A stretch of DNA of 31,032 nt from a virus. This document shows positions 1 through 31,032 of the stretch, piece by piece. The stretch's first letter is position 1, and every line of letters begins with the position of its first letter. Position numbers and translations under genes: made by a program. The notes beneath the pieces are model-generated. The model worked only from the letters and a program-made list of their open reading frames with translations. It was not told the DNA's origin and ran no database searches. The stretch is taken from IMG/VR virus record IMGVR_UViG_3300018019_000252, positions 1 to 31,032 of that record; one strand, written 5' to 3'.

Positions 1-96
1 TCGTATCCTTCGGGGTGCGGTGCAGTCAGGGTTGAAAGAGAAATGCTCGGTTGTGAAGCCGGGAATCCGCCTCCTTTAGGGGGCGGAGGATGTCAA
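1..96 (+). mobile_element. Right end of an IS200/IS605-family (TnpB) element, partial
   Basis: The sequence at 61-96 has the layout typical of TnpB-element right ends: GAATCC, a stem with CTTTAG at its tip, then GGAGGATGTCAA. The stem pairs 66-74 with 79-87 around a TTTA loop. All nine pairs form on plus-strand RNA (one is U-G), whereas minus-strand RNA would have a C-A mismatch, so the element reads rightward. By analogy with ISDra2, where the end is TCAA, the boundary falls near 96. The plus strand is open in frame 1 from base 1 to the stop at 169-171 and in frame 2 to 77-79, so the 3' end of a tnpB gene probably lies in 1-80, but I cannot choose the frame. The element sits 22 bases from the stop of the spike gene, between baseplate genes. 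The transposase or nuclease body is outside the window. Confidence 0.65.
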
Positions 97-116
97 GCCT
101 GGCTCCTGTGCAAATG
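1..116 (+). ncRNA. Candidate omega RNA (TnpB guide RNA) 3' end with guide
   Basis: TnpB nucleases use an RNA made from the 3' end of their gene and the element's right end; the guide is the host DNA just past the boundary. Here the terminal hairpin (66-87) and TGTCAA (91-96) would be the scaffold end, and the guide would begin at 97 (GCCTGGCTCCTGTGCA...). The guide copies phage DNA flanking the insertion. The 5' extent is unknown because the scaffold runs beyond the left edge. Inferred from motif layout only. Confidence 0.5.
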
Positions 117-118
117 GC

Positions 119-859
119 TCACTGGTTCGAAACCTTTGTCGAGAGATACTGCGCCGCGACGAACGCGCTGATGGCGCCGCTCATCGTAGCAGTTGCGAGC
201 CCGCTTGGATCGGCGATGGCCTTGATGGCGCCGATGTAGGCCTGCAGGGCCGTCGCAAGGTTGTTAAGAGCGGTCTGCTGAAGGTCGCCCTGTGGCGTGG
301 GGTGCAGGCTGTCGCTTCCGCCCAGCTTGACCGCGGTGCTTGCCGTGACGGTGGCGTTACCGTTCTGGTCGAGCAGCACCTGCACACCGCCGGCCGTGCG
401 AATGTCGATCGGGGTCGACTTGGCGTAGATGAATAGGCGGTTGTTGTCGAAGATCGGCTTGCCGCCCGCGGTGGGTTGGCGGTTCGAGCGGCTGTGTAGG
501 ATCTTCTCGATCACGGGCCGCACGGTCGAGCCATCGGGCAGGGCGACCAGGACAATGTCGCCCGGACGAATGGGCGCGAAGATCGTCACCTCGCCCGCCG
601 AGATCCCGGCATACCGAGCGGTCACGTGCTGGCCCAGTGGCTGCAGCTCCACGTCCACGTGCACGCCCCCGCTGTCGTTCCAGATCGCGCGCGGATCGGT
701 GTAGTCGAGATCGCCGGTGGCCGGGTCGAGCTTCGACACCGTGCCCTCCGAGTACCACCACCGCAGGTCGGTGCCCGGCGCCGCGATGGCCTTGCCCATG
801 GCGTGAGCATCCAGGCTGCTCCGAATGTCGGTGCCAAAGACGTGGCGGGGCCGCCTCAT
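119..859 (-). CDS. Baseplate spike / assembly protein V-like
   Basis: This 246-residue protein resembles the gpV/gp45-type spike that caps the central hub of contractile tails and pierces the outer membrane. The middle (about 75-120) looks like an OB-fold: alternating strands around PIRPGDIVLVALPDG, followed by a charged turn. It then passes into a short strand-rich region (about 140-185, INIRTAGG-like to VKLGG) typical of a beta-helix neck. The C-terminal 60 residues are Ala/Leu-rich and probably helical. The start ATG overlaps the stop of the hub gene (ATGA at 856-859) and is preceded by a G-rich ribosome site. It is the last gene before the IS605-type end, so the rest of the baseplate operon lies to the left. 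Family assignment rests on fold-like features and position. Confidence 0.6.
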   Translation of the reverse strand: MRRPRHVFGTDIRSSLDAHAMGKAIAAPGTDLRWWYSEGTVSKLDPATGDLDYTDPRAIWNDSGGVHVDVELQPLGQHVTARYAGISAGEVTIFAPIRPGDIVLVALPDGSTVRPVIEKILHSRSNRQPTAGGKPIFDNNRLFIYAKSTPIDIRTAGGVQVLLDQNGNATVTASTAVKLGGSDSLHPTPQGDLQQTALNNLATALQAYIGAIKAIADPSGLATATMSGAISAFVAAQYLSTKVSNQ

Positions 860-3036
860 TGCGCCCCCCTGCCGCCGGTGCCAACCCGCAGCGCCCGGTC
901 GACGATCGCGGTGGTCTGCGCGGCCTGGCGCGCCTGGCGCTGGCCCTGGGTGCTCGTCTTGTGGATCTTCCGCTGGTCGTTGATCGCTTGATTGGTGGCG
1001 TCCATGGTGGCCGGATCGGCGTCGCGCATGTAGTTGGCCAGCTCCATCGAGCAGTGAAAGAACTCCGACTCAGCCTCGAACTTGAGGCGGATCGACCGGC
1101 AGTAGTAGACGCTCGGCAGCTTTGCCGCCTGGTAGGCCCGCTGAATCTTGGCGATGGCGTTGTTCAGCGCGACCTGGTCGACGCTGCCATTGACGACGTA
1201 GGTCCCCCAGCGATCGTTCTGCTTGGTCATCAGCTCTTGGATCTGGGTGCCGGACAGGTCGTAGAACTCGGACAGGCTGCAGATCGTCAGGTTGGTGCTG
1301 TTCGTCGACTTGGTAGCCACAGTCACGTGGACGGGCGAGCCGGCACACAGCCGCAGCAGGTCGGGCGCGTCGTTGTGGTTCTCGACCAGGCTGCCGGCCT
1401 GTTGACTGGCAACGGGATCGATATACGAGGCCAGCTCGTCCGTTTCCAACTCGAGCGTTAGCTCCGAGCGGCTGAGTTGGTGATACAGCGACGCCGCCGT
1501 GGCCTGCAGCATGCCCAGGTCGCGGATCCCGTTGACCAGGAACGTGCGAATGACGTCGATCTTGCCCGTGCCCTTGACCGTCATTTTGTTGGCCGAGTAG
1601 CCGCCCTTGCCGTGCTTGCGCTTGGGATTGTGCAGCGGATAGCGGGCCGACATAACGCGCAGGTGGGCATCGGCATCGGGGTTGTACGAGCGCACCTCGA
1701 CGGCGCTGGGGCGCACCTTGCCCAGCTTGCGAGACATTTTCAGCTTCGACAGGTTGTGGCCCCACACCATGAAGCGGACGTCGGAGTTGATCACGTTCCC
1801 GTTCCCGTCGGTAAACGACCGCTTGAACCCGTCTCGCGCCCCGCCCTTGATCTGCGTGGCCTGCGAGATGTCGTCGTAAAACGTCTCGGCCGGGCACAGC
1901 AGCAGGCACTCGCCAGGGTCGACCGTGGTTATCTCACCGTTCGAGCTGGCCTGCACCGCGGGCAGAGCGGGCTTATACAGCGGCAGGCAGCCCGCCAGCT
2001 CGCAGGCCTGGGTGATAACGTCCCAGATCGACGTTCCGTCCTCGGATACGGACTTGGTCGGCACTCCCACCTGACCAGCCGGCGCGGCGTCGCCCTGGCC
2101 CTGCGGGTCGGCCGCTTCGTTGCTGGGGTCGGGCTGCTGGTTGACGTTCGTGCTGCCTGACTGGCCCGCGGCTGCGTTGCGGCTGGCGGCAGTCTGCAAA
2201 GAGCGAATGAACGTCTTGCGGTTCAGCTTCGCCTCCTGCGCCGGGTCGGCGCCGTACCAGTAAGCTCGAAACTGGTCGCCCATGGTGCCGGCCGTGGGCG
2301 GATACAGCGACAGGATCCGGTTGACGAATTTCGTGATCGCTTCGTCCGAGGCCTGCGGGTAGTACGCCCGGGCATGCGCATTGATCTTGCCGTCGATCAG
2401 CACGCCGACGTAGCTGCGCGCCTTGATGTGCACGAGTCCCGCGTCCTCGTCGTGCTCCATCTCCTCGACGTCGACCCAGCCCTTGAAGCGCCGGACGCTG
2501 GTGGGCGACGGCACCGCTTGCAAAGCCCAGGTGCCGGGCCCGGCAAAGTCGCTTGTCTTGACCGTGCCGACCCAGGCCTCGACCATGCACTCCCGAATGA
2601 TCTGCGGGTTCAGCGGCATGTCCTGAAACGGGAAGCTCGCGGTCAGGCCGTCGGCGTCGCGGAAGCCCTTGTCCTCGATCTCCAGCTCGAGCGGCACCGT
2701 GACGAATTGGATCGCCCAGTCGTCGCCCTTGCCGGTGGTGCCGGCCGCCGACTTGCTGCCCGCCGCCGAGGCTTTGGCCTGCCTGCTCTGCTGCGCCGAC
2801 GTGCTGCTGAGCGAAATGGCGTCGGCCGTGGACTTCGTCTGGCCCAGGCCCCGGGCCGCGAGCGCCTGCGCTAGCTGCTGCTCCGTGACAGCCATGTCGC
2901 TTTGTGCCTGCACGGTGGGCTCGGCGTAGGGCTGCGCCCCGTCCTGCGCGTCCGAGTCGTCGCTCGCGCCAAAGTCGGCTAGACGCACGAACAGCCGAAG
3001 GAGGCATGCTGGCCTGTATGTCCTCGGTTCGGGCAC
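856..3036 (-). CDS. Baseplate hub protein, gpD / gp27-like
   Basis: At 726 residues this is the largest gene of the baseplate set. Residues 1-110 are low-complexity and hydrophilic (Ala, Ser, Gln, Asp); the ordered part starts near 112. Its gene order (LysM-type baseplate protein, then this, then the spike) is that of the hub or late-control gene D of P2- and Mu-like phages, which forms the ring between tube and spike. A Gln/Pro/Gly linker (about 295-330) splits the hub fold, followed by a segment beginning SIWDVITQACELAG, typical of the second barrel of such hubs. The start is GTG directly after the upstream TAG, with GGGAGG eight bases before. The N-terminal extension and linker are longer than usual for hubs. 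The exact family is not certain. Confidence 0.55.
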   Translation of the reverse strand: MPEPRTYRPACLLRLFVRLADFGASDDSDAQDGAQPYAEPTVQAQSDMAVTEQQLAQALAARGLGQTKSTADAISLSSTSAQQSRQAKASAAGSKSAAGTTGKGDDWAIQFVTVPLELEIEDKGFRDADGLTASFPFQDMPLNPQIIRECMVEAWVGTVKTSDFAGPGTWALQAVPSPTSVRRFKGWVDVEEMEHDEDAGLVHIKARSYVGVLIDGKINAHARAYYPQASDEAITKFVNRILSLYPPTAGTMGDQFRAYWYGADPAQEAKLNRKTFIRSLQTAASRNAAAGQSGSTNVNQQPDPSNEAADPQGQGDAAPAGQVGVPTKSVSEDGTSIWDVITQACELAGCLPLYKPALPAVQASSNGEITTVDPGECLLLCPAETFYDDISQATQIKGGARDGFKRSFTDGNGNVINSDVRFMVWGHNLSKLKMSRKLGKVRPSAVEVRSYNPDADAHLRVMSARYPLHNPKRKHGKGGYSANKMTVKGTGKIDVIRTFLVNGIRDLGMLQATAASLYHQLSRSELTLELETDELASYIDPVASQQAGSLVENHNDAPDLLRLCAGSPVHVTVATKSTNSTNLTICSLSEFYDLSGTQIQELMTKQNDRWGTYVVNGSVDQVALNNAIAKIQRAYQAAKLPSVYYCRSIRLKFEAESEFFHCSMELANYMRDADPATMDATNQAINDQRKIHKTSTQGQRQARQAAQTTAIVDRALRVGTGGRGAQ

Positions 3037-4341
3037 CTACCCGCCTCCCTGTGCGCCTGGCGCAGGCTGGGTGCCAGTTGGCCCGAGGGCGGTGGTGCTG
3101 GTGCCCTGCACCAGCTCGATCAGCGCCTGCTCGGCCCCGGTGAGACGCGGAACGTAAATGGCGGGGGCCCCGTCGTCCGACGCGCCGGTCGGCGTGGCTG
3201 GCACCTCGGACGAGGCCAGGTTGTTGTAATCGGCAATGACCCACCACAGGTCGGGGTTGCCGTAGATCTCCGGGCGGGCCGCAATGTCCCTCAGGTCGCT
3301 GCCGGCGGGTGGCCGCAGGATCGCAATAACGTCTGGGACCTGCCGGCTTGCCAAAGCCGCGGAGGCAACTGCGGCCTGACTTGCTAGCAGGTCCCAGGAC
3401 TCTATCAGGCTGTATTGGGCCGTCTGGCCGTCGAGGCGCGCCAGGGGATCGTCGGTGGGGTAGAGCGCCAGTTTCGCCTGAACTGCCTGCTGCTGGATGG
3501 CCTGGCCCAGGGCGGTCCAAGCCGGCCCGACGGGGCTTACTCCCAGGCCGGGCCACAGCCCGCAGAAGCTTCCTATCGCCGCGCGCCCGTTGGCGCATGC
3601 GTTGATGATCTGGTCGCAGATCCCGCGCACACGGTCGGCCACGCTGCTCGGCAGGTTGGCCACGTCGCTCAGCGCCTGGGTGGCGGCGTTGACGACGTTG
3701 ACCCCGTTGATGATCGCGTTCTGCACGTCGTCCAGCGCATCGGACAGCGTCAGCATCGCGCTGGTGGCGCTGCCAATGGTCGCGAAGGCAATGTCGCTCC
3801 ACGAGGACGTGTGGTCCTTGGTCTGGGTCAGCTGGTCGTTCAGCGCCGAGAAGTCGCTCGACGGGGTGAACTGGCTGGCAAACGTGGGCGCCGTGGTCTG
3901 CAGGGCTTCGCCCCGCCATTCGAACTCGCAGGTCCACTCCACGTCCTGGGAGCGGTTGTACCCAGGGTCGAAGCGCTTGATGATGCCTCGGCGCACGATC
4001 GCGGGGTCGGTGCCCTGGGTCAGCTGCCGGCCGCCCCACCTAACCTCGACCGGGATAGCCTGCTTTGCCAGCAGCTCGAACTGAAGCACGAGCTGGCGGG
4101 CCATGCCCTCGCCCAGGTCGACGTCCATCCAATGGCCCTGCATCGTGCTGTTCGGCGTGATGGGGCCGCCGACTGTCTGGGTGGCGACGGGGTTGCCCGG
4201 GTAGTAGGTCGACTTCACCCGCTGCTCGGTGGGAAAATTCACCTTCTTGAACGGCAGGGCCGTCCCCGTGAGAGCGATCGGCGCGTAGCCGCCCTCGAGC
4301 GGCGTGATGGTGACCAGGCCTTGCTCGGTGTTGTCGGACAC
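3037..4341 (-). CDS. Baseplate / tail protein with C-terminal LysM-like domain
   Basis: This 434-residue protein has an N-terminal beta-rich part (1-125) containing a GHWMDVDLGEG segment. A helical Ala-rich middle (about 130-330) follows. A C-terminal LysM-like unit (about 345-410) contains GSDLRDIAARPEIYGNPDLWWVIADYN. That unit is the pattern of T4 gp53 and P2 gpX-type LysM domains, which tie tail tube, hub and baseplate wedges together. The protein ends in a Pro/Gly/Gln tail. The GTG start shares one base with the stop of the tape measure gene (TAGTG at 4339-4343), with GAGG upstream. Position between tape measure and hub agrees. LysM is recognised by motif; the N-terminal part is not assigned. 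Confidence 0.6.
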   Translation of the reverse strand: MSDNTEQGLVTITPLEGGYAPIALTGTALPFKKVNFPTEQRVKSTYYPGNPVATQTVGGPITPNSTMQGHWMDVDLGEGMARQLVLQFELLAKQAIPVEVRWGGRQLTQGTDPAIVRRGIIKRFDPGYNRSQDVEWTCEFEWRGEALQTTAPTFASQFTPSSDFSALNDQLTQTKDHTSSWSDIAFATIGSATSAMLTLSDALDDVQNAIINGVNVVNAATQALSDVANLPSSVADRVRGICDQIINACANGRAAIGSFCGLWPGLGVSPVGPAWTALGQAIQQQAVQAKLALYPTDDPLARLDGQTAQYSLIESWDLLASQAAVASAALASRQVPDVIAILRPPAGSDLRDIAARPEIYGNPDLWWVIADYNNLASSEVPATPTGASDDGAPAIYVPRLTGAEQALIELVQGTSTTALGPTGTQPAPGAQGGG

Positions 4342-6194
4342 TAGATCGTCCTCGTGGTTGCGCCCTGCGGGTTATGGGCCAGGTCGATGACGTCGTTGAT
4401 CGTGCGGTGGAAGATCCGGTCGGGGTCGCGGTCCTTGAAGTCCTGCGTGATCTCCAGGTGCTGAATGTTGACCTGCGGCGGCTTGCGCATCTCACGCATG
4501 GAGGGCGGCTTGGTCGAGTCGCCGCTGGCCCCGAACAGGTTGGCCAGCACCTCGGCCAGCCGGTCGGCAAATTCCTTCTGCACCTGGTCGGTGTTGTAGT
4601 AGGCCTTATTCGCGTCCATGCCCAGGGCGCTCAGCTGCTGGCTTCGGGTCTCGGCCGTCATGGTCGAGTAGGCCTCTTTCGCAGCCCCGACGTTGACCTT
4701 GCCTCCTTCGCCCACCACGCCGGCACCGTAGGCGGCCTTCAGGGCGATGTAGGCCTGATGGGCCTGCTTTGCCGTGTCGGCACTGTTGCGCCCCAGCTCG
4801 AGATCCTTGTCCGCCATCTCGCGATAGGTATCGAGCGCGGCGACGATGGCCTTGCCCGACCCGCCGGCCAGAACACTGTCCTTGCCGAACTGCGCCTCCT
4901 TGGCAATGGCGTCCGTGTGCCACTTGTCGATCATGCCGGCCAGGGCCTCGAGACCAACGTACAGGACCCCTAGCGCCTCGGTAACCCCGAAGGCCTTGCT
5001 GGCCATGCCGGCCAGGTTCCCAACCGTACTCTCCAGCCCGCCCTTCATGCCCGTCTCGATGGCCTTGGTCGTGGCACCGCCCAGGGCGGTCGCCGCGGGG
5101 CCCCCGATGTTGACCGTTGCGGCCGAGACGTTGACCACCGCGGCCCGCATGGCGCCACCCGCCTCGCCGCCTGCAGCGGCACTGCCCTTGCCCCACTGGG
5201 CAAGCCCACCGGCCATGCCGGCCAGTTTGTTCGCCACCAGGATGCCGACAATTGCGCGCCAGTGGTCGGCGGTGAACTTCGAAGCGCCCTCGATAGCGTG
5301 GAAGGCCCACACCAATTTATCGCCGAACTCGTGCGCCAGGCTTTGCCCGCTGGCCCGCACCTCGCCCAGGTGGTGCGCCCACTCGGCAAAGTCGTGGGAC
5401 ACCTCTTTGAACACGGGCCCGGTTACGTCGCGGGTCAGATCGTCGATGGCCTTGCGCACGTCGAACATCGACCCGCTGATGCCCTTGCCCATGCCCTCGG
5501 CCGCTGGCACCAGATCCCCCAGCGCCTTTTGGATGGCCGCAAAGCGCTTGGGCTCGCTCATCTTGTGGAACTCGGCGATGTTCCCAATCGAGAACCGCAG
5601 CGCCTTGGAAAAGTCGTCCATGACCCGCATGTTGCCCGTCAGGGCCATGCGCGACATCTGAGTCGAGGCGCCCTCGGCGCTCACGCCCAGCACCTTCTGG
5701 ACAGCGGCCAGCTTTTCGGTGACGTCGATCTGCTGGGCCTGCGACAGGCCGTAGCGCTCGCTTAGGGCATAGGACGCCTTGTAGACCTCGGCCAGGTCGG
5801 CCCGGGTCATCTTCAGGCGGCTCTCGTCCTTCTCGAGCTTGTTGACAACCTCGTGCCCCTCTTCCAGCGACTCGGTCCAGCGCTCTTGCGCGCTGGTGCC
5901 GGCCTTCCAGCCGCCGAAGGCAAAGGTTACGCCCGCGATCTTCTTGGCCGAATCGTCGACGACGACGTTCGCGCTCTTGGCCTGGCCCAGCAGGTCGCGC
6001 AGGCCGTACGAGAGGCCCACAGCGCCCAGGGCCCCAATTGCCATGTTCTTCGAAAAGCCCTTGGCGCTGCTCGATGCGTGCGAGAAAGCGTTGTCGACCT
6101 GCTGGAAAGCCTTCGACAAGGACGCGGCGGCCGGCGTCGCGTGGTCGGCGACTACAAAGTCAAGGCCCTCAACCTGTGTAACGTTGTCGCCCAT
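4341..6194 (-). CDS. Tail tape measure protein
   Basis: The 617-residue product sets tail length and is threaded inside the tube. It starts with a predicted coiled region (about 15-60, rich in Ala/Ser with AFQQVDNAFSH), followed by a Gly/Ala hydrophobic stretch. A central helical domain runs from about 90 to 300. Two hydrophobic segments follow: Gly/Ala-rich around 320-370 and VTEALGVLYVGLEALAGM near 400. It is flanked by the tail chaperone pair upstream and the LysM-type baseplate protein downstream, the usual neighbours. There is no good ribosome site before the ATG at 6194, but the frameshifted chaperone frame stops only four bases away (6199-6201), so start is probably by translational coupling. 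The length suggests a fairly short tail. Confidence 0.75.
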   Translation of the reverse strand: MGDNVTQVEGLDFVVADHATPAAASLSKAFQQVDNAFSHASSSAKGFSKNMAIGALGAVGLSYGLRDLLGQAKSANVVVDDSAKKIAGVTFAFGGWKAGTSAQERWTESLEEGHEVVNKLEKDESRLKMTRADLAEVYKASYALSERYGLSQAQQIDVTEKLAAVQKVLGVSAEGASTQMSRMALTGNMRVMDDFSKALRFSIGNIAEFHKMSEPKRFAAIQKALGDLVPAAEGMGKGISGSMFDVRKAIDDLTRDVTGPVFKEVSHDFAEWAHHLGEVRASGQSLAHEFGDKLVWAFHAIEGASKFTADHWRAIVGILVANKLAGMAGGLAQWGKGSAAAGGEAGGAMRAAVVNVSAATVNIGGPAATALGGATTKAIETGMKGGLESTVGNLAGMASKAFGVTEALGVLYVGLEALAGMIDKWHTDAIAKEAQFGKDSVLAGGSGKAIVAALDTYREMADKDLELGRNSADTAKQAHQAYIALKAAYGAGVVGEGGKVNVGAAKEAYSTMTAETRSQQLSALGMDANKAYYNTDQVQKEFADRLAEVLANLFGASGDSTKPPSMREMRKPPQVNIQHLEITQDFKDRDPDRIFHRTINDVIDLAHNPQGATTRTI

Positions 6195-6198
6195 GGTG

Positions 6199-6734
6199 CT
6201 AGCTGCTCGGCCGTTTCTTTTGTTCCCATTCGATCAGCCGACTTAGGGCGCCGTTGAAGGCTTGCAGGTCAGATCGGCTGCGGCTGAAAATCTCCGTTAA
6301 TGGCTGGTGTCCGTAATAAGCGGCGTATGCCACCTCGTCCCACAGTCCTTGCAGTGCCCCCGCCCTTACACCTCCGTCTTTGCGCTCCCGAAAAAACTGT
6401 CGGTTTCCTCCTGGTTGGGCAGGCAGACCTTGCCGAAGCCCTTGATGACCAGGTCCCGCACCTTGTTGGAAAAGCCGTCGAAGATCGTCTCGGCCTCGTT
6501 GTCGGTCCAGGTGACCACCTTGCCGTCAACCGCGTACAGTCCGCGCTTGGCCCCCGCCTCGCCAAAGTGCTTGGCCTCCATGGCCGCCTTGATCTCGGAC
6601 ACGGTCAGCTGCCGGATCGTGACTGTCTTGGGGTCGCCGGCCAGGCGGACTGACTCGGGAAGGGTGAAGGTGGTTCTGGGGAGCCGCGCTATGGCGTCGA
6701 GTAGGCCCCCGGCCAGGTTGAGTGAATCGGACAT
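6199..6734 (-). CDS. Tail assembly chaperone fusion made by -1 frameshift (gpE-E'-like)
   Basis: Ribosomes that slip back one base at 6390-6396 leave the frame of the 122-residue protein after Phe115 and add 63 residues, ending at the TAG at 6199-6201. The total is 178 residues. The added part is protein-like and matches the E'/T type: it contains LWDEVAYAAYYGHQP, then a helical DLQAFNGALSRLIEWE and a basic end. That open frame has no start codon or ribosome site of its own and fills the otherwise unexplained 165-base gap before the tape measure gene. In known phages the fusion binds the tape measure through this second domain. Confidence 0.8.
6366..6734 (-). CDS. Tail assembly chaperone, zero-frame product (gpE-like)
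   Basis: This 122-residue protein lies between tail tube and tape measure, where tail assembly chaperones sit. It carries a compact alpha/beta domain (about 15-100) with the segment RQLTVSEIKAAMEAKHFGE typical of tape-measure chaperones. It ends seven residues after Phe114-Phe115, which are encoded by the slippery run T_TTT_TTC. A strong AAGGAGG ribosome site precedes the ATG. The shorter product is expected to be made in excess over the fusion, as in P2 gpE/E' and lambda gpG/gpGT. Confidence 0.72.
   Translation of the reverse strand: MSDSLNLAGGLLDAIARLPRTTFTLPESVRLAGDPKTVTIRQLTVSEIKAAMEAKHFGEAGAKRGLYAVDGKVVTWTDNEAETIFDGFSNKVRDLVIKGFGKVCLPNQEETDSFFGSAKTEV
6390..6412 (-). promoter_or_regulatory. 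Programmed -1 ribosomal frameshift site (T_TTT_TTC) with upstream SD-like stimulator
   Basis: On the minus strand the codons are AGT TTT TTC, so the heptamer T TTT TTC (6396 to 6390) has the X XXY YYZ phase needed for tandem slippage. An AGGAGG sequence at 6412-6407 lies ten bases upstream, the spacing of the stimulatory Shine-Dalgarno element known from E. coli dnaX. P2 uses T TTT TTG at the same place between its E and E' frames. A GC-rich stretch follows and may form a stem, but I did not fold it. Confidence 0.82.
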
Positions 6735-6775
6735 GGTTTGCCTCCTTGGTCCTGTGTGCTGTGCTGCTGCTCAGG

Positions 6776-7222
6776 CTAGTAGTTGGGGATATAGCGGTCG
6801 CTCTTGGCCGCAAAATTCATGACCTGGAAAGTCTCGCGGCCGGCGTTGATCAGGCCTCCGGGATCGGAGAACTTCAGGTCGGGCACTGTGATCCTCGCCG
6901 TCTGTCCCGAGGGGAACAGAATGTAGAAGGCGAGGTTGACCTGGTAAGCGGCCAGGTTCTGCCCGCTGCGCGCCCGCGCGTAGAGCTGCGACTGCATTTG
7001 CAGGATGCCCAGGCCCTCGGGCTGCACCGAGAAGGTCACGTCGATCTCGTCGAAGATCTCGCGGTGGCGCTTGGCCGCCTCGCCGATCAATCCCTCGGAA
7101 ATCAGCGTGAAAACCGGCTTGAAGTCGTTGGCCTTGACGGCCGTGATCTCCGTGATGAGGGCGCCACCTTGGCTGATCCGCAACGTGCTGTCGCGGCCTA
7201 GAACTCGATAATCACCGGGCAT
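6776..7222 (-). CDS. Tail tube protein
   Basis: The 148-residue product follows the sheath gene and precedes the chaperones, the order of sheath and tube in contractile-tailed phages. It is beta-rich with one central helix (LIGEAAKRHREIFDEIDV) and a strand pair rich in hydrophobics (AAYQVNLAFYILFPSG). That agrees with the tube fold in which rings of subunits stack through a beta barrel. The ATG at 7222 has AAAGGAG six bases upstream, and the sheath stop is 16 bases away. The size is close to other tube proteins. Confidence 0.75.
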   Translation of the reverse strand: MPGDYRVLGRDSTLRISQGGALITEITAVKANDFKPVFTLISEGLIGEAAKRHREIFDEIDVTFSVQPEGLGILQMQSQLYARARSGQNLAAYQVNLAFYILFPSGQTARITVPDLKFSDPGGLINAGRETFQVMNFAAKSDRYIPNY

Positions 7223-7238
7223 GGGTTGCTCCTTTGGG

Positions 7239-9080
7239 TTACGCCACCTGGGCGATGACCACGTTGGGTCCGATCTGGGTATTGATCACGATGGTCTTCA
7301 TGGACCCGTTCATCTGCACGTTGGCAATGAACAGGTAGACGCCTTGCGCGTTTAGGGTCGGACTGTTGCCGGCCGCCGCGCCCTCGAGCACCTGGTAGGC
7401 TGCGGCCCGGGCATCGCCAATCGGCGGATTGACCAGGCTTTCCAGATACACGGTCATGTCGCTGGCGAACGCATCGGCGCGGCTCGTGGTGCCGGGCTTC
7501 TTGGCGTACTTCGACGCCAGGAAGAAGATCATGTCCTGAATCTCGTCCGCAAAGCTGCGGCGGTTGTCGTCGACCCGGTTGTTGTACGTGACGGGGTTGG
7601 CCCCGGTCACGCCGCTGTAGAACCACCAGCCGGCATTGCGATCCTGGACCAGCCAGGCAACCCCAGCGGCCTTCATCGCGATGTAGTCCGTCTCGACAAG
7701 CGGGTTGATGGTGAACAGCGTCTCTTGCGCATCGACGTTCTGGATGTTGGCATTCTCGGGATCGCCAACACTGGTCAGGTACTCGCTCTCGCCGTTGTTG
7801 GCCAGGTTCACCTTCATGGCCGCGCGCGCGCCGCAAGCGCTGATGGTGATGTCGGCGTTCAGCTCGGTCGAGAAGACCTGCACGTAGGGGCCGCACACCC
7901 AGTAACGATCGGCGTCGGCGCCAACCACCGAATCGGCCGCGACCTGGCCCTGGTACAAGGCCTCGACGGCGACCGCCTCGGTGCCGGCGGTGCTGATGCC
8001 CTGCCGGCTGGTGACCATGGCCACGCGGCCGCGACCCACGGCGCTCGAGTTGACAGCGTTCTGCCAAAGGTTCTTGCGCATGGTGGACGCGGTGGCGTTC
8101 GCCATGTGGAAGTTGCGCGCCGACCAAATGACCACGATGTCGTTCGTGGCGTCGGTGCCCGGCAGCGTCTTGCTGATTGCGGCGGCGTAGTTGGCCGCAA
8201 TGCAGTCGGAGAGCGACGAGGCGGGCTGGGTAGCGCCACCCGAAGGGGCATAGACGTCGGTGCCAGCGTCGGCGCCGTTTACGGTCGAGACGCTGCCGGT
8301 GGCGATGGTGCTCAGCGAGCCAGGGATCGGCGTGCCGCCGGTGGCGTAGTCGATCGGCACCGTGATCGGGTTCGAGCCCGCGGTGGTGGCCTTCTGGCCC
8401 TTGACGAAAAAGCAGGTGGCCCCAAGCGTGGCCCCGGTGCTCACGAAGGTAAGCTGTCCGCTGGCCAGGTCCTGCTGTAGCGAGATGCCGACCGCAATGG
8501 CGTTCGAGGTGACGGTGGTCCCGGCCGGGATCGTCAGCTGCTGGCTGAGCGCGACCACGGCGGTTGCCGAGCCCAGAACCGCGTCGGCAAAGCGGGTGCC
8601 GGCGGGAATCACCAGGTCTTTGTTCGTTACCCCGGCCGTTTGGTCGGCGGCGTTAACCGTGACGGTGAACTGCACGTAGGCCTTGGAGCTGCCGCCGTTG
8701 GCCGTCACCATGTCGCAGTCGACCCGCTGAATCACCAGGCCGCTGATGGTTTTGCCCTTCAGCTCGGCCCACACGTTGCCATCGAACGCCCCGCCCGAGC
8801 CGTCCTGCACGTCGCTGCCGCTCGTCCATGGGCCATTGGGGCCGCTCTGGCTCAGCAGCGTGAACAGGCCGGCATTGGGGAAGTAGAGGCTGGTCACATC
8901 GGCCGGCGCGTTGACGACCGTCGGCACGAACGGCCCCTGCAGGCACTCTCCAACGAGAACGCCGCGAACCGTGCCGGTGCTGGTGGGCAGGTTGGGCCCT
9001 GCATTGTCGACGGCGACGATCTGCTCCAGCTCGGTCAGCTGCTGCAGGCTGGGCATTTGGGTCGTGCGCAAAATGAACAT
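7239..9080 (-). CDS. Tail sheath protein
   Basis: The 613-residue contractile sheath subunit. The N-terminal part has VRGVLVGECLQGPF, the early strand-turn motif of sheath proteins. The middle (about 120-310) is a Thr/Ala/Gly-rich strand-heavy insertion domain likely exposed on the tail surface. The C-terminal third carries the conserved core: a segment with VAWLVQDRNAGWWFYSG, then NNRVDDNRRSFADEIQDM, and closing strands that interlock neighbouring subunits. The ATG at 9080 has AAAGGAGATCTCC upstream. This gene shows that the tail is contractile. Confidence 0.85.
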   Translation of the reverse strand: MFILRTTQMPSLQQLTELEQIVAVDNAGPNLPTSTGTVRGVLVGECLQGPFVPTVVNAPADVTSLYFPNAGLFTLLSQSGPNGPWTSGSDVQDGSGGAFDGNVWAELKGKTISGLVIQRVDCDMVTANGGSSKAYVQFTVTVNAADQTAGVTNKDLVIPAGTRFADAVLGSATAVVALSQQLTIPAGTTVTSNAIAVGISLQQDLASGQLTFVSTGATLGATCFFVKGQKATTAGSNPITVPIDYATGGTPIPGSLSTIATGSVSTVNGADAGTDVYAPSGGATQPASSLSDCIAANYAAAISKTLPGTDATNDIVVIWSARNFHMANATASTMRKNLWQNAVNSSAVGRGRVAMVTSRQGISTAGTEAVAVEALYQGQVAADSVVGADADRYWVCGPYVQVFSTELNADITISACGARAAMKVNLANNGESEYLTSVGDPENANIQNVDAQETLFTINPLVETDYIAMKAAGVAWLVQDRNAGWWFYSGVTGANPVTYNNRVDDNRRSFADEIQDMIFFLASKYAKKPGTTSRADAFASDMTVYLESLVNPPIGDARAAAYQVLEGAAAGNSPTLNAQGVYLFIANVQMNGSMKTIVINTQIGPNVVIAQVA

Positions 9081-9091
9081 GGAGATCTCCT

Positions 9092-9802
9092 TTACGAGGT
9101 GGTCACCGGGCTAGTCGAAATGGGGTTGCCAATCAGATCGGTGATGTTCTTGATCACCGTGATGGCCATTATGGGAACCGCGTGCAGCTCGACCTTGGGG
9201 GCCTGCACTGACACGACGAAAGTCGCCTCGCGCTGGTTACGCATTGCCGCGTCTTCCGAGTCGCTGTTCGCGCCTCCAATCAGCGAAGCCCGGGCGGTCA
9301 TGCCCCAGTATTCCGGCAGGTGCAAAAGCAGGCCGTAGCGGCTCTGCTCGTTTGGGAATAGCAGATCCTGCTCGCCTACCACGTCGCCGGGCATTACCAG
9401 GTGCTGAAAGGCATCCTCGACCATCAGCTTGAGCCTCGACCGCATGGCCGACGAGCCAGCCCGGAGCGCCACCGTAAAGCGGTCGGTCATTTCACCGGTC
9501 CGCCACAGGCCGAAGCTCGGGGGCCCGGGCGTGGCTGGCGTGATCGTCTCGACGGTGTCCTCGAGCAGGGCCGGCGACAGCGCCGCGTCGGGATCGTAGG
9601 CCCACTCGGGCGGGCCCACCACGCAGGCGGCTGGCGGGTCGTACTCTTCCCCGGGGGCCGGCCACTGGTCGAACACGTGGTTGAACTTCACCACCTGGCC
9701 GTCGACCAGGCGGCTCACGTTCTGAATCACCCGGGTGATGGCCAGGGCGCAGGCATCGCGCACGTCCATGATGGCGGAGCGGCTGTAATCCGTGGCCTGC
9801 AT
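9092..9802 (-). CDS. Phage tail protein, tail terminator-like
   Basis: This 236-residue protein is encoded between the gp10-like gene and the sheath gene, the usual place of the tail terminator or tail completion protein. It begins with a helix (VRDACALAITRVIQNVSRL), followed by a strand-rich body with Pro-rich loops (about 45-100). A later helix (SRLKLMVEDAFQHL) and a beta pair (SRYGLLLHLPEYWGMTARASL) resemble terminator folds. Its start abuts the upstream stop directly (TAA then ATG at 9800-9805). I do not recognise a named family; the role is from position and fold-like pattern. Confidence 0.45.
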   Translation of the reverse strand: MQATDYSRSAIMDVRDACALAITRVIQNVSRLVDGQVVKFNHVFDQWPAPGEEYDPPAACVVGPPEWAYDPDAALSPALLEDTVETITPATPGPPSFGLWRTGEMTDRFTVALRAGSSAMRSRLKLMVEDAFQHLVMPGDVVGEQDLLFPNEQSRYGLLLHLPEYWGMTARASLIGGANSDSEDAAMRNQREATFVVSVQAPKVELHAVPIMAITVIKNITDLIGNPISTSPVTTS

Positions 9803-10306
9803 TTAAGGCCTGCCCTCCGCGTCGGCGATGGCGTTGTGGCAGGCCTGCCGGCATGCCTTGATGATGTCGACCGAGGCCCGCTCGAAGACGTGCTTGGCAG
9901 GCAAGCCGCGCCGCTTGATGGCAGCCGCAATGGCGAACGCAATCGACAGCTCGGCACTCTTGAGCACCGACTCGTTCGTGGCGAGCTTGTGCCGGTGCAC
10001 CCAGTCGACCAGGGGCTGAATGGGCGGAAACGTGCCAGGCCGGCGCCCCCGCTCGATGATCGAGGCGTAGACGCTCTGGCTGAAAATGCGCACACCGTGC
10101 GCGATGTTGACCACCTTCCAGGATCGCTCGTAGTCGCCCCGGTCGAAGGCTGGGCGCGGCTGCGCGGCCCGGTTGGCCTGCACCACGAACATGCGACCGC
10201 GCTCGTGCATCGTTCGGCGCGCGGCCTTTACCGCTGCGTCGTGGCGCTCCTTGGGCACGCGCGAGATGTAGCCGGCCAGGTCGTGCATGTGAATCTTGCG
10301 GATCAC
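9803..10306 (-). CDS. HK97 gp10-like neck / tail completion protein
   Basis: The start is taken as the GTG at 10306, which overlaps the upstream stop as GTGA and has GAGGTG seven bases before it. The open frame extends 20 codons further upstream without a ribosome site. The resulting 167-residue protein has the small alpha/beta layout of gp10-type head-tail connection proteins: an N-terminal basic helix, a YERSWKVVNIAHGVRIFS strand pair, FPPIQPLVDWVHRHKL, and C-terminal IKRRGLPAKHVFERA. The last two are typical of the family's conserved end. Such proteins join the connector to the tail. Confidence 0.55.
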   Translation of the reverse strand: MIRKIHMHDLAGYISRVPKERHDAAVKAARRTMHERGRMFVVQANRAAQPRPAFDRGDYERSWKVVNIAHGVRIFSQSVYASIIERGRRPGTFPPIQPLVDWVHRHKLATNESVLKSAELSIAFAIAAAIKRRGLPAKHVFERASVDIIKACRQACHNAIADAEGRP

Positions 10307-10902
10307 GACGGCACCTCGGGCTCTACCTCGTAGCTGGTGGATTGCTTGGTCAGGGGCAAGCTCCACGACATGGCCGAGCGGCTGAGCATGGGTACGGCAC
10401 CGGGAGTAAAGCGCCTGGGCTTGGGCGGCGGCACCGTCTGGCGGTCCTCCCGCACCTCCCAGAAGAACTCGACGTTGGCCAAGTTGGTCTGCTGGCGGGC
10501 AGGATTGCGCAGGTCCGGGGTCCGGCCGCGCAGGTCGTCCTCGCTATACTTGGCGCTGATGCGGTCGATAAAGATGCCGCCAGCCTCGGTCATACCGAAT
10601 TGCGACATGAGAAACGAGGCCTGGGACATGTCGCGCACCCGCGGGGTTGGCAGGATCTCCCGGCGCGAGATCTCCCGCGGCCGGCCCACTCCCTTTTCGC
10701 CTGCCCACTGCCAATGCACCAGAAACACGCGGTAGGGGCGCAGGCCTAGATCCGTCCCTATCTGGCGAATCTCGTCCAGCGACGGACCCAGGCTGCCAGC
10801 CAAGCTTCGGGCGAACTGCCCGGGCGCCAGAGGGTGCACCTTACCCGCGACCTCGGGCAGCTCGGCCCGAATGTCAGCTGGCGTGGTCCGGTCCTGGGGC
10901 AT
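10303..10902 (-). CDS. Conserved phage structural protein, function unknown
   Basis: A 199-residue protein encoded in the neck region. It contains a distinct block at about 52-150: LRPYRVFLVHWQWAGE, then ILPTPRVRDMSQA, and near the end NLANVEFFWEVRED. The pattern is strand-rich with many aromatic residues, and the C-terminal 45 residues are Pro/Ser-rich. It is coupled to the gp10-like gene by GTGA and lies two bases from the gene before it. The order suggests a connector or head-closure role, but I cannot assign a family. Confidence 0.5.
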   Translation of the reverse strand: MPQDRTTPADIRAELPEVAGKVHPLAPGQFARSLAGSLGPSLDEIRQIGTDLGLRPYRVFLVHWQWAGEKGVGRPREISRREILPTPRVRDMSQASFLMSQFGMTEAGGIFIDRISAKYSEDDLRGRTPDLRNPARQQTNLANVEFFWEVREDRQTVPPPKPRRFTPGAVPMLSRSAMSWSLPLTKQSTSYEVEPEVPS

Positions 10903-10904
10903 GG

Positions 10905-11303
10905 CTAGTCGGTGTCCCCCGCCACGATGTAGCTAACCGTCGACCCGTCGCCTACGACCTTGATGGCCGTCAACTCGTCGCCCAGGGTGGGCAGAAACAT
11001 CATGAACAGGCCCCCGGCGCTCAGAGGCACAAGCTGGTCGGTGCCGGCCGCGCTGGTGAGCTTGAGCTGAACACTGTTGCCCACCACCACCGCCACAATG
11101 ACGCGCACCTTGGTAATGCTGCCCAGCTCCAGGGTGACCGGCGGGTTGCTGCCCGTGGCCCCTACAATGTCGCGCTGATTTTCCAGCTTGGCCGCTGCGG
11201 TGTATCGGAAGCTCGTGTCGACCGGGCCGGCGCCCATGGCCGACATGCCCAGCGAGATCGCGTTCAGCATGCCCTGGTGGACTACAGACGATGGGATGGA
11301 CAT
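10905..11303 (-). CDS. Small strand-rich structural protein, function unknown
   Basis: The 132-residue product is predicted to be mostly beta structure (alternating Val/Ile strands from about 50 to 125, such as ITKVRVIVAVVVGN) after a short N-terminal helix. There is no catalytic motif, signal peptide or cysteine. It overlaps the upstream gene by one base and is followed by the neck gene two bases on. Decoration, head-fibre or connector roles all fit equally well. Confidence 0.45.
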   Translation of the reverse strand: MSIPSSVVHQGMLNAISLGMSAMGAGPVDTSFRYTAAAKLENQRDIVGATGSNPPVTLELGSITKVRVIVAVVVGNSVQLKLTSAAGTDQLVPLSAGGLFMMFLPTLGDELTAIKVVGDGSTVSYIVAGDTD

Positions 11304-11719
11304 CAGTGCCTAACTCCAATCGCCCCGACGTTGGGGCCCCGGGTCTGCGAGGGCAAGAAGTGTGCGATCTCCGCACTCCAGGCAATGGGCGATCCAAGCT
11401 GCCGGGCCAGCCGCACGGCCCACCAGCCATACTCCCGGCGCAGCTGGTCGATCTCGTCCTCGCGCATTTCGATCCCCTCGGCCTTGCTGGCCTTAAGGCG
11501 AACGCGCGCGTCCGAGATCTCCTGGTCGCACTTGTCGCACTCTGTCAGCACCCGCCGGATGATCTCCTCACCGGCGGGCAGAATCATGTTGAAGGCCTGC
11601 TGTAGCATGTAGGAAAAGGGTGTGGGAAGGGGCGCGCCGATCGACATCGACGGTTGCATGGCTAGGTTCGGGTACTCAAGATGGTACCGAATCCGAGCCT
11701 TTTCCTCTTCCGACAGCAC
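11303..11719 (-). CDS. Conserved phage structural protein with VLSEEEKARIRYHL start
   Basis: The start is set at the GTG at 11719, giving 138 residues beginning VLSEEEKARIRYHLEYPNL. Proteins with this kind of opening followed by a long helix are common in phage head-tail regions, which supports GTG over the farther upstream in-frame start. A helical region (about 60-115) with ECDKCDQEISDARVRLKASK is a probable coiled coil, followed by a short aromatic stretch EYGWWAVRLARQLG. AAGGAG lies eleven bases before the GTG, inside the end of the upstream gene. Exact function unknown; probably virion-associated. Confidence 0.5.
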   Translation of the reverse strand: MLSEEEKARIRYHLEYPNLAMQPSMSIGAPLPTPFSYMLQQAFNMILPAGEEIIRRVLTECDKCDQEISDARVRLKASKAEGIEMREDEIDQLRREYGWWAVRLARQLGSPIAWSAEIAHFLPSQTRGPNVGAIGVRH

Positions 11720-11727
11720 GGTGCGGG

Positions 11728-12075
11728 CTACTCCTTGACCGGCTCCAGCTTGACGACCTGCTTGATAACCGCCCACACCTTGGGAAGGTAGTGGTTGCGG
11801 CTCAACACCTGGCCGCGCGCGAACGTGGTGCGGACCACGCCGAGCATGACCTTCGTGTCCTCGACCACGCGCCAGAGGACCGGCTGGTCGGACTGAGGCG
11901 CACCGACCGGCTTGGCCGGCTTGGCCGGCGGAACCGGGGGCTTCTCTTCGGGCTTACCACCCGCGGCGAACTCGTCCGGGGTCAAGGCGGCATCGGCCAC
12001 CGACGCGGGCTCGGGTTCTTTGTTCTCGGTACCCTTGTCGGGCGTGCCCTTGGGGGCCTTGGGAATCAGGGCCAT
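11728..12075 (-). CDS. Small head-region protein with Pro-rich N-terminus
   Basis: A 115-residue protein. Residues 1-65 are a Lys/Pro/Glu-rich, probably unfolded segment with repeated PAKPAKP-type steps. The C-terminal 50 residues form a strand-rich unit (VLWRVVEDTKVMLGVVRTTF, then HYLPKVWAVIKQVVK). A good AAAGGAG ribosome site precedes the ATG. It is the first gene after the long structured gene-free stretch, so that stretch may act as its leader. I do not recognise the family. Confidence 0.45.
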   Translation of the reverse strand: MALIPKAPKGTPDKGTENKEPEPASVADAALTPDEFAAGGKPEEKPPVPPAKPAKPVGAPQSDQPVLWRVVEDTKVMLGVVRTTFARGQVLSRNHYLPKVWAVIKQVVKLEPVKE

Positions 12076-12120
12076 GGAAGCTCCTTTGCGCGAATGGTTG
12101 GTCGGGCGGGGAAAGAGGTG

Positions 12121-12565
12121 GGGCGCTGGACTCCAGCGTGTTGTGCTACGTCGCTAACCCGCGACGGGGGTTGCACAGCGGCGAGAGTCCGGCGCCATGG
12201 CATAAGCCACAGACGACTGAAATTCGGTCGGTCCACCAGTGGGGGGCAAAGCCCCCCGATGACCGCAAAACCCAACCGAAGTTGGGTGCGCCGTCAAAAG
12301 CGGGCGTGGACGGCCAGTGACCAAACCGGCCGAACTCGTAACCGCTGCCATCAGGCGCAACTGCGGTGCTAAACCGGCATGTTCGTATGGGCGAACGCAC
12401 AAGGCGTCACCACCATGCCGGCGGACCAGAGGGCAGCGACACGACCGCGTGCCCCTACGGCTGCCACAGGCGAGCCCAGGTCCAAACATCGGCCCGAAGG
12501 CCGAACCTAAAGCAAGGCAGCCCGTCGGCGCTTTTGCGCCGGTCGTGCCGGGTCTGCCTTGCACA
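12121..12565 (-). ncRNA. Candidate large structured RNA between capsid gene and next head gene
   Basis: The 526 bases at 12076-12601 hold no convincing gene but are tiled with strong inverted repeats. These include a 13-bp arm pair (12512-12524 with 12549-12562) enclosing a CGGCGC-TTTT-GCGCCG hairpin (12526-12541), TCGGCC/GGCCGA (12489-12504), GGCAGC/GCTGCC (12432-12465), CCGGCATG/CATGCCGG (12374-12421), ACCCAAC/GTTGGGT (12270-12287), GGGGGGC/GCCCCCC (12241-12257), nested TGTGC and GTCGC stems (12142-12177) and CGCTGG/CCAGCG (12124-12138). On the minus strand two loops read cUUCGg, the most stable RNA tetraloop, while on the plus strand they read CGAA. The RNA is therefore most likely made with the operon. 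The ends are approximate, and no known RNA class was recognised. Confidence 0.55.
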
Positions 12566-12601
12566 GTAGCCACAATTGCCTCTTCGTGACTGCGGCCGGG
12601 C

Positions 12602-14020
12602 CTACAGGCTTTCGACCACGCAGACGCGCTTGTACCGAGCGGCGTCGCCAGTGGCGGCGTCGGTGCGGCACGGCCAGTCCATGAGGCACTTCCAGATGGA
12701 CGTGACCATTTCGTTCAGCACGTCGATCGGCGCGCGAATGAACACCTGCACGCGGTCGGCGTTGACCTCGACCCCGTTGGCCGTCAGGCGGGCCGGCTGG
12801 AACTCGCCCACTTCGCCGTTCACGCCGGCAGCCGTGATCAGGCCCGACATGTCGTTGAAGTACTCGTACACCGCCTCGGCGCCGATGCAGATCGGACGCT
12901 GAATCTCGTCGCCGCTGGCGTTATACATCTCACCGCCGAAGCGCTCGCCTTTGCGACCGCTAACGTAGGTGTTCTGCAGGCCACCGACCACGTTCGACGC
13001 GCGCGGCGTCTCGGTGTCGACGAACACCAGACCACCCAGGATCGTCCCGAGCGCAAACTCGGTGAACCAGTAGTGGTCGGGCAAGCTGGTCAGCAGGCGC
13101 TGCGCCTCGTCCGTGGCGAACAGCTCGGACTTCGACGTGCTGTTGAAGTGCCAGTGGTAGTAACCGTCGGGCAGCTTGGGCACGTTCTGATCTTCGAGGC
13201 GCGCCACCGCGGCCCGATAGAGATCGTACGTGAAGCCCATGTTGGCCCCGGTCACGCTGTCGATGCTGTTCCCGCCACTGGCGCGAACCATGTACGAGGC
13301 GTCCATCGACCAGATCGCATCGCGGGCCGAGAGCGTTACCGTCTCGAGCACCGTGAGGGTTCCCGGGCCGGTCTGGTCGCCAGCCGTGGCCGGCGTGTAG
13401 CCTACGACCGTCGCGGTGTAGTTGGTCCCGCCGTGGCTGAAGGTGATGGAGAGGGGGTTGTTGCTCGACACGGCCGCGAACTGCACGGGCTCGCCCGCGG
13501 GCAGGTCGGGACGACGCGCGGTCGTGAACCCGTTGAGGCGCTGCACCGGGATCGTGCTGGCACCCGAGACGGCGGCACTGGCCACGGTCCAGCCGCTCAT
13601 GCCTGCGTTATACAGGTTGTCGCGCACCTTGCGGTTCAGCGACTGGGCGGCGTGCAGGCCGAGCTTGTGCAGGTTCTCGGTTAGCAGGTTGACGATGGCG
13701 AGCGCGCTGGTGGGCATGTGGGTGTCGGGCGCGCGACCCACATACTCGTGCAGCTGCATGTCCCACTGCTCCTTCGTGTAGTCTTGCGCGTCGGGCGTGT
13801 CGCCTGGGACGATCGGCTCGGTCACAGGCTGCATGAGCCCGGTGCCCGTGAAGATGAAGCGGTCGCCGGACTGGCCGGGCTGGCTAATCGACGGCGCCTC
13901 ACCGCGGAACAGGTTGCGCGGGTACAGGGGGTCGAGGAACTGGCGGACCAGGCTGTTATCCTGGACCAGCTCGCGGGTCGTCGGATCCTGGAGAATGGCG
14001 GAGAAATTGAGATCGGGCAT
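12602..14020 (-). CDS. Major capsid protein, probably N4-gp56-like / HK97 fold
   Basis: A 472-residue protein directly after the scaffold-like gene. The N-terminal part has DRFIFTGTGLMQPVTEPIVPG, then YTKEQWDMQLHEYVGRAPDT and a long helix (SALAIVNLLTENLHKLGLHA). This is the layout of N4-gp56-type capsid proteins: extended arm, then the spine-helix region. The middle (about 150-240) is a Thr/Ser/Gly-rich inserted domain. The C-terminal half returns to the core, with GGLVFVDTETPR and VQVFIRAPIDVLNEM strands closing the A-domain. GAGGAAACC precedes the ATG. Identification as capsid is firm from context; the subfamily is less so. Confidence 0.72.
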   Translation of the reverse strand: MPDLNFSAILQDPTTRELVQDNSLVRQFLDPLYPRNLFRGEAPSISQPGQSGDRFIFTGTGLMQPVTEPIVPGDTPDAQDYTKEQWDMQLHEYVGRAPDTHMPTSALAIVNLLTENLHKLGLHAAQSLNRKVRDNLYNAGMSGWTVASAAVSGASTIPVQRLNGFTTARRPDLPAGEPVQFAAVSSNNPLSITFSHGGTNYTATVVGYTPATAGDQTGPGTLTVLETVTLSARDAIWSMDASYMVRASGGNSIDSVTGANMGFTYDLYRAAVARLEDQNVPKLPDGYYHWHFNSTSKSELFATDEAQRLLTSLPDHYWFTEFALGTILGGLVFVDTETPRASNVVGGLQNTYVSGRKGERFGGEMYNASGDEIQRPICIGAEAVYEYFNDMSGLITAAGVNGEVGEFQPARLTANGVEVNADRVQVFIRAPIDVLNEMVTSIWKCLMDWPCRTDAATGDAARYKRVCVVESL

Positions 14021-14084
14021 TGGTTTCCTCTTTGTGTTGGCAGTTTCGGTTCTTATCGATCAACGACCCGCGCAGTCCCCTTGA

Positions 14085-14975
14085 CTAGCCGAGCCCCGTA
14101 GCAAAGCCCCGCACACCCTTGGACCGCATGTGCCGGTGAAACTCGGTCTTGCTCATGCCCATGGCGCCGGCTGAAGTGGAGCCGTTCGTCCGGGCAAGTT
14201 GGCCGCTTGCCGCTGCGGGGGTGGGTGCCGGCGTCGACCCAGGGACTTCCCCAGACGTGCCGGTGGTGGCCAGGACTTCGACCTCGTTGAACAGGAGCGG
14301 GTGCGTCTTGCGCAAGCCGCTGAAGAACTTGGCCTCGTCCATGAGGGCCTGCTCCTCGGGGCTCTTGCCGGACTGCGCTCGCTCGTACAGCGTGATCGCG
14401 TAGTCGACGTCCTTTACCCCGACGTTCATCGCAATGCGGGACAGCTGGGTGCGGGCCGCTTCTGCATCGGCCTGCCGCTTCAGCATGCGGTTTTGCTTGC
14501 TGAGCTTGGCGTTTTCTCGCCGCAGCTGCTCCGCCTCGCGCAGAGCGCGGTGGTCCTGGCGGGTCGGCCTGGGCTGCTGCTGCTGCTGATCCGGCTGGCG
14601 CGGTTGCGCCTGCTGGCCGCGGGGCGGCTGCTGCCCTTGCCTGCCGTTTCGGGCCGGCGGGGTGGTGGTGGACTGCTGCGTGGTGGTCCGCAAGCTGTCC
14701 AAGTGCTGGAGCATCGACTCGTGATTCGCGAAGCCCCGGGCCTGCGCTTCCTTGTCCAACTCGGCCCTGTACGCTGCACGTCCCGCCTTGGTGGCCTGGT
14801 CAAGCCGCTCTTTGAAAGCTCGGGTGGGAAGTGTCACGTTCTTGCCTTGTGGAAGGATCGGCGCGGTGCTGGTGCTGTCGCTCGCTGCTGCCGGGGGTGC
14901 CGGCAAAATGGGATCGGCTGCTGGAATGACTGCTGGTGTCGGTTGTGCTGGCGTGGGGATTGTCGGATCAGGCAT
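14085..14975 (-). CDS. Scaffolding protein-like
   Basis: The 296-residue product lies directly upstream of the capsid gene and has the make-up of an internal scaffold. It has a Pro/Ala-rich disordered N-terminus (1-45), a helical part (about 50-95), a Gln/Pro/Arg-rich low-complexity linker (about 97-145) and a strong coiled coil (ALREAEQLRRENAKLSKQNR, about 143-175). A further helical region follows, then a disordered stretch and a short basic C-terminal end (FHRHMRSKGVRG) that could bind the capsid subunit. There is no protease motif, so a fused maturation protease is unlikely. GAGGAGCGAGTC precedes the ATG. Confidence 0.6.
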   Translation of the reverse strand: MPDPTIPTPAQPTPAVIPAADPILPAPPAAASDSTSTAPILPQGKNVTLPTRAFKERLDQATKAGRAAYRAELDKEAQARGFANHESMLQHLDSLRTTTQQSTTTPPARNGRQGQQPPRGQQAQPRQPDQQQQQPRPTRQDHRALREAEQLRRENAKLSKQNRMLKRQADAEAARTQLSRIAMNVGVKDVDYAITLYERAQSGKSPEEQALMDEAKFFSGLRKTHPLLFNEVEVLATTGTSGEVPGSTPAPTPAAASGQLARTNGSTSAGAMGMSKTEFHRHMRSKGVRGFATGLG

Positions 14976-14995
14976 GACTCGCTCCTCGTGGGGCT

Positions 14996-15151
14996 CTACT
15001 CGTCTTGTCGCGGTCTACCGGCTGTATCGTCGCCGTCGTCACGAGTGACGACAGAGGCGGGCTGGAGCACGCGAGTTGCCGAGTCACGTTTGCGCGCAAC
15101 AGGGACGCCCCCGGTGAATCCGGGGCTGGCGTATGTTGCGCGCGCGTTCAT
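14996..15151 (-). CDS. Possible 51-residue hydrophilic protein
   Basis: An open frame of 52 codons starting at ATG 15151 and ending 20 bases before the scaffold gene. The product begins MNARATYASPG and ends in an acidic stretch with DDGDD, hydrophilic like the other small proteins here. Against it: no ribosome site before the ATG, third-position GC lower than in neighbours, and strong inverted repeats inside it. It may be a small gene or merely structured leader sequence. Confidence 0.3.
   Translation of the reverse strand: MNARATYASPGFTGGVPVARKRDSATRVLQPASVVTRDDGDDTAGRPRQDE
15035..15052. repeat. Perfect inverted repeat GTCGTCAC-GA-GTGACGAC
   Basis: Eight-base arms separated by two bases, 60 bases upstream of the scaffold gene start. 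It could be a protein-binding site or a tight RNA hairpin. It lies within the possible 51-residue frame. Confidence 0.45.
15092..15143 (-). repeat. Long interrupted hairpin upstream of the scaffold gene
   Basis: GCGCGCAACA at 15092-15101 is matched perfectly by TGTTGCGCGC at 15134-15143. Inside, ACGCC pairs with GGCGT (15105-15109 with 15128-15132) and CCCGG with CCGGG (15110-15114 with 15120-15124). No U-run follows on either strand, so it is not a simple intrinsic terminator. It could be an RNA processing or stability element between head genes. Confidence 0.55.
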
Positions 15152-15186
15152 GGGTTGGAATGAAACTGTGTTGCGTGCCCTACGGC

Positions 15187-15732
15187 CTACAGCGCGTCGG
15201 GCGGAAGCAGGGCCGAGGCCTGCTGCGAGAGATCGCTCTTCGAGTACATCGCCGAGCAGTGGGTCACCAGGTCGCCGGCATAGAAGGTCAGGCCGGTGCC
15301 GCCGTCCCAGTAGACCTGGCCGCTGGTGAGCACCGCCGTCGGGTCACGCACGATCTGCTTGACGCCGGTGGCGCTGCCGCCGGAGACCGTGGTCGCGATG
15401 ACCTGGAACAGGCCGTTGTCGGTGGGGGCCTGGGACAGCGTCGCCTTATTGCTGGTGACAGCAAGGGCCACGTCGGTCAACCCGCCGGTCAGCTTGTTGA
15501 CCTGCGCGATGAGCAGCAGCACGGCAGCCGCGAGCGCGGACTGGTCGGCCTGGGTGTAGCTGGCACTCGCGGGGCTGGCGATGCCTGTGGCGGCGATGGC
15601 GGCGTTGGGCGCCAGCATGACCGAGGCGAGATCGCCGCGGGGGAGCTTCTTGTTGGCGTCGGCTTGGACTCCAACAATGGCGCTGTTCAGCTTCTGGCGG
15701 ACGGTGAGGACTGACGTTGTCGTGCTGGCCAT
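15187..15732 (-). CDS. Head-region structural protein, possibly decoration protein
   Basis: A 181-residue protein rich in Ala, Ser and Thr. The first third is helical (VRQKLNSAIVGVQADANKKL). The middle has a helix (ALAAAVLLLIAQVNKLTGG) that is amphipathic rather than a clear membrane anchor. The last third is strand-rich with repeated small-residue turns (VSGGSATGVKQIV, TSGQVYWDGGTGL). It has a GGAG ribosome site and lies two genes upstream of the capsid in a region where decoration or head-fibre proteins are common. No named family recognised. Confidence 0.45.
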   Translation of the reverse strand: MASTTTSVLTVRQKLNSAIVGVQADANKKLPRGDLASVMLAPNAAIAATGIASPASASYTQADQSALAAAVLLLIAQVNKLTGGLTDVALAVTSNKATLSQAPTDNGLFQVIATTVSGGSATGVKQIVRDPTAVLTSGQVYWDGGTGLTFYAGDLVTHCSAMYSKSDLSQQASALLPPDAL

Positions 15733-15778
15733 GGGTCGTATTCTCCGTGGACGGTGGTTGTGGCGGAGGAGCTACCTG

Positions 15779-15940
15779 CTACTCGACGCCCTCGCTGCCG
15801 CCCCGGGGGGCGACGGGACTTTCGCGCTCGTGAAGCGGCATTGCGGTCGAGGTGGTGTCGTTCTCGGCCGGGGTGCGCCCTTCGGGCGTGCCGTGCTTCT
15901 GGTCGTATTCCTTCGTCGTGTTGCGCTCTGCTTCGGACAT
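15779..15940 (-). CDS. Small 53-residue hydrophilic head-region protein
   Basis: Starts at ATG 15940 with GAGGAG seven bases upstream and stops with TAG at 15779-15781. The 53-residue product is highly charged with no hydrophobic core (starts MSEAERNTTKEYDQ and carries PLHEREVP-like charged stretches). Good ribosome site and operon spacing support it. It resembles the neighbouring small hydrophilic proteins in make-up; function unknown. Confidence 0.6.
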   Translation of the reverse strand: MSEAERNTTKEYDQKHGTPEGRTPAENDTTSTAMPLHERESPVAPRGGSEGVE

Positions 15941-15967
15941 GGATCTTCTCCTCGCTGGGCCCGCCCC

Positions 15968-16189
15968 TTAAACCGGCGCGGGACGCTTGTGGGTTGCGGG
16001 CTTCGTTTGCTGCTCGAGCAGCGGCCGGGATCGCTTTTTGCCCATTTCGGCCGGGTAGCTATACCCAGCCCCGGTCGGGTGACCGTCGGGAGCGGCGTGC
16101 TCCTCTTCGGTGCGAATGTTGCCCCGCTTGCCAGAGAGGGCCAGGGCCCTGCGGCGGCCGGGGGACATGGGCTCTGTCTTGAACGGCAT
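15968..16189 (-). CDS. Small 73-residue basic protein
   Basis: Start set at ATG 16189, which has AGGAAG upstream and follows the previous stop by two bases; the frame is open farther upstream but overlaps a real gene. The product is Arg/Lys-rich (SPGRRRALALSGKRGN), has a short acidic patch (EEE), then a Lys/Arg/Pro tail. Likely unstructured and possibly DNA- or scaffold-binding. No family recognised. Confidence 0.5.
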   Translation of the reverse strand: MPFKTEPMSPGRRRALALSGKRGNIRTEEEHAAPDGHPTGAGYSYPAEMGKKRSRPLLEQQTKPATHKRPAPV

Positions 16190-16191
16190 GG

Positions 16192-16488
16192 CTACTTCCT
16201 CCGAGTGGTGGTGCCCTCGACAGGGCGCTCGCGCTGGACGTAGTAGGGCAGCGTCCGCGAAAGGTTTTGCGGCTTGACCGCGATCTTCTTCTTGGCGCCC
16301 TGGCCCTCCACCGACACGCCGCTGTCGGGATCGGCTGGCGGGTCCTGGTCGAGCAGGTGCGTAAAGCCGTGCTCGCGCTGAACAAAATGCGGGTCGACCA
16401 TGGGCAGCGCGCGCGTTCGGTCGACCCGGTTGACCCCAGCCGATGCCGGGTCGGCAAAGCGCTGCGGGTCCTTCAGGTTGCCGGGCAT
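16192..16488 (-). CDS. Small 98-residue head-region protein
   Basis: The product begins MPGNLKDPQRFADPASAG and contains VDPHFVQREHGFTHLLDQ, then a charged C-terminus ending in basic residues. There is no membrane segment or cysteine. It begins four bases after the stop of the acidic protein gene and is followed after two bases by the next start. Unknown function; context suggests a minor head component. Confidence 0.5.
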   Translation of the reverse strand: MPGNLKDPQRFADPASAGVNRVDRTRALPMVDPHFVQREHGFTHLLDQDPPADPDSGVSVEGQGAKKKIAVKPQNLSRTLPYYVQRERPVEGTTTRRK

Positions 16489-16491
16489 GGG

Positions 16492-17238
16492 TTAGTGACC
16501 CTTCGCGTACGAGCAGGTCCTCGAGCAGACGCAGGTGGCGCCCCGCTCGCAGCCACACTCGCAGCCCGGGCAGCCGCAGACGCAGCCGTTATCGTCGTCG
16601 TCGTCGGCCGCCTGCTTTTCCTTTTTGTCGGGGTCGTCCTCGCCCTCGTCCCCTTCACCCTCTTCATCCCCGTCACCAGCGCCGTCGCCCTCTCCGTCGC
16701 CGTCACCCTCGCCCGCGCCGTCTTCCTCCTGGCGCACGACCGCGCGGCACCAGCCCACGAAGCCGTCCACGTCCTCCAGGTCGAGCGCCTCGCCCAGCTT
16801 GCGGAAGTCCTTTTTGCCCGCCGTCTCGACTGCCCAGTTGGTGAAGGCATGGACGGTCTCGGCGTCCAGCGTCTCTTCCAGCTGCTCGACGCCGGCCTTT
16901 GGCTGGTCGTCGCTGCCGGTGCGGAACTCGTCGACGATCTCGTTGATGGTGGGCACCGCCTCGCGGAAGTCGTCGGTTAGCGACTCGACCGTGGGCTCGT
17001 CCTCGTCGTCGTCCCCTTCCCCGTCTTCGTCCCCATCCTCGTCGTCGTCCTCGTCGGCACCGTCGGCCCCCGTGTTCTCGCCCTGCCCGTCGTCTCCAGC
17101 CTCGGCGTGCTCGGCTTTCTTCTTGCCACCCTGCCCTTCGTCCTCGTCGTCGGCTTCGTCGCCTTCCTCGTCGGCCTCCTCGGCCTTGGACTGTTGCAGT
17201 AGCGCCTTCAGTTTGCGGGGCGGTAGTTGGCTGGTCAT
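16492..17238 (-). CDS. Highly acidic protein with cysteine-rich C-terminal tail
   Basis: Start taken at ATG 17238 (MTSQLPPRKLKALLQ), giving 248 residues; an in-frame ATG 16 codons upstream is less likely. Residues 18-85 are almost all Asp/Glu with Gly and Ala. A folded helical part follows at about 85-170 (SLTDDFREAVPTINEIVDEF, later DFRKLGEALDLEDVDGFVGW). A second acidic run spans about 175-215. The last 32 residues hold nine cysteines in CxC and CxxC spacing (CVCGCPGCECGC, then CVCSRTC), which looks like a metal-binding knot. It follows the MuF gene. Acidic head proteins can mimic DNA or bind capsid proteins; the metal role is inferred only. Confidence 0.55.
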   Translation of the reverse strand: MTSQLPPRKLKALLQQSKAEEADEEGDEADDEDEGQGGKKKAEHAEAGDDGQGENTGADGADEDDDEDGDEDGEGDDDEDEPTVESLTDDFREAVPTINEIVDEFRTGSDDQPKAGVEQLEETLDAETVHAFTNWAVETAGKKDFRKLGEALDLEDVDGFVGWCRAVVRQEEDGAGEGDGDGEGDGAGDGDEEGEGDEGEDDPDKKEKQAADDDDDNGCVCGCPGCECGCERGATCVCSRTCSYAKGH

Positions 17239-17254
17239 GGTCGTGTGCCCACCA

Positions 17255-17283
17255 GTAAGGACCCCGCCCCGGCGTCGTGTCAA
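17255..17283 (-). promoter_or_regulatory. Weak candidate promoter before the acidic protein gene
   Basis: The 209-base gap at 17239-17447 contains an AT-rich island unlike its surroundings. On the minus strand it includes TTGACA (17283-17278), a good -35 box; the best -10 at normal spacing is only CCTTAC or TTACTG. A hairpin CGCTACA-CC-TGTAGCG also lies in the gap but is followed by an A-run, so it is not a terminator on this strand. Confidence 0.25.
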
Positions 17284-17447
17284 CATTATTTCGTAATGAT
17301 TCCGCGAGTTTAGCTACGGCGCCGCTGTGGGTGCGGCTGTGGTTGCGCCTATTTAGGCCGGTTTTTTCGCTACAGGTGTAGCGGCGCGGGTGGCCAGCAT
17401 TGGCGCGCTGCCCGGCCCGAGGCGCCTGGAAGCAGGCCGGGCGGCCC

Positions 17448-18383
17448 TTACAGCGGGATCCGGCGCCCGTTCGAGTACCGCCAGCCGGGCACGCCCCACT
17501 CCTTTTTCCAGGCGTGGATGCTCTCGCGCCCGTTGGGCCGGCAGGGCGGCACGGACCATGACTTGCCTACCAGTCCCTCGGGGACCTGCGTCTCGCCCTT
17601 GGCGTCGGGGAACGGCGCCGTGGCGGGCATCGTAAAAAGGCCACCCGGTGGCGCCACCTGCCCCATCATCGCAATACTGTCGACGCCAACCCTCGCATCG
17701 AGTGGTTGTCCGTCGGGGCTGCAGAACTCGATCCACTGGCTCATTAGGCCCGGGTCCTCCTTGGCCAGCTCGCCGATCCCGTCGGCGTGCGAGCGGTTCA
17801 CGCCATAGCAAACCTCGGTGCGGGCCACGCGCTCGGCCCGCCACCACTCCTCGCCGATCACGCTGTGCACCCGCTTAACCGCGCCGTCCAACGTCTCGCC
17901 GATGGCCATGGACATCCCAAGCTCGTCCTCCATGCGGCCGACCATCTGCGCCCCGTAGCGCTTCATGCTGGTGGCATGCTGGCGCATTAGGGTCACGCGG
18001 CCCTTGCCAAGCACGCCGGCAAAGCGCGCAGCCTCCTCGAGCGGCACCACGGGCTCGTGCCCGGTGTAGTGCTTTTCCAGGCGCTTATAATCCCTGACCA
18101 GCATATGCAGGCTTTCGACCTGGGCCTCGCGGCTGGCGGCGTTCAGCTCGCCCAGCAGCTGGTCGTCAAGGTAGATCTGCCCGGCCCGCAGCTGGGCAAG
18201 GGTCATGCGCAGGTGGTGTGCCGTGAACGTTGTCGAGCCCTTGCCCAGGCGCTCGAGCTTGCGCAACACCTCGGCCGCCGACCGCTCGTACACGGACTTC
18301 ATGCGCTCGACGGATCCGCGCTCGATGATGCGGTCGAGCGTCTTGCGGTGGCTCGAGACGACCTGCTCGTAGAAGCTGGCCAT
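17448..18383 (-). CDS. MuF-like minor head (head morphogenesis) protein
   Basis: A 311-residue protein of the Mu gpF / SPP1 gp7 group, which binds the portal and enters the procapsid. The N-terminal two thirds are helical. The conserved core is ERVARTEVCYGVNRSHADG (about 182-200), followed by WIEFCSPDGQPLDARVG, a Gly/Pro stretch and PPCRPNGRESI near the end; these match the MuF pattern of a helix plus Cys/Pro-rich end. AAGGAGG precedes the ATG. It normally sits next to the portal gene, but here it is separated by roughly 7 kb of other genes. There is no toxin domain fused to its C-terminus. Confidence 0.75.
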   Translation of the reverse strand: MASFYEQVVSSHRKTLDRIIERGSVERMKSVYERSAAEVLRKLERLGKGSTTFTAHHLRMTLAQLRAGQIYLDDQLLGELNAASREAQVESLHMLVRDYKRLEKHYTGHEPVVPLEEAARFAGVLGKGRVTLMRQHATSMKRYGAQMVGRMEDELGMSMAIGETLDGAVKRVHSVIGEEWWRAERVARTEVCYGVNRSHADGIGELAKEDPGLMSQWIEFCSPDGQPLDARVGVDSIAMMGQVAPPGGLFTMPATAPFPDAKGETQVPEGLVGKSWSVPPCRPNGRESIHAWKKEWGVPGWRYSNGRRIPL

Positions 18384-18399
18384 GGTGCCTCCTTGCCAG

Positions 18400-18531
18400 C
18401 TACCAGCCCGGCAGCGCGTCGCCGCCCGGCCGCAGCCCGGTTAGATCTACCCACTGCCCTTTCCAGTCCCTTTGCCAGGTCGGGCCCGGGCAAGGGTCCT
18501 TGCCGGCATGGGGCAGCACCTGCAGCGCCAT
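18400..18531 (-). CDS. Small 43-residue protein
   Basis: The start ATG at 18531 shares a base with the upstream TGA (TGATG), so translation is probably coupled. The product (begins MALQVLPHAGKDPC, includes WQRDWKGQWVDL) has three tryptophans, one cysteine and no membrane segment. It ends 16 bases before the MuF start. No family recognised. Confidence 0.5.
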   Translation of the reverse strand: MALQVLPHAGKDPCPGPTWQRDWKGQWVDLTGLRPGGDALPGW

Positions 18532-18950
18532 CAGCCCTTCTTTCCTTCGGCCGCCTGGCGCGCCTTGATGGCCGCCTCTTGTGCCTGCGCCTTGGCCAGC
18601 GTGGTCCGCTTGCCGAGCGGTCGCTTCCCGTCGTGTGTCCATAGCTGAGCGGTGCCGTCCTTGAAGTGCTTGATCATGATGGTGGCGGCCAGCGTGTCGC
18701 CCGTGGCCTTGCTAACCACGGTGGGCTCGCCCTGGGCCGCGCCGAAGATCGTGGCGATGGCCTCTCGCAAACTCCCAACCTGTCTCTTCCTTTTCGCTTC
18801 CAGCGCTCGATAGCCATCGAGAAACGCCGCCACCTCTTCGCACACCTCCATGCGGTCGAGCGGGTGGAGCGCATCAAAGCCCCGAATGAATGCCTGCACG
18901 CAAGCGTGCTGCGAGCACTTGCACAGCTCATCGATCTTTTCCGACGCCAT
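18531..18950 (-). CDS. 139-residue protein with Cys-containing N-terminus, unknown function
   Basis: Start set at ATG 18950 with AAGGAG eight bases before; the open frame continues upstream without a better site. It begins MASEKIDELCKCSQHACVQAF, with three cysteines in 17 residues, followed by a helix (MEVCEEVAAFLDGYRALEAK). A strand-rich middle and a Lys/Ala-rich C-terminal helix follow. The cysteines may bind metal. It lies four bases after the transglycosylase stop. A regulatory or structural role cannot be separated. Confidence 0.45.
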   Translation of the reverse strand: MASEKIDELCKCSQHACVQAFIRGFDALHPLDRMEVCEEVAAFLDGYRALEAKRKRQVGSLREAIATIFGAAQGEPTVVSKATGDTLAATIMIKHFKDGTAQLWTHDGKRPLGKRTTLAKAQAQEAAIKARQAAEGKKG

Positions 18951-18954
18951 GGTG

Positions 18955-19425
18955 TCAGCTCCTTGCCAGCCTGGCTGGGAACAGCCCCAGCACACGGCGG
19001 CTCCAATCGTTGGCCCTGCACCTCTCCGAACCGTCGTAAACGGCAACCGCGGCCGCGAGTGCTTTGCACAGCAGCAGGCACCGGGCCAGGTGCCGGGCCG
19101 TTGCTTCGAGGTTCACCCTGGCGTCCAGCAGGTCGGTCAGGGTCAGGCGGGGCGCTGCCGACTTGCCGGGTATGATCTGGCCCAGGCCGACCGCCCCGCT
19201 GCGCCGGTTGATGGCGCCCGGTCGGCAGGTGGACTCGGAGCCCACCAGGTCGCCCAGCACCGCCGGCCGCAGCAGGAACCTATGTGCCATCTCGCGGATC
19301 AGCGGCGCCCACTCGGCGCCCTTACTGCCGCAGCGCCGGGCCAGCGCCTGGTCGAGAGCATCGGCGCGCGCCAGGCCCGACCAGCACGACGCCGCGCCCA
19401 CGAGCAGGAGAAAGCGCCAGCTCAC
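18955..19425 (-). CDS. Exported lytic transglycosylase-like (SLT fold) protein
   Basis: Residues 1-21 are a signal peptide: basic start, hydrophobic FLLLVGAASCW, and an ARA-DA cleavage site. The mature part (156 residues in total) has the SLT pattern: a helix, VGSESTCRPGA with the probable catalytic Glu64, then RRSGAVGLGQI, which corresponds to the G-A-x-G-L-x-Q-I motif of soluble lytic transglycosylases. Such enzymes cleave the glycan strands of peptidoglycan. An exported form encoded beside the head genes could help lysis or local wall opening at infection; no holin is seen next to it. The GTG start overlaps the upstream stop (GTGA) with GGAG before it. Confidence 0.62.
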   Translation of the reverse strand: MSWRFLLLVGAASCWSGLARADALDQALARRCGSKGAEWAPLIREMAHRFLLRPAVLGDLVGSESTCRPGAINRRSGAVGLGQIIPGKSAAPRLTLTDLLDARVNLEATARHLARCLLLCKALAAAVAVYDGSERCRANDWSRRVLGLFPARLARS

Positions 19426-19610
19426 CGGAAGCTCCTGCTGGCCGTCTTGAGCGCATCAATCTCGCTGCGCCCGCGCCTGCGCTCGGACCAGAAAACGCGC
19501 CGCTGGTGGTGGTTCAGCTTGGTCAGCACGGGCAAGGCGCGCTCGGTAATCTCGACCGCCTTGGCCCGCCGGCCAACTGTACAAGAAACGGCTTTTTGGT
19601 GCAGATCCAT
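19422..19610 (-). CDS. Small 62-residue basic protein
   Basis: Starts at ATG 19610 just after the HNH gene stop and ends in the GTGA overlap with the transglycosylase gene. The product is basic (WSERRRGRSEIDALKT near the end) with no membrane span, so it is not a holin. There is no strong ribosome site, so it probably relies on coupling. Function unknown. Confidence 0.4.
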   Translation of the reverse strand: MDLHQKAVSCTVGRRAKAVEITERALPVLTKLNHHQRRVFWSERRRGRSEIDALKTASRSFR

Positions 19611-19612
19611 GA

Positions 19613-20299
19613 CTACTTGCTGCCCTTGCGCCCGGGCATGGGCTCGGGCTGCTCGTCGTGTTCGATCTCGCGCTCGCGATCGTGAACAGCGTCGTGACAG
19701 CGAGCGCACAGCGTGTGGATGGCGTCAAGGGTGTCGATGTGCCCCAGCTCGACCCCCTTGCGCAGGTCCTTGCGCCCGCGCGCGCCCTTGTCCTCGGCGA
19801 TCTCCTTGGGGTGGCCGCTAATGTGGTCCACCGTGATGTTCTTCTTGGGATCGGGGCACTTCACGTTGCTGCAGCGAAAGCCGTCCTTGCGCATGCGGCC
19901 CAGCACGAGCGACGGCGGCAAGCCGCCCTTCCCGTCGTTGTCCAGGGTGGCACCGGCCAGGCGGGCCTCGCGCCGCATCTTCTTGAGCGCCAAGCGCTCC
20001 TGCCCGGATAGCTTCTTCTCCTTGGGCTTGGGCTGGTCCTTTTGCTTCGACTTGGCATACAGAGCACTGGCTTGGCCCATTGGTAGCTCGTCCTTTCCTG
20101 GGAGCGGGGTGCTGCCACCGCCGCCCATGTGATCGGGATCCCGGCGTTCCATGGTCAGCATTGCGCAGAACAACCGCTCACGATCGCCGGTGGCCCGCAG
20201 CTCGTCTAGCAGCTGGTCGACCTGGTCCTGCGGCACGGTCAGATCGGTTATGGCCCTGCAGGTCCGGAGAAACAGCTCCTCGTTTGCGTCCTCGGCCAT
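19613..20299 (-). CDS. HNH endonuclease with N-terminal module shared with its neighbour
   Basis: A 228-residue protein. Residues 1-70 form a helical lead region. A segment GQASALYAK (75-83) and a block at about 107-148, containing EARLAGATL and PPSLVLGRMRKDGFRC, also occur in the next protein upstream. The HNH core spans about 143-206: C143 and C148, TVDHISGHP with the first His, LDAIHTLCARCHDAVH with the C198xxC201 knuckle and metal-binding His. HNH enzymes near packaging genes can nick DNA and help terminase. GGGAG precedes the ATG, which overlaps the upstream stop. The nuclease call is firm; its role here is inferred. Confidence 0.75.
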   Translation of the reverse strand: MAEDANEELFLRTCRAITDLTVPQDQVDQLLDELRATGDRERLFCAMLTMERRDPDHMGGGGSTPLPGKDELPMGQASALYAKSKQKDQPKPKEKKLSGQERLALKKMRREARLAGATLDNDGKGGLPPSLVLGRMRKDGFRCSNVKCPDPKKNITVDHISGHPKEIAEDKGARGRKDLRKGVELGHIDTLDAIHTLCARCHDAVHDREREIEHDEQPEPMPGRKGSK

Positions 20300-20300
20300 G

Positions 20301-21731
20301 TCAGCTCCCGGCTAGAAGGTTGGCTGTCTGCACCAGCTTGGTCCACTCTTGGCCCATGCCCCCGGACATGTAGTCCTGGGCCACGCCGGCCATTACACGG
20401 GCGATGCGGTCGCGTGCCTCCCCCTTGGCTTTGCTGGCAAGGCGCTGCGCGAGCTGTGCCCCGATGTGCTCGTAGCGGAGTAGCGCCATGGTTTGCTTCA
20501 GCTGCTGGGCGAACCCCACGATCGCCGACTGCGCCTGGGCGCTGTTCAGGCCGTGCTGCTCCTGGCGCGTGTGCAGGCCTAGCGCCAGGGTGGCCAGCCG
20601 CCCGAAGCGCTCCACCTCGTCGGGGTAGGCCGTTGGCGCCATCCGTGTGATCCCGCGCTCGGAGCCAGGCAACGAAAACATCTTGGGCGGGGTTACCTGC
20701 CCGCCCTCGCCCAGGCCGGCACCAGCCGTCTGGTTGAAGTAGGCGGCGACGTGGTGCTGGGCAAGGATCTCGGTCGCCGACTCTTGTAGGTCGGCAAAGG
20801 GCCGCTTCGCTTCGTGAAAGCCCTCGTACGTGTTGCCCATTGCCAGGGTAGCCGCGTGAGCAGACTCGTGCAGGAAGACCTGTACACCGGGTGAAGGTAG
20901 GCCGTTGCGCATGCCTTCGACAAAGTCCTTGGCCGTCTCCGGGCTCATGCAAAGGGTGTTGGTGCTCCAGTTGAAGTCGGCCAAGTGCCGTTTGTTCTCC
21001 AGCTCCGCCACCACGATCTTCCCAACGCCCGAGGGCTTGGCGCTGCTCAGCGGTGCCGGCGTGCCGGGCCCCGCGGACTGGTGGATCGCACTGACGAACT
21101 CGTTTGCGCTCTTGACCATGGCGTCGTGGTTGCGGGCTATGGCCTCGGCCGGCGTGCCCGACCAGTCGAGTTTATAGAGATTCGTCTCGAACTTGGGGGT
21201 GGCGGGCACCGGCAGGCCCTTAGTCGCCTCGTTGCCGTGCCGCTTGTCGTCGCGCTGCATGGCCGCCCGGTGGGCAGCCGTCAACTCGTCGCCCTCCAGC
21301 TTGCGGTCGCCCTCGCGCACCTGCTCTGGCTTGACCCAGAAGATCTGGCGGTAGCTTTTGCCCGCCCGGGTAACCTCGCGCTCGACCGGGACCAGGCCCT
21401 GCCGGCCCGCGTGCTTTTTGCAGCCGGTGACCAGGTTGTCCAGGGGATCCGCGTAGCCCTTGAACTTCAGGCCCATGCTCGAGACGGCCAGGGCCTCGGC
21501 CGTGCCGCAGTGCCGGCACCGGAAGCGATCCCGGCGCATGGCGCCCAGCACCTGCGAGGGTGGCGGGCCTTCGCCCTCCAGCTCGCCTAGGGTGGCCCCT
21601 GCGCGCTTGGCCTCGCTTTGTAGCTTGGCCTTGGCTATCGCCTCGAACGACGACCACAGGTGGGGCCGGTTCGGGGCAAAGCTGGGGATCGGCCGGTGGG
21701 CTCGAGCATACAGTGCGCTGGCTTGTCCCAT
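20301..21731 (-). CDS. Fusion of degenerate HNH-like domain with zincin metalloprotease
   Basis: A 476-residue protein. Residues 1-10 (MGQASALYAR) and 35-75 (AKRAGATLG, PPSQVLGAMRRDRFRCRHC) match the module in the adjacent HNH nuclease. C72xxC75 and LDNLVTGCKKHAG (98-109) look like an HNH fold, but the expected first catalytic His is missing (VSSMGLKF in its place). After a charged linker comes a zincin core: FLHESAHAAT with HExxH at 288-292 and LQESATEIL with a possible third ligand (Glu317 or Glu321). The rest is helical. Such proteases cleave proteins with a zinc ion. An AGGAGTAACCC ribosome site precedes the ATG. No signal peptide. Substrate unknown. Confidence 0.62.
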   Translation of the reverse strand: MGQASALYARAHRPIPSFAPNRPHLWSSFEAIAKAKLQSEAKRAGATLGELEGEGPPPSQVLGAMRRDRFRCRHCGTAEALAVSSMGLKFKGYADPLDNLVTGCKKHAGRQGLVPVEREVTRAGKSYRQIFWVKPEQVREGDRKLEGDELTAAHRAAMQRDDKRHGNEATKGLPVPATPKFETNLYKLDWSGTPAEAIARNHDAMVKSANEFVSAIHQSAGPGTPAPLSSAKPSGVGKIVVAELENKRHLADFNWSTNTLCMSPETAKDFVEGMRNGLPSPGVQVFLHESAHAATLAMGNTYEGFHEAKRPFADLQESATEILAQHHVAAYFNQTAGAGLGEGGQVTPPKMFSLPGSERGITRMAPTAYPDEVERFGRLATLALGLHTRQEQHGLNSAQAQSAIVGFAQQLKQTMALLRYEHIGAQLAQRLASKAKGEARDRIARVMAGVAQDYMSGGMGQEWTKLVQTANLLAGS

Positions 21732-21740
21732 GGGTTACTC

Positions 21741-22613
21741 CTACGCCATCAACTCACACGCAAGCACCGACGCCGCGATTGCCCGCACCGACACGCGCAG
21801 CGCCACGTCGCCCGGGCACGCCGCCAGATCGTGGGGCTGGCCGTAAACCCGGCGCGCCCAGTCCGCATTCGCCGCGCACAGGGCCTCGGGGCTGGCCACG
21901 TGCTCCAGGTCGGCCAGCTCGGCCCGCACCGCGGGAACGATCGTGGTGCCCAGCATGCCGGCCGTTACCACCTCGTCGATCGTCTGCCGCCACTGGGCCT
22001 CCAGCGCGTTCTCGAAGTCGGCATGGCCGAACAGCAGGGCTCCCCACGAGTGGTGTGGCACACACGAGTCCTCTACGAAGTGCAGGCCGTAGCCGGCAGC
22101 GCGGCGCCAGTGCTCGGCGTCGTTGGCCAGGGCAAACCGCCGTGCGACCGCAACCCAGAAGGCCGCTCCTATGCCAGCCCGCGGGAAGATGAACTCGGCC
22201 ACGGGGGCCTGCCCATACTTGGCCGCCGCCTCCTGCATGGGGGTCGTCATCGTGAGGCCTCCCAGCGGTGGCCTGGGCAGGTCGCCGTATGCCACCAGCC
22301 GCAGCCCGGCCAGCTTGGCCAGGTCGCCCGCAAGCGTGCCCAGCACGCCTAACGACGGATCGCGCGCCCACTCGTAGCCGGCGCCCTGCACCTCGAAGTG
22401 CTCGAACGAGGAAAAGTCATGCTTTCCAACCTGGGTGACCATTGCCCCGTCCACGTTGGCGGCCACCTCGTGCACGCGGTCGGGCATGCCAGCCCACTGA
22501 ACAAAGTCGTCCACGTGGTCGCTGAGGAACGGCTTGGCAAACGGTGCCATGCCAAAGCCACGGACCAGCCGGATCACGGTCTCTGCATAGCTCAGGTGCG
22601 TTGGTGCGTTCAT
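21741..22613 (-). CDS. Zinc-dependent phospholipase C-like protein
   Basis: With the ATG at 22613 the protein has 290 residues. Residues 178-201 follow the metal-binding spacing of bacterial zinc phospholipases C: H178-x3-D182, H188, then H197-x3-E201, with LHFVEDSCVPHHSW as core. In C. perfringens alpha-toxin the matching residues are H126, D130, H136, H148 and E152. MPDRVHE (43-49) may supply the earlier Asp/His ligands. The fold is also shared with S1/P1 nucleases, so a nuclease activity is possible. A GTG at 22754, in frame and with GGAGG before it, would add 47 residues opening with a signal-like VLCLAVALAFGG. I chose the ATG for its family-like start, but the longer form is plausible. 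Confidence 0.6.
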   Translation of the reverse strand: MNAPTHLSYAETVIRLVRGFGMAPFAKPFLSDHVDDFVQWAGMPDRVHEVAANVDGAMVTQVGKHDFSSFEHFEVQGAGYEWARDPSLGVLGTLAGDLAKLAGLRLVAYGDLPRPPLGGLTMTTPMQEAAAKYGQAPVAEFIFPRAGIGAAFWVAVARRFALANDAEHWRRAAGYGLHFVEDSCVPHHSWGALLFGHADFENALEAQWRQTIDEVVTAGMLGTTIVPAVRAELADLEHVASPEALCAANADWARRVYGQPHDLAACPGDVALRVSVRAIAASVLACELMA

Positions 22614-22750
22614 AGGCAAATCCCTTCTTGGTTGCACAGGCGCTCGACAGGGCAGACAAGCGGCCGGGTCGGATCGAACCGGCAGGGCAGCCCGGGCCCG
22701 GCGGTGGCGCATGCCGCCGAAGGCCAGGGCTACCGCAAGGCACAGGACCT

Positions 22751-23206
22751 TCACGCCTGGGCGCCTCCAGCCAGGCCGCGCACCTGCACCGAGATCTTGC
22801 TTTGGCCGTTGTCGGGCCCCTCTCGGAACTCGGCGACCATGGTGCTAGGGGCCCTGGCCGCCCAGGCCGAGACAACCTTCTTGCAGCCGGCGCAGTAGTG
22901 CACCACCGGCATCGAGACGAACTCGCGCGTCTCCCAGTGGTCTTTGTCCCGGTAGACCTTGAACTTGACCGTGCGGATCGTGCCGCCGCCCTCCGTGGCA
23001 TACTGCAATGCCAGCCGCGGGAACCGGCGCTGGAAGTCCGACGCCGGGTAGAACTGCAGCAGCTGGCCGATCGCCGGTGCCGTTTGGCACTGCTGGCATT
23101 TTGCCCCCCGTAGCACGCGGAACCGCCACTCCTCGACCGGGGTGCGCATGCCCCCCATGAACTTCCGCAGGTGCCGCTCTGCCTTAATCTTCGCGTCTCT
23201 GCCCAT
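22751..23206 (-). CDS. Zinc-ribbon-like phage protein
   Basis: A 151-residue protein with two CxxC pairs: C37-x2-C40 and C105-x2-C108. Separated by a strand-rich stretch with TVKFKVYRDKDHWETREF, they could bind one zinc as a split ribbon. The start MGRDAKIKAERHLRKF is basic and helical, a style common in small phage proteins. It has AGGAGCACACC before the ATG. Its stop overlaps the in-frame GTG of the phospholipase-like gene (GTGA). Function unknown; nucleic acid or protein binding is likely. Confidence 0.5.
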   Translation of the reverse strand: MGRDAKIKAERHLRKFMGGMRTPVEEWRFRVLRGAKCQQCQTAPAIGQLLQFYPASDFQRRFPRLALQYATEGGGTIRTVKFKVYRDKDHWETREFVSMPVVHYCAGCKKVVSAWAARAPSTMVAEFREGPDNGQSKISVQVRGLAGGAQA

Positions 23207-23215
23207 GGTGTGCTC

Positions 23216-23950
23216 CTAATAGCCGTAGGTTTTCTTCATCACGACCCTGCGCTGGCCAGGCGGCACCGTTCCCATCAGGTCCAGCCCCGGCCGCTTGCGC
23301 ACGTAAAACACGATCCGGCCGCCGCCCACGTGCTCTTCCACCAGCTCGATGTTCCCCGGCGTAGCGCCCGGGCAGGTTTCGAGGAACAGCTGCAGCAGCG
23401 CCCGGCAGTGGGCCGCGCGGTCGTCGGCTAGCTCCTGCGCAACCCTGGCCACGTAGGCCCCCGGGTCACGGCTGGGTAGCTCGACCGGCGCCGTTTCCTG
23501 TGGAGCCGGATCACTCGGCCAGCGCCAGGTAATGCCCCGCTTCGACTCGTCCAGCGGCGCGAAAGGGTCGACTATGAACGGCTCCCATGCACCGCCCGGA
23601 TAGGTTCTGACCAGCACGCCAAGGCCGAGAGGCTTGGCAGGTGGCTCGGCCGGCGGCTCCTGAAGGCCCAGCCGCCCGGGACGATCGCCGCGTCCGTACC
23701 ACCGCTCGCGGGCGCGACTGGCCGTGTTGAAGGCCCGCAGGCAGCCGAGTATGAACTCGGCCAGGATGAAGTCGGGCGTGTTGCTGGCGTTCTCGGCGCT
23801 GCACAAGTTGATGGCGCGCCTAATGCTCGCGCTCAGCTGGTCTTCAGCTGGCTCGGGATAGCTCTCACCCTCGCAGTCCTTCTCGGGCGGCCGGGGGCCG
23901 GGCTCGGCTACGGGAACGGAAACGGGTTGTCCTGTGGGATTGGGATCCAT
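23216..23950 (-). CDS. Conserved phage protein with SNTPDFILAEF motif
   Basis: A 244-residue protein. Residues 40-85 contain INLCSAENASNTPDFILAEF and a following helix ending RERWYG. From memory this Asn-Thr-Pro-Asp-Phe-Ile-Leu motif is widespread in small phage proteins of about 80-110 residues, of unknown role. Here it is preceded by a Pro/Glu-rich disordered part and followed by an extra domain (about 95-244) with a helix (AQELADDRAAHCRALLQLF) and closing strands (RIVFYVRKRPG). The extension beyond the usual short form is unusual. GGAGG precedes the ATG. Confidence 0.5.
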   Translation of the reverse strand: MDPNPTGQPVSVPVAEPGPRPPEKDCEGESYPEPAEDQLSASIRRAINLCSAENASNTPDFILAEFILGCLRAFNTASRARERWYGRGDRPGRLGLQEPPAEPPAKPLGLGVLVRTYPGGAWEPFIVDPFAPLDESKRGITWRWPSDPAPQETAPVELPSRDPGAYVARVAQELADDRAAHCRALLQLFLETCPGATPGNIELVEEHVGGGRIVFYVRKRPGLDLMGTVPPGQRRVVMKKTYGY

Positions 23951-23960
23951 GGGTTGCCTC

Positions 23961-24446
23961 CTATCGGGTTGCGGTTACCAGGTGAGTCCAACTTACCGTG
24001 CCCACCCGGGAAACCTGCTGCGCGCTGATGCCGAAAAGCCTGGCCAGCCTAGCCTTCGGCTCGCCATTTGCCTTGCGCCTGATGATCTCCTTGGCCTGCT
24101 CTTCCGTGATCTTCGCATTGCCGTGGTCTGCCCCACGCCTGCGAACATACCTGTCCATGCGCTGCCGCTGGCCCGGCGTTGCCAGGTGTAGCCAGTTGGC
24201 GCGGCCGACTGCCGCAATGGCCGTCTTGCTAACGCCAAACTCCCGGGCTAGCTCGCGGGTCGTTGCGCCCCCTGCTTTTTTTCGTATGACGTCCATGGCT
24301 TGCGCGTTGGTTAGTTTGGCCGTTGCATGCCGTTCGCCACGAGACTGCCGGCCCTTGCTGTCATGTGCAGGCACTGGGCCGTTCTTGTCGACCTTCGACC
24401 AGAAGCGGTTAGCGATGTGGCTTGCCCGTCTACCGTGTTTTTTCAT
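23961..24446 (-). CDS. HNH homing-type protein lacking its HNH core; duplicated HTH
   Basis: The 161-residue product starts with ANRFWSKVDKNGPV (12-25), the opening typical of phage HNH homing endonucleases, where a Cys-Trp-x-Trp turn and the nuclease core normally follow. Here it runs straight into a Lys/Arg/Ser linker. Two helix-turn-helix units follow: 37-88 (AKLTNAQAMDVIRKKAGG, LAREFGVSKTAI) and 105-156 (AKITEEQAKEIIRRKANG, LARLFGISAQQV). They align along their length, so they look like a duplication of the DNA-binding tail. The protein probably binds DNA but should not cut it. It overlaps the next gene by ATGA. Confidence 0.6.
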   Translation of the reverse strand: MKKHGRRASHIANRFWSKVDKNGPVPAHDSKGRQSRGERHATAKLTNAQAMDVIRKKAGGATTRELAREFGVSKTAIAAVGRANWLHLATPGQRQRMDRYVRRRGADHGNAKITEEQAKEIIRRKANGEPKARLARLFGISAQQVSRVGTVSWTHLVTATR

Positions 24447-25582
24447 TCCGCTGGCAACCCTAACGCCTGTCTAACCGTTTGGCCAGGGTATCCGGCCCTG
24501 AAGTCCTTGAGCACCCCCAGCTCGTGGTTCGTGGGGTAGCCGCCCAGCACTGCGGCCGCGACCTGGTCGACGTACTCGAGCTTCTCTCGAGCGCCGGTGG
24601 GCTCGGCGTACTTTTGCCGCCAATTGCTCTCCGGGTCGAGCCAGCACGCGAAGGCCTCGGCCCAGGCCTCGTCAGGGTGGCGCTGCGGGTACCCGGGCTC
24701 GACGTCGCTCATGTAGCGCACGAACGCCGGGTCGAGCGGGTCCTTCAGCTGGGGCAGGGTGTCCGGGTACGGCAGGGTAAAGTCGCCAAAGGTGGCCGTC
24801 CAGTCCGGCCGCTTCCACAGCTCGAAGGCATAGTTAACCGAGTGCCCCACCTCGTGCCGTATCGAGCGCTCGACGTTCTCCCACGTGATCGGGTAGCGCG
24901 GAAAGGCCGCGTCCCGCAGGTCGTTGGTAGCCAGGAACCACGGAAGGTTGACGGTGGTCGCGCGATCGGCAGCCCAGAAGCCCGAGGGGCCCAGCATGTA
25001 GGTCGGCTCGTAGTGCGCGATCCCGGCCGTGACCAGCTGGTCGTGGATGCGGTCTAGGATCTCCTTCAGCCGGCCGGTGGGCACCAGGTTCAGGCTCTCG
25101 ACCGGGCGGTCCAGCAGGCCGCGGATCGGGCTCTCCTCGAACAGGGGATCCGGCTCACCGTATTGCCTGGCGATCCTGGCCCAGGTGGCCCCGCCGCGCA
25201 TGATCATAGCCTTGTCGTCAATGAACAGGTCGCAGGACGGCTTGCCGCCCAGGCCGTCGTCGATAGCGTCGAACGTGCCGGGCAGCTCGCGGTCCACGAA
25301 GTCCACCATCTGGTGGTAGCGCGCCCACTGCAGGTGCCGCGAGTCGCGCCAGGTCTTGCGGTCGAGCGGCACGATGCCAGCGCGCACCAGGGGGTTCAGC
25401 GCCGGGTCGTACAGGTGCGCACGGCTGGCCCGTCCGGACCACAGGAGCAGCACATGCCCGGCCCGCTTGAGCGAGAGCAGGGCCTCGCGGGCCCCGGGCA
25501 GGAACTCGAGCGGCGTAACGACGTCGTCATACGAGCGGTCCTGGCTCACCACCGTGCCGTCGAAGTCGACTGCAATGATCAC
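24443..25582 (-). CDS. HAD-family phosphatase fused to zincin metalloprotease
   Basis: A 379-residue protein with two enzyme domains. Residues 1-135 are HAD-like: motif 1 VDFDGT with Asp6 and Asp8, motif 2 LLLWSGRAS with Ser49, and the acidic motif DLFIDDKA with Asp122-Asp123. Residues about 165-340 form a zincin: SIRHEVGHSVNYAF with HExxH at 243-247, and HPDEAWAEAFACWL (302-315) with Glu305 or Glu309 as third ligand, the layout of putative Peptidase_Mx-type proteins. The start is GTG, overlapping the microgene stop (GTGA), with no strong ribosome site. I know no standard protein with this pairing. Both active sites look complete. Confidence 0.68.
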   Translation of the reverse strand: MIIAVDFDGTVVSQDRSYDDVVTPLEFLPGAREALLSLKRAGHVLLLWSGRASRAHLYDPALNPLVRAGIVPLDRKTWRDSRHLQWARYHQMVDFVDRELPGTFDAIDDGLGGKPSCDLFIDDKAMIMRGGATWARIARQYGEPDPLFEESPIRGLLDRPVESLNLVPTGRLKEILDRIHDQLVTAGIAHYEPTYMLGPSGFWAADRATTVNLPWFLATNDLRDAAFPRYPITWENVERSIRHEVGHSVNYAFELWKRPDWTATFGDFTLPYPDTLPQLKDPLDPAFVRYMSDVEPGYPQRHPDEAWAEAFACWLDPESNWRQKYAEPTGAREKLEYVDQVAAAVLGGYPTNHELGVLKDFRAGYPGQTVRQALGLPAE

Positions 25583-25674
25583 GCCGACACCCAGGCGCCG
25601 TTACGAATCCACCCGTGGTATGCCTCGGCACAGGGCAGGATCTGGGCCGGCTTCTTACGACGGCGCCTGGTCAT
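25579..25674 (-). CDS. 31-residue microgene bridging portal and HAD-protease genes
   Basis: ATG at 25674 overlaps the portal stop (ATGA) and its TGA overlaps the GTG of the next gene (GTGA), so it fills the whole gap between them. The peptide starts MTRRRRKKPAQ, then turns neutral with one cysteine and two tryptophans. Exact fit at both ends suggests a translated coupling peptide, perhaps with its own function. Its start has no separate ribosome site. Confidence 0.5.
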   Translation of the reverse strand: MTRRRRKKPAQILPCAEAYHGWIRNGAWVSA

Positions 25675-27380
25675 CGCGCTTCGTTAAGCTCGGTCAAGGA
25701 CTGCGCGGCCAGGTCGGCCCCGGGGGCGGGCTCCTTTTTCAGCTCGTCGATCTCGGCCTGCGGGTTCTCGATGTTGAAGTCGGCCGAGACGTGCCGGACG
25801 GCCGTGCCAAGCGTGATCAGCTTGCCCGTGCGGGCCTGCACGGTTGCCGTCACCTTGGCGGTGGTGTCCTGCGGACTGGGCACCGAGAACGGCGGCCACA
25901 CCAGCTCGATCATGGTGCCGGTCACGTCGCTCAGCTTGCGGTCGACCAGCTGCACGGGCCCGCCATCGGGCTGCGTCTCCACCCTGGGCGGAAGCTGAAT
26001 CTTGCGCACGATCGTCTTGATTGGCGTGGGCTCGCCGTCCTCGCCGGGCTCGCCGCCCGTTTGGACTGGCGTGGCCAGCATGCGGGCCGCGCGCACCAGC
26101 TTCGTCATCAGCGGCACCAGGCCTTTGTCGCCGTACTGCGAGCGCATCACCGAGGCCTTGGCGTGCATGCTGGCGGTGCGCTTATAGATCTCGGCCGCGG
26201 TGACCGGCCCGCCCGAGTTGGCCTCCTGGTCGGCCAGCACGCATTCGGCCGTGCGCAGGGCCCGGGCCTCCAGCCGCTCGGACTCGTCCGCTGCCATCTT
26301 GGACGCTGTGCCGGTGGTCTCGGCGAACTTCAGGTCGCCGCCCTTCTCGACCTTGATCGCTTCCTTGCTGCCGATCGGGATCTCGTTGACATTGCCGTCG
26401 CTCGAGAGCACGGGGGTCGGGTCGGCGTTCCGCATGGTGCCGCCATGGTTGGCGCTGTCCAGCTCGCCTATGCGGTCGAAGTAGTCGTAGCAGCCCAGGC
26501 AGTCGGGGTCGCCGTCCAGGTCGTCGCCCACGGGCAGGTTCTGCACCAGCTGCACGGGCACGAAGCCAAAGCCGTGTTTCTTGCTCTCTTGCACGGTGGC
26601 CGGGTCGTCCCACTTGGGCTCGGTCATGCCGTCGCCCACGGGTAGCGGCTTCCACAGGATGTCCGTTTCACGGTCGATGCGGCGGCGGTGCCAGTAATAC
26701 ACGTCCTCCCAGGCGCCCGTTTCTTTGTTCTGCTCTTCCCGCGGGTAGTAGAAGCGCTCGTCCAGCGAGATCAGCGACGTAGGGTCGGCGGGGTCCTGCT
26801 CGACCGTGCACCAGCGCGCGTCGAAGCACTCGAACACCACGCGGCCGGCAATGACCTTGAAGCCGAAGATCGCGGTGCCCATGCCACCGCCTTTGTTGCG
26901 AACCTCCACCATCTTCGCCCACAGGCCGTAGGTCTTCGAGACGGCCTGCACCCAGTCCTCGGTGTCGCGGTCGCCGGCTACCTTCCAGATCGGGGCCTGC
27001 GCCTCGGAGAACAGCAGCGACGTGAACCGGCTCACGATCGTGTGGCCCAGGTGGCAGGGCACACTCGGCCGGCGGTAGCGCAGCGGCAGCTTGCCCGCGA
27101 CCGGCGTGGTGTTCATGCCAATGTCGACGTAGCCGCCGGGCAGGCTGGGCGCGGCCACGATCGAAGCGCGCGTGGCTGCGTCGGCGTGCTGGCTACCGTC
27201 CCAGTCGACCGAGCAGTCGTCGTGCTGCTGGCACCGGGCATAAGCCCAGTATCGATTCAGCTCGATCTGCCGCCTGGACATGCCAAGGCGCTTGATCCCC
27301 TCGTTAACCAGCTGCTGGTCGGCCACCGTGTCCACCACCTTGCGGCCTGCGCCTAGATCTCGAAGGATTCCGTTTCCCAT
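25671..27380 (-). CDS. Portal protein
   Basis: Start set at ATG 27380 with AGGA before it, giving 569 residues; the open frame extends upstream into the terminase gene. The protein forms the dodecameric ring through which DNA enters and leaves the head. Order fits (terminase, portal). Sequence features fit a large portal: helical N-terminal part, a strand-rich wing (about 150-270, with DERFYYPREEQNKETGAWED and VYYWHRRRIDRE), and a helical stem-crown region (about 330-450). A Pro/Gly-rich charged tail closes it. The N-terminal RQIELNRYWAYARCQQH and a run of cysteines (CQQHDDC, then DCLGCYDYF) are less usual. Confidence 0.75.
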   Translation of the reverse strand: MGNGILRDLGAGRKVVDTVADQQLVNEGIKRLGMSRRQIELNRYWAYARCQQHDDCSVDWDGSQHADAATRASIVAAPSLPGGYVDIGMNTTPVAGKLPLRYRRPSVPCHLGHTIVSRFTSLLFSEAQAPIWKVAGDRDTEDWVQAVSKTYGLWAKMVEVRNKGGGMGTAIFGFKVIAGRVVFECFDARWCTVEQDPADPTSLISLDERFYYPREEQNKETGAWEDVYYWHRRRIDRETDILWKPLPVGDGMTEPKWDDPATVQESKKHGFGFVPVQLVQNLPVGDDLDGDPDCLGCYDYFDRIGELDSANHGGTMRNADPTPVLSSDGNVNEIPIGSKEAIKVEKGGDLKFAETTGTASKMAADESERLEARALRTAECVLADQEANSGGPVTAAEIYKRTASMHAKASVMRSQYGDKGLVPLMTKLVRAARMLATPVQTGGEPGEDGEPTPIKTIVRKIQLPPRVETQPDGGPVQLVDRKLSDVTGTMIELVWPPFSVPSPQDTTAKVTATVQARTGKLITLGTAVRHVSADFNIENPQAEIDELKKEPAPGADLAAQSLTELNEAR

Positions 27381-27388
27381 GATGCATC

Positions 27389-28891
27389 CTACCAATTCAG
27401 GAGGTTGAGTGTCACGGCCCCAATTGCGGGCGGGGGCTTGTCGACCTGGCCCAGGCGCTCGCCTTCTTTGGCGAGCCAGCTCGCCATCGCCCGGTCGCCG
27501 GTGTGCGCGGGCTTGGGCCGGTAGCCCAGCAGCTCGCTCACCCAGGCCTCGATCTCGGGCTCCATGCTGCCGCCCATGTTGGGGATGATCCACTTGCAGG
27601 CGGCGAACTCGGCGGCCATGGCCTCGAACCCGAACGTGGGGTCGGCTTTGTTGCGGCCGGTGGTGTAGGGCACGATCGGGATCGCGGTGCCCGCGTGTAG
27701 CAGCTGCACGAGGTAGTCCTGCGCGGCGTTGTTCTCGACCACGAAGATGCACTGAAAGCGGTACGAGTACTCGATGACCTTGGCCATGATCTCGGCCGCC
27801 AGCCACCGCCCGCTCTCGACCCACAGCACCTCGCGGTCGCCGTTTGGGTGCACCAGCAGCACGAAGAACACGGTCAGGTCGTTGTCCTGGCCGCGCCCCA
27901 CACCCAGGTCGACGCCGCAGTAGACCTTGCACCCCCAAGGAACGGCCTTGAGCGCATAGACCGGCCGCGAGCCCTGGCCGTTCTGGCCTAGGCCGCGCCG
28001 CATGCAGTCGTCAATCCACGACCGCTTGAACCGACTGCTGCTGTCGTCCCGGCACTCGCAAAACAGCTGGCTCGCGATCTCGCTGGGCAGGATCAGCTCG
28101 GCCTTGCGATTCTCGATAGCCTGCAGGGGCCAGCGCTCGGGCCAGCGGGGCGTTTCGTCCGGGTTGAGTATTGGGTACTTGAACCCATGCCATCGGCTGC
28201 TCTTGACGACCGTATGCAGAAGGTCCTCGGGGTGAAAGGCGTTGCCCAGGAGCAGGATCCGCCCGGTCTCGGGGTTGATGCGGCCGGGTATGCTCTTCAG
28301 GTACCAGTCCAGCAGCTCGGCCCGGCGGTAGGGCGAGTGGGTGTTCTCCCGGTTCACCACGTCGTCCAGAATGGCCTCGTCGATACGAACGCCTTGGATA
28401 TTAACTCCCACGGCGCCCACGGCAACGCTCGGCCAGCTGGAGATATACGGGCGCTTGACCGTGATCTGCTCGGTGTTCCAGGGATTCCTAGCGTCGGGCC
28501 GCAGGTGGGGAAACACCTGGCCCAGCTCGCGCGAGCTTTCGATGTACTGCGAGATCGCGCTCATGATCTTGACGGCCGGGCCGCTGCTGGCGCACACGAT
28601 GGCGAACCGCAAGGACGGGTTCTGGCCCAGGCGGAACAGGGTGCGGGCCACGGTTAGGTTTTGCGTCTTGCCACTGTTGGCGAAGGCCCAGATCACAAGG
28701 CGGTCGTAGGTGTCGGCCAGGTAGTGCCACTCTTCCTGGAAGTAGGCCAGGTCGATCGGCTTGCCCGTGTATTCGTCGCGCATCACGTAGTGACAGAAGG
28801 CCGTGATGTTCTCGCGCGCTAGCTGGATGGCGGTGCTCTCATAGTGTTCGTAGCCCTCATCCAGCAACTGGCGTTGCGACAGGGCCGTCAC
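27389..28891 (-). CDS. Terminase large subunit
   Basis: The 500-residue packaging motor. The ATPase half has a Walker A-like loop FANSGKTQ (70-77), weaker than the classic GxxxxGKT, and a Walker B region IDEAILDDVV (170-179). The nuclease half shows an RNase H-type pattern: CGVDLGVGRGQDND with Asp328, VVENNAAQ with Glu386, and HTGDRAMASWL near the end with a possible third acid. The GTG start overlaps the small-subunit stop (GTGA). Packaging mode (cos or headful) cannot be read from here. Confidence 0.8.
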   Translation of the reverse strand: MTALSQRQLLDEGYEHYESTAIQLARENITAFCHYVMRDEYTGKPIDLAYFQEEWHYLADTYDRLVIWAFANSGKTQNLTVARTLFRLGQNPSLRFAIVCASSGPAVKIMSAISQYIESSRELGQVFPHLRPDARNPWNTEQITVKRPYISSWPSVAVGAVGVNIQGVRIDEAILDDVVNRENTHSPYRRAELLDWYLKSIPGRINPETGRILLLGNAFHPEDLLHTVVKSSRWHGFKYPILNPDETPRWPERWPLQAIENRKAELILPSEIASQLFCECRDDSSSRFKRSWIDDCMRRGLGQNGQGSRPVYALKAVPWGCKVYCGVDLGVGRGQDNDLTVFFVLLVHPNGDREVLWVESGRWLAAEIMAKVIEYSYRFQCIFVVENNAAQDYLVQLLHAGTAIPIVPYTTGRNKADPTFGFEAMAAEFAACKWIIPNMGGSMEPEIEAWVSELLGYRPKPAHTGDRAMASWLAKEGERLGQVDKPPPAIGAVTLNLLNW

Positions 28892-29730
28892 GGGCGCTTC
28901 ACCCCTATCGGGCCGGCCACGCTGGGGGCCACCAGGTTCCCGGGCAGGGAACCCGCCATACCCATCGGGCCGCGGGGCGGGGCCACGGGCGGAGGCGTCG
29001 GGCCGGCCGCTGTGGGCACGGGGCTGTTCGAGGCCTGCGCCTCGATCACGACTCCGCTTTGCGCCGGGCTACCGGGCAGCGTGGGCGCGCGCACCTCGAC
29101 CCCGCTGATGGCTCGCTGGCCCTGGGTGCGCTGTGCTACCTCCTGCGCCATTCGTACCGAAGCCAGAATGCGGCTGGCCTTCTCCTCGTCGCTCATGATC
29201 ACGGGTGCGACTTCATGGGTCGTGTGGGTCTGCAGCGGGCCGCCCTGCGGGCCGGTGAACTGCAGGTTCTTGACCGGGATGCCGACGGCATACTGCATCA
29301 GCAACTCGGCCATTTCCTTCTGCTGCGGGTGCTTGCTGTTGATGGCAGCCCTGGCCATGGCGTGAATCACCTGCTCGAGAATGGTCAGGGTGACCTTCTT
29401 CCCGTTGTCGGTAAGCGGCGCGCCGTTGGGCCCGCGCACCACGTCCGCCCGGCACAGGAACCTGACCTGGCGCATGGTCGACCTGTATCGGGTCTCGACG
29501 TCCTCGTCCAGGCTGCGCGCGATGATCTCCAGGCCTGCAGCGCGCTTGCCGTTCACCCGCATCAGCTGCCGGCTCAGCGCCACTTCTATGTCCAGCCCGA
29601 AGTCGGTGTCGCTGTCGCTTCTGTCGCTGCGCTGCCCGCGCGTTCGGCCTGGCTTGGGCCCGGGCTTCTTGCGGGGCCGTGGGGCTGCTGGTGCCGCGCC
29701 CTTTGCTGGCGCCTGCTGCTGGTCAGCCAT
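28888..29730 (-). CDS. Probable terminase small subunit
   Basis: A 280-residue protein directly before the large subunit. It has a Lys/Pro/Arg-rich N-terminus (KPGPKPGRTRG), a helical central part (about 50-155) with KKVTLTILEQVIHAMARAA that could form the oligomer ring, and a Pro/Ala/Gly-rich C-terminus. No clear helix-turn-helix is seen; the XRE protein just upstream carries one, so the two may share DNA recognition. GAGG lies ten bases before the ATG. Identification is from position and general make-up. Confidence 0.5.
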   Translation of the reverse strand: MADQQQAPAKGAAPAAPRPRKKPGPKPGRTRGQRSDRSDSDTDFGLDIEVALSRQLMRVNGKRAAGLEIIARSLDEDVETRYRSTMRQVRFLCRADVVRGPNGAPLTDNGKKVTLTILEQVIHAMARAAINSKHPQQKEMAELLMQYAVGIPVKNLQFTGPQGGPLQTHTTHEVAPVIMSDEEKASRILASVRMAQEVAQRTQGQRAISGVEVRAPTLPGSPAQSGVVIEAQASNSPVPTAAGPTPPPVAPPRGPMGMAGSLPGNLVAPSVAGPIGVKRP

Positions 29731-30031
29731 TCTCGAGAGTCCTCTCGATCGCCTCCCTCTCGGCCAGCTCCCTTCGTGACTGCTCCAGCGCTTCGATCAC
29801 TTCGGGATCCGTGGCCTGCTGCTTCAGGTGCTGCGTGATCCGGTCCAGCACCATTCGCGCCAGCACACCGTCGATCCGCTCCCACATGGAGCGAGACACC
29901 TTCAGCACCCCATGCTCGGCCCGGTTCAGCGTGATCCGGTGCACGCCCGCGCGTCGCGCCAACTCAGCCTGAGTTATGCCTACCATGCTGCGAAGAAGCC
30001 CGAGCGCTTGCATTGCCCTTGCCCTTCCCAT
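29723..30031 (-). CDS. Small XRE-type helix-turn-helix protein before terminase
   Basis: A 102-residue protein. Residues about 10-60 form a Cro/C1-type HTH: LRSMVGITQAELARRAGVHR with recognition helix HRITLNRAE. The C-terminal half is a charged helix ending EAIERTLENG. It overlaps the next gene by eight bases. A 6-bp-arm inverted repeat lies 20 bases before its start. It may regulate the morphogenesis operon or act as a terminase DNA-recognition partner. The start could be the ATG at 30031 or the internal one at Met7. Confidence 0.6.
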   Translation of the reverse strand: MGRARAMQALGLLRSMVGITQAELARRAGVHRITLNRAEHGVLKVSRSMWERIDGVLARMVLDRITQHLKQQATDPEVIEALEQSRRELAEREAIERTLENG

Positions 30032-30050
30032 GTATCACCAGCCCCTAGGG

Positions 30051-30064
30051 ACTACACATGTAGT
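30051..30064. promoter_or_regulatory. Candidate operator ACTACA-CA-TGTAGT
   Basis: Perfect 6-base arms with a 2-base spacer, 20 bases upstream of the small XRE gene. Size and location fit an operator for that protein or for the repressor further right. No copy of the same sequence was noticed at the other regulator. Confidence 0.4.
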
Positions 30065-30398
30065 TCTGCGCCCACAGTCGAGCAGCTGCGAATTGTCGAG
30101 CGATCTTGCGCTCTTGCCGACCGAGGTTGCGAGCGCCTCTCGTTTTGCCCTGTCAGGTGCGGGATCCGAGGGCAGATCCGGGCTTCGCAGGGCAGTGCGA
30201 GAGAGATTAAGGGGCGGGGCTGGGCGCAGCTGTCAAGATAAATCGCCCTGGCCCGACGGTGGCAGCGCGGGCGGGGGAATGTGAGGTGGCTTACGTTAGG
30301 GGCGCAAATCGCCACGCTGTGGCGTAGCTGGAGGCACCACTGGAGGGGATCCGATCGCGACCTGCCGGCTACCACACCGCCATGACCGGTCGTTTACC
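30065..30398. other. Gene-free stretch between the two regulator genes
   Basis: No supported gene on either strand. The minus strand has a TTGACA box (about 30231-30236), but no good -10 at normal spacing, and the nearest AT-rich hexamer TTAATC lies too far. An inverted repeat CGCCAC-GCT-GTGGCG is at 30310-30324. The stretch probably holds the promoter for the morphogenesis operon, but I cannot point to it with confidence. Confidence 0.35.
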
Positions 30399-30755
30399 CT
30401 ACTTGCGAGGCGACTTGGAAAGTGCGGCCTTCAGCTCCGCAGCTGTCTTGCCCGATGCGCGAATCTCGGCAAGCAACCGAACCATCGACGGGTTATCTTG
30501 GAGCCAGCGCTTCATCTCGGGACTCACGGTGCCTTTGAGATTCTCGAGCTCAGCCGCGGGAACTCCGAGTGCTTTTGCGATTTGGTCGAGCTTACCAGTA
30601 CCGCGACGACCATGCTCCAGGTCGCTCAAAAACGGAGCAGAAACATTCGCTTTAGTCGCAAGCTCTCTCAGGGACATGCCCCTTGTCTCCCTCAACTCTC
30701 GTATCTTCTGGCCGAGCGTGATTTCGGATGTCATGTTGGCGTCTATGTCCTCCAT
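30399..30755 (-). CDS. XRE-family repressor-like regulator
   Basis: The 118-residue protein has an N-terminal Cro/C1 HTH at about 12-68: LGQKIRELRETRGMSLRELA, recognition helix APFLSDLEHGRRG, then LDQIAKALGV. The C-terminal 45 residues (MKRWLQDNPSMVRLLAEIRA, then KTAAELKAAL) are helical and lack the Ser-Lys protease of LexA/CI repressors. It therefore resembles short phage repressors. Start may be ATG 30755, nearly leaderless, or ATG 30734; the GGAGG lies between them. A perfect palindrome at its promoter suggests autoregulation. Confidence 0.68.
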   Translation of the reverse strand: MEDIDANMTSEITLGQKIRELRETRGMSLRELATKANVSAPFLSDLEHGRRGTGKLDQIAKALGVPAAELENLKGTVSPEMKRWLQDNPSMVRLLAEIRASGKTAAELKAALSKSPRK

Positions 30756-30757
30756 TT

Positions 30758-30778
30758 TGTTAGCTTACACTGCTAACA
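30758..30778. promoter_or_regulatory. Operator-like palindrome TGTTAGC-N7-GCTAACA over a candidate promoter
   Basis: Perfect 7-base arms spaced by seven bases, three bases upstream of ATG 30755. On the minus strand TTGTGC and TAAGCT, 17 bases apart, make a candidate promoter whose -10 falls inside the palindrome. Binding by the adjacent XRE protein would block its own transcription and could also affect a divergent rightward promoter. Confidence 0.6.
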
Positions 30779-30974
30779 TGGCCGGCACAAGCCCCTGCGA
30801 GGTCTTTGGGGGCGCCTAAGCGCCAACACCGCTCTTCCAGGCCTTCACGGGAAGCATTGCTTGCCTGTCTCCGCTCAGGGGCAAAGCTGCCTGCTTTAGC
30901 TGGCAGTCCATTACTGCGCAGGGCTGGGCATTTATGACCAGCAACTGAACAAAAATCGCAATAGACTCCAGGGC
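30779..30974. other. Divergent intergenic region
   Basis: No supported gene. It contains a short inverted repeat GGCGC-CTAA-GCGCC at 30811-30824 and CTGCC/GGCAG pairing at about 30889-30908. Probably carries the rightward promoter for the next gene, but no box stands out. Confidence 0.3.
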
Positions 30975-31032
30975 ATGGCGGCCAGCAGCTTCGGCCCCGG
31001 CGACGACGACCCCACTGCCGTCAGTGCAGCCA
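30975..31032 (+). CDS. Start of a possible divergent rightward gene, partial
   Basis: ATG at 30975 opens a frame that stays open to the window edge (19 codons, beginning MAASSFGPGDDD). It diverges from the repressor, where cro or early genes are expected in phages. The ribosome site is weak (CAGGGC close to the ATG), and the part seen is too short to assign. Confidence 0.3.
   Translation, partial: MAASSFGPGDDDPTAVSAA

Follow-up and report, generated by a model that had tools for sequence, protein, structure and literature searches.

A new family of large structured RNAs encoded directly behind the capsid gene of tailed phages

The virus record analysed here (the window, i.e. the whole stretch of 31,032 bases) contains, directly behind the major capsid gene, an RNA that almost certainly represents a real and new family of large structured non-coding RNAs. 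The RNA has a conserved fold, lies on the strand of the structural operon and does not encode a protein. Its place behind the capsid gene is fixed, and the two are inherited together. The best explanation, in which we place only even confidence, is that it is a stable RNA derived from the 3′ portion of the capsid transcript and working in trans as a folded molecule; transcription, abundance, processing and action in trans are all inferred.

Genomic context

All genes that are relevant to the RNA are on the minus strand of the window. The features of the locus are as follows:

11728-12075, minus strand: downstream gene of unknown function, 115 aa, start preceded by AAAGGAG
12076-12601, minus strand: non-coding stretch of 526 bases, bounded by the capsid stop codon and the ATG of the next gene
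12602-14020, minus strand: major capsid protein gene, 472 aa, directly upstream of the RNA
27389-28891: terminase large subunit (match to PHROG 38, E = 4e-53), i.e. a TerL-type terminase

The capsid protein matches the major head protein family PHROG 1357 (E = 4e-4) and is 29% identical to the capsid protein of Streptomyces phage Kromp (E = 6e-29). Homologues of the 115-aa gene sit directly behind the RNA in most related phages. In the window, this gene contains 9-base units in tandem (CTTGGCCGG, 11911-11928), and one unit is missing from three contigs that are otherwise nearly identical. The sole tRNA of the phage is a tRNA-Arg (CCG) at 19193-19277 on the minus strand, 6.6 kb from the RNA. 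A protein of 379 aa (24443-25582, minus strand) matches, with its residues 1-143, a PHROG annotated as phosphoheptose isomerase (E = 4e-13).

The initial annotation had described the stretch as tiled by stems, and both the stretch and its stems were confirmed. None of 100 dinucleotide shuffles was as stable as the native sequence on either strand, the z values being -4.1 for the operon strand and -6.7 for the opposite strand. Because both strands fold well, with the better z value on the wrong one, a single sequence cannot determine the strand of the RNA. A scan revealed no promoter of the RNA's own, and a simple terminator scan found no terminator-like site in the stretch.

Distribution among related phages

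Near-identical copies of the stretch are present in close contigs. A capsid profile search revealed a more distant relative, L012, with a capsid protein that is 68% identical and a stretch of 539 nt in the same slot, in which about 63% of the bases are identical. Relatives were gathered by further capsid searches and by RNA-motif searches, for which the P4 strand GCCCAUACGAAC was used as the motif. The RNA element was found in 35 viral contigs; 12 different versions are full-length, with identities of 57-80%, and one (L077) is partial. In the full-length versions, the homologous stretches span 514-550 nt. Two covariance models (R1 and R2, of P2-P4 and P7) separate members from non-members clearly, with scores of at least 123 bits for complete members and at most 20 bits for non-members.

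In all 35 contigs the RNA lies behind the capsid gene. It directly follows this gene in every capsid relative of at least 56% identity for which the downstream region is present. One exception in spacing is L106, in which a frame of 178 codons (L106:9166-9702) is located between the capsid gene and the intact RNA. The frame was classified as HNH-like from a motif identified by eye in the sequence only; Pfam gave no match. Frames similar to it follow the capsid gene in L151 and L153.

The RNA was not found elsewhere. A scan of 84,980 species with the RNA pattern, in search of a host or prophage copy, yielded 17 matches, all of which were due to chance, and a capsid scan of the same genomes yielded none. 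No nucleotide match was found in phage or plasmid records, and pattern matches outside the capsid context proved to be unrelated sequence.

Covariation and the strand of the RNA

The 12 full-length versions were aligned (alignment A7), and a model of 21 helices was derived that contains 147 nested pairs and a candidate contact of five pairs, i.e. 152 pairs. Standard pairs occupy 92.5% of the cells, compared to 35-43% when the partners were slid. Compensatory double changes occur in 91 of the 152 pairs (24-29 in the slid controls), and the number of double-change cells is 225 (36-43 in the slid controls). None of 500 shuffles came near the observed pair counts. The shuffle control ignores the relatedness of the sequences; the slid control allows for it. 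The main helices of the model also came out on top in an unguided scan for covarying helices. Compensatory changes in homologous post-capsid stretches had been proposed as a check of the structured-RNA hypothesis, and they are present at a level far above both types of control.

The strand of the RNA follows from two observations. On the operon (minus) strand, G-U pairs fill 135 cells and A-C combinations only 28. In addition, 40 cUUCGg tetraloops are found on the operon strand across the versions and only one on the other strand. The two loops of the window (12271-12286 and 12489-12504), from which the initial annotation had argued for the operon strand, have this orientation exclusively, and the argument was right. 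An antisense RNA on the plus strand, for which the better single-sequence fold and A-rich loops on that strand could be cited, is ruled out by the G-U/A-C counts and the orientation of the tetraloops.

Conservation is not restricted to the helices. Of the unpaired columns, 71 are conserved in 11 or all 12 of the versions, e.g. UCGUG and GCC.AUACGAA. The unpaired positions consist of 37% U and 19% A; such a preponderance of U is unusual for a large folded RNA.

Absence of a coding signal

The stretch had been described as devoid of a credible gene. A frame of 139 codons (12154-12573, minus strand) is nevertheless open there; it fails every coding test. Open frames of about 130-180 codons exist in all 12 versions, and in several of them the frame begins 16-29 nt past the capsid stop, a point in favour of a translated gene. 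Long open frames are also present on the opposite strand of the RNA stretch.

The mismatches between the versions have no codon periodicity, and the open frame is therefore not regarded as a gene. The mismatch fractions at the three codon positions are flat (0.325/0.339/0.330). For comparison, the values are 0.285/0.241/0.429 in the capsid genes of these phages, which have a similar overall divergence. The check proposed at the outset, codon-style conservation in related phages, thus gave no sign of a protein gene. The frames of different versions are out of phase at 6541 aligned positions, about 40% of those that lie in the open frame of both partners, and the open frame of the window contains frame shifts. 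No match to Pfam or PHROG was found for the frame. Together with the pervasive compensatory changes, these results rule out the protein-gene reading, and we consider the chance that the frame is translated to be negligible. The RNA fulfils the sequence-level criterion for a generic large structured non-coding RNA, i.e. a conserved structure supported by compensation and no coding signal.

Architecture of the RNA

The conserved fold does not extend to the ends of the stretch; conservation is lacking in about 38 nt at the beginning and about 40 nt at the end. The elements of the RNA, in 5′ to 3′ order, are as follows:

12117-12563, minus strand: the conserved fold as a whole (P1 to P7; about 447 nt), defined by alignment A7 and the pair counts
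12511-12563, minus strand: P1, long 5′ stem (15 pairs) with the inner stem P1b and a conserved CACG in an internal loop (12544-12547)
12489-12504, minus strand: P2, hairpin with a cUUCGg tetraloop; 98.6% paired, 3 compensatory pairs
12423-12483, minus strand: P3, three-way junction (P3, P3a, P3b); 97-100% paired, 9 compensatory pairs
12373-12422, minus strand: P4, hairpin with the near-invariant motif strand given above; 96-98% paired, 6 + 4 compensatory pairs
12383-12444, minus strand: candidate pseudoknot or loop-loop contact between UCGUG (12440-12444) and UACGA (12383-12387)
12262-12367, minus strand: P5, domain closed by CCGCA/UGCGG, with the arm P5a (12288-12358) and the cUUCGg hairpin P5b (12271-12286); 27 compensatory pairs over five helices
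12241-12257, minus strand: P6, variable hairpin, in the window a GGGGGG-CUUUG-CCCCCC region; the homologues show 3 compensatory pairs
12117-12237, minus strand: P7, multi-branch 3′ domain with P7a (12214-12230), P7b (12197-12210) and P7c (12124-12194)
12109-12116, minus strand: pyrimidine/U tract directly past P7, UCUUUCCC in the window and U4-U6 in the other 11 versions

Compensatory changes affect 10 of the 15 outer pairs of P1 and 5 of its 6 inner pairs; the outer stem is only 74% paired in the alignment. P3 contains an invariant CGUA joint and the invariant UCGUG loop. Most homologues have a larger, branched stem in place of the P6 hairpin. P7, the domain covered by model R2, is 94-100% paired, apart from one small inner helix (81%), and has 24 compensatory pairs.

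The UCGUG loop of P3 can pair with UACGA of P4 or, equally well, with CACG(A/G) of P1 (12543-12547), and this holds in all 12 versions. Because the partners are nearly invariant, covariation cannot prove this contact, and it is only a suggestion. Two rival partners could indicate a switch or intermolecular contacts. The U tract past P7, which is followed by the ribosome-binding site of the next gene, is possibly the 3′ end of the RNA or a weak terminator.

Comparison with known RNA classes

A search of the window against Rfam 15 with Infernal gave no match at the gathering score, and a single meaningless snoRNA match up to E = 10. Nothing of note was found for the homologues, i.e. up to E = 10 for L012 and up to E = 1 for eight further loci. 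As anticipated in the initial annotation, no known class can be assigned, GOLLD, ROOL and the phi29 packaging RNA included. Its proposal of an unassigned structured RNA is supported by the covariation, the non-codon conservation and the lack of an Rfam match. No published report of the RNA was found in the open-access literature.

GOLLD and ROOL are large phage-encoded RNAs of unknown function that form cages (PMC12286853). GOLLD is elaborately folded, occurs in phages and prophages, and its expression rises during lysis; ROOL is an ornate RNA of about 660 nt in the solved member and is abundant in one strain (PMC12286853). The RNA described here shares with GOLLD the large and elaborate phage fold; however, GOLLD often exceeds 800 nt, compared to about 450 nt here, and is often located near tRNA islands, a criterion that is not met by an RNA behind a capsid gene with a lone tRNA at such a distance. 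GOLLD and ROOL pack by A-minor contacts, whereas the unpaired bases are U-rich and not A-rich in the present case. From ROOL, another large ornate phage RNA, it also differs in its gene context and the missing Rfam match.

The phi29 pRNA is likewise a phage RNA, which forms loop-loop contacts and is tied to head assembly; it has about 174 nt and acts together with a phi29-type ATPase. Membership would require an Rfam match and a phi29-type packaging ATPase, and neither is present in this TerL-type phage. The RNA also does not qualify as a self-splicing intron of group I or II, as the capsid gene and the next gene are intact, so that no gene is interrupted, and no Rfam intron model matched. The Mu-gpT-DE motif is likewise a structured element downstream of a phage capsid gene, that of Mu-like phages; it is much smaller, and the window RNA matches no Rfam family.

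A known class that escaped detection by Rfam (GOLLD, ROOL, a phi29-type packaging RNA or a self-splicing intron) is thus already disfavoured and seems very unlikely: the size, the phage origin and the elaborate fold resemble those of GOLLD and ROOL, and an HNH-like frame lies beside the RNA in L106, but the Rfam searches, the intact flanking genes, the type of terminase and the distant tRNA all point in the other direction.

Other putative post-capsid RNAs in the capsid clade

In capsid relatives with identities of 35-46%, covariance searches (unfiltered for eight genomes) did not reveal the RNA. Six further long stretches rich in structure were found behind capsid genes; they are unrelated in sequence to the window RNA, and two of them have compensatory changes of their own. 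The first is group C (L171-173; e.g. L172:4360-4708), with a length of about 345 nt, 18 compensatory pairs of 110 and 96% pairing, compared to 1-3 compensatory pairs and 35-43% pairing in slid controls. The second is group B (L155, L156 and L158; e.g. L155:4444-4800), with a length of about 360 nt, 15 compensatory pairs of 130 and 97.7% pairing (slid controls: 0-3 and 39-45%). The others are single sequences:

L149:4390-4910, structure-rich post-capsid stretch
L152:4426-4870, structure-rich post-capsid stretch
L163:1665-2030, structure-rich post-capsid stretch with seven CUUCGG words
L177:4351-4660, structure-rich post-capsid stretch

Unfiltered covariance models gave no evidence of sequence homology between the window RNA and groups B-G, with scores of no more than 14.8 bits. 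Kinship via the CUUCGG-rich stretch of L163, or via a CGGUCGUG word common to groups A, C and F, is too weak to be claimed.

In the capsid tree, for which the gap labels were assigned by eye from sequence, the phages with long structured stretches fall into one clade of 29 rows (SH-aLRT 99), and the remaining 19 rows all have a short gap after the capsid gene. The window RNA marks one fully supported branch. The simplest reading is one early gain of a post-capsid RNA, followed by fast divergence and a few losses; repeated gain is not excluded.

Unrelated RNAs in the same slot of related phages would also be explained if the RNA were a decoy or an inhibitor of host defence. The separate covarying folds of groups B and C and the restriction to one clade form the pattern that is expected under fast adaptive turnover. 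However, there is no host, no target and no likeness to any known defence RNA, and the position in a late operon is late for counter-defence, so that we regard this role as unlikely.

Possible functions

The capsid gene is usually the most highly expressed gene of a phage. Being encoded behind it on the strand of the structural operon, the RNA would be transcribed together with the capsid gene, as the 3′ portion of its message and at similar levels, and this placement would allow high-dose production without a promoter of its own. The stems, together with termination or processing near the 3′ U tract, would probably leave a stable and compact RNA. This RNA would most likely act in trans, either by itself or in complex with a protein of the phage or the host, during late infection or the assembly of particles. 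Such an action would resemble that presumed for GOLLD and ROOL, and the role of the RNA would go beyond that of a terminator. The conserved unpaired columns exceed the needs of a terminator or a mere mRNA stabiliser; because of these blocks, a specific folded surface and thus a trans-acting or assembled RNA is favoured. The intact RNA in L106, despite its separation from the capsid gene, was also counted in favour of this explanation. Against it, no tertiary contact is proven, the best candidate being almost invariant; the unpaired bases are rich in U, in contrast to those of RNAs packed by A-minor contacts; the expression is assumed in the absence of RNA-seq data and of a host; and a cis-acting element would likewise account for the constant association with the capsid gene.

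A cis element of the structural operon is therefore a serious rival, which we rate as possible, yet clearly below an action in trans. The fold would be the 3′ end of the capsid mRNA, where it would protect the message and partly stop transcription; the yield of capsid protein would then greatly exceed that of the proteins encoded downstream. Masking of the next gene's start by the fold is a further possibility. The linkage is complete in the 35 contigs, and several capsid cousins without the RNA, e.g. L148, L166, L178 and L179, have a terminator-like hairpin in the same place. Every version has a U tract past P7, and in L172 of group C the terminal stem is followed by U9. However, about 450 nt, 21 helices and conserved loops are far beyond such a task, the window stretch lacks a detectable terminator-like site, and the conserved fold stops before the Shine-Dalgarno sequence, leaving the last ~40 nt unconserved.

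Implications

To our knowledge, very few large structured phage RNAs have been described, and the function of none of the ornate ones is settled. The RNA reported here offers 12 diverse versions, a model with strong support from covariation, a definite strand and a fixed neighbour, the capsid gene. The gene neighbour directs the search for a function to head formation, so that the role of a large phage RNA becomes directly testable. We tentatively raise a wider view, for which the present support is weak: a clade of tailed phages may have gained, once in its ancestor, a large capsid-transcript RNA that turned over quickly in sequence and fold, kept its place, and serves as an RNA partner in the assembly of heads or in the virion itself. 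We know of no such role for large RNAs in TerL-type phages. The capsid clade itself provides natural controls, i.e. sister phages that carry another RNA or lack one.
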